Shown here: positions 1 through 64,000 of the stretch, one piece after another
Position numbering within the stretch: position 1 is the first letter of the stretch
Layout of the letters: each line of letters starts with the position of its first letter
NCBI RefSeq assembly: GCF_016744155.1
Contig: NZ_JADGEW010000023.1
Span: 1-64,000, forward strand
From: Amphritea sp.
GTDB taxonomy: Bacteria; Pseudomonadota; Gammaproteobacteria; Pseudomonadales; Balneatricaceae
DNA: 64,000 nucleotides
Direction: 5' to 3'
The notes under the pieces: model-generated
Told to the model about the DNA's origin: nothing
The model's input: the letters and a program-made list of their open reading frames with translations, nothing else
Databases searched by the model: none
Program-made: the position numbers and the translations under genes

Positions 1-40
1 CAGAACTGACGCATAATGCCGGATTATGTATAAAGAGTAT

Positions 41-75
41 GGGGCGTAAGAGACATTTTACGCCCCGTTTTTTAA
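41..75 (+). terminator. Rho-independent terminator of a gene left of the window
   Basis: The arms GGGGCGTAA (41-49) and TTACGCCCC (58-66) form a 9-bp GC-rich stem with an 8-base loop, followed by six T (68-73). It points rightward, so it probably ends a plus-strand gene outside the left edge. Confidence 0.85.
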
Positions 76-369
76 CATAATCGGCGGATATATTATGCGT
101 AGTCATATAATTATCGATAATGCATTTATTTAGGCGTTTAGACAAAAGCGATGACTTACTACTAGTTATTGGAATCATCCAATACAGATGCGCGCTACGT
201 GAAAAATCTGAAGGTTTTGGCGGTAATCATAGCCAGAGACCTCTCTGCGCACGCACAGCTAACAGAGTAAAATCATTACCTGCTCTGCTTAACCGTAAAT
301 TGCGATTTGGAGTATTTATAACAGAAGGATTCGCTGAGTAGCGAACCCAAACAATAGTTCAAAAAAGAC
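76..369. other. Intergenic stretch without recognisable gene
   Basis: About 290 bases between the left-edge terminator and the end of the first minus-strand gene. A 73-codon open frame runs through 120-341 on the plus strand, but it has no good ribosome binding site and I recognise no protein family. I saw no tRNA fold, repeat or strong promoter. Confidence 0.4.
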
Positions 370-648
370 TTAGGAAATGAGGATTGGCTGGTCCGGGCAT
401 TCGTAGCTACAAACTAAATATGGAGACACTGCGATCAATTCACGGGTTTGATAAGACTGAACGATAAGCTCCTGAGCACCACAGGCTTTATCGATTTTAG
501 TTAGTACCTGATAAGGTGCACCCTTGCAAAGCATGCGTTGATTGCCAACGTAGAAGTCAGCATCAAGATAGATCTGATCACCGACGTTAATTTCACGCCA
601 GATAAAATCGGCTTCAATAATTAATTCGGACTGATCCTGGTCATACAT
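370..648 (-). CDS. Conserved-looking hypothetical protein, 92 aa
   Basis: I do not recognise this protein. It is 92 residues, soluble, without signal peptide or membrane segment, acidic in its N-terminal third, with four cysteines (one pair near the C-terminus around C81 and C85). The ATG at 648 is preceded by a purine-rich GAGGCAGAG at suitable distance, which supports the start. It lies 60 bases downstream of the response regulator gene on the same strand and could be co-transcribed with it, but nothing in the sequence ties the functions together. A small stress or regulatory accessory protein is possible; this is only a guess. Confidence 0.5.
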   Translation of the reverse strand: MYDQDQSELIIEADFIWREINVGDQIYLDADFYVGNQRMLCKGAPYQVLTKIDKACGAQELIVQSYQTRELIAVSPYLVCSYECPDQPILIS

Positions 649-705
649 CGGCTCTGCCTCATATTGTATTCACTATCGTACAATTACAGTCTGAACTCAA
701 ATTGT

Positions 706-1371
706 TCAGGCTTGTACAATATTATGACGAATAGCGATATGTACAAGTTCAGAATTATTATTAATACTCAGTTTGCGCATGATATTGGCACGATGAGCAT
801 GAACTGTCTTAGGACTTAGGAACATCATTTCAGCGATCGAAGCGACCGACTGTCCCTCAGCGAGGCAGGAGAATATCTGGAATTCACGTTTAGTCAACTT
901 ACTAAAAGGAGAGCTGCTATCAGAAGCGCCTGGAGCAAGCATCTCGCGAATGCTTTCAGCGTAGTATGTGCGCCCTTCTGATATCTCATAAACAGCCTTG
1001 AGAAGCTCGTCGGGCGCGCAACGCTTAGTCAGATAACCCGAGGCACCCGCTTGAACCACATGGGCTGGAAACGGCTCGCTCTCCATAACCGTTAGCACAA
1101 GAACCTTAGCTTCCGGGTCCTTTGCTCTGATAATACGTATGGCCTCTAGCCCTCCATAAGCCTGTGCTGTATCGCTTTCTGAGCTATCGGTAGGCATTGA
1201 TAGATCCATAATGACAATATCAGGCTTAACTGAAAAATACTTATCTATGGCTTCCTGACCGCTACTTGCTTCGGCAACAATATCTATCCGACTGTCATTA
1301 TCTAGCAGGCGTTGAAAGCCCGCCCTGACAACAGGGTGATCATCAACCAGCAAAATCTTGATCATGCTCAT
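706..1371 (-). CDS. LuxR/NarL-type response regulator, GacA/UvrY-like
   Basis: Two-component response regulator that should switch on target promoters when phosphorylated by a sensor kinase. The receiver domain starts with IKILLVDDH (paired acidic residues for Mg2+), has the phospho-acceptor Asp in VIMDLSMP (about residue 56), the Thr in LVLTV and a Lys in YLTKR. A linker then leads to a LuxR-type helix-turn-helix (LTKRE...LSPKTVHAHRANIMRKL, about residues 155-215). The spacing and the phrase VVQAGASGYLTK resemble GacA/UvrY. Between MP and GGLEA there are about ten more residues than in GacA, rich in Ser, Asp and Thr, beside the phospho-acceptor. In E. coli uvrY sits directly upstream of uvrC; here uvrC is 4 kb away, so this may be a paralogue or a relocated copy. 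The longest frame begins at a TTG at 1377; ATG at 1371 or 1365 is more likely. Confidence 0.8.
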   Translation of the reverse strand: MSMIKILLVDDHPVVRAGFQRLLDNDSRIDIVAEASSGQEAIDKYFSVKPDIVIMDLSMPTDSSESDTAQAYGGLEAIRIIRAKDPEAKVLVLTVMESEPFPAHVVQAGASGYLTKRCAPDELLKAVYEISEGRTYYAESIREMLAPGASDSSSPFSKLTKREFQIFSCLAEGQSVASIAEMMFLSPKTVHAHRANIMRKLSINNNSELVHIAIRHNIVQA

Positions 1372-1471
1372 ATACAATTCAGATCCATTTGAAAACGTAG
1401 AGGTTTGGCGATTATACCGGGCGACGCGATGGATTACAGTGGATACTTTAGGTGTGTAAAGACTGCTTTAG

Positions 1472-1930
1472 CTATTCTTGATCATTATCAGTATTTAACA
1501 GGCTGTCGGCTCCCCGATATACGCCATGGGTTTCAATATCTAATGCAACCGCTGGGGACACGTCATCTGCCCGCACAACAACCGGCATAGCAACCAGCTC
1601 ATCACTGTAACCAATAAGCTGAATGCCTTCTTTTCTGCAGTGTGACATAACTTTCTCAAGCGCCCGGATTACCGCAGTCTGACGCGTACTAAGATGACTA
1701 TCACTGGGCCGGTCCTGAGAAGGCTTTTTACTGGTGACCTGGCGAGTAGCGTAACCCTGCTCATCAACCAACTGCAAAGTAATGCCAGCCAGCTTCTCCT
1801 TTACAAGAACGACCTTTGCCAATGAGAAAACAGCCTCGTCAGTGCAGCACACTGCACCTTCAGCATCGCATTCTTTAATCCCTGCAAGGATATCTTCGTA
1901 TGACGAACCGTTATCCAGATAAGTATCCAT
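1472..1930 (-). CDS. Hypothetical protein, 152 aa
   Basis: No family recognised. The 152-residue product is soluble and acidic, with two adjacent cysteines followed by TDEA near residue 28, a Ser/Lys-rich middle (KKPSQDRPSDSH) and a C-terminal half containing a short helical segment (TAVIRALEKVMSHC). No signal peptide. It follows the KfrA-like gene by about 20 bases on the same strand, suggesting a small operon in the order KfrA-like, this gene, then possibly the response regulator. ATG at 1930 with only a weak GAG upstream. Codon use looks like its neighbours. A stress-related or regulatory partner of the coiled-coil protein is conceivable but unsupported. Confidence 0.55.
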   Translation of the reverse strand: MDTYLDNGSSYEDILAGIKECDAEGAVCCTDEAVFSLAKVVLVKEKLAGITLQLVDEQGYATRQVTSKKPSQDRPSDSHLSTRQTAVIRALEKVMSHCRKEGIQLIGYSDELVAMPVVVRADDVSPAVALDIETHGVYRGADSLLNTDNDQE

Positions 1931-1950
1931 AGTCTCAAATATTCAATTAG

Positions 1951-2811
1951 TTAGGTCTTTAAGTTAAAGCTTTGCAATAGATTGTGAAGACGTTCAATCT
2001 CACGATCTTTTTCACCCAGACGGGCCTCAATTAATGGGTCTGCATATTCTGCGCTAGATCTCTGCTCAAGCTCTCGATAACGGAGATCCTGCTGCCCTAT
2101 AACTTGCTCAAGCTGGTGCTTCTCTTTCATTGCTTGTCGTTCAATATCAAAAAGCGTTTCTTTCAATTGCTTGTTTTCGTCCAGCAAATTTTGAGCATGC
2201 TTTTCAAGTCTCGAAGACTCCCCTTCAAGGTACTGATTTTTATGCTGATATTCCAGTAATTCTTGCTGCTGATTGACTCCACTCCCCTGTTCGAGTTGCT
2301 TCAGTGTTATTTCATACTCTTTTACCTTGCGGCGATAATCTCGATTTTCAGCATCCAGTCGCATCTCCCTCTCTTCCTGAGAAAGCTGCTTTTGCTGTAA
2401 TTCTGAGATGGATTCAAGGCAGCGCTGATTCTCAGCAAGGAGGCGGTCAGACATATTCTGTAGATGACGCAAGTCTTCACGCTCTGCCGCGTTTCGGTCA
2501 TCGAGCTTCTCTTTCAGCGCCAGATAACGCTGCTCAAGCTGCTGACGCTGATCATTTAACTGATGCTCAGCATACGCCAAAGCCTGCTGCCATAACGCAT
2601 TTGCACTATCAAAAACAGGCTCTGGAATTTCCGGGCGCTTACTTTTCTCGAGCAACCTCACCCCAAGACCTTGCCACCAATCGTTCAGCGCTTTATTGAT
2701 GGTTGTAAGACTGCCAGTACCCAGCTCATTTCGCACCATCTGCTGAGTCGGCCTTTTGCCTTGGGCCAACAGACCATCGGCAACCTCAAAAACCTTTTCA
2801 TACGTTGTCAT
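1951..2811 (-). CDS. KfrA-like DNA-binding coiled-coil protein
   Basis: DNA-binding protein of the KfrA N-terminal type. The first ~75 residues (MTTYEKVFEVADGLLAQGKR...TINKALNDWW) form the helix-turn-helix module known from plasmid KfrA proteins; the remaining ~200 residues are an almost unbroken Gln/Glu/Leu/Arg-rich coiled coil. KfrA proteins of IncP plasmids bind their own promoter and help organise partition complexes; chromosomal relatives of this shape are found in many gammaproteobacteria and their role is poorly known. The open frame extends 26 codons further upstream through an implausible AT-rich hydrophobic stretch; the ATG at 2811 matches where the family begins. It is divergent from gap, so the 2812-2999 spacer must hold both promoters. 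No replication, partition or transfer genes are near, so this is not obviously plasmid-derived. Confidence 0.8.
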   Translation of the reverse strand: MTTYEKVFEVADGLLAQGKRPTQQMVRNELGTGSLTTINKALNDWWQGLGVRLLEKSKRPEIPEPVFDSANALWQQALAYAEHQLNDQRQQLEQRYLALKEKLDDRNAAEREDLRHLQNMSDRLLAENQRCLESISELQQKQLSQEEREMRLDAENRDYRRKVKEYEITLKQLEQGSGVNQQQELLEYQHKNQYLEGESSRLEKHAQNLLDENKQLKETLFDIERQAMKEKHQLEQVIGQQDLRYRELEQRSSAEYADPLIEARLGEKDREIERLHNLLQSFNLKT

Positions 2812-2999
2812 AATTTTGATGCTACTTTTCAACTTTGATATTAAAAATACATAATACATATTTAATACCAATAATATAATAGGATTCAACTCCCCGCCTC
2901 AAAGAGCAAACATTGCTTAGGAGATGAAGAACTTACTTTGTTTTAATTCATAATCGTTTTATGCTGAAAGACAGACATTAGCCACACAAGGAGATGCCC

Positions 3000-4004
3000 A
3001 TGTCTATCAGAGTCGCTATTAACGGTTATGGTCGCATAGGACGCAATATACTCCGCGCCCTTTACGAGTCAGGCAAAAACCAACGCATCCAAATAGTCGC
3101 CATCAATGATCTGGGCGACAGTAGTGTTAACGCTCACCTTACTGAGTTCGACAGTGTGCACGGACATTTCAGCTTCCCCGTTAGTGCCAATCTGGATGTC
3201 ATGGAGGTTGCAGGCGATAAAATCAAAATACTGAGCGAAGCCAATCCCCACGCTCTTCCCTGGGCTGAGCTTGATATCGATATCGTTTATGAGTGCACCG
3301 GCCACTTCAACAGCCGTGAAGCTGCGGCTGTGCATCTTGAGCAAGGCGCAAAGCGAGTCCTGATATCTGCGCCAGCTAAGAATGCCGACGCAACGATCGT
3401 ATACGGAGTTAATCACTCAGAACTGAATCCTGAGCATCGGATTATATCCAATGCGTCCTGCACCACCAACTGCCTGGCACCGGTAGCTAAGATACTGAAT
3501 GACAGCATAGGCATCAACGAAGGGATCATGACCACGATCCACGCCTACACTAACGACCAACACCTCACCGATGCGTATAGCAACGATATCTATCGGGCAA
3601 GGGCAGCCGCCCTCTCTATGATCCCTACCCGTACGGGCGCCGCCGAAGCTGTAGGCATTGTCATGCCGGAGCTCAAGGGAAAACTAACGGGTATGGCCGT
3701 ACGCGTACCTACTGCGAATGTATCACTGGTAGATTTGTGCTTTACACCGGGAAGAAAAACGTCGGTTGAAGAGATAAATCAGCTAATGCTTGATGCCTCA
3801 ACTGGCAGCCTTAAGGGCGTACTGGAATACAATGAGCGGCCACTGGTATCTGTTGATTTTAATCATCACCCAGCTTCGTCGATCTTTGACAGTACTCAGA
3901 CCCAGGTTATGGGCGGGTTAGTAAAGGTATTTGCTTGGTACGATAATGAGTGGGGGTTTTCCAACCGAATGCTGGATACCACACTTGAGCTATTCAAAGA
4001 GTAG
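3000..4004 (+). CDS. gap: Type I glyceraldehyde-3-phosphate dehydrogenase
   Basis: Converts glyceraldehyde-3-phosphate, phosphate and NAD(P)+ to 1,3-bisphosphoglycerate in glycolysis/gluconeogenesis. The N-terminal Rossmann motif is NGYGRIGR; the catalytic Cys lies in SNASCTTNC (Cys154 from the start used here), the catalytic His in TTIHAYTND (His181), and the C-terminus has the family ending [19 protein letters not shown] and the [12 protein letters not shown] loop favour GAPDH over erythrose-4-phosphate dehydrogenase, although the early segment [13 protein letters not shown] has some Epd flavour. AAGGAG at 2988-2993 abuts the ATG at 2994 but sits 6 bases before the ATG at 3000, which fixes the start. 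334 residues is the usual length. The gene is convergent with the tRNA array downstream. Cofactor preference is not clear from the sequence. Confidence 0.93.
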
Positions 4005-4045
4005 AAATTTAATCACTTGAGGGGAAATGATAGAAGTAAAGCGAT

Positions 4046-4121
4046 TGGAGCGGAATATCGGGCTCGAACCGACGACCTGAACCTTGGCAAGGTTCCGCTC
4101 TACCAACTGAGCTAATTCCGC
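4046..4121 (-). tRNA. tRNA-Gly (GCC), copy 2
   Basis: 76 bases including an encoded CCA end. The acceptor arm GCGGAAT pairs with ATTCCGC, the anticodon loop is CTTGCCAA with anticodon GCC, and the T loop GGTTCGAGCC is standard. The mature sequence looks identical to the tRNA-Gly at 4386-4461, and both are followed by a similar CTTTAC stretch, pointing to a tandem duplication. Confidence 0.97.
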
Positions 4122-4162
4122 TTCGCTTGTCTTACTGAGTATAGATGAAGATTGTCTATAAA

Positions 4163-4249
4163 TGGTGCCCGGAGCCGGACTTGAACCGGCACGACCTTTC
4201 AGTCGGGAGATTTTAAGTCTCCTATGTCTACCGATTCCATCATCCGGGC
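4163..4249 (-). tRNA. tRNA-Leu (TAA)
   Basis: 87 bases with encoded CCA. Acceptor arm GCCCGGA/TCCGGGC, anticodon loop ACTTAAAA with anticodon TAA, a long class II variable arm (about CTCCCGACTGAAAGGTCG), and T loop GGTTCAAGTCC. Corresponds in position to leuZ of the E. coli glyW-cysT-leuZ operon. Confidence 0.97.
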
Positions 4250-4259
4250 TAAACAAATA

Positions 4260-4333
4260 TGGAGGCGCGGGTCGGAATCGAACCGGCGTTCACGGAGTTG
4301 CAGTCCGCTGCATGACCACTCTGCCACCGCGCC
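4260..4333 (-). tRNA. tRNA-Cys (GCA)
   Basis: 74 bases with encoded CCA. Acceptor arm GGCGCGG/CCGCGCC, anticodon loop ACTGCAAC with anticodon GCA, and T loop GGTTCGATTCC. It sits between tRNA-Gly and tRNA-Leu as in E. coli. Confidence 0.97.
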
Positions 4334-4385
4334 TAAAGAACTACTTACTTTCCAAGCTTTACTCTAGTAGTGCAAGTAAAGTAAT

Positions 4386-4461
4386 TGGAGCGGAATATCG
4401 GGCTCGAACCGACGACCTGAACCTTGGCAAGGTTCCGCTCTACCAACTGAGCTAATTCCGC
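4386..4461 (-). tRNA. tRNA-Gly (GCC), copy 1
   Basis: 76 bases including CCA, anticodon GCC. First tRNA after pgsA on the minus strand, 112 bases downstream of that gene, the position of glyW in E. coli. Identical by eye to the copy at 4046-4121. I see no clear terminator after pgsA, so the array may be read from pgsA as well as from its own promoter. Confidence 0.97.
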
Positions 4462-4573
4462 CTACTTCGTAAGAAGTGGTGCGTATTATAGACAGCTCAC
4501 CTTTTATGTCAACAACTTTTCAACTGGAAAAAAACGCAATCAGATTAATAAGTTAGATCTGTATAACGATTAA

Positions 4574-5122
4574 TCAAATATCGTCAGTCAGGTCCGGCCA
4601 AGCCGCTTTTAAATACACATACATAGACCATAGCGTCAGTACTGATGCAAGATACAGTGCACCAATGCCGATCCAGGACCACAACGAGTATGGCACCGCT
4701 CCCAGCATAATAAAGATCGCCACCATCTGCAGCGCAGTCTTGAGCTTGCCGACATACGACACGGCGATATTAGACCGCTTTCCTAGTCCTGCCATCCACT
4801 CACGCAGAGCTGAGATAACAATCTCCCGGCCGATAATAACAATGGCTGGAATGGTGATCCACCATATCGAATACATATCAACCAGAAGTACCAGCGCTGT
4901 CGCAACCATCAACTTATCAGCCACCGGGTCAAGAAATGCACCAAAGGGCGAAGTTTGATTAAGCTTACGGGCCAGATAACCATCAAGCCAATCCGTCGCT
5001 GCAGCAAACGCAAAAACAACGGCCGCAGCCATTGGCCCCCATGCGTATGGAAGGTAATAAATCATAACGAATACAGGAATCAAAATGATACGCAGTAAAG
5101 TCAGGATGTTAGGTATTTTCAT
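4574..5122 (-). CDS. pgsA: Phosphatidylglycerophosphate synthase
   Basis: Inner-membrane enzyme that transfers the phosphatidyl group of CDP-diacylglycerol to glycerol-3-phosphate, the committed step to phosphatidylglycerol and cardiolipin. The CDP-alcohol phosphotransferase signature is complete: D44, D47, G48, A51, R52, G61, D65 and D69 in the usual D-x2-DG-x2-AR-x8-G-x3-D-x3-D spacing. Several hydrophobic spans (about residues 7-25, 30-45, 72-95, 125-145, 150-172) fit the family's multi-pass fold. Length 182 matches E. coli PgsA. It lies 54 bases after uvrC on the same strand and upstream of the tRNA array, the conserved uvrC-pgsA-glyW order. Confidence 0.96.
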   Translation of the reverse strand: MKIPNILTLLRIILIPVFVMIYYLPYAWGPMAAAVVFAFAAATDWLDGYLARKLNQTSPFGAFLDPVADKLMVATALVLLVDMYSIWWITIPAIVIIGREIVISALREWMAGLGKRSNIAVSYVGKLKTALQMVAIFIMLGAVPYSLWSWIGIGALYLASVLTLWSMYVYLKAAWPDLTDDI

Positions 5123-5176
5123 CGACGTACTATTTTCCTGTTACAACGGGGCAAACTAGCGGCTTTATTGCTGCTG

Positions 5177-7063
5177 TTATGGGTCCGGATGCAGAGTTGC
5201 ATATATATCTTCTGCAATTTTGCGGCTTATAGTAGAGACTTTTCCGATTTCTTCAATACTTGCCGTCTCAATAGACTGAACACTGCCAAAATGCTTTAAC
5301 AGTTCTCTGCGGCGTTTTGGCCCCACTCCGGGGATTCCTTCAAGCGAAGACCTACGCCGCGCTTTGCCACGTCGGGCTCGATGACCAGTAATGGCAAATC
5401 GGTGCGCTTCATCGCGAATGTACTGTATCAGATGCAGTGCCGGAGAGTCAGAACGCAACACCACTTCAGCACCACTATCACCCAGTATTAGCGTCTCAAG
5501 GCCCGCTTTACGATCACTACCTTTCGCAACGCCTAAGATCAAAACCTCATTGATTTGCAGTTCAGCGAGCACATTCACCGCCTGGGTCACCTGCCCTTTA
5601 CCACCATCAATCAGCAAAATATCAGGAAGTTTACCCTCACCTTTTTTCAACCGGGTATAACGCCGGGTAAGCGCCTGGTGCATAGCCGCATAGTCATCAC
5701 CACCGGTTATATCTTCAATATTAAAATGACGATAGTCTGACTTTAGCGGCCCGTTACGATCGAATACCACACAGGAGGCCACAGTCGCCTCACCTGAGCT
5801 ATGGCTAATATCAAAGCATTCCATCCGCTTTGGAACCGCTTCTAGCTGTAGCGCTTCCTGAAGCGCCAGGTAACGGTTGTAAGTATTCTGCTTGCTGGCA
5901 AGATGACTTTGCAGGTTTTGTTCGGCATTGGTTTGCGCCAACTTTTGCCAGCCGGCTTTATCTGAACGCACCCGATGCACCAATGAAACCTTGCGACCAC
6001 TTTTCTCTGTCAGCGCTTCTTCAAGAATTTCACGGTCTGCGGTTTCTTCAATGGTAATCATAACCGGGGGGATTTCCCGACCACTACCTAGATACCACTG
6101 AGCAATAAAGGCCGACAGCAACTCAGGCGGCGTTTCTTCAATACTAAATCGAGGGTGATATACCTTACTGCCGATCACGCGTCCGCCTCGAACAAACAGC
6201 ATATGCATACAGACAGCCCCTGATTGCTGGGCACAACCTATTACATCAGCATCACCACTCGCGCCGCTAACATGCTGCTGTTCCTGCACCTGCTGCAGAC
6301 TAGAAATCTGATCCCGATAGATCGCGGCATCTTCAAAGTTAAGCGACATTGAAGCGTCATCCATTTGCGAAGCCAGTTCGGTCATAATGGTGCTATTTTT
6401 CCCTTCGAGAAACATCATCGCATGACGAATATCTGTCTGATAGGACTCAGGACTGGGAATAGCGACACAGGGAGCGCTGCAACGTTTAATTTGATATTGA
6501 AGACAGGGACGCGATCTGTTTTTAAAAAAACTTTCTTCGCACTGACGAATGCGAAACACTTTCTGCATAATAGCCAGGCTATCCCGAACCGCACCACTGC
6601 TGGGGAATGGCCCGAAATACCGGCCTTTTTGCCGTTTAGCCCCCCGGTGAAAACGCACTGCAGGGTACTCTTGCCCGGTAGATACAAAAATATAAGGGTA
6701 AGATTTATCATCCCGCAACAGAATATTGTAGGGTGGACGATTGGTTTTAATCAGATTTTGTTCCAACAGCAGCGCTTCTGTTTCACTGTTGGTAACCGTA
6801 ACTTGTATATCCGCTATTCGGCTTACTAGCGCTACAGTCTTGGTATTCAATCCGGTGCTGCGAAAATAGCTACTAACCCGGTTTCTCAGGTTCTTAGCTT
6901 TACCCACGTAAAGAATCTCTCCTTTATCGTTAAACATCTGATAGATGCCGGGTCTGCGGGTTAGCCGGGATAGAAATGCCTTACTATCGAAGCCGGTTAA
7001 GGCGTCTTGCGTATCCTGCTGATGCAATTCAGTCAGAGAGCTGTTGTCTGAGGTATCATTCAT
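5177..7063 (-). CDS. uvrC: Excinuclease ABC subunit C
   Basis: Makes both incisions around bulky DNA lesions with the UvrB-DNA complex in nucleotide excision repair. The GIY-YIG nuclease for the 3' cut is at about residues 36-115 (GIY at 39-41, YVG at 52-54, conserved Glu in TEALLLEQNLIK). A cysteine-containing segment (QCEESFFKNRSRPCLQYQIKRC), a UvrB-binding UVR helix pair (~230-265), the RNase H-like nuclease for the 5' cut with its Asp in ECFDISH, and a C-terminal helix-hairpin-helix pair (IPGVGPKRRRELL) follow. 628 residues is a normal length, with a slightly long N-terminus. The uvrC-pgsA order is conserved; in E. coli uvrY precedes uvrC, but here a small unknown gene takes that place. 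Confidence 0.97.
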   Translation of the reverse strand: MNDTSDNSSLTELHQQDTQDALTGFDSKAFLSRLTRRPGIYQMFNDKGEILYVGKAKNLRNRVSSYFRSTGLNTKTVALVSRIADIQVTVTNSETEALLLEQNLIKTNRPPYNILLRDDKSYPYIFVSTGQEYPAVRFHRGAKRQKGRYFGPFPSSGAVRDSLAIMQKVFRIRQCEESFFKNRSRPCLQYQIKRCSAPCVAIPSPESYQTDIRHAMMFLEGKNSTIMTELASQMDDASMSLNFEDAAIYRDQISSLQQVQEQQHVSGASGDADVIGCAQQSGAVCMHMLFVRGGRVIGSKVYHPRFSIEETPPELLSAFIAQWYLGSGREIPPVMITIEETADREILEEALTEKSGRKVSLVHRVRSDKAGWQKLAQTNAEQNLQSHLASKQNTYNRYLALQEALQLEAVPKRMECFDISHSSGEATVASCVVFDRNGPLKSDYRHFNIEDITGGDDYAAMHQALTRRYTRLKKGEGKLPDILLIDGGKGQVTQAVNVLAELQINEVLILGVAKGSDRKAGLETLILGDSGAEVVLRSDSPALHLIQYIRDEAHRFAITGHRARRGKARRRSSLEGIPGVGPKRRRELLKHFGSVQSIETASIEEIGKVSTISRKIAEDIYATLHPDP

Positions 7064-7088
7064 CGGCCTATTCTAACTGCGCTCTATT

Positions 7089-7403
7089 CTAGACCTCAAG
7101 GATATTCAATAACTTATTAGCATCCATGTGAATATGAGTCGCGTCTTTATGAATAACCTCCAGTTGCTTCCGAGTTGTATCAGAGATACCTGCCCCCCGG
7201 GATAAACTAACCTCAAGAAAGACACTGATTTCAGCATAGTAGTAAAGCCTGGCATTAAAGCTCTGAGCGCGCTTCAGTTTAGTCAGCGCTATCTGAGCTC
7301 CATTAAGCAAAATAGTATTAATATCCGACTCGCCCATCATAGGATGGCGATCCTGTTCGTTTAGTGGAACTTTGAATTCTGTAGGACGGTTTTTTAGAGC
7401 CAT
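7089..7403 (-). CDS. Hypothetical protein upstream of uvrC, 104 aa
   Basis: Not recognised. A 104-residue soluble, mildly basic protein, predicted largely helical (TILLNGAQIALTKLKRAQSF, then KDATHIHMDANKLLNIL). No cysteines, signal peptide or membrane span. ATG at 7403 follows AGGATGTCTC, an acceptable ribosome binding site. It ends 25 bases before the uvrC start on the same strand, so it is probably co-transcribed with uvrC and pgsA, and occupies the place where uvrY/gacA stands in enterics and pseudomonads. Whether it has a repair or regulatory role cannot be read from the sequence. Confidence 0.65.
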   Translation of the reverse strand: MALKNRPTEFKVPLNEQDRHPMMGESDINTILLNGAQIALTKLKRAQSFNARLYYYAEISVFLEVSLSRGAGISDTTRKQLEVIHKDATHIHMDANKLLNILEV

Positions 7404-7479
7404 GAGACATCCTGGTAAAAGTAGAGTAAAGTGAAAATCATTGTATTACTGTATGAGCTTTTCGCGTTAATGTGAACCT

Positions 7480-8436
7480 ATGCTTTATGCGCAGAATGAT
7501 ATGACCAGACCGTCTGAGCTTTGCTCTGATTATCCTCAGGATTCAGGCACTATCTACCAACAAGAGATCGTCCGCGATCTGTTTTGGCTCATACGTAGCC
7601 CCTCACTCATGGAGCTGCCCGATCAACTATCCGTTGACTGGCTGTTCGACACCCCTGAAATTGAACAGCAGTTGGCGCTACTCGATAATAACCCAGAACA
7701 GTTACTCAGCAAGTTACGCCAACAAGCACGCTTTAGGCTAGGGTATTACTTCGAAGATTTAGTAAGACTTTATCTTAAGTTATTTATGCATCCCACTGAT
7801 ATTAAATGCAATATTCAAGTATCTAGAGATAAAACTACCGTTGGTGAATATGACTTTCTGATGGCGATGCAGGATGGCATTAAAATCCACCTGGAAGCCG
7901 CTGTTAAGTATTATCTTTGCACATCAGACGACCCTGATACCTGCCAGCTTAAAGACTTTATTGGCCCTAATCGCTCTGACAGGCTGGACCGTAAATGGCA
8001 ACGCCTAACGACACATCAGATCAATCTGTCTAACACTGATGCGGGGAAAAACCAGGCGATAGCATTAGATCTGCTACCGGACCGCCACTCTATATTGTTG
8101 CGAGGCTTTCTGTTTTACCCACATAAACAGTGGCAACATTACCGGGCACCCGCACCGATCAGCCAGAACCATCTGCGAGGATGGTGGATTCGTACAAGCG
8201 AGCTTGAAAAGCTTAACCAGGACAGCCGCTATGTCGTTCTGATGAAACCACGCTGGCTGGCGATGGCTCAATGCAGCTTTCAGGAAACTATCTCCTTTTC
8301 AGAGCTGATTAAGACGACTGATAGCATTACTACTCCCCTTTTAATTGCCCGGCTTGAATACGATGCAGGCAAGAAATTATGGCTGGAGGTTGATCGTGGC
8401 TTTACCGTTCCAGATAACTGGAACTTACAGACATAA
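7480..8436 (+). CDS. DUF1853 family protein
   Basis: A 318-residue soluble protein matching the DUF1853 family, whose function is unknown. Recognisable features are the N-terminal VRDLFWLIRSPSLM, the helix FRLGYYFEDLVRLYLKLF, the segment VGEYDFLM followed by HLEAAVKYYL, and IGPNRSDRLDRKW. The order of these acidic and Lys residues (GEYDF, then HLEAAVKYY) resembles a PD-(D/E)xK nuclease core (D...E-x-K), so a restriction-like fold is plausible; this is inference. ATG at 7480 with a weak ribosome binding site; a second ATG seven codons later is possible. A strong bidirectional terminator follows immediately. Divergent from the uvrC unit. Confidence 0.75.
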   Translation: MLYAQNDMTRPSELCSDYPQDSGTIYQQEIVRDLFWLIRSPSLMELPDQLSVDWLFDTPEIEQQLALLDNNPEQLLSKLRQQARFRLGYYFEDLVRLYLKLFMHPTDIKCNIQVSRDKTTVGEYDFLMAMQDGIKIHLEAAVKYYLCTSDDPDTCQLKDFIGPNRSDRLDRKWQRLTTHQINLSNTDAGKNQAIALDLLPDRHSILLRGFLFYPHKQWQHYRAPAPISQNHLRGWWIRTSELEKLNQDSRYVVLMKPRWLAMAQCSFQETISFSELIKTTDSITTPLLIARLEYDAGKKLWLEVDRGFTVPDNWNLQT

Positions 8437-8463
8437 AAAAAGCAGCCTTAGGCTGCTTTTTTA
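8435..8463 (+). terminator. Terminator after the DUF1853 gene
   Basis: AGCAGCC (8441-8447), a TTA loop and GGCTGCT (8451-8457), with a run of T after and a run of A before, so it can work in both directions. It also faces the end of the small minus-strand gene at 8478-8621. Confidence 0.9.
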
Positions 8464-8477
8464 TTAATTCGAATCTA

Positions 8478-8621
8478 TTAATCAGCGCGCTGTGATGCTT
8501 TAGCTGCATCTTTGGCAATGCACTTACGCAGGTAATGTAGTGCAACAAAACTACCCACTACCATTATTGCAACGAGCGCTACGCTTGGTGCAAAAGAGAT
8601 CATAGTATACTTATCGGCCAT
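8478..8621 (-). CDS. Single-span small membrane protein, 47 aa
   Basis: A 48-codon frame (ATG at 8621, TAA ending at 8478) encoding 47 residues. It begins MADKYTMISF, has one hydrophobic span of about 22 residues (A11 to L28, roughly SVALVAIMVVGSFVALHYL), then a positively charged tail (LRKCIAKDAAKASQR), so the C-terminus should face the cytoplasm. GAGGAC lies 6 bases before the ATG, a good ribosome binding site, and the bidirectional terminator at 8435-8463 stands directly downstream. The upstream 170 bases are AT-rich and can hold a promoter. I do not recognise the family. Small one-span proteins of this type often modulate larger membrane complexes; that is general knowledge, not evidence here. 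Confidence 0.65.
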   Translation of the reverse strand: MADKYTMISFAPSVALVAIMVVGSFVALHYLRKCIAKDAAKASQRAD

Positions 8622-8796
8622 AGAACTGTCCTCATTCGTCTCCGTAATATTAAATACGGATGTTTTATGTGGTTTTTATCATAATTAGTTATAAGGCGCG
8701 ATTATAGAGCATCCGCCCTCAGGTACAATAGCCCTAAAGGCGTATTACAGAGTTTTGAGCGAACGGCACACTCATGCCGCTCGTTCGATTAGACGA

Positions 8797-9660
8797 CTAC
8801 TGCTCCAGCCGCTTAACCAGACTAGAAGTATCCCAACGATTTCCGCCCAGTTTCTGAACTTCTGCATAAAACTGATCAACCAGTGCTGTAACGGGCAACT
8901 GAGCACCGTTGCTACGGGCTTCATCAAGGGTTATGTTCAGATCCTTACGCATCCAGTCCACGGCGAAACCAAAATCAAACTGGTCATCTATCATTGTCTG
9001 ATGACGATTAACCATCTGCCAGGAACCAGCCGCTCCATGCTGAATAACATCAAATACCTCAGAAGCATCAAGTCCCGCTTGCTTCGCAAAGTGCACTCCC
9101 TCAGCAAGCCCCTGTACCAGGCCAGCAATACAGATCTGATTAACCATTTTAGCCAGCTGACCACTACCGGCAGGCCCTAGCAATTTTGCAGACTTCGCAT
9201 AACAATCAATAACAGGCGCAATAGTATTATAGGCCGGCTCTTGGCCACCAATCATAATACTCAGAACACCGTTCTCTGCCCCTGCCTGGCCTCCTGAAAC
9301 CGGTGCGTCAAGAAATTCAAATCCCTGCTTAGAGGCAATTTCTGCCAGCTCCCGGGCTACTTTTGCAGAAGCCGTTGTGTGATCTACTAATACAGCGCCC
9401 TGCGCCATACTGCTGTATACACCTTGTGTTCCAGTCACGACCTGACGAAGGTCTTCGTCATTACCCACACAAGTAAAAACAATCTCCGCATCCCGCGCGG
9501 CTTCCGCCGGAGTCGCAGCACTAGACCCTTTATGTTGCTGACACCACTGATCAGCTTTTGCAGCTGTGCGGTTATAGACGGTTACTTCGTGTCCGGCTTG
9601 CGCCAGGTGGCCTGCCATTGGATAGCCCATTACGCCCAGACCGATAAATGCAACTTTCAT
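8797..9660 (-). CDS. NAD(P)-dependent beta-hydroxyacid dehydrogenase (HIBADH/GlxR family)
   Basis: Oxidoreductase of the 3-hydroxyisobutyrate dehydrogenase/tartronate-semialdehyde reductase family. The Rossmann motif GLGVMGYPMAG is at 7-17; NRT at 30-32 after the second strand suggests NADP(H) preference. The substrate loop DAPVSGG is at 119-124 and the catalytic Lys is Lys171 in GQLAKMVNQ; a second conserved Lys lies in DWMRKDLN near the C-terminus. 287 residues is the family length. The substrate cannot be fixed by motif: glyoxylate, succinic semialdehyde, tartronate semialdehyde and 3-hydroxyisobutyrate are all possible. A paralogue lies at 16652-17590 next to hydroxypyruvate isomerase. 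AGGAAAAGT precedes the ATG. Confidence 0.88.
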   Translation of the reverse strand: MKVAFIGLGVMGYPMAGHLAQAGHEVTVYNRTAAKADQWCQQHKGSSAATPAEAARDAEIVFTCVGNDEDLRQVVTGTQGVYSSMAQGAVLVDHTTASAKVARELAEIASKQGFEFLDAPVSGGQAGAENGVLSIMIGGQEPAYNTIAPVIDCYAKSAKLLGPAGSGQLAKMVNQICIAGLVQGLAEGVHFAKQAGLDASEVFDVIQHGAAGSWQMVNRHQTMIDDQFDFGFAVDWMRKDLNITLDEARSNGAQLPVTALVDQFYAEVQKLGGNRWDTSSLVKRLEQ

Positions 9661-9751
9661 ACTTTTCCTACTCCACCCAGAGGCTGACTGTTGTTATCAT
9701 CAGAGTATTCTATGCTATGAGTATAGAAACACCACTATTTTTCAGGGCCCT

Positions 9752-10282
9752 ATGATGCCATCTAAAACACCTCAGAAAACCGTGCGACAATTATGCGGGG
9801 CTACGCTATTTATTTTTTTATGCTCTTTTGTAACCGCAGCGTCAGCAGCCGACAGCTTTTATGACAAACTTCAGGTGACTGACATAGAAGGCAACAGCCA
9901 AGACCTGAATACATATAAGGGGGGTGTGGTGCTGGTAAATTTCTGGGCTACCTGGTGTCCACCCTGCATAAAAGAGATGCCTTCAATGCAGCGTTTACAA
10001 CAGCAGTTTGAGCCTGATAAATTTCAAATAGTGGCTATTAATATGGGCCAAAGCGCGACAACGGTAGAAAGCTTTCTGATGGAACAAAGCTTTGAATTTG
10101 ATCTCCCCGTCTACCTTGATGACATGGGCCGTGCCTTTACTGATATGAAAATCCAGGGGATGCCATCCAGTTTTCTGCTAGACACTGAGGGCAACCTGAT
10201 TGAAACCATTGTCGGCGCCCGAGAGTGGGATCATCCGGGTAATGTTGAGGCACTCCAAGCGCTGATAGATCAATCAGAATAA
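9752..10282 (+). CDS. Periplasmic TlpA-like thiol:disulfide oxidoreductase
   Basis: Secreted or membrane-tethered thioredoxin-fold protein of the TlpA/ResA type. Residues 1-33 form a signal peptide (hydrophobic core ATLFIFLCSFVTA, cleavage probably after ASA). The redox site is FWATWCPPC with Cys69 and Cys72, and the cis-Pro loop is IQGMPSSFLLD. The WCPPC motif is typical of reductants acting in cytochrome c maturation or of peroxiredoxin-like TlpA proteins. A Cys at residue 24 inside the signal core is not in a lipobox, so lipidation is unlikely. Length 176 is normal. It stands alone between two minus-strand genes and shares a bidirectional terminator with the aminotransferase. Two ATGs in tandem (9752, 9755) could serve as start. 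Confidence 0.9.
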   Translation: MMPSKTPQKTVRQLCGATLFIFLCSFVTAASAADSFYDKLQVTDIEGNSQDLNTYKGGVVLVNFWATWCPPCIKEMPSMQRLQQQFEPDKFQIVAINMGQSATTVESFLMEQSFEFDLPVYLDDMGRAFTDMKIQGMPSSFLLDTEGNLIETIVGAREWDHPGNVEALQALIDQSE

Positions 10283-10311
10283 TTTGTATGTATATACGCA
10301 GGTAAATAAGA

Positions 10312-10347
10312 GACAAAAAAAGGGGCCTTTATATGGCCCCTTTTTTA
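10312..10347. terminator. Bidirectional terminator
   Basis: AAAAGGGGCC and GGCCCCTTTT form a perfect 10-bp stem around TTTATAT, with A and T runs on either side. It serves the TlpA-like gene on the plus strand and the aminotransferase on the minus strand. Confidence 0.92.
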
Positions 10348-10364
10348 TTTCTAACTATCCGTTC

Positions 10365-11543
10365 TTACTTTGCGTAAAACGCTTCTGCTGCAGTAAGTGC
10401 CTGGCCCTTTGCAATATCAGCGCCCATCCCAGATAGCGTGTTTTCCAACGCGCTGAGACAAAGCAGCACATTCTGTTTATTACACGCAGAACCCATCAAA
10501 CCGATACGCCATACTTTACCGGCCAAAGCACCTAAACCAGCACCAATCTCTAAGTTGTAGTTAGCCAGCAGCTGACTACGAACTTTCGCTTCATCTATCC
10601 CTTCAGGGACGAATACAGAATTAAGCTGAGGCAGACGGTAAGGCTCATCTACCAGGAAGCCGATCCCCATCGCTTCCAGACCTGCGCGTAAAGCGTCGTG
10701 GTGATGGCGATGACGTGCCCATGCATTTTCAAGGCCTTCCTCTTCCAGCATCACCAGAGACTCATGGAACGCATAGAGTGAGTTTACCGGCGCAGTATGG
10801 TGATAAGCTCGCTTAGCACCGCCACCCCAATACCCCATAACCAACTTCTGATCCAGGAACCAGCTCGGTGTTTTGGATTGACGCTTTTCAATCGCCTCAA
10901 CTGCACGCTCGCTGAAACTAATAGGAGAGATGCCCGGAGGACAGGACAAGCACTTCTGTGTGCCCGAATAAACAGCATCGATACCCCAGCCAGCAACATC
11001 TAACTCTGAACCACCCAGGGAGGTCACCGCATCAACAATAGACAGCGCGCCGTTGTCTCGTGCTATCTGACATAAATGTTTGGCATCAGAGAGTACACCG
11101 GTTGAGGTTTCAGCGTGAACAAATGCCAATATTTTAACATCACTATTCGCAGCAAATGCGGATTCAACCTTAGCCGGATCAACCGGTTTGCCCCACTCAT
11201 CCTCAACCATGATAGCGATGCCACCGAAGCGCTCAACGTTCTCTTTCATCCGACCGCCGAATACACCGTTCTGACAAACAATAACCTTATCACCGGGCTC
11301 AACCAGATTTACAAAACAGGCTTCCATGCCGGCAGAGCCAGGAGCAGAGATCGGCATAGTCAGAGGGCTATCAGTTTTAAATGCATACTGCAGCATCTGC
11401 TTGACCTCATCCATCATACGGATGAATTCAGGATCAAGGTGACCAATAGTTGGGCGGGCCATTGCTGCAAGAACGCGAGGGCTGACATCTGAAGGACCTG
11501 GCCCCATCAGGGTGCGCAGCGGTGGATAGAAAGATTTTGTCAT
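10365..11543 (-). CDS. Alanine/serine-glyoxylate aminotransferase family protein
   Basis: PLP-dependent fold-type I (class V) aminotransferase of the alanine-glyoxylate/serine-pyruvate family. The N-terminus carries the family phrase LMGPGPSDVSPRVL, then GSAGMEACFVNL, HAETSTGV (cofactor and substrate contacts), Asp171 in IVDAVTSLGG that holds the pyridine nitrogen, and the Schiff-base Lys197 in SGTQKCL. The C-terminus has WRIGLMG. Its usual role is to transfer an amino group to glyoxylate, giving glycine and pyruvate or hydroxypyruvate. The glyoxylate link is supported by two GlxR-type reductases and hydroxypyruvate isomerase in the window, though they are not in the same operon. 392 residues, normal length. 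A purine cytoplasmic role such as ureidoglycine-glyoxylate transamination cannot be excluded. Confidence 0.9.
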   Translation of the reverse strand: MTKSFYPPLRTLMGPGPSDVSPRVLAAMARPTIGHLDPEFIRMMDEVKQMLQYAFKTDSPLTMPISAPGSAGMEACFVNLVEPGDKVIVCQNGVFGGRMKENVERFGGIAIMVEDEWGKPVDPAKVESAFAANSDVKILAFVHAETSTGVLSDAKHLCQIARDNGALSIVDAVTSLGGSELDVAGWGIDAVYSGTQKCLSCPPGISPISFSERAVEAIEKRQSKTPSWFLDQKLVMGYWGGGAKRAYHHTAPVNSLYAFHESLVMLEEEGLENAWARHRHHHDALRAGLEAMGIGFLVDEPYRLPQLNSVFVPEGIDEAKVRSQLLANYNLEIGAGLGALAGKVWRIGLMGSACNKQNVLLCLSALENTLSGMGADIAKGQALTAAEAFYAK

Positions 11544-11578
11544 TTTCCGTTGCTCTTTATCGTTATTTTAAATATTAA

Positions 11579-12352
11579 TTATGCAGCTTCATCGGCAATC
11601 GTCTGTACGATCGCCATCACCATCTCAGCTGAATGCTTAGCGGCAACAACCAGAAACTGCTCAAATGAAAGGTTGGATTCTTTCCCAGCTATATCCGACA
11701 GAGAGCGGATTACAATAAATGGGATATCAAACTGATGACAGGTCTGAGCAATAGCCGCCGCTTCCATCTCAACCGCTTTCATAGTCGGGAAATGTTCACG
11801 GGTTTTAGCTACCCGCTCAGGACAGTTCATAAAGGAATCACCGGTGGCGATCAGTCCCTGGACGGTTTTAATACCCTCCATGCGTGAGATACAGCGCTGG
11901 GCGACATCCGCCAGAAAATTATCGGGAATAAACGCGGCAGGCAAACCAGGAAGCTGGCCATGCTCATAACCAAAGATAGTGACATCAACATCGTGATGAC
12001 GTACTTCAGTCGAGATTACAACGTCCCCTACTTCCAGCTCTTCAGAGAAGCCTCCAGCGGACCCGGTGTTAATCACACAAGTAGGTTGGAACTCTTGCAG
12101 CATTAGCGTGGTGCCAATAGCGGCATTCACTTTACCTATACCAGACTTGAGCAATACCACCTCAATACCATGCATAGATCCGGTATAAAGACTGTAACCG
12201 GCGATGGTATATTCCTGTCGCCCCTCCAGAGTTTCCTTCAGCAGTTCGACCTCTTCATCCATGGCGCCGATAATACCAATTTTAAGCTGATTAGACTGAG
12301 CCTTGAGCCGCTCAGAAAAGGAGATGTTGTTGATCATCCGGGGTGATTCCAT
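11579..12352 (-). CDS. mtnN: 5'-methylthioadenosine/S-adenosylhomocysteine nucleosidase
   Basis: Hydrolyses methylthioadenosine and S-adenosylhomocysteine to adenine and the thioribose or ribosylhomocysteine, clearing SAM by-products and feeding autoinducer-2 precursors. Family marks are KIGIIGAMDEEV at the start of the core, the strand VINTGSAGGF, the catalytic Glu region with AVEMEAAAIAQ and the catalytic Asp in IRSLSDIAG. The core usually begins within a few residues of the N-terminus, but here about 23 extra residues precede it and no internal start with a ribosome binding site is visible. The frame stays open to a TTG at 12427; I chose ATG at 12352, with ATG 12337 also possible. It follows the double thioredoxin gene on the same strand. 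Confidence 0.9.
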   Translation of the reverse strand: MESPRMINNISFSERLKAQSNQLKIGIIGAMDEEVELLKETLEGRQEYTIAGYSLYTGSMHGIEVVLLKSGIGKVNAAIGTTLMLQEFQPTCVINTGSAGGFSEELEVGDVVISTEVRHHDVDVTIFGYEHGQLPGLPAAFIPDNFLADVAQRCISRMEGIKTVQGLIATGDSFMNCPERVAKTREHFPTMKAVEMEAAAIAQTCHQFDIPFIVIRSLSDIAGKESNLSFEQFLVVAAKHSAEMVMAIVQTIADEAA

Positions 12353-12439
12353 CACTAAATAATATAAAGAGGTAAGGATACGCAATTTGTACGGTTGGAC
12401 AATAGACCAAAAGCAGAAAACCGACAATATGGACGAATA

Positions 12440-13411
12440 TTATTCAAGAATCTCTAACTTCAGCCCTTTTGCCCTCAAACGGTCACCCCGTTCATTAATA
12501 AAACGCTGGAATTCGGGTTCACGTAAATACTCGCCCTCTGAGACATACTCCAATGCGCTATTGAAATGGAAAGCACGAACATAAGCATCAATGCGTAGCT
12601 GCTCTATGCCTTGTGCATCAAGCAGCAACCAGGAAGGAAAATAGGATAAACCTAACTTGGACGCCCATTGTCTGGCGGACAGACGGGTTCCATCAGGTAG
12701 AATGATCTGCGGATTGCTCCCGAGATCGATAGTTATATATGTAAAATTATTAAGTAACTTCTGAGTATCAGGCCGCTCAAGAATATCGACGTCGAATTCC
12801 AGGCAATGATCACAGTCATCACTGACAAACTGTATAGCTACGGGCTTCCCTATAGGGATATCCAGTGTCTTCGCCCCTACCTCATCAGCAGGTGAAGCTA
12901 GAGGCAGAGCCTTCGCTTGTAGTTGATCCAGCTGTTTTAAGAAGGTATCAACTGGCCGATAGCCATCAATTCTCAATTGCGGGGAGCCATCTGTATTCAG
13001 AAAAATTAGCGTTGGGGTATATTGAACCCGCAATTTTACTGCAAACTCTTTCTCGGTCAGCTCGCTACCATCGGGCAGCGTTATGCTTCTGTCACCCCAA
13101 AGGTCCAGCGCTATCAGATCATAGCTCTGCTGCATTCTTGCATGAACGACAGGGTCACGGAAAACCTGAGTAATAAGGTTGTAGCAATAGGGACAGCCTG
13201 CCTGATGAAAATAAAGCACCAGATTGCGTTGCGCATCTGCAGCCTCTTCAATATCCTCGCCCAGATCCAGAAAACTCTCTTTAAACCAGTCAGGCTGGGG
13301 TATTTGTACGCCTTGTTCCAGCACCATCATCTTATGCTCAGCCAAAACACTCAATGACTGAAATAGCATGATCAGGATTAATAGACAGCGTCTGCACGAG
13401 ATTACAGGCAT
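12440..13411 (-). CDS. Secreted protein with two thioredoxin-like domains (SoxW-like)
   Basis: A 323-residue exported protein made of two thioredoxin-like domains. The first 24 residues are a signal peptide (CLLILIMLFQSLSVLA). Domain one has Cys73-Pro-Tyr-Cys76 in FHQAGCPYCYNL; domain two has Cys200-Asp-His-Cys203 in VSDDCDHCLEF. Each is followed by a matching segment: TLPDGSELTEKEFAVKL...TPTLIFL...LRIDGY in domain one and ILPDGTRLSARQWASKL...FPSWLLL...LRIDAY in domain two, so the protein arose by internal duplication. Domain one resembles SoxW/DsbD-gamma-like thioredoxins (CPYC). Likely periplasmic disulfide reduction or isomerisation with electrons relayed between the two sites; that is inference. 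AGGAAAGG precedes the ATG. Confidence 0.8.
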   Translation of the reverse strand: MPVISCRRCLLILIMLFQSLSVLAEHKMMVLEQGVQIPQPDWFKESFLDLGEDIEEAADAQRNLVLYFHQAGCPYCYNLITQVFRDPVVHARMQQSYDLIALDLWGDRSITLPDGSELTEKEFAVKLRVQYTPTLIFLNTDGSPQLRIDGYRPVDTFLKQLDQLQAKALPLASPADEVGAKTLDIPIGKPVAIQFVSDDCDHCLEFDVDILERPDTQKLLNNFTYITIDLGSNPQIILPDGTRLSARQWASKLGLSYFPSWLLLDAQGIEQLRIDAYVRAFHFNSALEYVSEGEYLREPEFQRFINERGDRLRAKGLKLEILE

Positions 13412-13447
13412 AGCCTTTCCTTTATTAGCAGTAAGGGTTCTTCACAT

Positions 13448-14221
13448 TCAGTTTGACGGTAATTCGCTATCCTGCAAGTTTTCGGATGAGGGTGCGGGAT
13501 AAAGCCCCTGCCAACCAAATCCAGCAAACAACTTATCAACCCATGGAGTGACCGGGGCCTCAATAACAATGGGCTGACCTGAAAACGGATGAATGAACTC
13601 CAATTTAGTAGCCATCAAGAGTAAACGCTCTAAACCAAAGTTTTCCCTAAACAGGGTATTATGCTTCCCGTCACCGTGGTTTGTATCGCCAACCAGTGGG
13701 TGGAAAAGATGTTTAAGGTGGCGACGAATCTGATGCTTACGCCCTGTTTTTGGCTTAACCTCGATCAGCGAATAACGAGCTGCAGGGTATTTCCCCACAG
13801 GAATCGGCAGCTCAACCGTCCCCAGTCGCCTATATTCACTGACTGCCTCTTTAGCGGGCTTATCCGGATCGGCATGTTTGTCGGCAATCTTATCGAGAAT
13901 CTCTTTCAGGGGATGATCAATAACCCCCGCTTCCTCGGTATAGCCACGACACACACAGAGATAGGTTTTCTGCACTTGTCGCTCAGCAAAGCAAAGGTTA
14001 AGCCTCTTTGCCGCTTCAGAAGATTTGGCAAAGATCAGTACTCCCGATGTCGGACGGTCCAGCCGATGAACGGTGTAGGCTTTGATGCCCATTTGCTCTC
14101 GAATTAAAGCGATCGCATTGGCCGCCCTACGCTCTATTGGGCTGGGATGAACCAGCATCCCCGCCGGCTTATCAATAGCAAGGTAGTGTTCATCTTCGAA
14201 AAGAATGTTGATGGAGGGCAT
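13448..14221 (-). CDS. truC: tRNA pseudouridine-65 synthase
   Basis: RluA-family pseudouridine synthase, best matched to TruC, which converts U65 of tRNA(Ile) and tRNA(Asp) to pseudouridine. The catalytic Asp is Asp55 in VHRLDRPTSG. Other family marks are LAIDKPAGMLVHPS at residues 14-27, KTYLCVCRGY, and KPKTGRKHQIRRHLKHLFHPLVGD near residue 175. 257 residues agrees with TruC rather than the longer RluC/RluD, which carry an S4 domain absent here. The ribosome binding site before the ATG at 14221 is weak. It lies upstream of the double-thioredoxin gene on the same strand (36-base gap), possibly in one unit. Confidence 0.9.
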   Translation of the reverse strand: MPSINILFEDEHYLAIDKPAGMLVHPSPIERRAANAIALIREQMGIKAYTVHRLDRPTSGVLIFAKSSEAAKRLNLCFAERQVQKTYLCVCRGYTEEAGVIDHPLKEILDKIADKHADPDKPAKEAVSEYRRLGTVELPIPVGKYPAARYSLIEVKPKTGRKHQIRRHLKHLFHPLVGDTNHGDGKHNTLFRENFGLERLLLMATKLEFIHPFSGQPIVIEAPVTPWVDKLFAGFGWQGLYPAPSSENLQDSELPSN

Positions 14222-14356
14222 CGTTATGGCTTATCTGGATTGCTCAAGCCGCGAAGCTTATCAATAAATCACCCTAATATCTTATGAACCTCCTTATTCA
14301 TATCGGGTCATACTTATTAACACGTAATACCTGTATGGTTGAAATCCTGATAAAAA

Positions 14357-14370
14357 CCTATATATATAGG
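14357..14370. promoter_or_regulatory. 14-base perfect palindrome upstream of yccA
   Basis: CCTATATATATAGG is perfectly self-complementary and lies 53 bases before the yccA start codon. It may overlap a -10 region or be an operator. Function unknown. Confidence 0.3.
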
Positions 14371-14422
14371 ATAACCGTTAAACTTAAACGGCACCTAAAG
14401 CCTTAATTTTCAGAGGGATAAG

Positions 14423-15103
14423 ATGCGTAATATCGATACAATGACCGTCCGTTCAGAGGAATCTGTACTGTCGACCAACAAGGTGATTCGCAACACCTAC
14501 ACGCTGCTAGCGATGACACTGGTATTCAGTGCGGTAATGGCTGGCGTTTCCATGATCATTAACCCGCCTATGCTATTAGCTATTGGCGCTTTAATTGCTG
14601 GCTTTATACTGACGTTTGTCATCAATAAAAAACAGAATAGTGCCGCTGCGCTGCCACTTGTTTTTGCATTTACCGGACTGTTTGGCTTTGCATTAGGACC
14701 TATTCTTAATAGCTATCTAGCTATGGCTAATGGTGGCCAGATAGTCATGACCGCTATGGGTATGACTGCGGCGACCTTCCTTGGTCTGTCAGCTTATGTG
14801 CTGACTAGCAAGAAAGACTTCAGCTTCATGGGTGGTTTCCTGGCCGCTGGCATGATGGTTGTAATGATCTCCATGGTGGCATTGTTCGCCCTGCCATTCT
14901 TTGGTGTTCATATTCCAGCATTGCATTTGGCTTTCTCTGCGGCAGTTGTATTACTGATGGCAGGTTTCATCGTTTATGACACCAGCAATATCGTCAATGG
15001 TACTTACACCAACTACATCATGGCGACCGTAAGCCTCTACACCAGCATATTCAACCTGTTCATCCATCTGCTTAGCCTGGTTGGTTTCCTTAACGACGAC
15101 TAA
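14423..15103 (+). CDS. yccA: Bax inhibitor-1/YccA family membrane protein
   Basis: Inner-membrane protein of the BI-1 family with seven predicted spans over 226 residues; the N-terminal ~25 residues are cytoplasmic. In E. coli YccA binds and slows the FtsH protease and protects SecY under translocation stress. Family features are VIRNTYTLLAMTLVFSA in span one, FGFALGPIL in the third span region, and the C-terminal FIVYDTSNIVNG with the conserved Asp, then LYTSIFNLFIHLL. CAGAGGGA before the ATG is a strong ribosome binding site. Monocistronic: a terminator follows about 80 bases later and the tus genes begin after it. Confidence 0.93.
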   Translation: MRNIDTMTVRSEESVLSTNKVIRNTYTLLAMTLVFSAVMAGVSMIINPPMLLAIGALIAGFILTFVINKKQNSAAALPLVFAFTGLFGFALGPILNSYLAMANGGQIVMTAMGMTAATFLGLSAYVLTSKKDFSFMGGFLAAGMMVVMISMVALFALPFFGVHIPALHLAFSAAVVLLMAGFIVYDTSNIVNGTYTNYIMATVSLYTSIFNLFIHLLSLVGFLNDD

Positions 15104-15179
15104 GCCTTTGAATATGCCTGTTTTAAAAAAGGTAGATATGAAAGCTTGACCCAAGCACTTCATACACTGAAACACCACA

Positions 15180-15218
15180 CAAAGCCCTGCAATCCTGATA
15201 AGATTGCAGGGCTTTTTT
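15180..15218 (+). terminator. Terminator between yccA and tusD
   Basis: AAAGCCCTGCAATC and GATTGCAGGGCTTT form a perfect 14-bp stem with a 7-base loop and a T run. It ends yccA transcription 22 bases before the tusD start, so tusD must start from a promoter within or beyond the hairpin, or by read-through. Confidence 0.93.
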
Positions 15219-15240
15219 AGTTAACTGAAAACAAGATACT

Positions 15241-15633
15241 ATGATTTTTTCAATTGTCGTTACCGGTGCACCCTATAGCTCTCAGGCAGCAGACAGCGCC
15301 CTGCGTTACTGCAAAAGCCTGTTGAAACTTGAGCATCAGATACATCGAATCTTTTTTTACGCGGATGGCGTTCATAATGCTTCAGAACTGGCTGTGCCTC
15401 CTCAGGATGAAACCAACATCCCGAGTGAATGGGCGCAACTGGCTGAGCAACATAAGCTGGATATGGTTGTTTGTATCGCAGCAGCGGTCAGACGCGGCGT
15501 ACTTGATGAAAACGAAGCTGGGCGTTATGAAAAAAACAGCCACAACCTTACTCCCCCCTTCGTACTATCCGGGCTTGGGCAGTTGGTGGAAGCGGGTATC
15601 GTTTCTGATCGTGTTGTAACTTTTGGGGCCTGA
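15241..15633 (+). CDS. tusD: Sulfur carrier subunit TusD
   Basis: Subunit of the cytoplasmic TusBCD complex that relays persulfide sulfur from IscS/TusA to TusE for 2-thiolation of the tRNA wobble uridine (mnm5s2U34). The active Cys is Cys78 in DMVVCIAAAVRRG, at the same number as in E. coli TusD. DsrE-like fold marks include FSIVVTGAPYSSQ at the N-terminus and FFYADGVHNA. 130 residues, normal length. First gene of a tight tusDCBE unit in which each gene begins within 3 bases of the preceding stop. Confidence 0.95.
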   Translation: MIFSIVVTGAPYSSQAADSALRYCKSLLKLEHQIHRIFFYADGVHNASELAVPPQDETNIPSEWAQLAEQHKLDMVVCIAAAVRRGVLDENEAGRYEKNSHNLTPPFVLSGLGQLVEAGIVSDRVVTFGA

Positions 15634-15635
15634 TA

Positions 15636-16004
15636 ATGAGCGATACAAAAAAGTCATTCCTGATCATTAATCGTAAAGCACCCTACGGTTGCAGCGCTGC
15701 CCGTGACGCTCTCGATGTAGCCCTTACTATCTCTGTATTTGAGCAGCCTTTGAGCCTGTTATTTATGGACGACGCTGTGCTTCAATTATTACCAGCACAG
15801 AATCCTGCTGGTATCGGACAGAAAAACCTGTCAGCCAATCTAGCTATGCTGGAGATGTACGATATCGATCAGCTGCATGTTTGTAGCGAAGCCCTACAAC
15901 AGCGAGGCTTACGTGCTGAAGATATAGAGCTGAATATTAATCTGCTTGACCGGAGTGGTATTGCTACCCTGATCAAACAGCACGACCAAGTCCTGAGTTT
16001 CTGA
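15636..16004 (+). CDS. tusC: Sulfur carrier subunit TusC
   Basis: Second subunit of the TusBCD heterohexamer, DsrF-like. Recognisable by RKAPYGCSAARDALDVALT near the N-terminus, LLFMDDAVLQLLP and KNLSANLAMLEMYDI in the middle. TusC has no catalytic Cys relay of its own and stabilises TusD. 122 residues as usual. It starts 3 bases after tusD (TGATAATG) and is translated in the same mRNA; translational coupling is likely. Confidence 0.93.
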   Translation: MSDTKKSFLIINRKAPYGCSAARDALDVALTISVFEQPLSLLFMDDAVLQLLPAQNPAGIGQKNLSANLAMLEMYDIDQLHVCSEALQQRGLRAEDIELNINLLDRSGIATLIKQHDQVLSF

Positions 16005-16006
16005 AT

Positions 16007-16300
16007 ATGACCCTGCATACTATTAACAAAACACCGACGGAAAGTAGCGCACTCAACAATTGTTTAGCGTCACTCTCCGATGGCGATGCCCTGCTGTTGA
16101 TCGAGAATGGTGTTTACGCTGCCATGCCAGGCTACGCAGAATTATTTACCCGGCTCCCGGCGTCCGTTCAATGCTACCTGCTAGGCGAAGACAGCTCCGC
16201 ACGGGGACTGAATGATCTCAATCCCGATTTTCGCAGTATAGATTACGACGGATTTGTCGAGCTAAGCTGTCGATATAACAAAGTCGTGAGTTGGTTTTAG
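16007..16300 (+). CDS. tusB: Sulfur carrier subunit TusB
   Basis: Third subunit of TusBCD, DsrH-like. 97 residues with the conserved DGDALLLIENGVYAAM segment and the C-terminal SIDYDGFVELSCRYNKVVSWF, typical of the family. Starts 2 bases after tusC. Along with TusC and TusD it forms the sulfur relay that hands persulfide to TusE. Confidence 0.93.
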   Translation: MTLHTINKTPTESSALNNCLASLSDGDALLLIENGVYAAMPGYAELFTRLPASVQCYLLGEDSSARGLNDLNPDFRSIDYDGFVELSCRYNKVVSWF

Positions 16301-16301
16301 C

Positions 16302-16637
16302 ATGACCGAAATTTTGATAAACGATCAACCTGTCCCTGTTGATCCTGAGGGATTTCTACGAAACCTTGGTGACTGGACCCCCGAAGCAGCTGAACAGTTA
16401 GCCCTGCAGGAAGGTGTTCAGCTGACGGAAGCCCATTGGGAAATTCTGACTGTCCTACGACAGTTTTATCAGACATTTGAGATGTCACCGGCGATGCGTC
16501 CTCTGGTTAAAGCCGTAGCGGCTGAACTGGGTCCTGATAAAGGAAAAAGTATCTATCTGATGTCCTTATTTCCCGGAAGCCCTGCCAAACTAGCCAGTAA
16601 GATCGCAGGCTTACCTAAACCCACTAACTGTTTGTAA
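16302..16637 (+). CDS. tusE: Sulfur relay protein TusE/DsrC family
   Basis: Last carrier of the Tus relay; takes persulfide from TusD and presents it with the tRNA to MnmA. The essential cysteine is the penultimate residue (Cys110 in GLPKPTNCL), as in E. coli TusE; the second conserved Cys of dissimilatory DsrC proteins is absent, so this is the tRNA-modification type and not a sulfite reductase partner. Other marks are DPEGFLRNLGDWTPE and HWEILTVLRQFY. In E. coli tusE is unlinked from tusBCD; here it closes the operon, as in many marine gammaproteobacteria. Confidence 0.94.
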   Translation: MTEILINDQPVPVDPEGFLRNLGDWTPEAAEQLALQEGVQLTEAHWEILTVLRQFYQTFEMSPAMRPLVKAVAAELGPDKGKSIYLMSLFPGSPAKLASKIAGLPKPTNCL

Positions 16638-16651
16638 GAGAGCTTCTCCAG

Positions 16652-17590
16652 ATGAAGATTACTTTCCTTGGAATCGGCCTGATGGGACGCCCAATGGCCA
16701 TAAACCTTCTGAAAGCGGGATACAGCCTTACGCTTTGGAATCGTACTCAAAGTAAAGCAGAAGCATTGATTGATCTTGGTGCGATTGTTAAAAGCAGCCC
16801 TCGGGATGCCGTCGCCAACGCTGACATCACTATTACCATGCTTGAAAACGGCCCCATCGTAGATCAGGTTTTATTTGCGCCCCAAGCAGACCTGACTTTC
16901 AAGCCTGGCAGTACCGTTATTGATATGAGTTCAATTCCGCCGGAGCTGGCCAAGCAGCATTACCGTCAATTCCAGACATTGGGTATCAATTATCTCGATG
17001 CACCGGTTTCAGGCGGCACAGTGGGAGCAGAACAAGCAGCGCTTTCAATTATGGCTGGTGGAGAAAAGACGGTGTTTGATGCCTGCCTCCAGGTTTTGAA
17101 AGCTCTAGGTAAGGCCACTTACATTGGCCCTGCGGGCTCTGGTCAACTGGCTAAGTGTGCGAACCAGGCCATTGTCGGGATTACTATCGGCGCTGTTGCA
17201 GAGGCTCTTTTACTGGCCGCTGAAGGCGGTGCTGATCCAGTCGCTGTCCGTGAAGCCTTGATGGGAGGGTTTGCCAGTAGCCGCATTCTGGAACTGCACG
17301 GACAGAGGATGATTGATCGGGAATTTAATCCCGGTGCGACCTCCAGAGTACAGTTAAAAGATTTACGTACTATTCTTGATACTGCCCGCTCAGAAAACCT
17401 GACCCTGCCGTTAGCACAGCAAACCTTTAATCAATATCAGGAACTGGTAAGCAAAGGTTATGAAGAGGTTGATCACAGCGGCCTGCTTCTGCAATTGGAG
17501 ATGTTAAACGGTAATCGCACTCTCTCAGATAAGCCAACACAGTCTCCCTACTCTGAAGAGAATAATTCGGAGGCTAAGGAAAATGCCTGA
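16652..17590 (+). CDS. Tartronate-semialdehyde reductase-like beta-hydroxyacid dehydrogenase
   Basis: NAD(P)-dependent reductase of the GlxR/GarR family. Rossmann motif GIGLMGRPMA at 7-16, NRT at 30-32 (NADPH-like), substrate loop DAPVSGG at 117-122 and catalytic Lys168 in GQLAKCANQ. The next gene, overlapping by 8 bases, is hydroxypyruvate isomerase, which makes tartronate semialdehyde; this makes tartronate-semialdehyde reductase (to D-glycerate) the likeliest activity. At 312 residues it is about 20 longer than its relatives because of a polar C-terminal tail (LSDKPTQSPYSEENNSEAKEN) that carries the overlapping start of the next gene. Paralogue of the enzyme at 8797-9660. It is read with the tus operon direction, 14 bases after tusE. 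Confidence 0.88.
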   Translation: MKITFLGIGLMGRPMAINLLKAGYSLTLWNRTQSKAEALIDLGAIVKSSPRDAVANADITITMLENGPIVDQVLFAPQADLTFKPGSTVIDMSSIPPELAKQHYRQFQTLGINYLDAPVSGGTVGAEQAALSIMAGGEKTVFDACLQVLKALGKATYIGPAGSGQLAKCANQAIVGITIGAVAEALLLAAEGGADPVAVREALMGGFASSRILELHGQRMIDREFNPGATSRVQLKDLRTILDTARSENLTLPLAQQTFNQYQELVSKGYEEVDHSGLLLQLEMLNGNRTLSDKPTQSPYSEENNSEAKENA

Positions 17591-18359
17591 TTTTGCCGTT
17601 AACTTAAGCATGCTGTTCACTGAGGTTCCACTCGCGGAACGTTTCAGTTTAGCCGCAGAGCATGGCTTCAGAAAAGTGGAAATTCAGTTTCCATATGAAC
17701 TTCCTGCCGTTCAACTCGCCAGCCTTCTCGAACAGAATAAACAGCAGTTGGTCTTACTGAATGCACCTGCAGGTAACTGGCATAAAAGTGACCGTGGCAT
17801 TGCCTGCCAACCGCACAGAATTGAAGAGTTTCGCCAGGGAATATCTTTGGCCATTGAATACGCTAATATTCTAAAATGCAATAATATCAATATATTATCA
17901 GGCATAGCTCCGGTTGATTATGAGCCTATTGAGATTAAGCAGACCTTTATCGACAACCTCCGGTTTTGTGCGGAATCATTCGCTAAAGCAGGTATTCAGT
18001 TGTTAGTTGAAGCGATCAATACCCAGGACATTCCTGGTTTTTATCTTAATAACAGCCGTCAGGCTTTTGACCTTTTCAATGAAATTGACCACCCCAACAT
18101 CAAGCTACAGTACGACATTTATCATATGCAGATCATGGAAGGGAATTTGATTCAAACCCTGCGAGAAAACCTTGATAAAATTGGCCACATCCAGTTTGCA
18201 GATGTTCCCGGAAGGCACGAACCCCAAACTGGGGAGCTTAACTTCAGCAATATTTTTCAAGCACTTGATGATATGGGATACTCCGGTATTACTAGCCTAG
18301 AATATAATCCTTCAACCAGCACGACTGAAAGTTTACGCTGGATGAAACAGATAGCATAA
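17583..18359 (+). CDS. hyi: Hydroxypyruvate isomerase
   Basis: Interconverts hydroxypyruvate and tartronate semialdehyde; a TIM-barrel enzyme of the xylose-isomerase-like superfamily. Family marks are FAVNLSMLFTEVPLAERF at the start, the metal ligands in LLVEAINTQDIPGF (Glu), YDIYHMQIMEGNL (Asp, His), HIQFADVPGRHEPQTGELNF and SLEYNPS (Glu). The phrase VPGRHEPQTGE is characteristic. 258 residues, normal length. Overlaps the reductase gene by 8 bases, so the two are translationally coupled. With the aminotransferase at 10365-11543 a route glyoxylate/serine to hydroxypyruvate to glycerate can be drawn. Confidence 0.93.
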   Translation: MPDFAVNLSMLFTEVPLAERFSLAAEHGFRKVEIQFPYELPAVQLASLLEQNKQQLVLLNAPAGNWHKSDRGIACQPHRIEEFRQGISLAIEYANILKCNNINILSGIAPVDYEPIEIKQTFIDNLRFCAESFAKAGIQLLVEAINTQDIPGFYLNNSRQAFDLFNEIDHPNIKLQYDIYHMQIMEGNLIQTLRENLDKIGHIQFADVPGRHEPQTGELNFSNIFQALDDMGYSGITSLEYNPSTSTTESLRWMKQIA

Positions 18360-18371
18360 AGAGAGTGATCT

Positions 18372-18920
18372 ATGGGTCTTGAAGACGCAGCAGCGCAATT
18401 ACAGCAGATTCAGGCTGAACTTAGCTCAGATAGCTTTGATCTAAATAAGAAAAAAGGCGACTCAGAAGTTTATCGAAAGTGGGCTACGTTCACTATCGCC
18501 CAAGAACTTTACGCTATCGACGTAATGCAGGTAAAAGAGGTTCTTCGCTTTACCGACATCACCCCGGTTCCAGGGGCTCCTGATGGTATTCTAGGGATAA
18601 TAAACCTCCGCGGTAGCGTAGTGACGGTTATCAGCTCCAGAACTCTTTTCAATCTCGAAGACAGAGAGATCGATCATAATACTCGTATTATGGTTGTTGA
18701 ATTTGATGACCAGGAAGTACTTGGAATTTTAGTCGATGGTGTCGATGAAGTTCTTAATTTGCCGGAAAGTGAAACTGAGCGGGCACCAGGCCTCATTGGT
18801 GAAGATACCCAACGTCAGTTTGTACAGGGTGTTTGTTATCGCGAAGAGCAACTTATTATTCTACTGGATCTGGAAAAGATGCTGGTTGGAATGAAGTTAC
18901 ATATTGGCGAAAAACGATAG
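18372..18920 (+). CDS. cheW: Chemotaxis coupling protein CheW
   Basis: Scaffold protein that links methyl-accepting chemoreceptors to the CheA kinase. The CheW SH3-like domain spans about residues 33-175: WATFTIAQELYAIDVMQVKEVLR, ITPVPGAPDGILGIINLRGSVVTVI, and GILVDGVDEVLNLPE are all typical. An N-terminal ~30-residue polar extension precedes the domain. No other chemotaxis or flagellar gene is in the window, so this is an orphan cheW. Such orphans may feed the main array or a Wsp/Pil-like system. It is 12 bases after hyi on the same strand and probably read with it. Confidence 0.93.
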   Translation: MGLEDAAAQLQQIQAELSSDSFDLNKKKGDSEVYRKWATFTIAQELYAIDVMQVKEVLRFTDITPVPGAPDGILGIINLRGSVVTVISSRTLFNLEDREIDHNTRIMVVEFDDQEVLGILVDGVDEVLNLPESETERAPGLIGEDTQRQFVQGVCYREEQLIILLDLEKMLVGMKLHIGEKR

Positions 18921-18949
18921 CCTTAAAGAGATTATTCAACCTGAATAAT

Positions 18950-19354
18950 CTAGCCTATATGCACCGCTATCTGTCGCAACTGGCTACCATGGCGGTGTTC
19001 CCAGCAGAAAATCCCTTGCCACGTCCCCAACAATATCTGGCCACCCTTAACGGGCAAGGATAATGTGGTAGCAGTTAATGCTGCTTTTATATGAGCGGGC
19101 ATATCATCCCGGCCCTCAAATACGTGCGTATAGATAGCATCACCTTCGGGAACCAAGCGATTTAACCAGTTTTCCAGATCATGCTGAGCGCTGGGATCTG
19201 CGTTCTCCTGTATTGTCAGACTGGCACTGGTATGCTGAATCAACAGAGAACAAAGCCCCTCTTTTACACCACTGGCAACTAACAACTGGCGCACCCTCTC
19301 TGTTATCTCATACAACCCCTGCCCGTGGGTTTTAATACTGATTATCTCCACCAC
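18950..19354 (-). CDS. YjbQ family (UPF0047) protein
   Basis: A 134-residue YjbQ/UPF0047 family protein; members have thiamin phosphate synthase side activity, but the physiological role is not settled. Conserved marks are LLIQHTSASLTIQENADP in the centre (His and Asn/Asp cluster), EGDAIYTHVFEGRDDMPAHIKA (His pair) and the C-terminal GQILLGTWQGIFCWEHR. Starts at GTG (19354) with GGAG nine bases upstream; a second GTG codon follows directly. Convergent with cheW, only 29 bases apart. Confidence 0.88.
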   Translation of the reverse strand: MVEIISIKTHGQGLYEITERVRQLLVASGVKEGLCSLLIQHTSASLTIQENADPSAQHDLENWLNRLVPEGDAIYTHVFEGRDDMPAHIKAALTATTLSLPVKGGQILLGTWQGIFCWEHRHGSQLRQIAVHIG

Positions 19355-19395
19355 AATCTACGTCTCCAAAAAATATCCTATAAAAGGCTCTCCCA

Positions 19396-19430
19396 TAAAA
19401 AAGCCCCGCCAGATTAAATCTGTCGGGGCA
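19396..19430 (-). terminator. Terminator of malate dehydrogenase gene
   Basis: On the minus strand GCCCCGACAGATT pairs with AATCTGGCGGGGC (one mismatch) and is followed by six T. It lies about 45 bases beyond the mdh stop codon. Confidence 0.88.
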
Positions 19431-19473
19431 TTATCTCTAATTAAAGATTAGGAAGAACAGGGCTTACACAGAA

Positions 19474-20574
19474 TTATAGTACTCTGTTGTTATTCATAAA
19501 CTTACTTTCCGCGCTTGGCCCGGTGCCATCGGCATACAGGGTTACGCCGGATTTCAGACAGATAGTCAGGTCCATATGAGAGGCTTCTGTCTCTTCAGGC
19601 AACAGATCTGCAACAACCGCCTTTTCCTCAAGCAGCTCAAACTCAGTCGCGGTAAGCTGCTTACGACTGAAGTCACTGATATCAAGGCCGTGGACAATCT
19701 GATAACGACCATAATTACAGCGCACAGGGAAAGAGAAGAAAACTCCTTTCTCAATACCGTAACTGCCATCACTCAGAATACCCATGCTGACAATCTCACC
19801 AGGCTCAGTACCCTGAGTCCAGTTATGCATTTGGTCAACAATCGCTTGTGCTGCTGAGGCCGCACTGGAGAGCCCACGAGCTTTAATAATTTCACTGCCA
19901 CGTTCCTGAACACGGGGAATGAAGTGATCCCGATACCAGGCTGTATCTATCTGCCCCATAGCAGGTACACCGAAAACGGTGGCATGATTCAAATCTGGAT
20001 ACTGGGTTGGAGAATGATTACCCCAGATAATGATATTCTGGATATCACGGGCCGTAACACCACACTGACTGGCAAGCATACCTTTGGCACGGTTGTGGTC
20101 CAGTCGTGTCAGACAGGTAAACTGAGAAGGACTGAGGTCTGGTGAATTACGACTGGCAATCAGCGCATTGGTGTTAGCCGGGTTACCGGTAACAAGTACC
20201 TTTACATCACGGTTAGCGAAATCATTAAGCGCCTTGCCCTGACGAGCAAATATTTCAGCGTTAACTTCGATCAGATCACTACGCTCCATCCCTGGCCCAC
20301 GAGGACGGGCACCAACGAGTAATGCGTAATGGCAATTCTTAAAACCCTCTTCTACATTGTCATGCAGAGTAATGGTATGCAGTAATGGATAGGCACAATC
20401 TTCCAGCTCCATTGCAACACCACGCAGAGACTCCATAGCGCCGGGCAATTCGATCAACTGAAGGATCACTGGCTGATCCCTGCCCATCATTTCGCCAGCG
20501 GCAATTTTAAATAACAAACTATAACTAATGGCACCCGCAGCGCCTGTAACGGCTATTCGAACTGGCCTTCTCAT
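19474..20574 (-). CDS. mdh: Malate dehydrogenase (cytosolic-type), with C-terminal extension
   Basis: NAD-dependent interconversion of malate and oxaloacetate in the TCA cycle. The NAD motif is [13 protein letters not shown] (10-22); substrate Arg92 and Arg98 lie in [10 protein letters not shown], Asp159 and Arg162 in [10 protein letters not shown], and the catalytic His187 in [11 protein letters not shown]. This is the longer cytosolic/Burkholderia-type MDH. Relatives usually stop near residue 326-330 after the ...VVADLL helix; this one runs on for about 40 residues (from [10 protein letters not shown] to MNNNRVL). The tail is in frame, its codon use looks like the rest, and the terminator lies beyond it, so it appears genuine. 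The 147-base spacer upstream is AT-rich and shows no other gene. Confidence 0.92.
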
Positions 20575-20721
20575 GATCTATCACCTACTCATTATTTTTA
20601 TATTCTTAACAGAACAGCTAATACGAAAGTATAGAGCAATAGTTTTTACATTGTAACTACTTCAAATTGATGAAATAGGATCAGGCTTAAGTACTAGTAC
20701 AATAAGAAATAGGCGGGAAAG

Positions 20722-21618
20722 CTATAAAGCTCTATGGGAATTTTGACGAAGAAATACGCGTTCCGGTGTATCAATAGCTGTTCTAAGTTGTTTGAGCATT
20801 ACGTCCAAATCTTTATTCAGCACGCCCTTCAACACTAAATAATTTGAGGCATGATCACTTCGGAAGATAGTTTTATCAAGACTCAGATTAGACATCATAA
20901 GCTCCATCTCCTCAAATAACTGACGCTGAGTCAGCGCAGTAAAGTCACCGCCATAACCTTCAATCAAGCGCTTATGCCCACTTTTGGAGAACAACACAAG
21001 GGTCGATAGGTAATCTGGTTGAACCGCATTAATCAGGCGAGCAGACGAAAGCGCATGCTGCTCACTAAAGCGCACACCGCCCAACCCATTAATTAGCATG
21101 ACCGACGTTCTGATTCCCGCCTCTTTTGCTTTTAGCAGTGCATCCCTTGTACTCAGGAATGTTTCACCTTTATCAATGTAACTCAGTACTTCGTCATCGC
21201 CACTCTCGGCGCCTACATAGATAAGGCTCAAACCGAGCTCACGCAGTGTTCGAAGCTCGTCTACGGTTTTGTTTTTTAGGTTAGAGGGTAATGCATATAC
21301 TGACACCCGGGTTACAGAAGGCAGATGAATGCGAATAGCTTCAAGGATTTTTTTCAGGCGTCTGAAGGAAAGTACCATCGCGTCACCATCACCCAAGAAT
21401 ACCCTGCGCACCCCCGATAACTGCTCTCCACAACGAATAATCTCCTCTATAACCAGAGACTCACTCTTTGGCCTGAAGGCTTTCTGGGGGTCGATATACA
21501 TATCGCAATAAGTACAGCGATTCCAACTGCAGCCATTAGTGACCTGAAAAATAAGTGAGTTAGCTTCACTGGGCGGCCTGAAAACGGGTTCGATATACTC
21601 TATAGGAGGATATTGCAT
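20722..21618 (-). CDS. Radical SAM protein
   Basis: Radical SAM enzyme with the 4Fe-4S cysteines spaced Cys30-x4-Cys35-x2-Cys38 in NGCSWNRCTYCDMY. That is one residue more than the canonical C-x3-C-x2-C; a subgroup of uncharacterised radical SAM proteins shares this TNGCSxNxCTxCDMY form. Further marks are RVFLGDGDAM (a GGE-like strand), LPSNLKNKTVDELRTL, YVGAESGDDEVL and SVMLINGLGG. 298 residues, no extra domain. Its start overlaps the tatD stop (TAATG), so it is translationally coupled to the conserved cluster. Substrate unknown; tRNA or small-molecule modification is possible. Confidence 0.88.
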   Translation of the reverse strand: MQYPPIEYIEPVFRPPSEANSLIFQVTNGCSWNRCTYCDMYIDPQKAFRPKSESLVIEEIIRCGEQLSGVRRVFLGDGDAMVLSFRRLKKILEAIRIHLPSVTRVSVYALPSNLKNKTVDELRTLRELGLSLIYVGAESGDDEVLSYIDKGETFLSTRDALLKAKEAGIRTSVMLINGLGGVRFSEQHALSSARLINAVQPDYLSTLVLFSKSGHKRLIEGYGGDFTALTQRQLFEEMELMMSNLSLDKTIFRSDHASNYLVLKGVLNKDLDVMLKQLRTAIDTPERVFLRQNSHRAL

Positions 21619-22403
21619 TACCTTTTACTCGCAGCTTTATTGAAAAGACGATCAAAATTATTGCTGGTTATCTCAGCAACCTCCTCGATACGAAGCCCTT
21701 TTATATCAGCAACACACTGCGCTACCTCAACAACGTACTGAGGCTCATTTTGTTTACCACGAAAAGGTACGGGCGTGAGATAAGGTGCGTCTGTTTCAAT
21801 GAGGATATTATCCAGCGGCACTTGGCGTACCACTTGTCGTAATTCTTCGGCGTTACGGAAAGTAATGATGCCCGAAAATGAGATCATGTAATTCAGATCA
21901 ATCGCCTGGCGTGCCATCTCCCAACTTTCTGTAAAGCAATGGAGCACTCCGCCTACATCCGGGTCGGCATGTTGGCGCAAAATATTCAGGGTATCTTCAC
22001 GAGCATCACGGGTATGGACAATAACCGGTAAGCGAGAATCAGTTGAAGCTTGCAGATGCCGAATAAAACTCTCTTTTTGCAGATCCACCGTATCCTGCGA
22101 ATAAAAATAATCCAGACCGGTTTCACCCAAAGCAATAACTTTTGGATCAGCAGCATGTTCCATCAAGAAAGAAAGTTCAGGTATACCATCAGCAACATGT
22201 AGAGGATGTACACCAACCGAAGCATACACATTATCGAATCGTTTTACGGTTTCCAGCATGCTTGGCAGCTGTTCCATATCGATCGCAACGCAGAGCATAC
22301 GGGAAACATCCCGCGCAGCTGCAGCGTCGATAACAGAGGTTAGTTCATTGTTACGGGCAGACAGGTCCAGCCTGTCCAGATGACAGTGAGAATCTACAAA
22401 CAT
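21618..22403 (-). CDS. TatD family metal-dependent hydrolase
   Basis: Amidohydrolase-fold metalloenzyme; TatD relatives are 3'-5' DNA exonucleases or D-aminoacyl-tRNA deacylases by report. Metal ligands are visible: His6 and His8 in VDSHCHLD, Glu in GETGLDYF, His in VIVHTRDA, His in GVLHCFTES and Asp in IETDAPYL. This copy corresponds to the YcfH member that lies next to holB in E. coli and Pseudomonas. 261 residues, normal. It ends one base into the radical SAM start and starts 17 bases after pilZ. Confidence 0.93.
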   Translation of the reverse strand: MFVDSHCHLDRLDLSARNNELTSVIDAAAARDVSRMLCVAIDMEQLPSMLETVKRFDNVYASVGVHPLHVADGIPELSFLMEHAADPKVIALGETGLDYFYSQDTVDLQKESFIRHLQASTDSRLPVIVHTRDAREDTLNILRQHADPDVGGVLHCFTESWEMARQAIDLNYMISFSGIITFRNAEELRQVVRQVPLDNILIETDAPYLTPVPFRGKQNEPQYVVEVAQCVADIKGLRIEEVAEITSNNFDRLFNKAASKR

Positions 22404-22420
22404 TAGAAGGCAACTCAGAA

Positions 22421-22771
22421 TTACATTGTATTGGTGCGTCGACCTGAATTCAGCTGGGCTGCAACATAGGTTTCTATCTTAGAGACCAGGGTAGCATCAT
22501 CCTGAGATAACTGAATTCCGATACCAGGGATTCGACCACCCTGCGCGGCTCGGGGTGTCACCCAGATAACTTTACCGGTGACCGGAATCTTATCATCTTC
22601 TTCGATCAGGCTCAGAAGCATAAAAACCTCTTCGCCAAGCTGATACGTCCGGGTGGTAGGAATGAATAGTCCGCCATTTTTTACATACGGCATGTATGAT
22701 TTATAGAGATCTTCCTTGGTCTCAATTGCCAGGGACAATATCCCGTGACTCATGCGTGGCACAACTGACAT
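22421..22771 (-). CDS. pilZ: PilZ domain protein, PilZ (PA2960) type
   Basis: Founding-type PilZ protein, required for type IV pilus assembly in Pseudomonas, where it lies in the same place between holB and tatD. Family phrases are HGILSLAIETKEDLYKSYM, VKNGGLFIPT and EVFMLLSL...PVTGKVIWVTP. The c-di-GMP-binding RxxxR and (D/N)xSxxG motifs are not present, as in PA2960, so it is expected to act by protein contacts (PilB/FimX) and not by nucleotide binding. The longest frame starts at a TTG (22813) with no ribosome binding site; the ATG at 22771 has GGGAGG about ten bases upstream and agrees with the start of PA2960. 116 residues. Confidence 0.88.
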   Translation of the reverse strand: MSVVPRMSHGILSLAIETKEDLYKSYMPYVKNGGLFIPTTRTYQLGEEVFMLLSLIEEDDKIPVTGKVIWVTPRAAQGGRIPGIGIQLSQDDATLVSKIETYVAAQLNSGRRTNTM

Positions 22772-22866
22772 AGGCTGTAGAGCCTCCCTTGTACTAATTT
22801 CATCCCGATTCAAGCTTATATCTTACTATCGCTTTATGCTGCTGTATATCTTGTTCGGGCGCTTAG

Positions 22867-24553
<1,687 letters not shown>

Positions 24554-24565
24554 TTAATCGGGGTG

Positions 24566-25597
24566 CTACTGGTCAGGACTGGAACGGTAGCCGTTCCGGC
24601 GTCTCAGCTGATATTCTTTAACCGCTCGATTATGCTGTTTCAGCGTGGCGGAAAACTGGTGACTCCCATCACCTTTAGCAACAAAATAGAGCCATTTGCC
24701 CTCTACAGGGTGCAGCGCAGCCTTTATCGCCTCTCTGCCAACCAGTGCTATCGGTGTTGGGGGCAGGCCCGAGATAGTATAAGTATTATAAGGCGTTGGC
24801 CGGCGCAAATCAGCACGACGAATGTTGCCCTTATAACGATCCCCCATACCATAAATCACTGTTGGATCTGTCTGTAACCTCATCCCTTTATTCATTCGAC
24901 GAACAAATACACCCGCAATAGTCGGACGCTCTGTACTCAGCCCGGTCTCCTTTTCAACGATTGAAGCCATAATCAATGCTTCATATGAATCTTTGTAGGG
25001 TAGCTTTTCTGCTTTGTCTTTCCAGGCTGCATCCAGTTCTGACTTTAACAGAGAATGGGCACGACGGAGCAGATCCAAATCAGTACCCCCGCGTTGAAAT
25101 TGATAAGTATCTGCCAGGAACATCCCTTCCGGGTGCTGCCCATCAAGCCCCAGAGAAGCCATTACTTGCGCATCAGTTTTATCTTTGAACGTCTGATTTA
25201 ATTGAGAATTCTCCTGCAAAGACTCTCTTAACTCTTTGAAAGTAGAGCCTTCTATGATTGTAAATTTATAAGACAGGCTTCTTCCTTCAATCAATTGGGT
25301 AACTAGCGATCTGGGCGTCACCCCCTCAACAACCTCATACTCTCCCGCTTTTAACAGAGGCCCTGCTTTCTGTAGGCGGATAAAGAAAGCGAACCAGTCC
25401 GGCTTTTCAAGCACACCCTCTGCCGCCAACTGACTAGCAACCCGACCAAAACTACTGCCAGGCTCAACCATAACAATATGTGATTGCTCTATATTCAGAG
25501 GAGCATCCAGGTAAGACTGCAATGAACGCCAGCCACCATAAGCCACAGCAATAACAACAACTAATGTGATAACAAAGGAGACTAAAACTTTACGCAC
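24566..25597 (-). CDS. mltG: Endolytic murein transglycosylase
   Basis: Inner-membrane lytic transglycosylase of the YceG family that cuts nascent glycan strands and is thought to end their polymerisation. One N-terminal membrane span (residues 3-22), a LysM-like module at about 38-105 (VEPGSSFGRVASQL...LKAGEYEV), then the catalytic YceG domain with the catalytic Glu215 in MASIVEKETG, LQTDPTVIYG and NTYTISGLPPTPI. The C-terminus is basic (QLRRRNGYRSS). 343 residues, normal. GTG start with AAGGAATATTA upstream; the start overlaps the pabC stop (TAGTG). Confidence 0.95.
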   Translation of the reverse strand: MRKVLVSFVITLVVVIAVAYGGWRSLQSYLDAPLNIEQSHIVMVEPGSSFGRVASQLAAEGVLEKPDWFAFFIRLQKAGPLLKAGEYEVVEGVTPRSLVTQLIEGRSLSYKFTIIEGSTFKELRESLQENSQLNQTFKDKTDAQVMASLGLDGQHPEGMFLADTYQFQRGGTDLDLLRRAHSLLKSELDAAWKDKAEKLPYKDSYEALIMASIVEKETGLSTERPTIAGVFVRRMNKGMRLQTDPTVIYGMGDRYKGNIRRADLRRPTPYNTYTISGLPPTPIALVGREAIKAALHPVEGKWLYFVAKGDGSHQFSATLKQHNRAVKEYQLRRRNGYRSSPDQ

Positions 25598-26454
25598 TAA
25601 TATATTCCTTCAGCAGCCAATCTGGACTGCAATTTAAGAGTCACCGGGCCGATGGAGCCGCTCATCGCATCATTTTCATTCATGACAATGTTTATGACCG
25701 GCCAGATACCAATAACACTATTACAGACAAATATTTCATCTGCGGTATTCAGACACTCAGGCGTATAACGCCCTGTAACTAGCGTTATACCTTGTTCTTG
25801 AGCAATGGCGATAACGCGTTGTCGGACAATTCCATTAACCCCACAACGATCGAGCTCTGGAGTATACAGAATACCGTTCTGACACCAGAAAAGGTTACTC
25901 ATGGTTCCCTCTGCAAGGAAACCTTCAGCATCCAGTACAAGCCCCTCACGAAAATCGGAACCATGCCACTCAGACCGTGCAAGCACCTGTTCCAGACGAT
26001 TCAGATGCTTGATACCAGCCAACTGAGGAGCGATAGCCAGCCGGGTAGCACAAAGCCTCAGACTAATGCCTTGCTCAGAAGGCATATCAGAAAAATGGGG
26101 GAAAGGGTTTAACTGAACAATTCTGTTGATCGAGACTGAATCTTCCACGGCATAACCGCGTCCACCACAACCCCGGGTTATAGTGATTTTCAGTATCATT
26201 CGATCTTGGCTTACAGACTGCAAACTTAAGAGCTTAGCCAAGTCCTGCTCAAGCAGTTGATCAATATTTGCAGGCAAAGGGATAAGCAAGCGCTCAGCAT
26301 CCGCTTTAAGACGCGTCAGATGAGCAATCCAGGCTATCGCTGTATTTTGATTCAGTGTGATGGTTTCAAATAAACCGTGACCGTATGCCAGCCCTCGGTC
26401 CGTTACCGGTACCGACTGTTCAGACTGACCGTTAATCAGAACATTACACGTCAT
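25597..26454 (-). CDS. pabC: Aminodeoxychorismate lyase
   Basis: PLP-dependent lyase that releases pyruvate from 4-amino-4-deoxychorismate to give p-aminobenzoate for folate. Fold-type IV marks: DRGLAYGHGLFETI at residues 20-33, the PLP Lys in MILKITITRGCGGRGY (about residue 148), the core NRLEQVLARSEW and EGFLAEGTMSNLFW. 285 residues is a little above the E. coli enzyme (269). A D-amino-acid or branched-chain aminotransferase of the same fold is less likely given its place between fabF and mltG, where pabC is conserved. Confidence 0.92.
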   Translation of the reverse strand: MTCNVLINGQSEQSVPVTDRGLAYGHGLFETITLNQNTAIAWIAHLTRLKADAERLLIPLPANIDQLLEQDLAKLLSLQSVSQDRMILKITITRGCGGRGYAVEDSVSINRIVQLNPFPHFSDMPSEQGISLRLCATRLAIAPQLAGIKHLNRLEQVLARSEWHGSDFREGLVLDAEGFLAEGTMSNLFWCQNGILYTPELDRCGVNGIVRQRVIAIAQEQGITLVTGRYTPECLNTADEIFVCNSVIGIWPVINIVMNENDAMSGSIGPVTLKLQSRLAAEGIY

Positions 26455-26490
26455 ATAGGGAGGACGGGCGCGACCAGCGCGCCCGTATAC

Positions 26491-27729
26491 TCAGATTTTA
26501 CGGAATACCAGGGTACCGTTAGTACCACCGAAACCGAAAGAGTTGGACATAGCAGCTTCAATAGCCACTTCTTGTGCCGTATGCGCTACATAGTTCAGGT
26601 CGCAACCTTCTGACGGGTTATCCAGATTGATCGTTGGCGGAGCCACTTGATCACGAATAGCCAATACAGAAAAAATAGCTTCAACCGCACCCGCAGCACC
26701 TAAAAGATGCCCGATCATAGACTTAGTAGAGCTCATACGCACATCTGCTGCTGCGTTGCCTAAGACTAATTTAGCAGCATTAGATTCAGCAATATCACCA
26801 GCAGGCGTAGAAGTGCCGTGGGCATTGATATAGTTAAGCTGATCCGGGTTCAACCCCGCATCTCTAACCGCATTAGCCATCGACATAGCAGCACCTGCAC
26901 CATCTGCTGGAGGTGAGGTCATGTGATAAGCATCATCGCTCATACCAAAGCCAACCAGCTCAGCATAGATGTTAGCGCCACGAGCTTTAGCCGCCTCGTA
27001 CTCTTCAAGCACGATAACACCTGCACCGTCTCCTAACACAAAACCATCACGATCGCGGTCCCAGGGCCGGCTAGCGGCCTGTGGATCGTCATTACGTGTA
27101 GACAATGCACGTGCCGCAGCGAAACCACCAACACCCAGAGGAGTGGTTGCCATCTCAGCGCCACCGGCAATCATTACGTCAGCATCACTGTTCTGAATCA
27201 TCCGAGCAGCGAAACCAATGTTATGCGTACCTGTAGTACAGGCAGTAGTGATCGCGATATTCGGACCCTTGAAACCATATCTTATTGCCAGATTACCGGA
27301 AATCATGTTGATAATACTGCCAGGCACAAAGAATGGTGAAACCCTGCGAGGACCACTTTTATTAAGAATGTCATGGGTTGCCTCAATCATAGGCAAGCCA
27401 CCGATACCAGAACCGATTGCAACACCGATACGGTGAGCGCTCTCTTCGGTAACTTCCAGTCCGGCATCTTCAACTGCCTGAATCGCAGCGACCATACCGT
27501 ACTGAATAAATAGATCCATTTTCCGTGCATCTTTAGGGCTCATATAAGCACTAAGATCATACTCTTTGACAGAGGCGGAAAAACGAGTGCCAAACGGCGA
27601 GGCATCAAAGTGGGTAATTTCTGCTGCACCACTTTTACCGTTTAGAATATTGGCCCATGTCTCCTGGACAGTGTTACCTACCGGGGTCAGCATTCCCATT
27701 CCAGTAACCACTACTCTTCTGCGAGACAT
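26491..27729 (-). CDS. fabF: 3-oxoacyl-ACP synthase II
   Basis: Condenses malonyl-ACP with acyl-ACP in fatty-acid elongation and is important for cis-vaccenate formation and temperature adaptation. The catalytic triad is present: Cys164 in TTACTTGTH, His in [12 protein letters not shown] (about 304) and His in [11 protein letters not shown] (about 340), with the closing [15 protein letters not shown] loop. ATG at 27729 has AGGAGG seven bases upstream; the longer frame begins one codon earlier at TTG and is not credible. 412 residues. A terminator stands between it and acpP, so part of its expression depends on read-through or an internal promoter. Confidence 0.97.
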
Positions 27730-27761
27730 CAAATTCCTCCTGGTTTACCGCACTTAATAAA

Positions 27762-27800
27762 AGAAAAGCCGCACTATATCACTATAGTTGCGGCTTTTCG
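27762..27800 (-). terminator. Terminator/attenuator between acpP and fabF
   Basis: GAAAAGCCGCA and TGCGGCTTTTC (11 bp) continue into an inner CTATA/TATAG stem around a 4-base loop, giving a long hairpin followed on the minus strand by TTTTATT. It should uncouple the abundant acpP message from fabF. Confidence 0.85.
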
Positions 27801-27818
27801 GTATTCTGGTTGTGTCGA

Positions 27819-28052
27819 TTACTGATGTGAGTTGATGTAATCGATTGCCAGCTTAACTGTAGTGATTTTCTCTGCTTCTTCATCAGGAATTTCAGTTTCG
27901 AATTCCTCTTCCAGAGCCATAACCAGCTCAACAGTATCCAGAGAGTCTGCACCCAGGTCTTCAACGAAAGAAGCTTCGATCGTTACTTCTTCTTCTTTAA
28001 CACCAAGCTGTTCTGCAATGATTTTCTTTACGCGATCTTCGATGTTGCTCAT
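27819..28052 (-). CDS. acpP: Acyl carrier protein
   Basis: Carries the growing acyl chain on a 4'-phosphopantetheine arm attached to Ser37 in [10 protein letters not shown]. 77 residues, strongly acidic, with helices II and III as usual ([16 protein letters not shown]). GGAAGAG precedes the ATG. A leader hairpin and promoter-like sequence lie upstream and terminators on both sides, so it is likely a separately expressed, abundant transcript inside the fab cluster. Confidence 0.98.
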
Positions 28053-28078
28053 AACTCTTCCTATTTTTTATCGACATC

Positions 28079-28094
28079 CACATCCTAAGATGTG
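28079..28094 (-). promoter_or_regulatory. Perfect 6-bp stem-loop in the acpP leader
   Basis: CACATC-TTAG-GATGTG on the minus strand (6-bp arms, 4-base loop), about 8 bases after the predicted -10 box. If the promoter at 28102-28131 is right, the hairpin is at or next to the 5' end of the acpP mRNA, where it could stabilise the message, or it is an operator overlapping the start point. Confidence 0.4.
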
Positions 28095-28101
28095 AACAGG
28101 G

Positions 28102-28131
28102 ATTTTATTAGAATCCGCCGCCCTGAATCAA
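28102..28131 (-). promoter_or_regulatory. Predicted sigma-70 promoter of acpP
   Basis: On the minus strand TTGATT (complement of 28126-28131) and TAAAAT (complement of 28102-28107) are 18 bases apart. Matches are 4/6 and 5/6 to consensus. Placed about 50 bases before the acpP start codon. Confidence 0.4.
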
Positions 28132-28181
28132 GCCTGTCGGCGACATTTCTCCACTGAGCTGCGGCTCATTATCAACATTTT

Positions 28182-28208
28182 TGCAAAAAAAACAATTCCC
28201 TAGGGAAA
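28182..28208 (-). terminator. Weak terminator or attenuator after fabG
   Basis: TTCCCTAGGGAA (28196-28207), a short palindrome able to form only a 4-5 bp stem, is followed on the minus strand by TTGTTTTTTTTG. The U run is good but the stem is short, so it is probably partial. Confidence 0.4.
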
Positions 28209-28212
28209 ATCT

Positions 28213-28956
28213 TTACGACATATACATGCCGCCATTGACATGAATCGTGTCTCCGGTGACATATCCGCCGGTTTCACTTGCCAAAAATCCAACGACTGCA
28301 GCCACTTCTTCCGGTTGACCTAAACGCCCGAGCGGAATCTGTTTCTGCAATGTATCTTTGTGTTCTTGAGCTAATCCGCTCGTCATATCGGTATCAATAA
28401 ATCCCGGCGCAACACAGTTAACTGTGATATTACGAGAACCAACTTCGCGAGCAAGCGCCCGACTAAAACCTTCCATGCCAGCCTTCGCTGCAGCATAGTT
28501 TGCCTGACCTGCATTACCCATTGAAGCGACCACAGATGAGACATTAATAATGCGACCCCAACGGGCTTTAGTCATACCTCGCAGGCAGCCTTTAGCCATG
28601 CGATATACAGACTTAAGATTGGTATTCATAACTGAATCCCATTCGTCTTCTTTCATGCGCAACATGATATTATCGCGCGTGATACCCGCATTATTGACGA
28701 TGATAGCAACAGCACCAAATTGATCCTGCACCAACTTCAACACATCATCAACGGATTCATTAGAGCCTACATCCAGGCAAAAACCAGCACCTTTTATGTC
28801 AGCTTCTTTTAGATATTCCGTTATTGAAGCTGCGCCATTGTCGCTGGTTGCGGTACCCACTACAACCGCTCCCTGACGACCCAACTCCAGCGCAATCGCC
28901 CTGCCGATACCTCGAGTCGCCCCAGTTACCAGCGCAACCTTGCCTTCGATACTCAT
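28213..28956 (-). CDS. fabG: 3-oxoacyl-ACP reductase
   Basis: NADPH-dependent reduction of 3-oxoacyl-ACP in fatty-acid synthesis. Short-chain dehydrogenase marks: TGATRGIGRAIA at residues 12-23, the NNAGITRDN strand, catalytic Ser in INVSSVVASMGNAGQ, and YxxxK in ANYAAAKAGMEGF, with the C-terminal GFLASETGGYVTGDTIHVNGGM. 247 residues. Lies 26 bases after fabD and before acpP as usual. Confidence 0.97.
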   Translation of the reverse strand: MSIEGKVALVTGATRGIGRAIALELGRQGAVVVGTATSDNGAASITEYLKEADIKGAGFCLDVGSNESVDDVLKLVQDQFGAVAIIVNNAGITRDNIMLRMKEDEWDSVMNTNLKSVYRMAKGCLRGMTKARWGRIINVSSVVASMGNAGQANYAAAKAGMEGFSRALAREVGSRNITVNCVAPGFIDTDMTSGLAQEHKDTLQKQIPLGRLGQPEEVAAVVGFLASETGGYVTGDTIHVNGGMYMS

Positions 28957-28982
28957 AATTTCAGTTTCCTTAATTTCAGAGA

Positions 28983-29915
28983 TTAAGCGCTTAGCGCTTT
29001 CTCAAGACCGGCCACATCATTAATTGCAGCAACAACTAACGGACGATGAATCTTCTTATTCAAGCCAGACAGCACCTTCCCAGGGCCGCACTCGGCAGTA
29101 GCTTCAACACCCTGCTCTATCATGCTTTCTACAGAGTCAGTCCACAGAACAGGACTGTAGAGCTGAGCCAGGAGATTCTCAATTAGCTCATCTACCGAAG
29201 CAGGAGCTCTGGCGGTAAAGTTCTGGATGACCGTCACCTCAGGCATCTTTACTTCAATATCTTTTAGTACCACAGCCATCTGCTCAGCAGCAGGCTTCAT
29301 CAATACGCAGTGAGACGGAACACTTACCGGTAACGGTATGGCTCTTTTAGCCCCTGCTTCTTTACAGCCTGCTATCGCACGCTCTACAGCGGCTTTATTC
29401 CCTGCAATAACAACCTGCCCAGGGCAATTGAAATTAACAGGCGAAACTACTTCCTCACCGGCTGCAGCATCACAAGCGGCCTGAATTGCATCATCCGCCA
29501 AGCCAAGAATAGCCGCCATAGCACCAGTGCCCGCAGGAACCGCTTGCTGCATAAATTCACCACGCAGCTTTACCAGATTAACCGCATCTTTAAAGCCTAT
29601 TGCGCCAGCACAAACCAGCGCAGTATATTCACCGAGGCTATGCCCCGCCATAATAGCAGGCTGCTTACCGCCCTTCTGCTGCCACAAGCGCCATAAAGCC
29701 ACACCTGAAGTCAGGAGAGCAGGCTGAGTGCGATCAGTTTGATTTAGATCAGCCTCAGGGCCATTCTGGATAAGATTCCAAAGATCGTAGCCAAGCACTT
29801 CAGAGGCTTCAGCATAGGTCTCTTGGATAACGGAGTATTCGGCCGCCAACTCTGCCAGCATACCTAGATGCTGTGAGCCCTGACCGGGAAAAACAAACGC
29901 GAGGGGTTGTGACAT
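28983..29915 (-). CDS. fabD: Malonyl-CoA:ACP transacylase
   Basis: Loads malonyl groups on ACP. The nucleophile Ser is in MAGHSLGEYTAL, the partner His in SVPSHCVLM, with FVFPGQGSQ at the N-terminus and a conserved Arg-containing region (VNLVKLRGEFMQQA). The frame extends 11 codons upstream, but the ATG at 29915 follows GAGGTAAC directly and gives the usual N-terminus MSQPLAFVFPGQGSQ. 310 residues. fabH, which lies between plsX and fabD in E. coli, is missing here, as in Pseudomonas; a 120-base spacer is left. Confidence 0.96.
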   Translation of the reverse strand: MSQPLAFVFPGQGSQHLGMLAELAAEYSVIQETYAEASEVLGYDLWNLIQNGPEADLNQTDRTQPALLTSGVALWRLWQQKGGKQPAIMAGHSLGEYTALVCAGAIGFKDAVNLVKLRGEFMQQAVPAGTGAMAAILGLADDAIQAACDAAAGEEVVSPVNFNCPGQVVIAGNKAAVERAIAGCKEAGAKRAIPLPVSVPSHCVLMKPAAEQMAVVLKDIEVKMPEVTVIQNFTARAPASVDELIENLLAQLYSPVLWTDSVESMIEQGVEATAECGPGKVLSGLNKKIHRPLVVAAINDVAGLEKALSA

Positions 29916-30035
29916 TGTTACCTCAATTAACAGATAAGCGCATAACAATTCAAAGATCGTAGTTTACAGGATTCAGAATGAAATAAAACGTTTGTCTTAG
30001 AGCAGTAATCCCATAATAAACAACAGCATTAAGAA

Positions 30036-31067
30036 TCAGAGCGCTTGCGACTCCAAACGCCTGTTGATACTACCTGGTACATCCATCTTTACTTCAGCTA
30101 TCGCCTGATCAATAGCGTAACCAAAACAGGTACGATCAGCTGAACCATGACTTTTAACAACAATTCCCTGCAGCCCTAATAAACTTGCCCCGTTGCGACG
30201 GGCCGGGTCAATATGTGTACGAATTTCAGCAAGAACAGGACTTGCCAACCAGGCAAGAAAGCGACGCATAGGGGAACGGGAAAAACTAGTACGTAACTGC
30301 CGCCCAATAAGGCGCGCTGCACCTTCACTGCTTTTCAGAGCAATATTGCCTACAAAGCCATCACAAACAACCACATCAGCCTTGCCCGTGAAGATACCGT
30401 CACCCTCGATAAAGCCGATATAGTTCAGATCACCATGTTCCCGAATTAATCGGGACGCAAGTTTAACCTGCTCATTACCCTTCATCTCCTCTTCCCCAAC
30501 ATTCAGCAACCCAATTCGAGGCTCAGCTATTCCTTCAACCGCCGTCGTCATTACTGAGCCCATTATGGCGAATTGCAGCAGATGCTCTGCACTGCAGTCG
30601 ACATTTGCCCCTAGGTCCAGCATGTAGCTGACACCTTTTACAGATGGAATAGCCGTAATAATGGCAGGTCGATCTATACCAGGAAGCATCTTTAAGGTGA
30701 ATCGACCCAGAGCCATAAGCGCCCCTGTATTACCAGCACTGACACACGCCTGTGCAGATCCCTCAGAAACCTGAGTTATCGCACGAAACATGGAAGTATC
30801 ACTACGCTTACGCAACGCGTGTGATGGCCGCTCGTCATTTTCAATAACGTTAGCCGCATCTATTACAGAAATTCGCGAAGCACAGGACTGAGCAGAGAGC
30901 TCTTGGAGTGTTTTATCTAACAGAGGGGTGACAATATGCTGCTGACCTACCAATTGAAGGGTCAGCTGAGGGTGACGCTGAAGAGCATCAACTGAAGCGG
31001 GAATAACAACGCGGGGACCAAAGTCCCCGCCCATCGCGTCAACCGCGATACAAATGCTGTCTGACAA
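30036..31067 (-). CDS. plsX: Phosphate acyltransferase PlsX
   Basis: Peripheral membrane enzyme that makes acyl-phosphate from acyl-ACP for phospholipid synthesis. Typical phrases are IAVDAMGGDFGPRVVIPA at the N-terminus, SAGNTGALMALG, RPAIITAIPS, LLNVGEEEMKGNEQVK, and VVCDGFVGNIALKSSEG. 343 residues. The start is a TTG (31067) three bases from the rpmF stop, with GACGAG upstream; no better start codon fits the family N-terminus. Part of the yceD-rpmF-plsX-fabD block. Confidence 0.95.
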   Translation of the reverse strand: MSDSICIAVDAMGGDFGPRVVIPASVDALQRHPQLTLQLVGQQHIVTPLLDKTLQELSAQSCASRISVIDAANVIENDERPSHALRKRSDTSMFRAITQVSEGSAQACVSAGNTGALMALGRFTLKMLPGIDRPAIITAIPSVKGVSYMLDLGANVDCSAEHLLQFAIMGSVMTTAVEGIAEPRIGLLNVGEEEMKGNEQVKLASRLIREHGDLNYIGFIEGDGIFTGKADVVVCDGFVGNIALKSSEGAARLIGRQLRTSFSRSPMRRFLAWLASPVLAEIRTHIDPARRNGASLLGLQGIVVKSHGSADRTCFGYAIDQAIAEVKMDVPGSINRRLESQAL

Positions 31068-31069
31068 GC

Positions 31070-31252
31070 TTACTCGTCGTCTTGCTGTGCAACAACCTGC
31101 TTACCACGGTAAAAGCCGTCTGCACTTACGTGGTGACGAAGGTGTGTTTCACCAGTAGTCGCGTCAACGGAAAGAGTCGGGTTGCTTAGCGCATCGTGTG
31201 AACGACGCTGACCGCGACGTGAACGAGTTACTTTGCTCTTTTGTACTGCCAT
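31070..31252 (-). CDS. rpmF: Ribosomal protein L32
   Basis: 60-residue basic 50S protein starting [20 protein letters not shown], with [27 protein letters not shown]. The zinc-binding cysteines of some L32 proteins are absent, the C-minus form. It sits between yceD and plsX as in nearly all proteobacteria, linking ribosome and membrane lipid synthesis. Confidence 0.98.
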
Positions 31253-31270
31253 GGGAATTTAGCTCCTATT

Positions 31271-31792
31271 TCACTTATCAGCCTTCAGTGAGGCTAATAC
31301 ACTGAAAGGGTTCGGTTTATCAAAATCAGTTTCTTTGTTAGACGAAGCCTCGTCACCGAAGGAAGTCTGCACACTGCAATCATCGTGATATGGCACAATC
31401 GGCAGCGACAGAATCAGCTCCTCTTCAACCATTGCAAACAATTCCAGATCTTCTTCCCCTACAATCATAGGATCATAGTACTTGGGCAGCTTCTTTGAAT
31501 GCTCCTCCGTAGGAGCAACAGCCAAATTAAAATTGGCTTCTACTAAAATTTCAACTGGCTCAAGGCATCGCTGACAGGTCATATTAACTGTGCCAGCAGC
31601 ATTGCCTTTAATCGTACGAATACGCAACTCATCTAAATCAAACTGCAGATCAACTGAAATTGTGCTCTGCGAATCAGTCAGCATTGTGACCAGATTCGGG
31701 AAAGAGCTAATTTCAGCTTCACCTTCAATCCGTACTCCCCGATCGGCTAACTTTCTCGGGTCAATTTTCTTTGGTAATGGGGCGTTCGACAT
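31271..31792 (-). CDS. yceD: YceD/DUF177 family protein
   Basis: A 173-residue DUF177 protein, the 23S rRNA accumulation protein YceD of E. coli. Two cysteines in MTCQRCLEPVEI form the family's knuckle, and a third lies in YHDDCSVQ; the centre has EEDLELFAMVEEELILSLPIVP. The operon yceD-rpmF is nearly universal. 18 bases separate it from rpmF. Divergent from maf, so promoters lie in 31793-31913. Confidence 0.93.
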   Translation of the reverse strand: MSNAPLPKKIDPRKLADRGVRIEGEAEISSFPNLVTMLTDSQSTISVDLQFDLDELRIRTIKGNAAGTVNMTCQRCLEPVEILVEANFNLAVAPTEEHSKKLPKYYDPMIVGEEDLELFAMVEEELILSLPIVPYHDDCSVQTSFGDEASSNKETDFDKPNPFSVLASLKADK

Positions 31793-31913
31793 AAGCGCGC
31801 AATTCTAGGGATCAATAACCTGTCTGTCAAAGGAAATAAGGCTTTTAAAGCGAAAAAAACAAGCTAATATCTGCAGCTTAGCGCAACCTATACCGTTTTG
31901 GAGATTTTCAGGC

Positions 31914-32492
31914 ATGACACAGCTGATTCTAGCTTCCAGTTCACCCTTCAGAAAAATGATTCTGGATAAGCTAAACCTCGAGTATAAAGCAATATCACCC
32001 GATATTGATGAAACGCAGTTAGACGCAGAATCGCCTATACATTATGTTGCACGTCTGGCTCAGGCAAAAGCACAAGCCCTCCAAGCAGATCACCCAGACG
32101 CTCTGATCATCGGGTCAGATCAGACGGCGGTCATTAATGGAGAGATTATTGGAAAACCCGGCGGCTATGGTAATGCCTTCAAGCAACTTTCTGATGCATC
32201 CGGACAGAAGATCTCATTTTTTACTGGTTTGACTCTGCTTAACGGCCTCACCGGGCAGTTCGAAACCGATGTTATTCCTTTCCATGTTCATTTTCGCACC
32301 CTGACTCCCCTGATGATTGAACACTATCTACTAACAGAACAACCATATAACTGTGCAGGAAGCTTTAAATCAGAGGGATTGGGCATAGCGTTATTTGAGA
32401 AACTGGAAGGCGACGACCCCAATACATTGATAGGCCTGCCATTAATCAGGCTTATTAGAATGCTGGAAAACCAAGGCATCAACGTTATTTAA
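31914..32492 (+). CDS. Maf-like nucleotide pyrophosphatase (7-methyl-GTP type)
   Basis: House-cleaning pyrophosphatase of the Maf family, YceF-like subgroup that prefers 7-methyl-GTP. Marks are LILASSSPFRKMILDKL at residues 4-20, ALIIGSDQTAVINGEIIGKPGG (Asp and Lys of the active site), and the C-terminal CAGSFKSEGLG. The SSSPFR variant of the first motif and SDQ instead of SDT fit the YceF group. 192 residues. GGAGATTTTCAGGC precedes the ATG. Divergent from yceD, as in E. coli. Confidence 0.93.
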   Translation: MTQLILASSSPFRKMILDKLNLEYKAISPDIDETQLDAESPIHYVARLAQAKAQALQADHPDALIIGSDQTAVINGEIIGKPGGYGNAFKQLSDASGQKISFFTGLTLLNGLTGQFETDVIPFHVHFRTLTPLMIEHYLLTEQPYNCAGSFKSEGLGIALFEKLEGDDPNTLIGLPLIRLIRMLENQGINVI

Positions 32493-32595
32493 GCCGCAAG
32501 GTATCCATATACGATACTTTTAACCTATAGATTCAACAAAGGCCCTGAAACTAACAAAATCAACTCCATCGAATTACTCAACGACGGAGTTGAAC

Positions 32596-33195
32596 ATGAA
32601 AAACACCCACCTTAACAGCCTTGAACAACAGGTCACCGCTACTCTTCAAGAAGGCGACATCATCTTTATCTCAATTGATGCTTTCCTGTATAAGCAAGTT
32701 GCTAAAGGAACCGGGAGTTGGAGTTCCCATGTGGGATTTGCGATTAAGGAAGACAATCAGTGGATGGTGATAGAAAGCAAGGTTCCTTTTGTGTGCAAAA
32801 CACCGCTACGTAAATTCCTCAGCCGCACCTGTAAAGGCGAAGTGATGGTACGTCGTCTACAACAACCGCTGTCTTCACTAGAGATAGATAAATTAAAGCA
32901 TTCTGCCGAAAAACTGTCCGCAACACTTCCAACCACACTTTACCATCTAGGTTTCGACTTTGATTCTGATCGACAATTCTGCTCTAAGTTTGTCCACTTG
33001 GTTTATAAAGATGCATTAGGTATTGAGCTAGGTAAGGCACAAACCCTTGAGCAGCTGCTTGAAGAGAACCCACAGGCATCGGTGAGATTCTGGCGCTGCT
33101 GGTTTCTGGGATTTATTCCCTGGAAACGTAAAACTCTCACTCCTGCCAGCCAGATAGAAGACTCTCAGCTTAATACTATTTTCTGTACCGTTTAG
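32596..33195 (+). CDS. YebB/YiiX-like permuted papain-fold protein, copy A
   Basis: A 199-residue protein of the permuted NlpC/P60 (YebB/YiiX) superfamily. The presumed catalytic residues appear in permuted order: His45 in SWSSHVGFAI, Glu60 in MVIESKVPF, and Cys129 in DRQFCSKFVHLVY. Relatives are cysteine amidases or acyltransferases, substrates mostly unknown. No signal peptide. A longer frame begins at TTG 32590, but the ATG at 32596 has GGAG six bases upstream. It is followed 51 bases later by a close paralogue. Both interrupt the otherwise conserved order maf-sppA. Copy A has four extra residues before the Cys block (SATLPTT), which distinguishes it from copy B. Confidence 0.82.
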   Translation: MKNTHLNSLEQQVTATLQEGDIIFISIDAFLYKQVAKGTGSWSSHVGFAIKEDNQWMVIESKVPFVCKTPLRKFLSRTCKGEVMVRRLQQPLSSLEIDKLKHSAEKLSATLPTTLYHLGFDFDSDRQFCSKFVHLVYKDALGIELGKAQTLEQLLEENPQASVRFWRCWFLGFIPWKRKTLTPASQIEDSQLNTIFCTV

Positions 33196-33246
33196 GCTCA
33201 TTTCTTAGACAAGGTAACAAAGCAACTGACCAAACGGAGCCCTCAA

Positions 33247-33834
33247 ATGAAACATATGGATATTAATAAGCTTGAAAAACAAGTTAAGTACCGGCTTGCC
33301 GAGGGTGACCTTATATTTTCTTCAATAGACCTCTTAGTATGCAGGCAGGTTGCCAGAGAAACCGGAAGCTGGAGTTCACACGTCGGTTTTGCAATCAAAG
33401 AAAACAATCAGTGGATGATAGTCGAAAGTAAAGTCCCCTTTGTCTGTAAAACCCCCTTGAGAAGGTTCCTCCAAAGAACTCGACACGGACAGATAGTGGT
33501 TCGCCGTTTGAAGCAGCCTTTATCCGACGATCAAATAAAAAATATTAAGCAGCTAGCCTCAAACCATATCGGTAAGCTTTATCATCCAGGGTTTGATTTC
33601 AACTCTGATCGTCAGTTCTGCTCCAAGCTCGTTTATCTGATATATAAAGAAGCCATAGGAGTTGAGCTGGGAACAGTCCAGACTCTGGAACAACTGTTGA
33701 ATCAAAACCCACAAGCAAGAATTGGGTTATGGTATTTCTGGTACTTTGGCAATATACCCTGGAACCGTAAGACTCTGTCCCCTGCCAGCCAGCTTCAAGA
33801 TCAGCAGCTACAAACAGTCTTTAGCGCTGTTTAA
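33247..33834 (+). CDS. YebB/YiiX-like permuted papain-fold protein, copy B
   Basis: A 195-residue paralogue of the preceding gene; stretches such as SWSSHVGFAIKE, ESKVPFVCKTPLR and DRQFCSK are shared without change, and both end in KTL(T/S)PASQ followed by Q-L. Catalytic candidates are His45, Glu60 and Cys125. The two genes arose by tandem duplication, have separate GGAG ribosome binding sites and lie 51 bases apart, so probably form one mRNA. Cytoplasmic by sequence. Known relatives include YebB of E. coli (unknown function) and amidase/effector proteins; no substrate can be inferred. Confidence 0.82.
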   Translation: MKHMDINKLEKQVKYRLAEGDLIFSSIDLLVCRQVARETGSWSSHVGFAIKENNQWMIVESKVPFVCKTPLRRFLQRTRHGQIVVRRLKQPLSDDQIKNIKQLASNHIGKLYHPGFDFNSDRQFCSKLVYLIYKEAIGVELGTVQTLEQLLNQNPQARIGLWYFWYFGNIPWNRKTLSPASQLQDQQLQTVFSAV

Positions 33835-33861
33835 GCCACTGATTAGAATCTCATCTGATGC

Positions 33862-34269
33862 TCAAGGCTGTTTTTCGAATACTTTGACGCCTTCAGGTAT
33901 GTCATACCAGTCTTGCTTTTCGCTGACCCACACATGAGCCGTCGGTCTGATAATACTGGTATCAGATAACGTCGAGGGCTTAAGTTTGATCATATCGGGC
34001 TCGTCAGGATTAAAGTGATAGATACGATTTCCACAGGTAGGGCAAAACTTAGCCCCACTGACATTGCCACTATCTGCTGGCCTGCTCCACTCGCTCATCT
34101 CTCCTTCAAACTCCAAGGAGGAGGCTTTCACCATCGCGGTAATACTGAAAGCGCTGGTTGATAGCTTTTGGCACTCTTTACAATGACATGCCATTACCAT
34201 CAACGGGGCTTCGAGCAAGCGATATTTTACACCACCGCACTGACAGGACCCTTCGATTGGATAACTCAT
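33862..34269 (-). CDS. GFA/CENP-V family zinc protein
   Basis: 135-residue member of the glutathione-dependent formaldehyde-activating enzyme (GFA) family. Zinc ligands are visible as SCQCGG (Cys9, Cys11), ACHCKECQ (about 28-34) and FCPTCGNRIY (about 92-95). Most small GFA-family proteins do not have proven formaldehyde activity, so the name should be taken as a fold. Convergent with copy B of the amidase pair, 27 bases apart. It is part of the insertion between maf and sppA. Confidence 0.88.
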   Translation of the reverse strand: MSYPIEGSCQCGGVKYRLLEAPLMVMACHCKECQKLSTSAFSITAMVKASSLEFEGEMSEWSRPADSGNVSGAKFCPTCGNRIYHFNPDEPDMIKLKPSTLSDTSIIRPTAHVWVSEKQDWYDIPEGVKVFEKQP

Positions 34270-34529
34270 AACTTTAAACCTCTAATAAGAACCGTTGTGA
34301 TAAATAGCGGTACGCTCAGATAACACTATAGATCAACTTAGTAGCAAGCTATTTAACAACCTGCTGCTAAGATAAAAACATAAGCCATGGGAAGATATAA
34401 AGCTTCCGAGCTGCTTGCCCGTAATCCAAACAAGCCACCATTCAATTACACTAAACTTTTTCGAGAAAAGATTATAAAAAGCAGAGAGTCAAACCGATAG
34501 CAGCTCATAGAGTTAAGCAACTCCAAAAC
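34270..34529. other. Spacer upstream of the GFA gene
   Basis: About 260 AT-rich bases between the GFA gene start and the sppA terminator. It should contain the GFA promoter on the minus strand. I find no open frame with a ribosome binding site, no tRNA and no repeat. Confidence 0.4.
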
Positions 34530-34566
34530 AAAAAAAGGCGGCTACATTAATGTAGCCGCCTTTTAT
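34530..34566 (-). terminator. Terminator of sppA
   Basis: AAAAGGCGGCTACA and TGTAGCCGCCTTTT form a perfect 14-bp stem around a TTAA loop, with flanking A/T runs; active for the minus-strand sppA, possibly in both directions. Confidence 0.93.
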
Positions 34567-34587
34567 TGTATCGATGCAACAAGTCGC

Positions 34588-35592
34588 TCAACGCAACTGC
34601 ACAGCACCATTGAGGCCTAACTGCGTAGCCATACTCTTTGCAAAGCTCACTCCAAGTTGATCGACCAGCTGCTCAAAGGGAGTCCCTTTAGGTGTGTAAT
34701 CAACCAGCTTTTCTGCACCGATAATATCACGTGCAACTGAGCTACTACTTCCCAGACCATCGATCAGTCCAAGACCTACCGCTTGTTCACCAGTCCAGAC
34801 CAGGCCGCTGTACAGTTGGTCGTTTTCTTTCAGTCGATCCCCCCGCCCTTTACGCACCTGATCTATAAACTGCGCGTGGGTGGTATTCAATACGGTCTGC
34901 CAAAATGCACGATCTTTATCAGATAATGGCGAAAACGGGTCGAGAAAAGTTTTATTCTCTCCCGCGATCAGGTTACGACGCTCTACACCCACCTTTTCCA
35001 TCAGATCAACAAAGCCGAAACCAGACGATACGACTCCGATTGATCCCACCAAACTCGCCTTGTCTGCGTAGATCTCATCTGCAGACGCTGCGATGTAGTA
35101 TGCACCGGACGCACCAATATCAGTGATAACAGCGTATATTTTCTTCTCAGGGTAAAGCGCCCGCAGGCGTTTTACTTCATCATAAACATAGCCGGATTGA
35201 ACCGGACTTCCCCCTGGGCTATTAATACGCAGAATAACGGCCTTTGACGCTTCAGCCTTAAACGCTTTTCGCAGTGCATAAATGATGGCATCTGCACTGG
35301 CTTCCTCACCATCTGCGATCACTCCTTTAACCTGCACTACAGCAGTATGGGATCCACTTTCATCCATATCTGGCGTAAAAGAGTCGGCAAACAGGTAGAT
35401 GCCCAAAATCACAAATAGATAACCAAATGTAAGCAGTTTAAAAAAGATTCCCCAGCGACGAGCGCTGCGTTGCTCTTTTTGCATCCCCATCATCGCGCGC
35501 TCAATTAGCCGCCACTCTTTGGTTTTGGTTTCCTGCGGTTTTGCTGCTTCAGTTTCCTTGCCGTCTTCCGCTTCCCAGGGATTTGAGCCCAC
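34588..35592 (-). CDS. sppA: Signal peptide peptidase SppA-type S49 protease
   Basis: Membrane-bound serine/lysine-dyad protease that degrades cleaved signal peptides. A polar N-terminal ~45 residues is followed by one membrane span (about 50-70, KLLTFGYLFVILGIYLF), then the S49 domain: LRINSPGGSP, the nucleophile Ser in DIGASGAYYIAA, LVGSIGVVSSGFGF, and the likely general-base Lys in VDLMEKVGVE. 334 residues corresponds to the short single-domain form (Bacillus/Pseudomonas type) and not the 600-residue E. coli SppA. GTG start with AAGGAG. Conserved neighbour of the HAD gene. Confidence 0.92.
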   Translation of the reverse strand: MGSNPWEAEDGKETEAAKPQETKTKEWRLIERAMMGMQKEQRSARRWGIFFKLLTFGYLFVILGIYLFADSFTPDMDESGSHTAVVQVKGVIADGEEASADAIIYALRKAFKAEASKAVILRINSPGGSPVQSGYVYDEVKRLRALYPEKKIYAVITDIGASGAYYIAASADEIYADKASLVGSIGVVSSGFGFVDLMEKVGVERRNLIAGENKTFLDPFSPLSDKDRAFWQTVLNTTHAQFIDQVRKGRGDRLKENDQLYSGLVWTGEQAVGLGLIDGLGSSSSVARDIIGAEKLVDYTPKGTPFEQLVDQLGVSFAKSMATQLGLNGAVQLR

Positions 35593-35619
35593 GTACTTCT
35601 CCTTATATAGACTTAATTT

Positions 35620-36282
35620 TTATATTCGATTGAGGGACTTTTCAACTAACCAGCTTTCCAAATCTGGAAAGCGGTCCATTATCAGTACCGGATTATAGGC
35701 TGTCAGTCGGTCAACATGGTGAGCACCATAACTTACTGCAATAGTATCCATGCCTGCTCTGACACCCATTTCAAGATCAAATTCCGTATCACCGATCATA
35801 ACGGCATCAGAAGAGGTTAAACCTGTTTCCTCAAGTATCTCTTCAAGCATATGGGGATGAGGTTTCGAAGTCGTTTCATCCGCACAGCGGGACGTCTCAA
35901 AAAGGTATTCCAGACCCGTATCTTCAAAGACCCTGTTCAACCCTCTTCGGCTCTTACCCGTTGCAACCGCTAATCGGTAACCTTTATCTTTAAGATTATT
36001 CAGGGTTTGCTCAACTCCCTCAAACAGCTCAGTCGGTGTTTCATCAACACCAAGGTAATAATGCCCATACCTTTCCCGCATCTGTGGGATCAGAGAATCA
36101 TCGACACCGGGAATCAATACGCGAATCGCTTCAGGCAATCCCAAGCCTATGATGTTACGTACTGCTTCATCAGTTAGTTCAGGTTGACTAAGATCCTGGG
36201 CGGCCTTTTGCATACTCGAAATAATCCTCGCAGCGGAATCAATCACCGTTCCATCCCAGTCAAAAATCAGTAATTTATACAC
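35620..36282 (-). CDS. HAD-superfamily phosphatase (phosphoglycolate phosphatase-like)
   Basis: 220-residue haloacid dehalogenase-fold hydrolase. Motif I DWDGTVIDS (residues 8-16) with nucleophile and acid Asp, motif II Thr/Ser in VATGKSRRG, motif III Lys in TSKPHP, and motif IV in VMIGDTEFDLEMGV. Cap type C1. Its Pseudomonas counterpart lies between rluC and sppA; here rluC is absent upstream and the next gene is the flavocytochrome pair. GTG start. Substrate uncertain: phosphoglycolate or a similar small phosphoester. Confidence 0.9.
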   Translation of the reverse strand: MYKLLIFDWDGTVIDSAARIISSMQKAAQDLSQPELTDEAVRNIIGLGLPEAIRVLIPGVDDSLIPQMRERYGHYYLGVDETPTELFEGVEQTLNNLKDKGYRLAVATGKSRRGLNRVFEDTGLEYLFETSRCADETTSKPHPHMLEEILEETGLTSSDAVMIGDTEFDLEMGVRAGMDTIAVSYGAHHVDRLTAYNPVLIMDRFPDLESWLVEKSLNRI

Positions 36283-36427
36283 AAATATATTCCAGAGTCG
36301 CTAATAAAAATCATAGGAAACTGATCTTACGTCAACAAGGCTTTAAAGATAACCTCCGTTTTTATTTAAATAACTGCTATTTATCCCTCTTTCTGATGGA
36401 TAAAACGGAGTACATATGTCCTAAATC

Positions 36428-36440
36428 ACCCATTTTGGGT
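36428..36440. promoter_or_regulatory. Palindrome upstream of the flavocytochrome c genes
   Basis: ACCCATTTTGGGT, 5-bp perfect arms around TTT, about 140 bases before the fccA start in a 295-base spacer. Candidate operator; no known regulator assigned. The spacer also contains a run of seven G at about 36510. Confidence 0.3.
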
Positions 36441-36577
36441 ACACAAGCCGTTCTAAGTACACTTTTTTTACCTATATATTGAGATGTGCTACAGACGTAG
36501 CCGCTTGTTGGGGGGGAGAGTCATACGCAGACTATGGAGTACTGCGTCAACTTAACTCAATAAGCAAGGTGGATTGT

Positions 36578-36913
36578 ATGAGTTCTTTCTCTACAGGTTT
36601 GTCCAGCAAGCTCGCCATTATCTCAGCTATTGTTATCCTGCCTCTGAATTCTGCTATGGCAGAAGACCCTACTGTGAACCGTATGATTGCTTCTCAGTGT
36701 GCCCAGTGCCATGGGACTAACGGCTATGCCCGCGGCTCCTTTCCGGACCTCGGTGGTGACGAAGCTAAAGATCAGGCTGATCATCTCCTCGATATGAAAG
36801 GAGAGGATCGTGCTGAAGATATGATGGATCATCAGGCCCTCGGTTATACCGACGATCAAATAAGACGAATAGCCCAGTATTACTCCACCCTTCCAGAAAG
36901 CGGTGATGATTAA
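36578..36913 (+). CDS. Monohaem cytochrome c, FccA-like subunit
   Basis: Periplasmic class I cytochrome c. Signal peptide 1-27 (LAIISAIVILPLNSAMA), then the haem site Cys41-x2-Cys44-His45 in SQCAQCHGTNGY; the likely axial Met is in EDMMDHQALGYTDDQI. 111 residues before cleavage. Its partner 65 bases downstream is an FccB-type flavoprotein, so this is the electron-accepting haem subunit of a flavocytochrome c. The frame extends to 36479 but AAGGTGG lies before the ATG at 36578, which also gives a proper signal peptide. Classical phototroph FccA has two haems; this is the shorter one-haem type found in many heterotrophic and sulfur-oxidising proteobacteria. Confidence 0.85.
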   Translation: MSSFSTGLSSKLAIISAIVILPLNSAMAEDPTVNRMIASQCAQCHGTNGYARGSFPDLGGDEAKDQADHLLDMKGEDRAEDMMDHQALGYTDDQIRRIAQYYSTLPESGDD

Positions 36914-36978
36914 CAAGTATTCGAGCTTATTCGTACATATCGATATAGCTTGCTACGAGCAGGCTGGAGGGTTTCAAA

Positions 36979-38286
36979 ATGTCTTTAACACGACGTAATT
37001 TTATCCAGATGGTGCCGGCTTCTGCTGCAGCACTCGCTTTAACTAGCGGTTCTACCGCTAAAGCAGCTGAACCTATTCACCATGTAACTGTTTTGGGCGG
37101 TGGCTTTGCCGGCTGTACCATCGCTAAGTATATTCGCATGTGGAGTGATGGTGAGATCGCTGTCACCTTGATTGAGCCAAGGGCTAATCATGTATCTTGC
37201 GTAATGAGTAATCTGATTCTGAATAAGCGATTGAAAACAGCAGATCTCACATTTGAATATAACGATTTGCAACTTAAATATGGGGTTAATGTAGTTCGTG
37301 ATAAAGCTTTGAAAATCAGAGGACCCCAGAAACAAATTAGACTAAAAAATGCTGGCTGGATCAGTTATGACAGTTTGGTAGTTGCCACGGGTATACAATT
37401 TGACAAGATACCTGGTCTTAATTATAAAAACGCCCCTCACGCTTGGATTGCAGGGGGATCGACGAATAAACTACGTAACTTAATCAATAAAATGCCGGAT
37501 ACCGGCACCTTTGTCATGACCGTCCCTAAAACACCCTATCGCTGCCCTCCTGGACCCTATGAACGCGCCTGCGTTGTTGCTGATATTCTGGGTCGACGTA
37601 GTGGTTATCTTGATGGAAGTGGTAGCACTCCTCCCCGAGTCATCGTTCTGGATGCTAACCCGGGTATACAAGCGGAAAAGAGCACCTTTACCAGCGCATT
37701 TAATGACCTTTATGGCGGCATTATTGAATATATTCCAGATGCGCAGGTTGAATCTGTCGAGTCTGACGACCCAAATAGTCTGGTTGTGCATACAACTCAA
37801 GGCAGTTTCGGCGGAGATGTAATTAATGTTATTCCAACTCATGGGGCGCAAAGTATTCTACGCAGAAGCGGCCTGACCGGTGAATCCCGCTGGGCAGACG
37901 TTGATCCAGTTACCTATGCAACCACTAACACCCTTTTCCAGGACGTTTATGTTATCGGTGATGCTCAGGGGACTAGCCAGCCTAAGTCGGGTCACATGGC
38001 TAATGCCCAGGCTAAGATCTGCGCTGACAGCATTATCCGCACAGTTCATGGCCAGTCGAGCTATACAGAGGAGCGATTACAGAATATCACTACCAATTCC
38101 GCCTGTTTCAGTCCCATTACTTATGATAAAGCATCCTGGCTGACAGCTGTCTACAGCTACAATCCGGATACCGGCTCCATGGCTCTCGTACCAGGCTCTT
38201 TGGGTGAAGCTCATAACTGGAGCACTCGCAACTTTAACGATATGTTCGACTGGTCTAACAACCTGTTCGCCGATACCTTTAAATAA
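36979..38286 (+). CDS. fccB: Flavocytochrome c sulfide dehydrogenase, flavoprotein subunit
   Basis: FAD enzyme that oxidises sulfide in the periplasm and passes electrons to its cytochrome subunit. A Tat signal (TRRNFIQ, residues 4-10, then a hydrophobic stretch to about 30) implies export folded with FAD. The dinucleotide fold is VLGGGFAGCTIAKYI (38-52), and a second site is YVIGDAQGTSQPKSGHMANAQ (324-344). Cys189 in PYRCPPGPYERAC and Cys376 in NSACFSPI correspond to the redox disulfide of Allochromatium FccB. The C-terminus ends with the FCSD-type domain (about 375-435). 435 residues, normal. A terminator follows. Some relatives are annotated as sulfide:quinone reductase, but the cytochrome partner argues for FccAB. 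Confidence 0.9.
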   Translation: MSLTRRNFIQMVPASAAALALTSGSTAKAAEPIHHVTVLGGGFAGCTIAKYIRMWSDGEIAVTLIEPRANHVSCVMSNLILNKRLKTADLTFEYNDLQLKYGVNVVRDKALKIRGPQKQIRLKNAGWISYDSLVVATGIQFDKIPGLNYKNAPHAWIAGGSTNKLRNLINKMPDTGTFVMTVPKTPYRCPPGPYERACVVADILGRRSGYLDGSGSTPPRVIVLDANPGIQAEKSTFTSAFNDLYGGIIEYIPDAQVESVESDDPNSLVVHTTQGSFGGDVINVIPTHGAQSILRRSGLTGESRWADVDPVTYATTNTLFQDVYVIGDAQGTSQPKSGHMANAQAKICADSIIRTVHGQSSYTEERLQNITTNSACFSPITYDKASWLTAVYSYNPDTGSMALVPGSLGEAHNWSTRNFNDMFDWSNNLFADTFK

Positions 38287-38328
38287 TGGTAGTACCATAA
38301 ACAGCAAAAAAATCAGTGCCAACAAACA

Positions 38329-38366
38329 AAAAACCTCTGCAGGTGAAGCCCTACAGAGGTTTTTTA
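38329..38366 (+). terminator. Terminator of fccAB
   Basis: AAACCTCTG and CAGAGGTTT, 9-bp stem, with T run; also A-rich on the left, so it may serve rraA on the opposite strand as well. Confidence 0.87.
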
Positions 38367-38409
38367 ATGATCTTTTATTGAAAATAAGTTTGAAGACTAA
38401 ATGCTTTGT

Positions 38410-38895
38410 CTAACTTAATTCGAGTTTTTCAGGAGAGATCAGAATGCCATTATTGTCAGCATAAACGTACTGCCCAGGCTTAAAGGTTACACCACCAAAG
38501 GTTAAATCGAGATTCAATTCACCCAGACCTTTCTTCTCAGTTTTCATCGGGTGCGTCCCCAATGCCTGAACACCCAGATCAATGTCGCTGATCGCATTTA
38601 CATCACGAATAACGCCGTAAATAATTATTCCAGACCAACCGTTTAGTGATGCCTTTTCGGCCAGCATATCCCCAAGCATTGCTTTGCGCATAGAGCCACC
38701 ACCATCCACCACAAGCACTCGACCTTCACCGGGTAGAGCGACCTGTTCACGAACCAGTGAGTTATCTTCAAACGCTTTCAACGTAACGATCTCGCCACCA
38801 AAGCGCTCTCGCCCACCAAAATTGCCAAACATCGGTTCTACAACCTGCACCAGATCGGGAAACTGGTCACAGAGTTCAGGTAATAAATCATCCAC
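38410..38895 (-). CDS. rraA: RraA family protein (RNase E regulator)
   Basis: 161-residue RraA, which in E. coli binds RNase E and slows RNA decay. Marks are [62 protein letters not shown] and the Arg-Asp pair therein. Many bacterial homologues lacking the C-terminal residues act as HMG/oxaloacetate aldolases with divalent metal, so the role is not certain. GTG start with AGGAG seven bases upstream; an ATG downstream would cut into the conserved N-terminus. Confidence 0.9.
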
Positions 38896-39019
38896 TAGGA
38901 GGCTCCTTAAATTGAACTGTTATACATTTAACAGGTAACTGAATCACTACAGACTATCATCGCTGATATAAATCTTTTTTGCACTTGCACTATAGGACGA
39001 AGGTTCTTTTGCCTGAAAG

Positions 39020-39598
39020 CTATTTCTGGAAAAGATAATTATCCAACGGCCTCCCTTCTTCTGCCCCGTTTTCGTACTCGACCAGCTTAAGCTGAGGAAA
39101 ACTATCGCATAACATACGGGGTTTCAAACAGAATCGCTGCGAAAATCCAGTTTGACGGTGATGTTCCAAATTAAAGGTGGAGATAAATAATCTACCTGAA
39201 GGTTCAATTAGTGCTGAGAGTTGCTGCAATAGCGAAGGGTCAGGGAGATAGCGCAGAATAACGATATTATCAAAACAGCCCAGTGCTGACAGAGCTCCAG
39301 TGACACTAAGATCTAACTGATGAGTATCAATCATCCTCCCCTGCTCTGCGGCAAAGACCTGCAGACGCTTCAGCCCCTCTTTGGCAAAATCAACAGCAAC
39401 AACTTGATGACCTGCTGCAGCAAGCTGTAGTGCGGCTGCTCCATCACCACATGCCAGATCAAGGGTTCTACCGATCGGTAACTGATCTAATTTCTCCTGT
39501 AATTCATCTGATAACTGGCCAGCCGCTGCTGATTTATTCTGGTAACGAGTATTCCAGATTGCTGCTCTATCAACTGTTTTGCCATCGGTATGGGTCAT
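39020..39598 (-). CDS. SAM-dependent methyltransferase (class I)
   Basis: 192-residue Rossmann-fold methyltransferase. Motif I is TLDLACGDGAAALQLAAAGHQVVAVD with the acidic end of strand two (VDFAKEGLKRL), motif II is in FDNIVILRYL and motif III in EPSGRLFISTFN. WNTRY near the N-terminus is a phrase of the tellurite-resistance/UbiE-like small methyltransferases. Substrate unknown. The longest frame starts at TTG 39625; I use ATG 39598, with only weak GGA upstream. Confidence 0.82.
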   Translation of the reverse strand: MTHTDGKTVDRAAIWNTRYQNKSAAAGQLSDELQEKLDQLPIGRTLDLACGDGAAALQLAAAGHQVVAVDFAKEGLKRLQVFAAEQGRMIDTHQLDLSVTGALSALGCFDNIVILRYLPDPSLLQQLSALIEPSGRLFISTFNLEHHRQTGFSQRFCLKPRMLCDSFPQLKLVEYENGAEEGRPLDNYLFQK

Positions 39599-39669
39599 AG
39601 TGTTTTTCCGCAGAATTTTAAGCAACTAAAGGTTAATATATACAAAATACATATAAGAGACTGCAACCA

Positions 39670-39903
39670 GTGTTTGAAGAATACAAACTAATTATTGTCA
39701 TCCTATTTATTGCCGTTGTCTTTATACCTGTAACCTGGCAGGCGCTGCAACGTCGAAAACTCAGCCCGCCCCCCATGGCCAGTAATGACCGTAAACTCTT
39801 CAGGCTATGGCGTTCAGACCCACAGTCGTACGAGCGTCAATATGGCGAGATGGATCGACATTATTTAGAAGCTCAAAAAGAAAAAAACCGAAATACTGAT
39901 TAA
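39670..39903 (+). CDS. Small one-span membrane protein, 77 aa
   Basis: 77 residues: an N-terminal membrane span (about residues 7-23, LIIVILFIAVVFIPVTW) followed by a basic then mixed-charge cytoplasmic tail (QALQRRKLSPPP... RQYGEMDRHYLEAQKEKN). GTG start. The intrinsic terminator overlaps its last codons, which suggests a real short transcription unit. Family not recognised. Confidence 0.6.
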   Translation: MFEEYKLIIVILFIAVVFIPVTWQALQRRKLSPPPMASNDRKLFRLWRSDPQSYERQYGEMDRHYLEAQKEKNRNTD

Positions 39904-39918
39904 TATTTCGGTTTTTAA
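39880..39918 (+). terminator. Terminator overlapping the end of the small membrane gene
   Basis: AAACCGAAATA and TATTTCGGTTT with a short loop containing the stop codon, followed by T residues. A-rich left side allows use by the minus-strand ydiJ-like gene. Confidence 0.87.
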
Positions 39919-39968
39919 ACTTTAAGATTTTGAAGAAAGCCTGTTAATGCCTGATTCCAGAGCTTTCT

Positions 39969-42900
39969 TTATGTTCTCGTTTGTAAAAGGCCTAGCAATA
40001 CCTGAGCTGGATGTGGAATCTGCTTCTCATCCAACCGCTTAACCTGGCTACGGCAAGAATAGCCGCTAACAACCAACCTGTCCTCATTAGCTGGATCAGC
40101 CACGACTTCAGCCCAGCTCAGATCATAGATCTTCCTAGACGTATCGTAATGCTCGGTTTCATGACCATAGGTCCCTGCCATACCGCAACAGCCCGTCGCC
40201 TGAAGATCAAGTGTCTGACCTAATGACTGATAGATCGTTTTCCAATCCGCCATAGAGGCAGCTGCAGACGTCTTCTCAGAACAATGCGCCATCAGCTTAT
40301 AGCTCTGCTGCGGTAATCCTGCAGCTTTAGAGCTAAGCAGGTCACAATGCTTAACCAGCCACTCCTGTAATAACTGAACCTCTATTTTCAGGCGAGTCCC
40401 ATCATCAACATACTCCTGACGGTAAGTCAGGGTCATGGATGGGTCGATACCAATCATTGGAATTCCACTGCTGGTAAATTCCTGCAACATCCGTGTATTA
40501 GCATCGGCAGCTTTATTAAAAGCACCTTTGAAGCCATGCACATGTAAGGGTTTACCGTTAGGCTTAAACGGCGCTATCAGCACATTGAAACCGGTGCGTT
40601 GTAACAACTCGATAACATCCAGTACCAGCTGAGTTTCGAAGTAACTGGTAAAAGCGTCCTGAACGATGATGACTGAACGTTCACGCTGATCCGGGGCAAT
40701 TGATGAGAGCTCTTCAGGGCTGGCAAACTTTACATTACGCTCATCCATTCCCTGCTTTAAACTGTTAGTGCAGATAGGCGGGCTGTCGATCATACCCACC
40801 CAGCGCTTAAATACTGATTGAATAAGGCGGTTCTTCATCATCCAGTTATACGGCGCCGGAAAGCGGGCAAGATAAGGGATCATATACTCCAGACCGCCAA
40901 CCATATAATCTTTCATCGGCCGTAAATAACGACTGTAGTAAGCTTCCAGGAAACGGGAACGAAAATCTGGAACATTAACTTTGATTGGACACTGGGCAAC
41001 ACAGGACTTACAAGCCAAACAGCCCATCATCGCCTCGTGAACTTCATGATTGAAGTCATATTGCCCCTGCTTTTTACTCCAGCTATTTTTGATCCTCTCA
41101 GGCAAACTGCTGATGAAAGAACCGTAGCGGGCTTTACGGCCTTCGGCAACAACATCAACCCCTTGCAATGACATCAACCTCAACCACTCCCGTACCAGAG
41201 AAGCACGGCCTTTAGGTGAATGTTTACGCTCCCGAGTCGCTTTCCAGGAAGGACACATCGCATCATTCGGGTCAAAGTTATAACAACCTCCATTACCATT
41301 ACAGAACATCGCCTGCTTATACTCATCCCGGGCAGGTGCCGGAATCTGACGATCATGCTGGCCTCGCGTAGGCACTTCATCAATTTTTAGCAGCTCAGCG
41401 CCGTCAATCATGGGGGTACAGATTTTACCCGGGTTCAGCTGATTTCGGGGATCAAAGGTCCCTTTAATACGTTGCAATTGAGGATAGAGCTCGCCAAAAA
41501 AGGCCGGCGCATATTCAGAACGAACCCCCTTACCGTGCTCTCCCCAAATCAGGCCATGGTATTTTTGGGTCAAAGCGACAACCCCGTCAGAGATAATTCG
41601 AATCAGCCCCTCTTCAGCCTCGTTTTTCATATCGATCGCAGGACGAACATGTAAGACACCGGCATCCACATGGCCAAACATACCGTAAGCCAAATTATGA
41701 CTGTCGAGTAACTCACGGAACTCCTTGATGTAAGCTGCCAGATTTTCGGGCGGCACTGCCGTATCTTCAACGAAAGGAATTGGACGTCGTTCACCCTGAG
41801 CGTTACCCAGCAGACCAACCGATTTTTTCCGCATCCCCCAGATCTTATTTACTTCCGCCGTACCGAAAACAACAGAATAACCGAAGGTTTTCCCAGGGTT
41901 ACCCGATACTGTATCCAGATAAGCGGTCAGCTTATCAATTTTTTGCCGTAGCTCCGCTTCATCATCGCCGGTATACTCAATCAGGTTGATACCCTGAATG
42001 CTGGGCTCTCCTTCATGTTGAGGAAAATAGTCTTTGACTGACTCCCAGATGATGTCGTTCATGGCCAGGTTTAACACTTTAGAGTCAACCGTTTCAATTG
42101 AGGTTGGCCCCCATGACATCAGGTCAGCAGCGTCTTCCAGGGAGTCCTGAAAACCGGAGTATTTTAAATTGACCAGCGCTGAGTATTTAGGAATTGGCAA
42201 AACATTCAATTTCGCTTCAGCTATGAATGCCAGCGACCCCTCAGCACCGCAAAGTACAGAATTAAGGTTGAAACGCCCCTCTTCATCGCGGATGTGTGCA
42301 AGGTCATAGCCCGTCAGGCAGCGGTTCAGTTTAGGGAATTTTGCTTCTATTAGTTCGTGGTGTTCAGTAAAGACCTGATCAACGACCCGATGCACGTCAC
42401 CTACCCGGTCATCCCGTTGTTTAATCTGTTCCAGAGTTTCATCATCGATCGGCCCAGAGCCCCATAGGGTGCCATCAAGAAAAACAGACTTTAACTCCAG
42501 CACATGATCGCGGGTCTTGCCGTACATACATGAACCCTGACCACTGGCGTCGGTATTGATCATTCCGCCGATAGTGGCCCGATTACTGGTAGAAAGCTCC
42601 GGCGCGAAAAACAGCCCGTAAGGCTTCAATGCAAGATTAAGTTGATCTTTAACCACCCCGCCCTGAACCTGGACCCAACGCTCATCAGCGTTAATTTCGA
42701 GAATCTGATTCATATGCCGCGAGACATCGACTATCAAGCCATCACTCAAAGACTGGCCATTCGTACCGGTGCCTCCGCCACGTGCACTGAGCACGATATC
42801 ATTAAAACGAGGCTTTGCTGCCAGACCCGCTAATACCACCAGATCTTCAACTGACTTAGGATAAACCACACCCTGAGGCAACACCTGATAAATACTGTTA

Positions 42901-43031
42901 TCAGTAGATAGCACGACTCTATTGGCATAATCAGGATTAAGTTCACCATCAAAGTGACTGTTTTTTAAAGCTTCAATAAAGTCTAGATAGCGCTTCTGGG
43001 TACTATCAATCTCAGCTATACGTGGAATCAT
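39969..43031 (-). CDS. ydiJ: YdiJ-type FAD-linked oxidase fused to Fe-S/CCG domains (D-2-hydroxyglutarate dehydrogenase)
   Basis: 1020-residue fusion. N-terminal FAD-binding PCMH domain (about 45-280; VLSARGGGTGTNGQSLSDGLIVDVSR), FAD-linked oxidase C-terminal domain to about 560 (FGHVDAGVLHVRP, GEHGKGVRSEY), then 4Fe-4S ferredoxin motifs (CNGNGGCYNF...MCPS near 590 and CLACKSCVAQCP near 680) and a C-terminal CCG domain (CCGMAGTYGHE near 960). E. coli YdiJ of the same layout oxidises D-2-hydroxyglutarate, a by-product of SerA; a D-lactate-type substrate is the alternative. Divergent LysR gene at 43139 is its probable regulator. Confidence 0.93.
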   Translation of the reverse strand: MIPRIAEIDSTQKRYLDFIEALKNSHFDGELNPDYANRVVLSTDNSIYQVLPQGVVYPKSVEDLVVLAGLAAKPRFNDIVLSARGGGTGTNGQSLSDGLIVDVSRHMNQILEINADERWVQVQGGVVKDQLNLALKPYGLFFAPELSTSNRATIGGMINTDASGQGSCMYGKTRDHVLELKSVFLDGTLWGSGPIDDETLEQIKQRDDRVGDVHRVVDQVFTEHHELIEAKFPKLNRCLTGYDLAHIRDEEGRFNLNSVLCGAEGSLAFIAEAKLNVLPIPKYSALVNLKYSGFQDSLEDAADLMSWGPTSIETVDSKVLNLAMNDIIWESVKDYFPQHEGEPSIQGINLIEYTGDDEAELRQKIDKLTAYLDTVSGNPGKTFGYSVVFGTAEVNKIWGMRKKSVGLLGNAQGERRPIPFVEDTAVPPENLAAYIKEFRELLDSHNLAYGMFGHVDAGVLHVRPAIDMKNEAEEGLIRIISDGVVALTQKYHGLIWGEHGKGVRSEYAPAFFGELYPQLQRIKGTFDPRNQLNPGKICTPMIDGAELLKIDEVPTRGQHDRQIPAPARDEYKQAMFCNGNGGCYNFDPNDAMCPSWKATRERKHSPKGRASLVREWLRLMSLQGVDVVAEGRKARYGSFISSLPERIKNSWSKKQGQYDFNHEVHEAMMGCLACKSCVAQCPIKVNVPDFRSRFLEAYYSRYLRPMKDYMVGGLEYMIPYLARFPAPYNWMMKNRLIQSVFKRWVGMIDSPPICTNSLKQGMDERNVKFASPEELSSIAPDQRERSVIIVQDAFTSYFETQLVLDVIELLQRTGFNVLIAPFKPNGKPLHVHGFKGAFNKAADANTRMLQEFTSSGIPMIGIDPSMTLTYRQEYVDDGTRLKIEVQLLQEWLVKHCDLLSSKAAGLPQQSYKLMAHCSEKTSAAASMADWKTIYQSLGQTLDLQATGCCGMAGTYGHETEHYDTSRKIYDLSWAEVVADPANEDRLVVSGYSCRSQVKRLDEKQIPHPAQVLLGLLQTRT

Positions 43032-43088
43032 CTCTCAACCTGTCAGATCAGTGGTATCAAATTAGTTTGTTATAATGAGGGCATATCA

Positions 43089-43108
43089 TTTATCATTCAA
43101 ACGATAAA
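43089..43108. promoter_or_regulatory. Candidate LysR operator between ydiJ and the LysR gene
   Basis: TTTATC-N8-GATAAA, interrupted inverted repeat, in the 107-base divergent spacer. An ACGATAAA half-repeat recurs at about 43132-43139 just at the regulator start. Shape (T-rich arm, A-rich arm) fits LysR sites, not tested. Confidence 0.4.
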
Positions 43109-43138
43109 ATATGATCAATTAATTGGTAAAAACGATAA

Positions 43139-44089
43139 ATGTCAAGAAGCCTATCAATTCGTCATCTTCGCGCCTTCACACAAGTTGCTCACTGTGGCAG
43201 CTTTACTCAGGCAGCCAGCCGGCTTCACCTTACTCAATCGAGCCTTACTGCGACCGTAAAGCAGCTGGAGCTATCGGTCGGGCTAACCCTGTTTGACCGC
43301 ACAACCAGACGGGTATTGCTGACCCACGAGGGTGAACAGTTCCGTCCTGTAGCGGAGAAACTGATCTCTGATTTCGATACCGCTATAAACGACCTGAAAG
43401 CAGTTGCCGGGCAGCAACAGGGACAAGTGGCTATCGCCGCCTCCCCTTCAACTATCAGCCGCTTGTTGCCACCGGTGGTGGAAGCTTACCGAAAGCAGTT
43501 TCCTGATATTGCCATCTCGTTGCACGATGATAGCGCCGGGCAGATCGAACAAAAGGTACTGGATAACGGTGTCGACTTCGGTATCGGAGCCAATCATTCA
43601 GCCCATCCAGAGCTTAACTATCAACCGGTGCTAACCGATCGATACGGTGTTGTTGTGCCTGCTAACCATCCATTTAGTAGTGAAACAACGATACAGTGGC
43701 AACAGTTGATCGAAGAGGACCTGCTGTTTCTGTCGGTGGATACCGGTATTCGTGCCCAGCTGAATCAATTCAAACAAGCGGGGCAGTTTCAGCTTTCAGA
43801 TCGCAAAGCGATGCTTGAGGTATCGAATCCGGCGGGTATGGCTGCATTAATCAGACAAGGGATCGGAATCTCAGTACTGCCCGCTCTCGCGGCTAGCACT
43901 GATTCATTTAAAGAACTTCGTTTTGTGCCATTAACTGAGCCATTAATGCGCAGGGAGATCTGTCTGGTGAGCCGTAAAGGTCGATCGCTGAGTCCGGCCG
44001 CTATGACCCTCCTCAGCTATACTCGTGACCATCTGCTCAGCATGCAACTTCCGGCATACCTGGAAAGCCTGGCAGAAAAGCCTGATTAA
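43139..44089 (+). CDS. LysR-family transcriptional regulator
   Basis: 316 residues. N-terminal winged helix (residues 3-62: IRHLRAFTQVAHCGSFTQAASRLHLTQSS...LELSVGLTLFDRTTRRVLLT) and a C-terminal periplasmic-binding-like effector domain from about 90. Divergent from ydiJ with a shared spacer holding an inverted repeat, so it likely controls ydiJ and itself; D-2-hydroxyglutarate or another hydroxyacid would be a natural inducer (inference). Poor ribosome binding site; the ATG is within the AT-rich repeat. Confidence 0.92.
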   Translation: MSRSLSIRHLRAFTQVAHCGSFTQAASRLHLTQSSLTATVKQLELSVGLTLFDRTTRRVLLTHEGEQFRPVAEKLISDFDTAINDLKAVAGQQQGQVAIAASPSTISRLLPPVVEAYRKQFPDIAISLHDDSAGQIEQKVLDNGVDFGIGANHSAHPELNYQPVLTDRYGVVVPANHPFSSETTIQWQQLIEEDLLFLSVDTGIRAQLNQFKQAGQFQLSDRKAMLEVSNPAGMAALIRQGIGISVLPALAASTDSFKELRFVPLTEPLMRREICLVSRKGRSLSPAAMTLLSYTRDHLLSMQLPAYLESLAEKPD

Positions 44090-44118
44090 GCTGCAGCTCT
44101 TTTCAGGCTCAGAAGACC

Positions 44119-44154
44119 AAACTCTGAGAAATCAGGAACAAGAAATCAGAGTTT
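44119..44154. terminator. Inverted repeat at convergent gene ends
   Basis: AAACTCTGA (44119-44127) and TCAGAGTTT (44146-44154) are perfect 9-bp arms with an 18-base loop; the right arm contains the stop codon of the thioesterase gene. No T run, so only a weak terminator or a transcript-end structure. Confidence 0.35.
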
Positions 44155-44706
44155 ATAGAGCCGGCAGTTTTCACCTTCAAGAGCATTAATTTCTTTGATC
44201 ATATCCAGCCCTTTACGGATCTTTTGCATCTCTGCCCGATGACCGGCTTTCAGACTCTTACGAATCTTACCTTCGATGAAACGCTTAATCTCTTTTTCAT
44301 CTTCAAGAATAAGGCCCGGAACAGGGACAGGCTTACGGGTATCCTCATCCATCGCCACCATGGTGAAATAGGAAGTATTAGTGTGCTTCACTATACCCAG
44401 GCGAAAATCTTCAGAAATAACTTTAATACCGATCTCAAGAGAAGAGTTGCCGACGTAGTTAACCGACGCGGACAGGGTTAGCAGATCCCCTACTTCAACC
44501 GGATTCAAAAAATCGACTGAGTCGACAGATGCAGTCACACAGTATCCTTTCACATGGGACGCAGCACAGGTATAAGCAATCTTATCCATCAGCGATAGAA
44601 TGAACCCACCGTGAACTTTACCGCCAAAATTTGCATAAGATGGCACCATTAACTCTTTCAGTACCGTCTGCGATGCTTTAACTGTTCTATACTCGCGTTC
44701 ACTCAT
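44146..44706 (-). CDS. Acyl-CoA thioesterase, hotdog fold (YciA/BACH-like)
   Basis: 186-residue single-hotdog thioesterase. Marks: ELMVPSYANFGGKVHGGFILSLMDKIAY with the catalytic Asp (MDK), TASVDSVDFLNPVEVGDLLTLSASVNYVG and FTMVAMDEDTRKPVPVPGL. This resembles the acyl-CoA hydrolase family with cytoplasmic substrates of varied chain length. The C-terminal ~45 residues are charged and helical (EKEIKRFIEGKIRK...EMQKIRKGL), longer than YciA. The longest frame begins at a TTG six codons upstream; the ATG at 44706 is preferred. Confidence 0.88.
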   Translation of the reverse strand: MSEREYRTVKASQTVLKELMVPSYANFGGKVHGGFILSLMDKIAYTCAASHVKGYCVTASVDSVDFLNPVEVGDLLTLSASVNYVGNSSLEIGIKVISEDFRLGIVKHTNTSYFTMVAMDEDTRKPVPVPGLILEDEKEIKRFIEGKIRKSLKAGHRAEMQKIRKGLDMIKEINALEGENCRLYKL

Positions 44707-44779
44707 GAATTTAAAGCCTATCAATTTATATTATTATTCAGCACCGATAATACCGTGTTACTAGACTAATGTAGAAGAC

Positions 44780-46594
44780 CTAAAACGGAAATATCAGTGG
44801 CGTTATAAGTAAAGTGATGATCATCGCCATGACCTGTAACGGTAACCCCACCTTCACGAAATCGATAAAGCGGTAATTGCCCGGCACCAATACCAGGGTA
44901 TTCACCGGGGACGCTATTGGCGTGGAAAACGCGGTTGATGCTGCAATTGCAACGGCCATCATAAAAGGCTCCGGGCTCATACCTAACCCCTGGGCTATCG
45001 CAATCGCGATTGGGGCGATCAGAACAGTCGTCGCTGTATTAGATATAAACTGGCTCAACACCGAAGTAAGCACAAAGAGCCCGGCACAGATAAGAATCGG
45101 CGTGCTGTTGCCCAATATCGATAGCAACCCATTTACAATAAGATCCAAAGCACCACTTTTCTGTATCGCCAAAGCCAGTGGCAGCATACCGGCAATCAGC
45201 ACCAGGCTGGTTGCATTCAGAGAACGGTAGGCTTCATTCATATTGATGCAGCCGGTCAGTATCATCGCTACAGCAGCCAATAGAATGGCACTCAGACTCG
45301 ACAATACACCACTGATCATTAGTACCAGCATGCTGAGCATAATGAATAATGCGATCGGAGCATGCCCCCATCGAGCGGAGGTTTCCGTCATCTCAGCAGG
45401 CGTTTCCAAGACAACAAAGTTATGTCGTTCTTCCAAAGCTTCTATATAACGCCAGCCTCCCGCCAGCAGTAAGGTATCACCAAATGCGAGCGGCTCTCCG
45501 TTATAACGGGTGGTAAGGGGTTTACCATCCCGAAGGACACCTATCACACTTAAATTATACTGCTCCCGAAACCGTGCCCCCTGAATAGTTTTGCCAACAA
45601 TGGGAGATCGGTTGTGCAGCATCACTTCTGCCACACCAAACTCTTTATCCATCCGGGTGCGCTCATCATCTGGAAAGCCGAAAAACATGCATCCGGTTTG
45701 AATGCACATTTTCTCTATCCCTTCCGGCTCGCTATATGCGAGCAGGATGTCACCACCTTCTATGAGAGTCTCACTTAATACCGGCATCAACGATGACAGC
45801 AGTTTCCCATCGCGTCGAATGGCAAATACCGTCACTTCAAACTGGGTGCGAAGGCGAGCATCAGAGACGGTTTTACCCACGAGTTCTGAGTCATTTCTGA
45901 CCCTCAGTCGGTAAAGGTTATCCTGAATGCCGTAGCGTTCTGCAAACTCTTTAAGGTACGGGTGAACCGCCTCCCTAACGCCGGTTTCAGGTAACAACGC
46001 GGGAGCAATAAATACCAAATATACTGTACCAACAATCAGGATAATGCCGCCAATTGGCGTGAAATCAAAGAAACCGAAAGGTTCAAATCCTGCTACCTGC
46101 AACTGGGTACTGGCAACCATATTCGGTGGTGTACCGATCAGTGTCATCATGCCGCCGATCAGTGACGCAAACGAGAGCGGCATCAACATTCGCGAAGGCT
46201 GAAGTCTGGCTGAGCGACAGATACTTAATACCACAGGAATAAACAGGGCCACTGCACCGGTAGAGCTCATCACCGCAGACATACCCGCAACGACCGGAAT
46301 TAACACCAGTAACAGCTTCTTCTCACTCTGCCCACCCATGCGCATAATCCAGCTACCGACAGCCGCGGCAACACCGGTACGAAACAATCCCTCACCCACC
46401 ACAAACAAACCGGCAATCATCACTACCAGCGACTGTCCAAAGCCCGATACAGTCTCGGCTGGCGTGATAATGCCTGAAACGGCCAAAGCAACAACCACCA
46501 TCATCGCCACCAGGTCCATACGAATACGGTCCCAGATAAATAATCCGATAGTGATCAATAGCAAAGCAAAGACAAACAGAATTTCAATATTCAC
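44780..46594 (-). CDS. SLC13/DASS-type permease with TrkA-C domains
   Basis: 604-residue inner-membrane transporter of the SLC13/CitT-ArsB superfamily. N-terminal membrane half (about 1-200) with VMSSTGAVALFIPVVLSICR and LIGTPPNMVAS, a cytoplasmic insert with two RCK_C/TrkA-C domains (about 215-290 and 305-380, each with VGKT... FREQYNLSVIGVLRDGK-like units), then the second membrane half with VLSQFISNTATTVLIAPIAIAIAQGLG and TPIASPVNTLVLVPG. Probable sodium-coupled anion (sulfate, dicarboxylate) carrier; the SNT/SPVN motifs match the sodium-binding hairpins. GTG start. Substrate not determined. Confidence 0.9.
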   Translation of the reverse strand: MNIEILFVFALLLITIGLFIWDRIRMDLVAMMVVVALAVSGIITPAETVSGFGQSLVVMIAGLFVVGEGLFRTGVAAAVGSWIMRMGGQSEKKLLLVLIPVVAGMSAVMSSTGAVALFIPVVLSICRSARLQPSRMLMPLSFASLIGGMMTLIGTPPNMVASTQLQVAGFEPFGFFDFTPIGGIILIVGTVYLVFIAPALLPETGVREAVHPYLKEFAERYGIQDNLYRLRVRNDSELVGKTVSDARLRTQFEVTVFAIRRDGKLLSSLMPVLSETLIEGGDILLAYSEPEGIEKMCIQTGCMFFGFPDDERTRMDKEFGVAEVMLHNRSPIVGKTIQGARFREQYNLSVIGVLRDGKPLTTRYNGEPLAFGDTLLLAGGWRYIEALEERHNFVVLETPAEMTETSARWGHAPIALFIMLSMLVLMISGVLSSLSAILLAAVAMILTGCINMNEAYRSLNATSLVLIAGMLPLALAIQKSGALDLIVNGLLSILGNSTPILICAGLFVLTSVLSQFISNTATTVLIAPIAIAIAQGLGMSPEPFMMAVAIAASTAFSTPIASPVNTLVLVPGNYRFIDFVKVGLPLQVMAMIITLLITPLIFPF

Positions 46595-46729
46595 AAGGTG
46601 TCCGATGGGTTTGTCATGCTATAACTTGATAGCGCGACCTTTTAATTGGCAGATAGCTACAGTATCCGTCAAAAAGGTTAAAGCTTTAGGTTGATGACTC
46701 AGATCGCAAGGCGAAACCAACACTGACGC

Positions 46730-47623
46730 TCAACTTACTTCCCTACGAGGCTTCAATACCAGATATACACCGCAAACCGTGACCATAATGGCAGCCACCT
46801 GAATCCAATTTAACGATTCGCCAAAGAGTATCCAGGCTTCCAATGTCGTGACGGGGGGGACTAGATAAAAATAGCTGGCCACACGGGCTGCCTCCCCTTC
46901 GCGGATCATAAACATCAGTAGCAATATTGCCGAGATAGACAAGCCAAACACCAGCCACCCAAGAGCCAACACTAACGTTAGGTTCCATTCAATCTGGCGT
47001 TCTTCAAAGAAAAAGGCCAGCACACCCATCACTACAGCTGTAGCGAGATACTGCCAGATAGAACCAGTTAAAAGATCTACCTGCCCGCCAAAACGCTTCT
47101 GATACAGCGTACCCAATGAAATGCCCACCAGAGCCAACAATGCTGCCACAATAGCCTCTGGCCGAATAATCAGGGTTTCACTGTTCTGACCGCTGAGTAG
47201 AATAGCTATTACGCCTAACAGGCCCAACAACAAGCCAAACCATTGCAATGAACGCAAGCGTTCCCCCAGCCATTGCCAGCCAATCAGAGCGGTCAATAAG
47301 GGTTGCAAGCCCACGATAATCGCAGTAATGCCTGCCGGCATCTGCCACTTAATAGCCGCAAAAACCCCACCCAGATAACAAGCATGTACCAGAAAACCGA
47401 CGACCGCTTGGTGCCCACCCTGTCGCAGGGAAGGCCAGCGAGAACGATACAACAACGCCAGTCCCGTAAATACGGCCAGGGTCAGCAGCATACGGATAAA
47501 GAGTAGATAGAAAGGTTCTATATAGGGTAAAGCGTACTTTGCACCAATAAAGCCGGTGCTCCAAAGTAAAACAAAAAACAATGGCACTAAACGGGCAAAT
47601 CGAGAATGGCTCAAGGAGGTCAC
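46730..47623 (-). CDS. EamA/DMT-family transporter
   Basis: 297 residues with ten predicted membrane spans in two EamA halves (about 10-140 and 160-290). FVLLWSTGFIGAKYALPYIEPF at the start and a second-half PVTTLEAWILFGESLNW near residue 255 are typical of RhaT/YdcZ-like drug/metabolite exporters. GTG start. 100 bases downstream of the SLC13 gene start region and 50 bases from the GNAT gene, same strand, perhaps one operon AraC-GNAT-EamA. Substrate unknown, often an amino acid or metabolite efflux. Confidence 0.9.
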   Translation of the reverse strand: MTSLSHSRFARLVPLFFVLLWSTGFIGAKYALPYIEPFYLLFIRMLLTLAVFTGLALLYRSRWPSLRQGGHQAVVGFLVHACYLGGVFAAIKWQMPAGITAIIVGLQPLLTALIGWQWLGERLRSLQWFGLLLGLLGVIAILLSGQNSETLIIRPEAIVAALLALVGISLGTLYQKRFGGQVDLLTGSIWQYLATAVVMGVLAFFFEERQIEWNLTLVLALGWLVFGLSISAILLLMFMIREGEAARVASYFYLVPPVTTLEAWILFGESLNWIQVAAIMVTVCGVYLVLKPRREVS

Positions 47624-47673
47624 CGGTTCAAAATAAAATGGCTGTAACTAATCTAAGAATAAAGCGCTAATGA

Positions 47674-48081
47674 CTAGTGATCATTGCCCGCATAGACCCA
47701 CATCGGCTCTGTTTTGCCGGCTCGGGTAAAGCCCATTGCTTTATAAAAGCCAACAGCATCACCATCAGCAGTCAGCATCTGCTGATGAAACCCCTGATAA
47801 CGCTGCTGCATAACCAGCATCAGTTTTTTTCCAACTCCCTGCCCCTGGTATTCAGGCAGAACCAATAGATGGGGATAATACACCACCAAATGGCCATCCG
47901 AGATCGCATTTCCAATCCCTATTAACTTACCGCCATCCCGGGCCGTTACCAGACTGTGGGAAGCCTTCAAAGCGGCCATCAGTTTTTCCGGTTTATCCGC
48001 TGCAGACCAGTTATTACCCCGGTAAAGTTCTAGTACCTCATCCACTTCAGGACTATCGGACAAACTAATCTCTATGCTCAT
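47674..48081 (-). CDS. GNAT-family N-acetyltransferase
   Basis: 135-residue GNAT protein. Acetyl-CoA motif A is LLVLPEYQGQGVGKKLMLVMQQ (Q/R-x2-G-x-G/A type) and motif B is DAVGFYKAMGFTRAG. AAGGAAT before ATG 48081 fixes the start; the longer frame begins at TTG 48099. It lies 14 bases after the AraC/GyrI regulator and is probably co-transcribed. Acceptor unknown. Confidence 0.88.
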   Translation of the reverse strand: MSIEISLSDSPEVDEVLELYRGNNWSAADKPEKLMAALKASHSLVTARDGGKLIGIGNAISDGHLVVYYPHLLVLPEYQGQGVGKKLMLVMQQRYQGFHQQMLTADGDAVGFYKAMGFTRAGKTEPMWVYAGNDH

Positions 48082-48095
48082 TAAATATTCCTTTT

Positions 48096-48965
48096 TCAAT
48101 AAAGAGAAACCGGTTGGTAATAGAACAACTCAAACCGCTCTTGAGGGTCAATAAATTGATTACGCTGATATTCTGCAAACGCGGGTGTAGCACCCACTTT
48201 AAACCCGGACCCTGACAACCACTCGTCTTGTAAGCGGGTGATCCAGGGTAACAAATTCCCATATTGGCCACTAAACTTAAATCTTGCATGCAGCCCGCCA
48301 GGAATCACCAGTGAGTTTACCAGACCCCGTCGGGTAATTGCCCGATCAATACCAAGACAGGCAACGTAACGGCACTGATCTAATGGCGTCAACGCCGGAT
48401 TGGAATGATGTAGCCCCACTTGCTTGTTAAATGGACGGTTCTCAGCAACAGCCCAGGCTTGCAAAATTTGCCAGGCCGTTTTAATCGAGCGACCGTAACC
48501 CAGGTGGCGAATATAGGCAACCGGCTGGTCGGGTAACTCAATCAGATCGGGTAAAGGCAGAGAACAATCAGCGATTCGTTTAGCTCCTGCTGCAATCTCA
48601 GGGTCGTTCTTATAAGGCAATCTCTGTGGGCGTTCCTGATTTCGCCAGCGCCCTGGACTGACACCAAATTGTTCACCGAATACACGGGTAAAAGAAGCTA
48701 ACGAGTTATAGCCAGACTTCAACGCGATATCCCGTACCGGTGTGCCGGGTTCGAACATCAAATGATTTGCCGCCTGTTCCAATCGAACCCGCCGAATATA
48801 TCGATGCAGAGACTCTCCGGTAACACTTCGAAATACCCGGTGAAAGTGTTGCTCCGAATAAGCAGCAACCCGCGCTAGAACAGCACCGGTTAAAGGCGCG
48901 CTCAGATCCCGATGAATATGATAAAGAACATCATTAATTCGCGCTTCTTGTTGTATAGCAGCCAT
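48096..48965 (-). CDS. AraC-family regulator with GyrI-like effector domain
   Basis: 289 residues: an N-terminal AraC/XylS double helix-turn-helix (about 1-105: ARVAAYSEQHFHRVFRSVTGESLHRYIRRVRLEQAANHL, then IALKSGYNSLASFTRVFGEQFGVSPGRWR) and a C-terminal GyrI/AraC_E_bind domain (about 135-289: VAYIRHLGYGRSIKTAW...CRYVACLGID...FELFYYQPV). The layout is that of Rob, SbmC-linked and MarA-like multidrug regulators that bind hydrophobic cations. The GNAT gene and EamA exporter downstream on the same strand make a resistance-like unit plausible (inference). Confidence 0.92.
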   Translation of the reverse strand: MAAIQQEARINDVLYHIHRDLSAPLTGAVLARVAAYSEQHFHRVFRSVTGESLHRYIRRVRLEQAANHLMFEPGTPVRDIALKSGYNSLASFTRVFGEQFGVSPGRWRNQERPQRLPYKNDPEIAAGAKRIADCSLPLPDLIELPDQPVAYIRHLGYGRSIKTAWQILQAWAVAENRPFNKQVGLHHSNPALTPLDQCRYVACLGIDRAITRRGLVNSLVIPGGLHARFKFSGQYGNLLPWITRLQDEWLSGSGFKVGATPAFAEYQRNQFIDPQERFELFYYQPVSLY

Positions 48966-49114
48966 ATTGACTCAATTTATAACTTATTAGCATATATAGA
49001 CAAAAAATAAATCATATATGGATAATATACAAAGCATAAATGGATAAATACATTACCTAACTCGAGCATACACTCTGGAAACAATCAAAATAACCCATCC
49101 AGAGAAGCTGCAAT

Positions 49115-50284
49115 ATGCAATTTTCCAGCCCCGCAGGCTCACTAAAGCCATCCTACATAAGAGAAATTCTAAGTGCTGCGAGCCAACCTGACATGATTTC
49201 AATGGCAGGTGGCCTACCCGCTTCATCTTTACTGCCGGTAGATCTTATTCGTACTTCATGCGAATCACTCGCCGATCATAGAGAGCTGTTCCAATACGGT
49301 GCCAGTCGCGGATACTCCCCTCTGATAACAACATTGAACAAACTGTACCCAGAACAGAACAACCCATGGTTAATCTGTAACGGCAGCCAACAGGGGATCG
49401 ACCTGATCGCCCGCGCATTTGTGAACCCTGGTGACGGCGTAGTAGCAGAAATTCCTGCTTATCTTGGTGCGTTACAAGCTTTTCAACTGTCAGGCGCTCA
49501 GATATATCCGCTGTACCATATCAGCGAGGCTGGCGAGGCTGGGTCAAAGCCTGATCTGATTCAGCTTGAAAGCCATTTTAAAACAGGCAAGGTTAAGCTT
49601 TTCTATGCAGTTCCTGACTTTCATAACCCCACTGGCAAGGCCTGGTCAGAAGAGACTAGAATCAGAGTTTCCAACCTATGCCGCCACTATGGCGTCATTC
49701 TTATTGAAGATTCTCCCTATCGCGAATTACGCTTCTCTGGTGAACAGTGCTCATCACTAACCCCTCTATGCCCAGAGGTTTGTATCAGCCTTAAATCATT
49801 TTCAAAAATAGGTTTTCCGGGTATCCGGCTTGGCGCGATGAGTGGACCGGCTGAATTTATAGCTATTGCTGAACGTATTAAACAAGCGACTGACCTGCAT
49901 ACAGGGTTACCACAGCAAGCATTAATTAACGCGCTACTTAATCACCCAAAATACCCTGATCACTTGGCACATTTGCGAAACAGCTACAGGGGTCGTCATC
50001 AACAACTTAGATCAGAACTTATAAAGCAGTTAGGAAATCAGGTTCAGTTTGAAAGGGTTGAGGGCGGGATGTTTATCTGGTTAAAACTGACAAAGGGTAG
50101 CGGAACTAACGTTGCGGCAAGGGCCTTGAAGCACAAATTAGCCGTCGTTCCCGGAGCTGCCTTTTACCCTGAAGGGGTAATCGCCGAGGATAGCGCCATC
50201 CGACTGAATTTTAGTAATACCGAGCCTACTCTTATTCCTGAAGCGGTATCCAGGTTAGCCAACTCTCTTGAGAGCTCATCCTGA
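49115..50284 (+). CDS. PLP-dependent aminotransferase (class I/II, MocR/LysN-like)
   Basis: 389 residues of fold-type I aminotransferase: ISMAGGLPASSLLPVD, LFQYGASRGYSPL, NGSQQGIDLIARAFVNPGD, YAVPDFHNPTGKAWS, LIEDSPYRELRF and the Schiff-base Lys in LKSFSKIGFPGIRLG with the substrate-binding Arg in IRLNFSN. No helix-turn-helix domain, so a catalytic enzyme and not a MocR regulator. Relatives include 2-aminoadipate, aromatic and valine aminotransferases. Opposite in orientation to the AraC gene, sharing the 149-base spacer. Confidence 0.9.
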   Translation: MQFSSPAGSLKPSYIREILSAASQPDMISMAGGLPASSLLPVDLIRTSCESLADHRELFQYGASRGYSPLITTLNKLYPEQNNPWLICNGSQQGIDLIARAFVNPGDGVVAEIPAYLGALQAFQLSGAQIYPLYHISEAGEAGSKPDLIQLESHFKTGKVKLFYAVPDFHNPTGKAWSEETRIRVSNLCRHYGVILIEDSPYRELRFSGEQCSSLTPLCPEVCISLKSFSKIGFPGIRLGAMSGPAEFIAIAERIKQATDLHTGLPQQALINALLNHPKYPDHLAHLRNSYRGRHQQLRSELIKQLGNQVQFERVEGGMFIWLKLTKGSGTNVAARALKHKLAVVPGAAFYPEGVIAEDSAIRLNFSNTEPTLIPEAVSRLANSLESSS

Positions 50285-50302
50285 ACGGTCAAAAAATAGT
50301 GA

Positions 50303-50350
50303 AAGAGATCGATACAATTAAATACAGTTATTAAACCCTATTGATCTCTT
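50303..50350. terminator. Inverted repeat between convergent genes
   Basis: AAGAGATC (50303-50310) and GATCTCTT (50343-50350), 8-bp perfect arms with a 32-base AT-rich loop between the aminotransferase and the MFS gene ends. Weak candidate terminator for both. Confidence 0.3.
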
Positions 50351-50361
50351 ACTCTTATCAC

Positions 50362-53259
50362 TCAACTGTTCTTATCAATGGACTCAACCCACTCGCCCTC
50401 ACGAGCCTCCATCCCATCACTAATCGCATCAACTACCTCAGAGGCAGCATCAGGAATATTTTCGACCACGGCGATGGCAACATCTTCGATATTATCCGGT
50501 GCAGCCTCGCTGAGTCTGTTAACCACCTCAACCGCATCTTCAATTTCACTGGCGGGTTCTTCTATGATCCCAGTATTCTCTTCGTTATGACTTTCATGCA
50601 ACAGTCTGGAGACCTCAGCAGCGACATAGCCTGCGCTCTCCGGTACCGCTTCAACAATTTTTACTGCAAGGTTTAGGGACATCTCCGGTGACAGTTCTGA
50701 CATTCGGGTTAACCATTCAATGGCTTTCTGATGCTCATCATCGTCAATGACTTCCGCCCCCTCCTCGATAGGATCTAAAACTCCGTCAGTCTCGCTTAAT
50801 GCCTCTTCTTCCTCCTCGGAAACTGATAGGTACTCATCAGTAATCTCAAGCATAGACTCAGGCACCGCTTCAACCACGGTAGCAGCAACATCCATCGCTT
50901 GATCAGGAGCGGCTTCAGACATTCTGGAGACCCATTCAACCGCATCCGGATAGTCAGCTGATTCTGCTAAATCATCGGTATCCGAGGTAACGCCTTCCTC
51001 GGTAGAACCTTCTTCATAATTAGCCATATACCCTTCGGTCATTTGAACCGCAGTTTCAGGTACCGATTCAGCCACTGCCACCGCAATGTCCAATGCCTGC
51101 TCCGGTGCCGCTTCGGATAGTCTGGAGACCCACTCAATCGCATCAGAATGCTGGCCTTCATTACTTGAATCAGCAGCAGAACTCCCTGAGCCCCCAGCTT
51201 CCTCTATACTGTCAGAATCATAATTTGCCATATACCCTTCGGTCATAGGCACTGCGGTTTCAGGTACGGATTCGGCAACTGTTACAGCAATATCCAAAGC
51301 TTGGTCCGGCGCAGCTTCAGACATTCTGGAGACCCATTCAACTGCATCTGAATATTCTTCTGCCTCGACCTCTGTATCACCATCTCTATCTACCAAAGCG
51401 CTATCCTCAACGGCATCCTGCTCATAATTCGCCATATACTCTTCGGTCATTGGCACCGCGGTTTCAGGAAATGATTCAGCAACGGTTACCGCAATATTCA
51501 ACGTCTGCTCTGGATTTGCTTCCCACAACTCTGATGCTATGTTCATAGCATCGGATTCACTAGTATCCTCATCTCTATCCGCTGGGCGAACCGCTTCCCA
51601 TTCCTCTGCTAACAGCCCTGAATAATACTCAGCCACCTGAGTAGCCGATTCTGGTGCCGAGGCCACAGCAATTCGCGCCATCTCTAGACGCATTTCAGGA
51701 AACACCCGCCCTACCTCAATCGCTACTGCTATCACCTGTTGCGGATACCATACGGCCAGTTGCGAGATCAGTTCGGGGGCTAATTCTGGTTTAGCTTTAA
51801 CGATAGCCTGGGTAATCTCAAGAATCTGATAGGGAGCCGTCTCCTTCATGACTTCATAGAGCCGCATAACATCAATGCCAGGTACTGTTGCGACTGCGGC
51901 CGCAACTTCCGTGCCTTTTTCTGGATTGTTCCGGGTTAAAGCTCGTGCCATATTTACCGCTGCAGCAGGGTCAGATTCGGCAATCAGAACAGCCGTTCTT
52001 GCTGCAGAACTAGGAGCAGCATCAGGCTCTACATATTCCGTTCGTGGATCCAGGCCAACCGAGCTAGAAAGCGCGGCGTTTTGCATGACAAAGTCTTCCT
52101 GATCAGACACTGGCAACGCCTTACTGACAGTCATTCGATACGCCGTAAACAGAGCTAATAGAATCTGAAGGATAGCGAGGAAGTAGAACAGACTAGAACT
52201 ACCGAATACCTGCATCACCACAGAAGCCGCATAAGGACCGATTGCACCACCGATACCAAACGCCAGCAGTAAACTTCCCATGGCTGACACCATCTCGGTC
52301 TTTTTCAGCTTATCAAAAGATTCGGCAACACTTAGTGGGTAATAGCAGGTGACGATACCTGCAGCTACACCGTTGAGAATAAAGATACCCACTATCATTC
52401 CCCGTTCAGCCAGCGGAATAATCGCGAGACCCAATACCGACGAAAGCAGCAACAGTACAAGTAAAATTGATCGACGATCAAAACGATCGGACAGCAACCC
52501 TACAGGAAACTGTAATACAAAGGCCCCTATAATCGCACACCCCATAAACAGCGAAAGTTGAAAGCCGCTTATATGATATTCCGCGGCAAACACGGGTAGC
52601 ATATTAAACAGTGCAGAATAAACAGCTCCTGAGATTAAACAGGCAGCAACCCCCAGCGGTGATATTTTGAACAGTGAGATGACTGACATGGGCGCAATCG
52701 TTTCAATAACCGGCCCTTGAGCGCGGCTGAAGAGTATCGGTAACGCCGCCATGCAGAAGAGCATTCCGACAATAATGAATAACGTGCTATCGGAGGGGTC
52801 TGCAACCCCCATCAGAAACTGCCCACCGAATAAGCCGCCCAGGATACAAGCGTTGTAGACCGCTAATACTTTACCCCGGCTTTCCTCAGAAGCACTATCC
52901 GTCAGCCAGCTTTCCATCGCCGTCAGCAAACAAGCATGACTAAAGCCCAGCAATACCCGTAGAACGCCCCAAAGGAAAGCATTGGTATCAAGCGTAAAGG
53001 CAAGAATACAGATCGCTTCAATCGCGACACTACCTGCGAAGGCACGAATATGGCCGACACGTTTAACCAACTGTTTACTGTAAATCGCACCGGCAAATAA
53101 GCCGACAAAAAACATCGACAGCACCATACCGATGGTATCGGTAGACATGCCTTCCAATCCCATACGAGAAGGCACTAGAATATTCATAAGCCCGATGCCC
53201 AGATAAAGAATCACTGCGCTGCTAAACAAGGCTATTAAAGGCAACAGGGTATTTCGCAC
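50362..53259 (-). CDS. MFS transporter fused to a long proline-phased, acidic helical repeat domain
   Basis: 965 residues. Residues 1-378 are a twelve-span MFS transporter resembling YcaD: MSMFFVGLFAGAIYSK (loop 2-3), WLTDSASEESRGKVLAVYNACILGG, and the second half from PLGVAACLIS with QFPVGLLSDRFDRRSI. After a linker (380-415), residues 420-545 have a proline at 431, 446, 460, 476, 491, 506, 521 and 536, almost exactly every 15 residues, each starting a short hydrophobic helix. Residues 570-965 hold six longer units (63-73 residues) of core SEAAP-x14-P separated by Asp/Glu/Ser-rich linkers; P pairs at 583/598, 651/666, 719/734, 785/800, 858/873 and 921/936 keep the 15 spacing. The tail should be cytoplasmic. 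GTG start. No name known to me for this repeat. Confidence 0.85.
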   Translation of the reverse strand: MRNTLLPLIALFSSAVILYLGIGLMNILVPSRMGLEGMSTDTIGMVLSMFFVGLFAGAIYSKQLVKRVGHIRAFAGSVAIEAICILAFTLDTNAFLWGVLRVLLGFSHACLLTAMESWLTDSASEESRGKVLAVYNACILGGLFGGQFLMGVADPSDSTLFIIVGMLFCMAALPILFSRAQGPVIETIAPMSVISLFKISPLGVAACLISGAVYSALFNMLPVFAAEYHISGFQLSLFMGCAIIGAFVLQFPVGLLSDRFDRRSILLVLLLLSSVLGLAIIPLAERGMIVGIFILNGVAAGIVTCYYPLSVAESFDKLKKTEMVSAMGSLLLAFGIGGAIGPYAASVVMQVFGSSSLFYFLAILQILLALFTAYRMTVSKALPVSDQEDFVMQNAALSSSVGLDPRTEYVEPDAAPSSAARTAVLIAESDPAAAVNMARALTRNNPEKGTEVAAAVATVPGIDVMRLYEVMKETAPYQILEITQAIVKAKPELAPELISQLAVWYPQQVIAVAIEVGRVFPEMRLEMARIAVASAPESATQVAEYYSGLLAEEWEAVRPADRDEDTSESDAMNIASELWEANPEQTLNIAVTVAESFPETAVPMTEEYMANYEQDAVEDSALVDRDGDTEVEAEEYSDAVEWVSRMSEAAPDQALDIAVTVAESVPETAVPMTEGYMANYDSDSIEEAGGSGSSAADSSNEGQHSDAIEWVSRLSEAAPEQALDIAVAVAESVPETAVQMTEGYMANYEEGSTEEGVTSDTDDLAESADYPDAVEWVSRMSEAAPDQAMDVAATVVEAVPESMLEITDEYLSVSEEEEEALSETDGVLDPIEEGAEVIDDDEHQKAIEWLTRMSELSPEMSLNLAVKIVEAVPESAGYVAAEVSRLLHESHNEENTGIIEEPASEIEDAVEVVNRLSEAAPDNIEDVAIAVVENIPDAASEVVDAISDGMEAREGEWVESIDKNS
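50365..51552 (-). repeat. Coding tandem repeats in the MFS-tail gene
   Basis: Six degenerate ~190-220 base units encoding the acidic repeat. A 29-base segment is identical at 50912-50940 and 51313-51341. The segment CATAATTxGCCATATACxCTTCGGTCAT occurs three times, near 51017, 51220 and 51424. The central three to four units are most alike, as expected from recent unequal exchange. Confidence 0.85.
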
Positions 53260-53301
53260 TAAACGTATTCTCTAAAATTCTGACTGAATAAAGGTTTCAA
53301 A

Positions 53302-53335
53302 AAACAAAAAAAGCCGGCTTCTTAAGCCAGCTTTG
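53302..53335 (-). terminator. Terminator of the MenI-like thioesterase gene
   Basis: On the minus strand AAAGCTGGCTT pairs with AAGCCGGCTTT (one mismatch), followed by seven T. It stands between the thioesterase stop and the MFS start. Confidence 0.82.
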
Positions 53336-53436
53336 TATGAGGGCAGTCTAGCACCACAACCCAAAATGAAACACTATATAATTATCTATTTACGACAGAA
53401 TTAGAGACGTTTTACCCAAATTTTGGGCTATTTTGA

Positions 53437-53859
53437 TTATCTTTTTGAGAGCACCGACATCGTTAGCCGCGAGATGCAGATAGCTTTATCATTTTCATCT
53501 TTAATACGGATATCCCAGACCTGTGTTGAACGACCGATATGAATCGGTGAGGCCTTGCCATAAACCCTTCCGGTGCTAATACCTGAAAGGTGATTAGCAT
53601 TCACTTCAAGACCCACACATGAGTGCCCTGGTTCAGCCGCTAACTGTGCAGCAACACTACCCAGCGTCTCAGCTAAAACCACTGATGCGCCACCGTGGAG
53701 CAGGCCCATCGGCTGATGGGTGCGGGTATCAACGGGCATAGAAGCACAAACATAGTCAGGACCGATTTCAGTGATCTCAATCCCAAGATGATCTACCAAT
53801 GTGTTTTTGGTAAAAGACTGCAGCTGCTCGACACTCATCTCTGTTTTCCAGATAGGCAT
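53437..53859 (-). CDS. Hotdog-fold thioesterase, YdiI/MenI or EntH-like
   Basis: 140-residue PaaI-type thioesterase. Marks: LVDHLGIEITEIGPDYVCASMPVD, HQPMGLLHGGASVVLAETLGSVAA with the catalytic Glu (AET), and ANHLSGISTGRVYGKASPIHIGRSTQVWDIRI. This is the group of 1,4-dihydroxy-2-naphthoyl-CoA hydrolase (YdiI/MenI). In E. coli ydiI adjoins ydiJ; here they are 10 kb apart. Whether the host makes menaquinone cannot be told from the window, so a broad acyl/aroyl-CoA role is safer. Confidence 0.9.
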   Translation of the reverse strand: MPIWKTEMSVEQLQSFTKNTLVDHLGIEITEIGPDYVCASMPVDTRTHQPMGLLHGGASVVLAETLGSVAAQLAAEPGHSCVGLEVNANHLSGISTGRVYGKASPIHIGRSTQVWDIRIKDENDKAICISRLTMSVLSKR

Positions 53860-54000
53860 AATCTGTTCCTTTGATTAGAAAGAAACAATTTAACCTGAAC
53901 CTCAGGGCTGAAAAAGGACATATCCTGTCAGAAAACTAACATCTACGGTCAGATGCCGATCGAGACTTAGCAGCAATGTAGGGAAAAGCAGGCACTAGTT

Positions 54001-54369
54001 CTATAAGCGCCCCTCCTTGCGTAACCGCCGCTCAACCCACCAGTGATAGAGGTAACGGGATACGGCTCGAATTAGCGGCAAGCCGAGCAACCAGCCAAGC
54101 CATTTCAAGCGCGGTACCCGGCGCATCAATAGCCTATAGGCATCAAGTTCAGAATGAATTTCACCCTGTGAATCGCGAATATGAAGTTCAAGCAACGCTT
54201 TATGGGGATCAATTCCCCACTCCCTAAGCTGCCGTTCTTGCCCGGTAATATCAAACCAAATCACAGTGGCATCATCTGCTGCCTGCAGAGATTCATAGTA
54301 CATCCGATCCTGCACACAACCGTCGCAGGAACCATCATAAAAAACGGTTATAGAACGTTCATCAGACAT
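54001..54369 (-). CDS. DCC-family (DUF393) thiol-disulfide oxidoreductase-like protein
   Basis: 122 residues with the DCC signature FYDGSCDGCVQDRMYYE (DxxCxxC at about residues 11-17), the C-terminal LRWLGWLLGLPLIRAVSRYLYHWW-like amphipathic end and a basic tail. Function unproved; thioredoxin-like fold proposed for the family. ATG 54369 preferred; the frame opens at TTG 54402 inside the upstream gene's end. Last gene of a three-gene minus-strand set. Confidence 0.85.
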   Translation of the reverse strand: MSDERSITVFYDGSCDGCVQDRMYYESLQAADDATVIWFDITGQERQLREWGIDPHKALLELHIRDSQGEIHSELDAYRLLMRRVPRLKWLGWLLGLPLIRAVSRYLYHWWVERRLRKEGRL

Positions 54370-54385
54370 AATAATTTGTACATAA

Positions 54386-54898
54386 TTAAAATACCGAGCC
54401 AAACCGGTCGAGACAGGTAAGGTAAAGTCGCAGATCTAACTCAAGCTGATGGTAATCCGGCTCCATATACTGACAGAGTTTATAGAAAGCACGGTTATGT
54501 TCCTTCTCACGAATATGAGCTAACTCGTGGACAACTATCATGCGCAGAAAAGGCTCAGGAGTACGCTTAAAGAGAGACGCGATACGGATCTCTTTTTTCG
54601 CCCGCAATTTATTCCCTTGTACCCGTGAGATATGGGTATGAAGCCCCAGAGCATTGTGAATGACATCAATTTTGTCATCATATTCCACCTTACTCAGCGG
54701 CGCTGATTTTCGCAGGTAACTATTCTTGAGCTCTAAAGTATATTGATAAAGCGCTTTGGAACTGGCGATAGTATGATTGCCTTTATAGCGCTTACGCAGA
54801 TAGTCCGGGAGTTTCCCTGTGTCTATTAGTGAATCCGCTTGCTGCTTAAGCTCTGGTGAGTACCCTGCCAGGTAATCAACTGATTTTCGCTGGCTCAT
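54386..54898 (-). CDS. YgjP/WLM-like zinc metallopeptidase
   Basis: 170-residue M48/DUF45-like metallopeptidase. The zinc motif HELAHIREKEH (HExxH plus following His) is at about residues 123-133. N-terminal region polar and helical; no signal peptide or membrane span, so cytoplasmic. Relatives are YgjP proteins, sometimes linked to restriction systems, but no restriction genes are near. Its ATG overlaps the DUF1499 stop (ATGA), showing translational coupling. Confidence 0.87.
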   Translation of the reverse strand: MSQRKSVDYLAGYSPELKQQADSLIDTGKLPDYLRKRYKGNHTIASSKALYQYTLELKNSYLRKSAPLSKVEYDDKIDVIHNALGLHTHISRVQGNKLRAKKEIRIASLFKRTPEPFLRMIVVHELAHIREKEHNRAFYKLCQYMEPDYHQLELDLRLYLTCLDRFGSVF

Positions 54899-55359
54899 CC
54901 ACGGCCTTCCAGCAATGCCCGAAGCTGCTCTGCCCGCTTACGGTTTACGCCCATGTCGGAATAACCCACCCGGGAAGCTGAACGGATATGAATCACACCG
55001 GCTACGCTATCTTTACGTAGTTCCAAGTCGTCCACAAACCCGAATAAACTGGACTTAAACTCAGCGGCTAGATAATTAGTGTCAGAGCGGACAACTTTAC
55101 CGCCCAATGATTCGACATCCTTAGCAACCGAAGAGAGATCCAAAACACATAAGCCAATTGGTTCTATAAAATGGGCGCTATCGGTGCCCACTTCACTGCA
55201 AACGGCATTTGGTTTAGAACCACAGGGGGCTAGCAAACCCTCTGAAAGCCCAGGTGATGTTGCGCTACGCGAATTGTAACCCTGTAGCGCGAAATAACCT
55301 GACACTAGTAACAACAGCCCAACTAACACCATAGGAGCGATCATAATAAATTGTTTCAT
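54895..55359 (-). CDS. DUF1499 family protein
   Basis: 154-residue protein of the DUF1499 family. Signal or anchor at 1-24 (IMIAPMVLVGLLLLVSGYFAL), then PCGSKPNAVCSEVG (two cysteines), VRSDTNYLAAEF and FGFVDDLELRKD...IHIRSASRVGYSDMGVNRKRAEQLR. The pattern CxxxPNxVCS and RSASRxGxSDxGxNRxR is characteristic. Function unknown. AGGT lies before ATG 55359; the longer frame to 55440 is unlikely. Overlaps the metallopeptidase start by 4 bases. Confidence 0.9.
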   Translation of the reverse strand: MKQFIMIAPMVLVGLLLLVSGYFALQGYNSRSATSPGLSEGLLAPCGSKPNAVCSEVGTDSAHFIEPIGLCVLDLSSVAKDVESLGGKVVRSDTNYLAAEFKSSLFGFVDDLELRKDSVAGVIHIRSASRVGYSDMGVNRKRAEQLRALLEGRG

Positions 55360-55494
55360 TTCAATACCTAGAATGAAAAGTTGAATGTTAACTATCGGGA
55401 CATAAGCTGTAATAAGGTAAGGCAGTCTAAGCATTCCCAAAGAACCTAGTATAAACTAGCTCTCTCTCAATAATAGCGAAACAGTCTGAATACA

Positions 55495-56379
55495 GTGCTA
55501 ACCCCTCAACTGATCAACTGGCTTCTTCTTAGCATCCTGATAGTCGTCTGGGGCACCTCTTTTATGGTGACCTCAATCGCTATCGAAGGAGGACTCACTG
55601 CAGTCACCATAACCTTGCTGCGCATAGGTTTAGGTGCACTTGTCATTACCCTGTTTGCATATTCAAGGGGGTTACGCTTACCGTTCAATCTCAAGAGCTG
55701 GGGTAGCTTTTTGCTACTGGGGCTATTCGGCAGCGCTCTACCTTTTATGCTTATTACATGGGGCCAGCAGTCGGTTACCTCTGCAAGCACCGGTGTACTG
55801 ATGGCTATAATGCCTTTCGTCACCATGCTAATTGCGCACTACTTTGTTGAAGGTGAACAGCTAAACCGCTACAAAATCATCGGCTTTATTCTCGCATTTA
55901 CCGGTGTGACTGTTTTACTCAACCCTTTTGCAGCTGGCAGCATTGATCTTCTTGGAGCATTAGCCATTCTTGCAGCGGCAAGTAGTTATGCGTTAAACAC
56001 CGTACTGATAAGACTCCTTCCTAAATTTAATCCGCTAATTGCAGGCGCAGGAATGTTGATATCTGCACTGTTGCTAGTGATGCCATTGGTCGTCATCAAT
56101 GGCGCCAATATTTTTGATGAATTAGTATATGCAGCAACACCAGATGCACTCATAGCCGTTATCTGGCTGGGATTAATGCCAGCAGGCTTTGCTTCTATTA
56201 TCTACTTCATCGTAGTGAACCGTGCAGGCCCAAGCTTTCTGTCTAACTGTAACTTTCTCATCCCGGTGGTAGCTTATTTCGCGGGTACACAGATCCTTGG
56301 CGATGCCGTCCCTTCTACAAGCCTGATCGCATTAGTTGGTATTCTCGCCGGCATCGCCCTTACGCGAATCCCGCGATGA
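55495..56379 (+). CDS. EamA/DMT-family transporter
   Basis: 294 residues, ten membrane spans in two EamA repeats: VVWGTSFMVTSIAIEGG at the start, MLITWGQQSVTSASTGVLMAIMPF at the end of the first repeat and VNRAGPSFLSNCNFLIPVVAYFAG in the second. RhaT/YdcZ-like exporter, substrate unknown. GTG start. It ends inside the 3' end of the convergent GNAT gene: the last 48 bases are shared on opposite strands. Confidence 0.9.
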   Translation: MLTPQLINWLLLSILIVVWGTSFMVTSIAIEGGLTAVTITLLRIGLGALVITLFAYSRGLRLPFNLKSWGSFLLLGLFGSALPFMLITWGQQSVTSASTGVLMAIMPFVTMLIAHYFVEGEQLNRYKIIGFILAFTGVTVLLNPFAAGSIDLLGALAILAAASSYALNTVLIRLLPKFNPLIAGAGMLISALLLVMPLVVINGANIFDELVYAATPDALIAVIWLGLMPAGFASIIYFIVVNRAGPSFLSNCNFLIPVVAYFAGTQILGDAVPSTSLIALVGILAGIALTRIPR

Positions 56380-56886
56380 GATATGCCGATAAATCATCGC
56401 TTCCTTGTCACGAAATAGCATCCGCTTTTCAAACCGAGCACCTACCGCTTCGGCAAGCATTCTCGAAGGATGATTCTGTTCAAAGATAAGGCTAATCAGA
56501 TGTAGTTCAGGCAAATATTCGGCGGCCATATCTCTGACTGCAAGTGCCGCTTCACGACCATAACCTTTGCCTGTAAACCCCGGCAGTAATGACCACATAA
56601 TTTCAGGCTCAGGCCAGTCTCCGGGATACCAAAGCCCGATAACACCTACAACAGTTCCTGAATCTTTAAGCTTAACCGTATAAGGTCCGTAATTGTGGAT
56701 CTCCCAATGCCCGATTAATGCAGCCACGATTCGCCAGCTCTCTCCTTCATTAAGGGGACGGCCAGTGGTATAACGCGTCAATTCAACATCACTATAATAT
56801 TTGTGAAGTTCAGGCCAGTCATCAATACTCACTTTATCGAGTTGTAACCGGGAAGTAACGACCTGTACAGGAACTTGATAACTCAC
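56332..56886 (-). CDS. RimJ/RimL-like GNAT acetyltransferase
   Basis: 184-residue GNAT protein of the RimJ/RimL group: VVTSRLQLDKVSIDDWPELHKYYSD at the start, EPEIMWSLLPGFTGKGYGREAALAVRDMA (acetyl-CoA site GKGYGREA) and LIFEQNHPSRMLAEAVGARFEKRML. I use the GTG at 56886 because GGAGGT lies five bases upstream; the longer frame to 56973 has no ribosome binding site. Its 3' end overlaps the EamA gene end by 48 bases, antisense. Acceptor may be a protein N-terminus or small amine. Confidence 0.87.
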   Translation of the reverse strand: MSYQVPVQVVTSRLQLDKVSIDDWPELHKYYSDVELTRYTTGRPLNEGESWRIVAALIGHWEIHNYGPYTVKLKDSGTVVGVIGLWYPGDWPEPEIMWSLLPGFTGKGYGREAALAVRDMAAEYLPELHLISLIFEQNHPSRMLAEAVGARFEKRMLFRDKEAMIYRHISSRDSRKGDAGENTN

Positions 56887-57219
56887 GTAAACCTCCAAAA
56901 AGCCTATGAAACTTATCGCCAGCAATCTGCCTTGCGAATAAGTGTGTATCTGAATTTCATCTTTAACCTGCATTTATATCAAGTAGTCGATGTTCATTAA
57001 AGAGCCCACCCTATTTAACCTAATTAACTGAAGGGTAGCTCTGATGCTATCAACTCTATTGATAACGGTATAAATATCAAAATATAATACGTTAAGAATC
57101 TAGCCATAGAGATTTAGTACTGTTTTAATACTATCAAAGGTTCGAGCATGCCCCTGGGTATTGGCAATTGTTCGCCCCTTCCCTAATGCAAAACTTTATA
57201 ACCGATCAGGATATCCGTT
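56887..57219. other. AT-rich spacer upstream of XRE-type regulator
   Basis: 333 bases holding the promoters of the divergent GNAT and XRE genes. An imperfect inverted repeat AGAGCCCACCCT (57001-57012) and AGGGTAGCTCT (57032-57042) lies in the middle. No open frame with a ribosome binding site and no RNA gene recognised. Confidence 0.4.
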
Positions 57220-57954
57220 ATGGCTCAGACAGCAGCACTGGTGCAAACCTTAAAAAAACAACTCAAGGCTCAGGGTAAAACCTACATCGATGTCGCTGCA
57301 GCATTGGATCTCAGTGAGGCCTCCGTCAAGCGGCTGTTTTCAGAACAAAACTTCACACTGCAACGGCTTGAAGTCATTGCAGAACTCGCGGGGCTTGAGT
57401 TGACCGGCCTGTTTCGACTCATGGCAAAGGAACAGCAGCGGCTTACACGTCTGACCCGAGAACAGGAACAGGAGATCGCCTCAGATCTTGAACTATTACT
57501 GGTTGCGGTCAGTGTCATCAATGGCTTTAGCTATGCTGACATCGTCACCCATTATGAGCTCGATGAGCATCAGTGTATCCGCAAACTGGCACAGCTTGAT
57601 CGACTAAAGATAATAGAGCTCCAACCCAATAACAGAGTGAAGCTATTGGTTGACCCTAACTTTTCCTGGTTACCTAATGGCCCAATCCAGCAGTTTTTTC
57701 AAGCAAAAGTAGAACAGGATTTCTTTCGTTCCAGGTTTGATAAACAACATGAGAAGCTCATCGTTTTGAACGGGGTCTTAACGCCTGAGGCCAATCTCGC
57801 TATGCAGAAGAAGATGGAACGGATCGCAGAAGAGTTTAACAGTCAGATTCGTGACGATGCTCCCCTGCCGATGGAACAGAAGCATGGCAACACTATGGTG
57901 CTGGCGATACGACAATGGCAATACAGCCTGTTTAAAAACTATCGGAAAAGCTAA
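57220..57954 (+). CDS. XRE-type transcriptional regulator
   Basis: 244 residues with a Cro/C1 helix-turn-helix at about 8-62 (LKKQLKAQGKTYIDVAAALDLSEASVKRLFSEQNFTLQRLEVIAELAGL), then a helical linker and a C-terminal domain of unknown ligand (SVINGFSYADIVTHYELDEHQCIRKLAQLDRLKIIEL resembles a second winged helix). The tail has IRQWQYSLFKNYRK. Not phage-linked by context. It precedes the VIT/VWA-rhombosortase pair by 141 bases on the same strand and could regulate it. Confidence 0.85.
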   Translation: MAQTAALVQTLKKQLKAQGKTYIDVAAALDLSEASVKRLFSEQNFTLQRLEVIAELAGLELTGLFRLMAKEQQRLTRLTREQEQEIASDLELLLVAVSVINGFSYADIVTHYELDEHQCIRKLAQLDRLKIIELQPNNRVKLLVDPNFSWLPNGPIQQFFQAKVEQDFFRSRFDKQHEKLIVLNGVLTPEANLAMQKKMERIAEEFNSQIRDDAPLPMEQKHGNTMVLAIRQWQYSLFKNYRKS

Positions 57955-58095
57955 CGGGGTAATTTTGCTAGCTCAGGCTTAACCTACTCACCCTCAGGTA
58001 TCACTATCTGATACCCAGACTGTTTAACTACTGTTCTATTTGTTCATCTTCCATGATGCCTCCGACATTGATCAGCCGATCTACAGAGGAACATC

Positions 58096-60210
58096 ATGAA
58101 CATCAAATCACTTAGTGGCGCCATTGCTATAGGCGCAGCATTAACAGTCGGTTCAATAGCCCCAGTTGCTAACGCGGCGGGACTATTGAAACCAGCCAAT
58201 TCAAGCCAGCCTGATCTGAGCATCAAAGAACACCACGTTAATGTGGTGCTTGAGCACAGTTACGCGGTAACCAGCATTGAACAGGTATTTCATAATCCAG
58301 GTAATCAGGCACTCGAGGCTATATATAGCTTTCCAGTACCCGAACATGCAGCCGTGGGCGAGTTCACTTACTGGATAGATGGTAAACCCGTTACCGGCGA
58401 GGTGGTTAAAAAGCAGCAGGCACGGAAGATTTATGAGCAAGAAAAACAGGCCGGTAGAGAAACCGCGCTGGTTGAGAAAGACAGTTATAAAACTTTCGAT
58501 ATTAGCGTCACCCCGGTACAGCCAAACAGCGATGTGCGGATAAAGTTAGTTTATATTCAGCCTGCCCATGTTGATTCTGGCGTCGGACGCTATGTATACC
58601 CATTAGAAGATGGCGGGGTTGATGATCAGAAAAACGCATTCTGGAGCAGAAATGAAGTTGTCGATGAGAAATTCAGTTTCAACATGACTCTGGGCTCAGG
58701 TTATCCGGTCGACTCTATCCGCCTCCCTCAACAACCTCAGGCATCGATTCAACAACTTAACCCTACCCAATGGCAGGTCAGCATGGCTAACCAGTCAGGA
58801 GCTCTTACAGCAGGAGCTTTATCATCTGATGAGCGAGGCTCAGAAGTAAAGCTGCAGAACCGTAACGTAGAACAAACAACTGGGATATTACCCGCTGCCA
58901 ACCTTAATCAGGATATCGTTGTTTACTGGCGCCTGAAACAAGACCTGCCCGGTAGTGTCGATCTGATAAGTTACAAAGAATCTGCGGACTCTCAAGGCAC
59001 ATTTATGATGACCCTGACGCCAGGAGACGACCTTGCTGCTGTGCAAGGAGGACGAGACTGGATCTTTGTTCTAGATGTCTCCGGCTCAATGCAGGGTAAG
59101 TACAGCACGCTGGTTGAAGGTGTACGACAGGGGCTGGCTAAATTGCAGGCGGATGACCGTTTCAAAATCGTTCTGTTTAACAATGCAGCCACTGATTTCT
59201 CTAAAGGATTTCAAGCGGTAACGCCAGAGATTATCAACCCACTACTGAATCAACTAGAACAGTATCAACCGAGTAACGGAACCGATCTTTATTCCGGCAT
59301 ATCTCAGGGTTTAAAGAACCTTGATGCTGATCGTAGTACTGCGATGATACTTGTCACCGATGGCGTCGCTAATGTCGGTGTAACCGAGAAAAAACGCTTT
59401 CTTAAGTTGATGGATAAAGCCGACATCCGTTTGTTCACTTTCGTTATGGGTAATAGCGCTAACCGTCCCCTGCTGGATGGAATGACCAAAGTTTCCAACG
59501 GTTTTGCCATCAGTGTTTCTAATGCCGATGACATCGTTGGCCAACTGATGCTGGCCACCAGTAAGATGACACATCAGGCACTACGGGATGTAGAACTCAA
59601 AATTGATGGCGGCAGAGTGACCGACCTCACACCTGAGCAGATTAACTCTCTCTACCGAGGCGAACAGTTGACGATCGCTGGGCACTATCGCAAGCCAGGC
59701 CCAGTACAAGTAACACTCACCGGTAAAATAGGTGAACAAAGTCGAAGTTACAGTACCGAAGTAACCCTTCCTGAACAGAGTCTTTTGCATCCTGAACTGG
59801 AACGGATCTGGGCCTTTTCCAGTATTGAAAACATGCAATCGAAAATGGATTACCTTGGGGAAAGTAGTAACGAAGACACTGAGCAGGCAATTACCGATCT
59901 GGCCATTCAGTATGACTTAGTCACTGACTACACATCCATGCTCGTTGTCCGGGACGAAGTTTTTAAGCAACTCAATATAGAACGTAATAATCAGCAGCGT
60001 ACTGATACAGAAAACAGTGCCCGCCAACAACGGAAGCAGCAGCCGGTAAAAAGTGTACGAGCTGACACCCAGAAACCTATGTTTACACCATCGAACAACC
60101 GAGCATCGCTGGGCAGTGGTTCTGGCGCTGTAGGTCACTGGGTCCTTCTATTAATCGGTGCCTTGCTACTGGTTCAATACAGCAATAATCGTAACCGTAA
60201 GCAATCTTGA
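58096..60210 (+). CDS. Secreted VIT/VWA-domain protein with GlyGly-CTERM-like tail
   Basis: 704 residues. Signal peptide 1-27 (cleavage near VANAA). VIT domain about 40-170 (VTSIEQVFHNPGNQALEAIYSFPVP, EKDSYKTFDISVTPVQP). VWA domain about 320-490 with an intact MIDAS: D327-x-S329-x-S331 (FVLDVSGSM), T396 (NGTDLYSG) and D422 (VTDGVAN). A polar low-complexity stretch (630-670) leads to a C-terminal sorting-type tail: Gly/Ser-rich LGSGSGAVG at 672-680, hydrophobic VLLLIGALLLV (683-693) and basic NRNRKQS, the layout of GlyGly-CTERM. The next gene, 7 bases on, is a rhombosortase. Related to the inter-alpha-trypsin-inhibitor-like marine sortase target protein, but with a rhombosortase partner. AGAGGAA before the ATG. 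Confidence 0.88.
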   Translation: MNIKSLSGAIAIGAALTVGSIAPVANAAGLLKPANSSQPDLSIKEHHVNVVLEHSYAVTSIEQVFHNPGNQALEAIYSFPVPEHAAVGEFTYWIDGKPVTGEVVKKQQARKIYEQEKQAGRETALVEKDSYKTFDISVTPVQPNSDVRIKLVYIQPAHVDSGVGRYVYPLEDGGVDDQKNAFWSRNEVVDEKFSFNMTLGSGYPVDSIRLPQQPQASIQQLNPTQWQVSMANQSGALTAGALSSDERGSEVKLQNRNVEQTTGILPAANLNQDIVVYWRLKQDLPGSVDLISYKESADSQGTFMMTLTPGDDLAAVQGGRDWIFVLDVSGSMQGKYSTLVEGVRQGLAKLQADDRFKIVLFNNAATDFSKGFQAVTPEIINPLLNQLEQYQPSNGTDLYSGISQGLKNLDADRSTAMILVTDGVANVGVTEKKRFLKLMDKADIRLFTFVMGNSANRPLLDGMTKVSNGFAISVSNADDIVGQLMLATSKMTHQALRDVELKIDGGRVTDLTPEQINSLYRGEQLTIAGHYRKPGPVQVTLTGKIGEQSRSYSTEVTLPEQSLLHPELERIWAFSSIENMQSKMDYLGESSNEDTEQAITDLAIQYDLVTDYTSMLVVRDEVFKQLNIERNNQQRTDTENSARQQRKQQPVKSVRADTQKPMFTPSNNRASLGSGSGAVGHWVLLLIGALLLVQYSNNRNRKQS

Positions 60211-60217
60211 GGCAGCT

Positions 60218-60847
60218 ATGAACCTCTGGCTATATAAATCACTCAAACAAAACCCTCCCGCTTCCGCGGGAGGTCTTACCTCCATACCGCTGCTAACCCT
60301 CGGCATTATCTTGCTTGCTCTCCCATTCAGCTTGTCTCCTGAACTCTTTCAGCTGGGCTATTTCAACCAGACATTGATAGGCGAAGGTCAATTATGGCGG
60401 CTCATATCCGGGCATCTAAGCCATACATCAACCAGTCATCTGGGTTGGGATATCCTGGCTTTTACACTGGCTGCAGGCTATCTGGAAAGGCATTCAAAAG
60501 GGCTTTTATTACTGTCATTACTGGGAGGTTTGATAACCGTAAACGGGTTACTGTTATCACCCTGGAGCGGTGTCGGCAGCTACGCAGGATTATCTGGTCT
60601 ACTCTTTGCCCCGCTGTTTATCAGTCTACTGATATTCGCACTAAAGCAGCCATCAGTGAATGGATGGCTGCCCATGCTGATCTGCATGGGTAAAGTAATC
60701 TGGGAACAGTTCAGCGGCCAGGCACTGTTAAGTCAAAGCCCATGGCCACCGTATCCTGCGGCGCATCTTGCTGGCGTTATTGGTGGGCTGCTCTGTCTAA
60801 TCATCCTAGAACAACAGCGCTTCAATCTGCCAATAAATAAAAACTGA
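60218..60847 (+). CDS. rrtA: Rhombosortase (rhomboid-like intramembrane protease)
   Basis: 209-residue rhomboid-fold serine protease of the RrtA type, which cleaves GlyGly-CTERM tails and hands substrates to export or surface anchoring. Six membrane spans; the entry motif RLISGHLSHTSTSHLGWD (61-78), the nucleophile Ser126 in SYAGLSGLL and the catalytic His183 in AAHLAGVIGG. The longer frame (from 60158) would run inside the VWA gene; ATG 60218 has GAGG over the upstream stop. The 7-base gap makes this a dedicated enzyme for the VIT/VWA protein. Confidence 0.9.
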   Translation: MNLWLYKSLKQNPPASAGGLTSIPLLTLGIILLALPFSLSPELFQLGYFNQTLIGEGQLWRLISGHLSHTSTSHLGWDILAFTLAAGYLERHSKGLLLLSLLGGLITVNGLLLSPWSGVGSYAGLSGLLFAPLFISLLIFALKQPSVNGWLPMLICMGKVIWEQFSGQALLSQSPWPPYPAAHLAGVIGGLLCLIILEQQRFNLPINKN

Positions 60848-60902
60848 AAAGATAATTCAGTCGCTTTCCTTCAGCAGAAACCGAGAGGCTCTGCTAATCG
60901 AT

Positions 60903-62048
60903 TTAAGAGTCATGCTGAGTTACATTCTTCAATTCAGATGGAAAGATCAATTGCTTGAAAACAATGCATAAGAGGATAAAGGTCGGAAGACCTATCACCT
61001 GACGTATCCAAAGATATTCCCCGCTCATATATGAGGTCAACGGATAAACAACGCCCGCCATCAGCATCATCCAAAAACCAAGTAAAAGCACTGCATAAAA
61101 TGCTTTCATATTCGGTAATTCTTTTCGAAATTCAATCACCACCCATGCTGCGAAAATAGCGAAATATGCCAAATAAAACTGTTGCTGCCCGGCCTTATAA
61201 AACATAAGGAGCGCGGTAAAACCTGCAAGAAATGCTGCATGTTGTTCTAACTTTTCTTTCCTGAATCGCATAAAAACAAAAAAAACTGCACCTAAAGCAA
61301 GGGGCTTGTTCAATGAAATCAGTACACTGCCAATACTTTTGAACGGAAAGTAATCACTGTACAAAAACATCATAATAGAGAATAACGTTGGGTTTCGACC
61401 GTTAGCCTTTCCGAAAGCAACGAGGAATGATGGCCCCCATATAAGGTAAGTAATCAGATAGGCCACAAACAGCATAACAACAAAAACAAGGATATTACGG
61501 CGTATATCCTTCCAACCTTTATTTAGAAACGGCAACAAAAATAGAGGATAAATCTTAGTTAAAACACCAACAGTCAGAATCAGCAAAGATGTCTTACTAC
61601 TCCCCTTAACAGCAAGCAACACACCAAGAAAGCAAAGCAAAGCGACCAGACTATCGTTAAAACCATAAAAAGAGGTGCTGACAATGAAGAATGGGTTCAA
61701 CAACCAGAACGCAGCAAATAGCCACTTAACAGCAGCACTTACATTTTGTAGTGCGCTAAATTTTCGAACCGTATATATAACTATGGCTAACCAGCAACTG
61801 ACAAATATTAGTTTCGGTAACTGACTATTCAGTGCATAGGGCAACGCAAAAAAATTATAAACCGGACCATATGCATTTGGTGCATCAATTTTTGCCCAAG
61901 GATCTCCACCACTCAGAATCAGATCCCAATGTGCAAAATAGAGCGCATAATCATGCATAGGTGCGATCATAAAGCTAGCGATCAACACTGCGATCACATA
62001 GACGAAAAGTAGAGCGTCAAGCAATTTTGATGGGGCTGATGTCGTCAT
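60903..62048 (-). CDS. Integral-membrane GT-C glycosyltransferase (GT87-like)
   Basis: 381 residues with about ten membrane spans. An acidic loop after the first span (MIAPMHDYALYFAHWDLILSGGDPW) carries the GT-C Asp residues, followed by YGPVYNFFALPY, WLLNPFFIVSTSFYGFNDSLVALLCFLGVL and LTKIYPLFLLP. This is the layout of polyprenol-phosphate-sugar dependent GT87/GT83-type transferases acting on the periplasmic face. ATG 62048 preferred over GTG 62063. Divergent from the GT2/GtrA gene that could supply its lipid-linked sugar (inference). Acceptor unknown. Confidence 0.82.
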   Translation of the reverse strand: MTTSAPSKLLDALLFVYVIAVLIASFMIAPMHDYALYFAHWDLILSGGDPWAKIDAPNAYGPVYNFFALPYALNSQLPKLIFVSCWLAIVIYTVRKFSALQNVSAAVKWLFAAFWLLNPFFIVSTSFYGFNDSLVALLCFLGVLLAVKGSSKTSLLILTVGVLTKIYPLFLLPFLNKGWKDIRRNILVFVVMLFVAYLITYLIWGPSFLVAFGKANGRNPTLFSIMMFLYSDYFPFKSIGSVLISLNKPLALGAVFFVFMRFRKEKLEQHAAFLAGFTALLMFYKAGQQQFYLAYFAIFAAWVVIEFRKELPNMKAFYAVLLLGFWMMLMAGVVYPLTSYMSGEYLWIRQVIGLPTFILLCIVFKQLIFPSELKNVTQHDS

Positions 62049-62301
62049 AAAAATCCAATTCACAAACTACTTATAATGCTCGGGATAATAATTTGTTGGT
62101 GATCTTATAACAAGAGATGCCAGTTGATACTGAACATTCATTTAACAAAATTAAAAAGTTAATGACGCTATCATTAGTAAACTAAAAGAATTAAAGCTAA
62201 TAACGCTCACTCGCCTATTAATCCGTATCGATGAAAGAATTGTAATATTGCTTTGATATCTATAGCATTATCCTATTTTTGACTGAGTGTTGAAGCGATA
62301 T

Positions 62302-63432
62302 ATGTCTGACATTAAGATCTCCATCGTAATACCTACCTATCAAGAAGTTCAGAACATTCCTCTGATTTGTGAACAGGTTTCCAGCTCACTGGACGGTCAT
62401 TCGTTCGAGATCATATTTGTTGATGACAACTCCCAGGATGGCTCCTATGAGGCGGTAAAAAGCATTTCTGACAGAATCCCTGCCAGAATCATAGTCCGCA
62501 CGGAAGAGCGCGGCCTCTCTACAGCCGTTATCAGAGGTATAGAAGAAGCTAAAGGCAAATATGTCGTCGTCATGGATTGCGACCTGTCACATCCTTCTAC
62601 TGCTGTTCAGCCAATGGTGGCAAAGCTGGAAAGTGGTCAGAACGACTTCGTTGTCGGCTCGCGATATATTGATGGTGGTTCATTTGACGATGACTGGGGC
62701 TTCTTTCGTCTGCTAAATTCAAAAATCGCTACCTGGCTAGCCCTTCCCCTCTGTCATATTAAAGATCCCATGTCTGGCTTTTTTGCATTTGAGCGTGAAA
62801 AATTTGAAACCTGCGCTCACCTGACACCGACTGGATATAAGATTGGCCTTGAAATTATGGTCAAGGGTGAATTCAATGCTCCCGGAGAGCACCCGATACA
62901 CTTCAAAGACAGAGAGCATGGCGAAAGTAAGCTTAGTTTAAAAGAACAACTCCTTTACCTGAGACATCTTCGCCGTTTGTACCGATTCAAATACCCTACT
63001 ATCTCTGAGTTTGCTCAATTTGGTATCGTTGGAGGCACAGGTTTTGTAGTCGATACTTTGATTTATTTTGCCCTGCAAATCTACTTTGGCCTTGGACATA
63101 ACCTTGCTCGAGCGATTTCATTCTGGCCAGCAGCGACCTGGAACTGGATATGGAACCGAACCATTACCTTTACCCATCGTGAAAAATCAAAGCACCTTAC
63201 TCAGTGGTTATCCTTTTTAGCCACATCGCTTGCCGGCTTCGCCATGAATTTTGGGGCTTACACAGTACTGACAGCTTATGTACCGTTTTTTATTGAGCAT
63301 AAGTTTTTTGCCCTGATTATTGGCGTATTAGTTGGGATGGGCTTTAACTTTATGATGGCGAGAATTTTTGTTTTCAAGCAGCTTGATGACGAAATACTTG
63401 AAGAAGAGAAAGAGCCTCATCATTTGAAGTAA
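62302..63432 (+). CDS. GT2 polyprenol-phosphate glycosyltransferase with GtrA domain
   Basis: 376 residues. N-terminal DPM1-like GT2 catalytic domain (1-235): SIVIPTYQEVQNIPLICEQ, IIFVDDNSQDGSYEAVK, VVMDCDLSHPS (DxD-like) and GSRYIDGGSFDDDWG. C-terminal GtrA membrane domain (about 240-360, four spans: FGIVGGTGFVVDTLIYFALQ, WNRTITF). This fusion makes polyprenol-phosphate sugars and probably flips them. The start is set at ATG 62302; the frame opens at GTG 62287. The 253-base upstream spacer is AT-rich and without other genes. Confidence 0.9.
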   Translation: MSDIKISIVIPTYQEVQNIPLICEQVSSSLDGHSFEIIFVDDNSQDGSYEAVKSISDRIPARIIVRTEERGLSTAVIRGIEEAKGKYVVVMDCDLSHPSTAVQPMVAKLESGQNDFVVGSRYIDGGSFDDDWGFFRLLNSKIATWLALPLCHIKDPMSGFFAFEREKFETCAHLTPTGYKIGLEIMVKGEFNAPGEHPIHFKDREHGESKLSLKEQLLYLRHLRRLYRFKYPTISEFAQFGIVGGTGFVVDTLIYFALQIYFGLGHNLARAISFWPAATWNWIWNRTITFTHREKSKHLTQWLSFLATSLAGFAMNFGAYTVLTAYVPFFIEHKFFALIIGVLVGMGFNFMMARIFVFKQLDDEILEEEKEPHHLK

Positions 63433-63444
63433 AGAAAACCAGAT

Positions 63445-63471
63445 AGGCAAGTCAAGCAAAACGGCTTGCCT
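63445..63471. terminator. Possible terminator between GT2 and rsuA
   Basis: AGGCAAG (63445-63451) and CTTGCCT (63465-63471), 7-bp stem, 13-base loop, no T run. Weak, at a convergent gene junction. Confidence 0.4.
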
Positions 63472-63527
63472 GACACTTCATAAGAATAATAATTTCTCAT
63501 ATTGCCTTAGAAAACTACTCTGCCTCA

Positions 63528-64000
63528 TCAGAACAGCGCTATCTCCGCAGCCGTCAAAGGTCTGAAGTCACCCATTTTAAGTTCCGGATCGAGTATTAAA
63601 TCACCGATACTCTCACGATGAAGCTCAGTAACTTCATTATCGAAGTAACCAAACATACGCTTAACCTGGTGATAACGCCCTTCATGAATCGTCAGCCGTG
63701 AATGACAAGAATCGATCCGCTCAAGTGTCGCTGGGCGGGTAGTAATGCCTTCATAGCTAAAATAGATTCCACGGGAGAACACATCTTCCGCCTCAACAGC
63801 GACATGATCTTTGGTCGTGACATGATAAGTTTTGGGTATAGTCGACTCAGGCTGAGTAACTCTGCGAGACCAGTTGCCATCGTTGGTGAGTAGCATAAGT
63901 CCAGTCGTCTTGAGGTCCAGACGCCCTGCCAAATGTAAGCCATCACGAAGGTTCTCTGGAAGAAGCTCAAGGACTGTTTTGTGCTCCGGGTGCTCTGTTG
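63528..64000 (-). CDS. rsuA: 16S rRNA pseudouridine-516 synthase, 5' end beyond window
   Basis: Partial: the frame stays open to the right edge, so the start and the S4 domain lie outside. Catalytic motif AGRLDLKTTGLMLLTNDG with the nucleophile Asp, then IPKTYHVTT, RPATLERID, HEGRYHQVKRMFGYFDNEV and the C-terminal LHRESIGDLILD. This is the RsuA/RluB-E group; the upstream part LELLPENLRDGLHLAGRLD fits RsuA. It modifies U516 in 16S rRNA of the nascent 30S subunit. Confidence 0.92.
   Translation of the reverse strand, partial: TEHPEHKTVLELLPENLRDGLHLAGRLDLKTTGLMLLTNDGNWSRRVTQPESTIPKTYHVTTKDHVAVEAEDVFSRGIYFSYEGITTRPATLERIDSCHSRLTIHEGRYHQVKRMFGYFDNEVTELHRESIGDLILDPELKMGDFRPLTAAEIALF

Follow-up and report, generated by a model that had tools for sequence, protein, structure and literature searches.

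The window, a 64,000-nucleotide stretch of an Amphritea sp. contig, encodes a 965-residue protein that joins an MFS carrier to a C-terminal helical repeat tail (50362..53259, minus strand). Neither half represents a new class of fold; the novelty lies in their joining. MFS carriers rank among the most common transporters, and the majority function with no large cytoplasmic part. In relatives of this gene the tail is kept with a varying number of repeats or is lost, suggesting a docking or control arm, and we see about an even chance that it is an arm in the cytoplasm for docking or regulation, attached to a YcaD-like 12-helix carrier. The literature searched, most subscription journals lying outside it, showed no MFS carrier with a proline-stepped solenoid and a variable number of acidic-linked units.

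The gene and its carrier domain

The protein is read as one open reading frame on the minus strand (50362-53259, stop included) with a GTG start. This reading is open for 965 residues, and stops occur throughout the plus-strand reading of the same stretch. A terminator-like hairpin with a T-run lies upstream of the gene at 53334-53310 (53310..53334, minus strand) and suggests that the MFS gene may form a transcription unit of its own; it comes from a consensus scan only, which found eight terminator-like sites over the region, compared with 3.5 in shuffles.

Residues 1-376 (52132..53259, minus strand) form the carrier domain. Pfam MFS_1 matches it at E 1.1e-46 (159.9 bits against a gathering cut-off of 33.4), with its best stretch at residues 11-315. 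Counting the long helices up to residue 378 in the full-length AlphaFold2 model gives 12 membrane helices, the last at residues 356-378. The carrier ends at about residue 376-378, in agreement with the limit of about 378 proposed from the sequence-only reading. Searched as a whole against PDB sequences, the protein matched MFS chains only, 11 of them at E up to 0.1. Residues that are invariant over 52 alignment rows include R101, D258, R262, and D316.

Among named models, that of YcaD-type carriers (NF002962/PRK03633; 147.4 bits over residues 6-371) matches the carrier half best, but far below the 361-bit cut-off of the NF002962 equivalog. This model has 382 positions and no tail, whereas a 589-residue tail follows the carrier here. 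The available part of one source lists YcaD among the predicted members of the UMF-2/DHA4 family (PMC6055358). Drug exporters of that family, such as BC3310 and YfkF, are likewise 12-helix MFS proteins, and the available text of a second source gives as the family marker motif A', E-r/k-P-L-x-r/k-x-G-x-r/k-P-x-I, between helices 2 and 3 (PMC4601019). Motif A' as given in that text is absent from the protein studied here, in which residues 61-74 read S-K-Q-L-V-K-R-V-G-H-I-R-A-F, and the accessible passages on the family describe no tail.

A proline-stepped helical tail

The tail opens with a juxtamembrane segment, residues 377-415 (52015..52131, minus strand), that carries the motif A-L-P-V-x-x-Q-E-x-F-V-M-Q and, further on, L-D-P-R; pLDDT is low at residues 391-412. 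After residue 376 the protein has 31 prolines, eight of which follow a step of about 15 residues (431, 446, 460, 476, 491, 506, 521, and 536), with later pairs at 583/598, 651/666, 719/734, 785/800, 858/873, and 921/936. The positions listed in the sequence-only reading are exact for this minus-strand frame, and the 15-residue step that it described is far from chance. Twelve proline pairs lie 15 apart, whereas 2000 shuffles of the tail gave 1.5 on average and never as many as 12; no shuffle exceeded eight pairs at any lag from 5 to 79.

AlphaFold2 predicts the tail as helices only, with a mean pLDDT of 84.1, and the full-length model places the same helices after the 12 membrane helices. The core solenoid, residues 416-557 (51589..52014, minus strand), consists of nine predicted helices, of which the first eight span 11-14 residues and the ninth about 21, with prolines between them; its blocks score 93-97 in the tail model and 84-87 in the full-length model. 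An R-P-A-D-R motif at residues 558-562 (51574..51588, minus strand) opens the variable part, which is predicted to hold six three-helix units on acidic linkers.

All six distal units lie on the minus strand and were located with a unit HMM, supported by predicted helices for unit 1 (residues 567-613, 51421..51561), unit 2 (635-681, 51217..51357), and unit 3 (703-749, 51013..51153). Unit 4 (769-815, 50815..50955) and unit 5 (842-888, 50596..50736) follow, and unit 6 (905-951, 50407..50547), which alignment also supports, is the conserved last unit. The C-terminal end, residues 952-965 (50365..50406, minus strand), bears an E-G-E-W stretch in its sequence. Net charge over residues 558-965 is -96. 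The models and this charge agree with the earlier picture of a regular solenoid of helices that gives way to linked acidic units. A disordered tail is rejected for the helices by their confident prediction, while the linkers and residues 391-412 are of low confidence.

Fold comparison of the tail model returned TPR and importin types with Foldseek, and designed repeats, VPS35, Rrn3, and API5 with VIA-align. Helical solenoid proteins of such types are mostly protein-binding scaffolds. HEAT, ARM, TPR, and designed alpha-solenoids, which provide the best fold matches, are likewise arrays of short helices. The tail differs from them in its regular 15-residue step with proline and in having no consistent sequence family match: most members do not score above the cut-off of a Pfam repeat family of the HEAT, ARM, or TPR kind.

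Pfam and NCBIfam scans of 35 tails likewise found no named family consistently over the tail, as the sequence-only reading had supposed. Pfam gave scattered weak matches in 55 families. The commonest among the 25 of these 55 that were listed is INTS1_R4, found in 8 of 35 tails at E up to 0.1; one of seven rescanned tails passed its cut-off, by 0.8 bits (27.8 against 27). No FliG or MgtE model is among the same 25 families. NCBIfam at E 0.01 matched eight families, each in at most 2 of 35 tails. Its strongest match is TIGR02514, a type III secretion needle-length model, in a single tail (E 5.3e-8); since no other tail matched, it is probably compositional. A PDB sequence profile search gave five matches at E up to 10, the best a weak one to FliG (5tdy, E 0.0025) over the core.

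Repeat number and selection

Architecture was compared among the orthologues collected by a contig scan in which the best 80 matches, at 79 loci, were kept; these are not a census. The D-P-R motif lies at residue 404 in 56 of the 79 loci. Among proteins of at least 540 residues it does so in 49 of 62, and 34 of 62 also have R-P-[AVI]-D at residue 558; the length of the core is therefore fixed in that set. In an alignment of tailed proteins D404, P405, and R406 are invariant (52 of 52 rows), and R558 is kept in 50 of 51 rows. Beyond residue 540, the orthologues hold from zero to six distal units by the unit HMM, for which the units of the window served as training set, so that its six matches there are by construction. 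A [DE]-[GE]-E-W stretch occurs within the last 75 residues of 29 of the 49 proteins longer than 600 residues, whatever their unit number.

Comparison with the orthologue of A. atlantica (L041) pairs window units 1, 4, 5, and 6 best with its units 1, 2, 3, and 4, with 33, 37, 45, and 32 of 47 residues identical. Units 2 and 3 of the window have no partner of their own in L041. They are identical to each other at 39 of 47 residues and to unit 1 at 31 and 32 of 47, from which internal duplication after unit 1 is the inferred origin of the added distal units. DNA identity between distal units ranges from 40 to 79%, highest between units 2 and 3. The only DNA-level tandem repeat in 50300-52200 is a short 12-base array.

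Substitution rates were compared in six pairs of genes from Amphritea-type loci, in two of which one or more regions were saturated and yielded no ratio. dN/dS is 0.024-0.079 in the carrier, 0.016-0.086 in the core (computable in five pairs), and 0.065-0.176 in the part after residue 558, values that are rough because dS tends to be large, reaching at least 0.7 in most pairs. Between the window and L011, dN/dS is 0.051 in the unit helices and 0.258 in the linkers. The tailed orthologues are under purifying selection, with low dN/dS, and by these rates constraint seems as strong on the core as on the carrier.

These rates bear on whether the tail is a low-complexity expansion under loose constraint and of little function, its repeats gained and lost. 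The unit number of zero to six, the resemblance of units 2 and 3 to internal copies, the repeated loss of the tail, and the relaxed linkers all fit such an expansion. It is nonetheless very improbable, and for the core and the unit helices it is largely refuted by their low dN/dS. The distance from D-P-R 404 to R-P-A-D 558 shared by 34 of 62 proteins, the C-terminal E-W stretch common to 29 of 49, and the confident fold prediction also speak against it.

Distribution of the fusion

A tail profile matches in 32 of 57 relatives. Wherever these matches could be placed they sit in an MFS match, or directly after one in the case of G002; three on contig fragments (G005:C152, G008:C23, and G013:C132) could not be placed. 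Of 369 genomes sampled widely over the class, the profile matched in 2, the window's own and G245; the G245 match is an MFS protein bearing both L-D-P-R and R-P-A-D. MFS relatives retain both the fusion and the 15-residue proline spacing that had been noticed in the window.

Within the window's family, an orthologue at E 1e-100 is present in 57 of 116 genomes and 11 of 16 genera. Five of the 60 orthologue matches listed have open reading frames shorter than 500 residues. Those of G031 and G454 are tail-less genes linked to a RidA-family gene, those of G437 and G496 extend to the first bases of their contigs, and the fifth is G452:C146. Distant tail-less MFS paralogues with about 30-35% identity were excluded from the orthologue counts. 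The best 80 matches of the contig scan come from Amphritea, Neptunomonas, Marinobacterium, Pontibacterium, Oceanospirillum, Motiliproteus, Colwellia, Thalassotalea, Marinomonas, and other genera, as well as from Osedax symbionts; the closest named record among them is an Amphritea MAG with 98% protein identity.

A carrier gene fused to its neighbour by a frameshift, by assembly, or by gene prediction is refuted, and the probability left to it is negligible, since the same uninterrupted fusion is read in isolates and MAGs of many genera; nothing in its favour came to light. With the tail predicted as helical and covered by no named family, none of the three outcomes that the sequence-only reading had named as counting against it came out.

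Tail loss and RidA-family genes

Loss of the tail accompanies a particular gene context. In it, the genes follow the order LysR, aldehyde dehydrogenase, Peptidase_M19, BCCT, RidA-family (Ribonuc_L-PSP), MFS, and TauE. Pfam confirms Peptidase_M19, Aldedh, BCCT, Ribonuc_L-PSP, and TauE around L113. The best NCBIfam model for the aldehyde dehydrogenase is alpha-ketoglutaric semialdehyde dehydrogenase, below its cut-off. The literature searched held nothing relevant on a BCCT-RidA-dipeptidase operon.

The 84 loci were checked for a same-strand RidA-family gene lying no more than 1.2 kb upstream, with the L105 protein as reference at 60% identity or more. It was found at eight. Seven of these (L086, L088, L089, L105, L113, L114, and L156) are all of the complete gammaproteobacterial tail-less orthologues in the set, and the eighth, L079, has a degenerate tail. 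The other 76 loci have no such gene upstream; six of them are fragments or broken copies (L080, L090, L099, L104, L106, and L107). Upstream sequence is shorter than 600 bases at 3 of 84 loci, among them L088, where the contig ends within ridA. L157 (G454) and L105 represent one gene cluster, with 100% identity, and L157 was omitted from the count. The short alphaproteobacterial rows L116 and L117 are without ridA. The tail-less orthologues have A-L-P...F-V-M-Q in 7 of 7 and D-P-R in 5 of 7; the A-L-P...F-V-M-Q segment belongs with the carrier, as these proteins keep it and end soon after.

A careful tree was computed from 47 chosen rows, namely 45 of the 79 loci, the window, and L035. One starred clade of 11 holds short tails only (five tail-less, five core only, and one degenerate), while the tail-less L105 and L035 (G031, locus L156) fall elsewhere, with long-tailed genes, at a support of 86/90 in a part that is not starred. 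A single clade is rejected both for the seven tail-less rows (p-AU 2.29e-61) and for the eight ridA-linked rows (p-AU 1.39e-46), groups that were named after seeing a tree. The tail has been lost repeatedly among the orthologues.

Repeated loss allows a count of independent pairs. Only three to five are available for ridA against tail loss, and they point in the same direction or show no difference, with none opposite (p 0.125-0.5); the link is not significant because the pairs are too few. For BCCT against the absence of distal units, one or two of five pairs agree and none or one is opposite, too few independent changes for a test. Another tree omitted the six fragments or broken copies and took tail classes from length alone (L115, for example, as core only), and the first pair test also left out L115-L117 and counted L088 as ridA-less. 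The ridA link is a strong pattern with weak statistics.

Three cases run counter to a simple operon rule. Motiliproteus L067 keeps two units, with relatives of the BCCT, M19-type, and aldehyde dehydrogenase genes three genes away on the other strand; Neptunomonas has three units beside a BCCT gene; and some Colwellia loci are core only and lack ridA.

Proposed role of the tail

The proposed arm would consist of the nine-helix alpha-solenoid, covalently joined to the carrier, followed by R-P-A-D and then by zero to six three-helix units on flexible acidic linkers, six of them here. It would lie in the cytoplasm, given 12 helices and the usual MFS topology. The arm may bind proteins, docking partners or gating the carrier, so that either the partners or the carrier itself would be served, and the distal units may tune its reach or avidity. 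Behind ridA, where the arm is missing or degenerate, operon membership may stand in for it. Of the roles suggested in the sequence-only reading, namely scaffold, ion buffer, or adaptor, ion buffering has nothing found in particular to speak for it, and a docking or regulatory role is the better inference.

A more specific version, in which a fixed solenoid and species-tuned units gather catabolic enzymes or a regulator and become dispensable once the carrier joins a matching catabolic operon, is speculative and on balance decidedly unlikely. If true, such a modular arm would act as a transceptor or as an anchor for a metabolon, of a kind for which the literature searched gave no example among bacterial MFS proteins. 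The orthologue series, from no tail through core only to core with one to six units, offers a direct test of the arm's effect on the carrier. The link between ridA and tail loss leads to a concrete hypothesis on the pathway served and on an exchange of physical for operon-level coupling.

The osmosensory transporter ProP is another MFS carrier, and no ProP-named model is among the 17 NCBIfam matches to the protein. In the available part of the source, ProP homologues with and without a cytoplasmic C-terminal extension differ in osmotic range; the short ones lack no more than 60-70 residues, and a coiled coil makes up the extension (PMC4272814). It is possible, though rather unlikely, that the acidic distal units likewise set the range here. 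This would fit their net negative charge, a unit number that differs between species, the osmolyte-type neighbours of some relatives, and the conserved juxtamembrane motif that joins carrier to solenoid. Against it, the ProP coiled coil is unlike a 589-residue tail of many short helices predicted as a solenoid, marine relatives vary greatly in the length of their tails, and nothing points to an osmolyte as the carrier's solute.

The yeast glucose receptors Snf3 and Rgt2 combine a 12-helix carrier-like domain with a cytoplasmic C-terminal signalling tail, and a tail attached to a yeast transporter makes it a receptor, according to the accessible text of PMC10876965. By analogy, the carrier domain could bind its solute and the tail signal, a receptor or transceptor that the shared layout of 12 membrane helices and a long cytoplasmic tail would favour; we consider it improbable. 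Snf3 and Rgt2 are eukaryotic, and that text describes no helical solenoid in them, whereas the carrier domain here looks functional. No signalling domain was recognised in the 35 tails by Pfam or NCBIfam. Carriage has likely been kept, because many carrier residues are invariant over the 52 rows and tail-less orthologues persist beside catabolic-type genes.

Gene neighbours and the likely solute

By Pfam, the neighbours of the window gene are a 4HBT thioesterase and a class I/II aminotransferase; their clusters recur at 9 and 15 of 74 loci, respectively, and are not informative. No BCCT, electron-transfer-flavoprotein, or RidA-family gene stands beside the window gene. A BCCT transporter lies within 7 kb at 18 of 74 loci. 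Since BCCT, electron-transfer-flavoprotein, and RidA-family genes are neighbours in some relatives, the solute is probably an amine, a betaine-like compound, or an amino-acid-derived metabolite. In Neptunomonas L049, the tailed gene stands beside Pfam-confirmed genes for BCCT, EtfA, EtfB, and a DUF3483/CCG protein, the last of which we take to be DgcB and the set presumably to serve dimethylglycine breakdown.

Gene neighbourhoods of tailed and tail-less carriers

A gene order comprising LysR, aldehyde dehydrogenase, Peptidase_M19, BCCT, RidA-family, MFS and TauE genes is conserved in Colwelliaceae and Neptuniibacter. The cluster is found at three loci whose MFS genes are tail-less orthologues of the carrier (L113:1264-9078, L105:1231-8985 and L156 in genome G031), and perhaps has a role for a proline- or betaine-type solute. 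A literature search on this cluster found no paper that combined all five of the features sought.

At the Neptunomonas locus, genes for EtfA/EtfB and a DUF3483/CCG protein (L049:512-4606) immediately precede those for a BCCT transporter and the tailed carrier. In the window, a terminator-like hairpin (53310-53334) lies between the carrier gene and a 4HBT thioesterase gene.

Variation in the tail and other open frames

Successive distal units, the three-helix repeats that follow the solenoid core of the tail, are almost identical in Amphritea balenae (L045 and L013), where they are located at a contig end; they apparently represent a fresh internal duplication. In Aliamphritea spongicola the orthologue (L033 and L090) is interrupted, leaving open stretches 252 and 791 codons long; the species has another copy (L107), which is likewise broken. 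Sequencing error is a possible cause, since the BCCT search returned numerous partial matches in what appears to be the same assembly (G002).

Elsewhere in the window's own genome, contig C42 encodes a 1152-residue fusion protein (L153:478-3936), which we take to be an LplT-Aas-like combination of MFS carrier, acyltransferase and AMP-ligase; its family match covers the MFS part only. In Colwellia, a 1486-residue open frame (L070:10262-14719) adjoins a carrier whose tail consists of the core without distal units.
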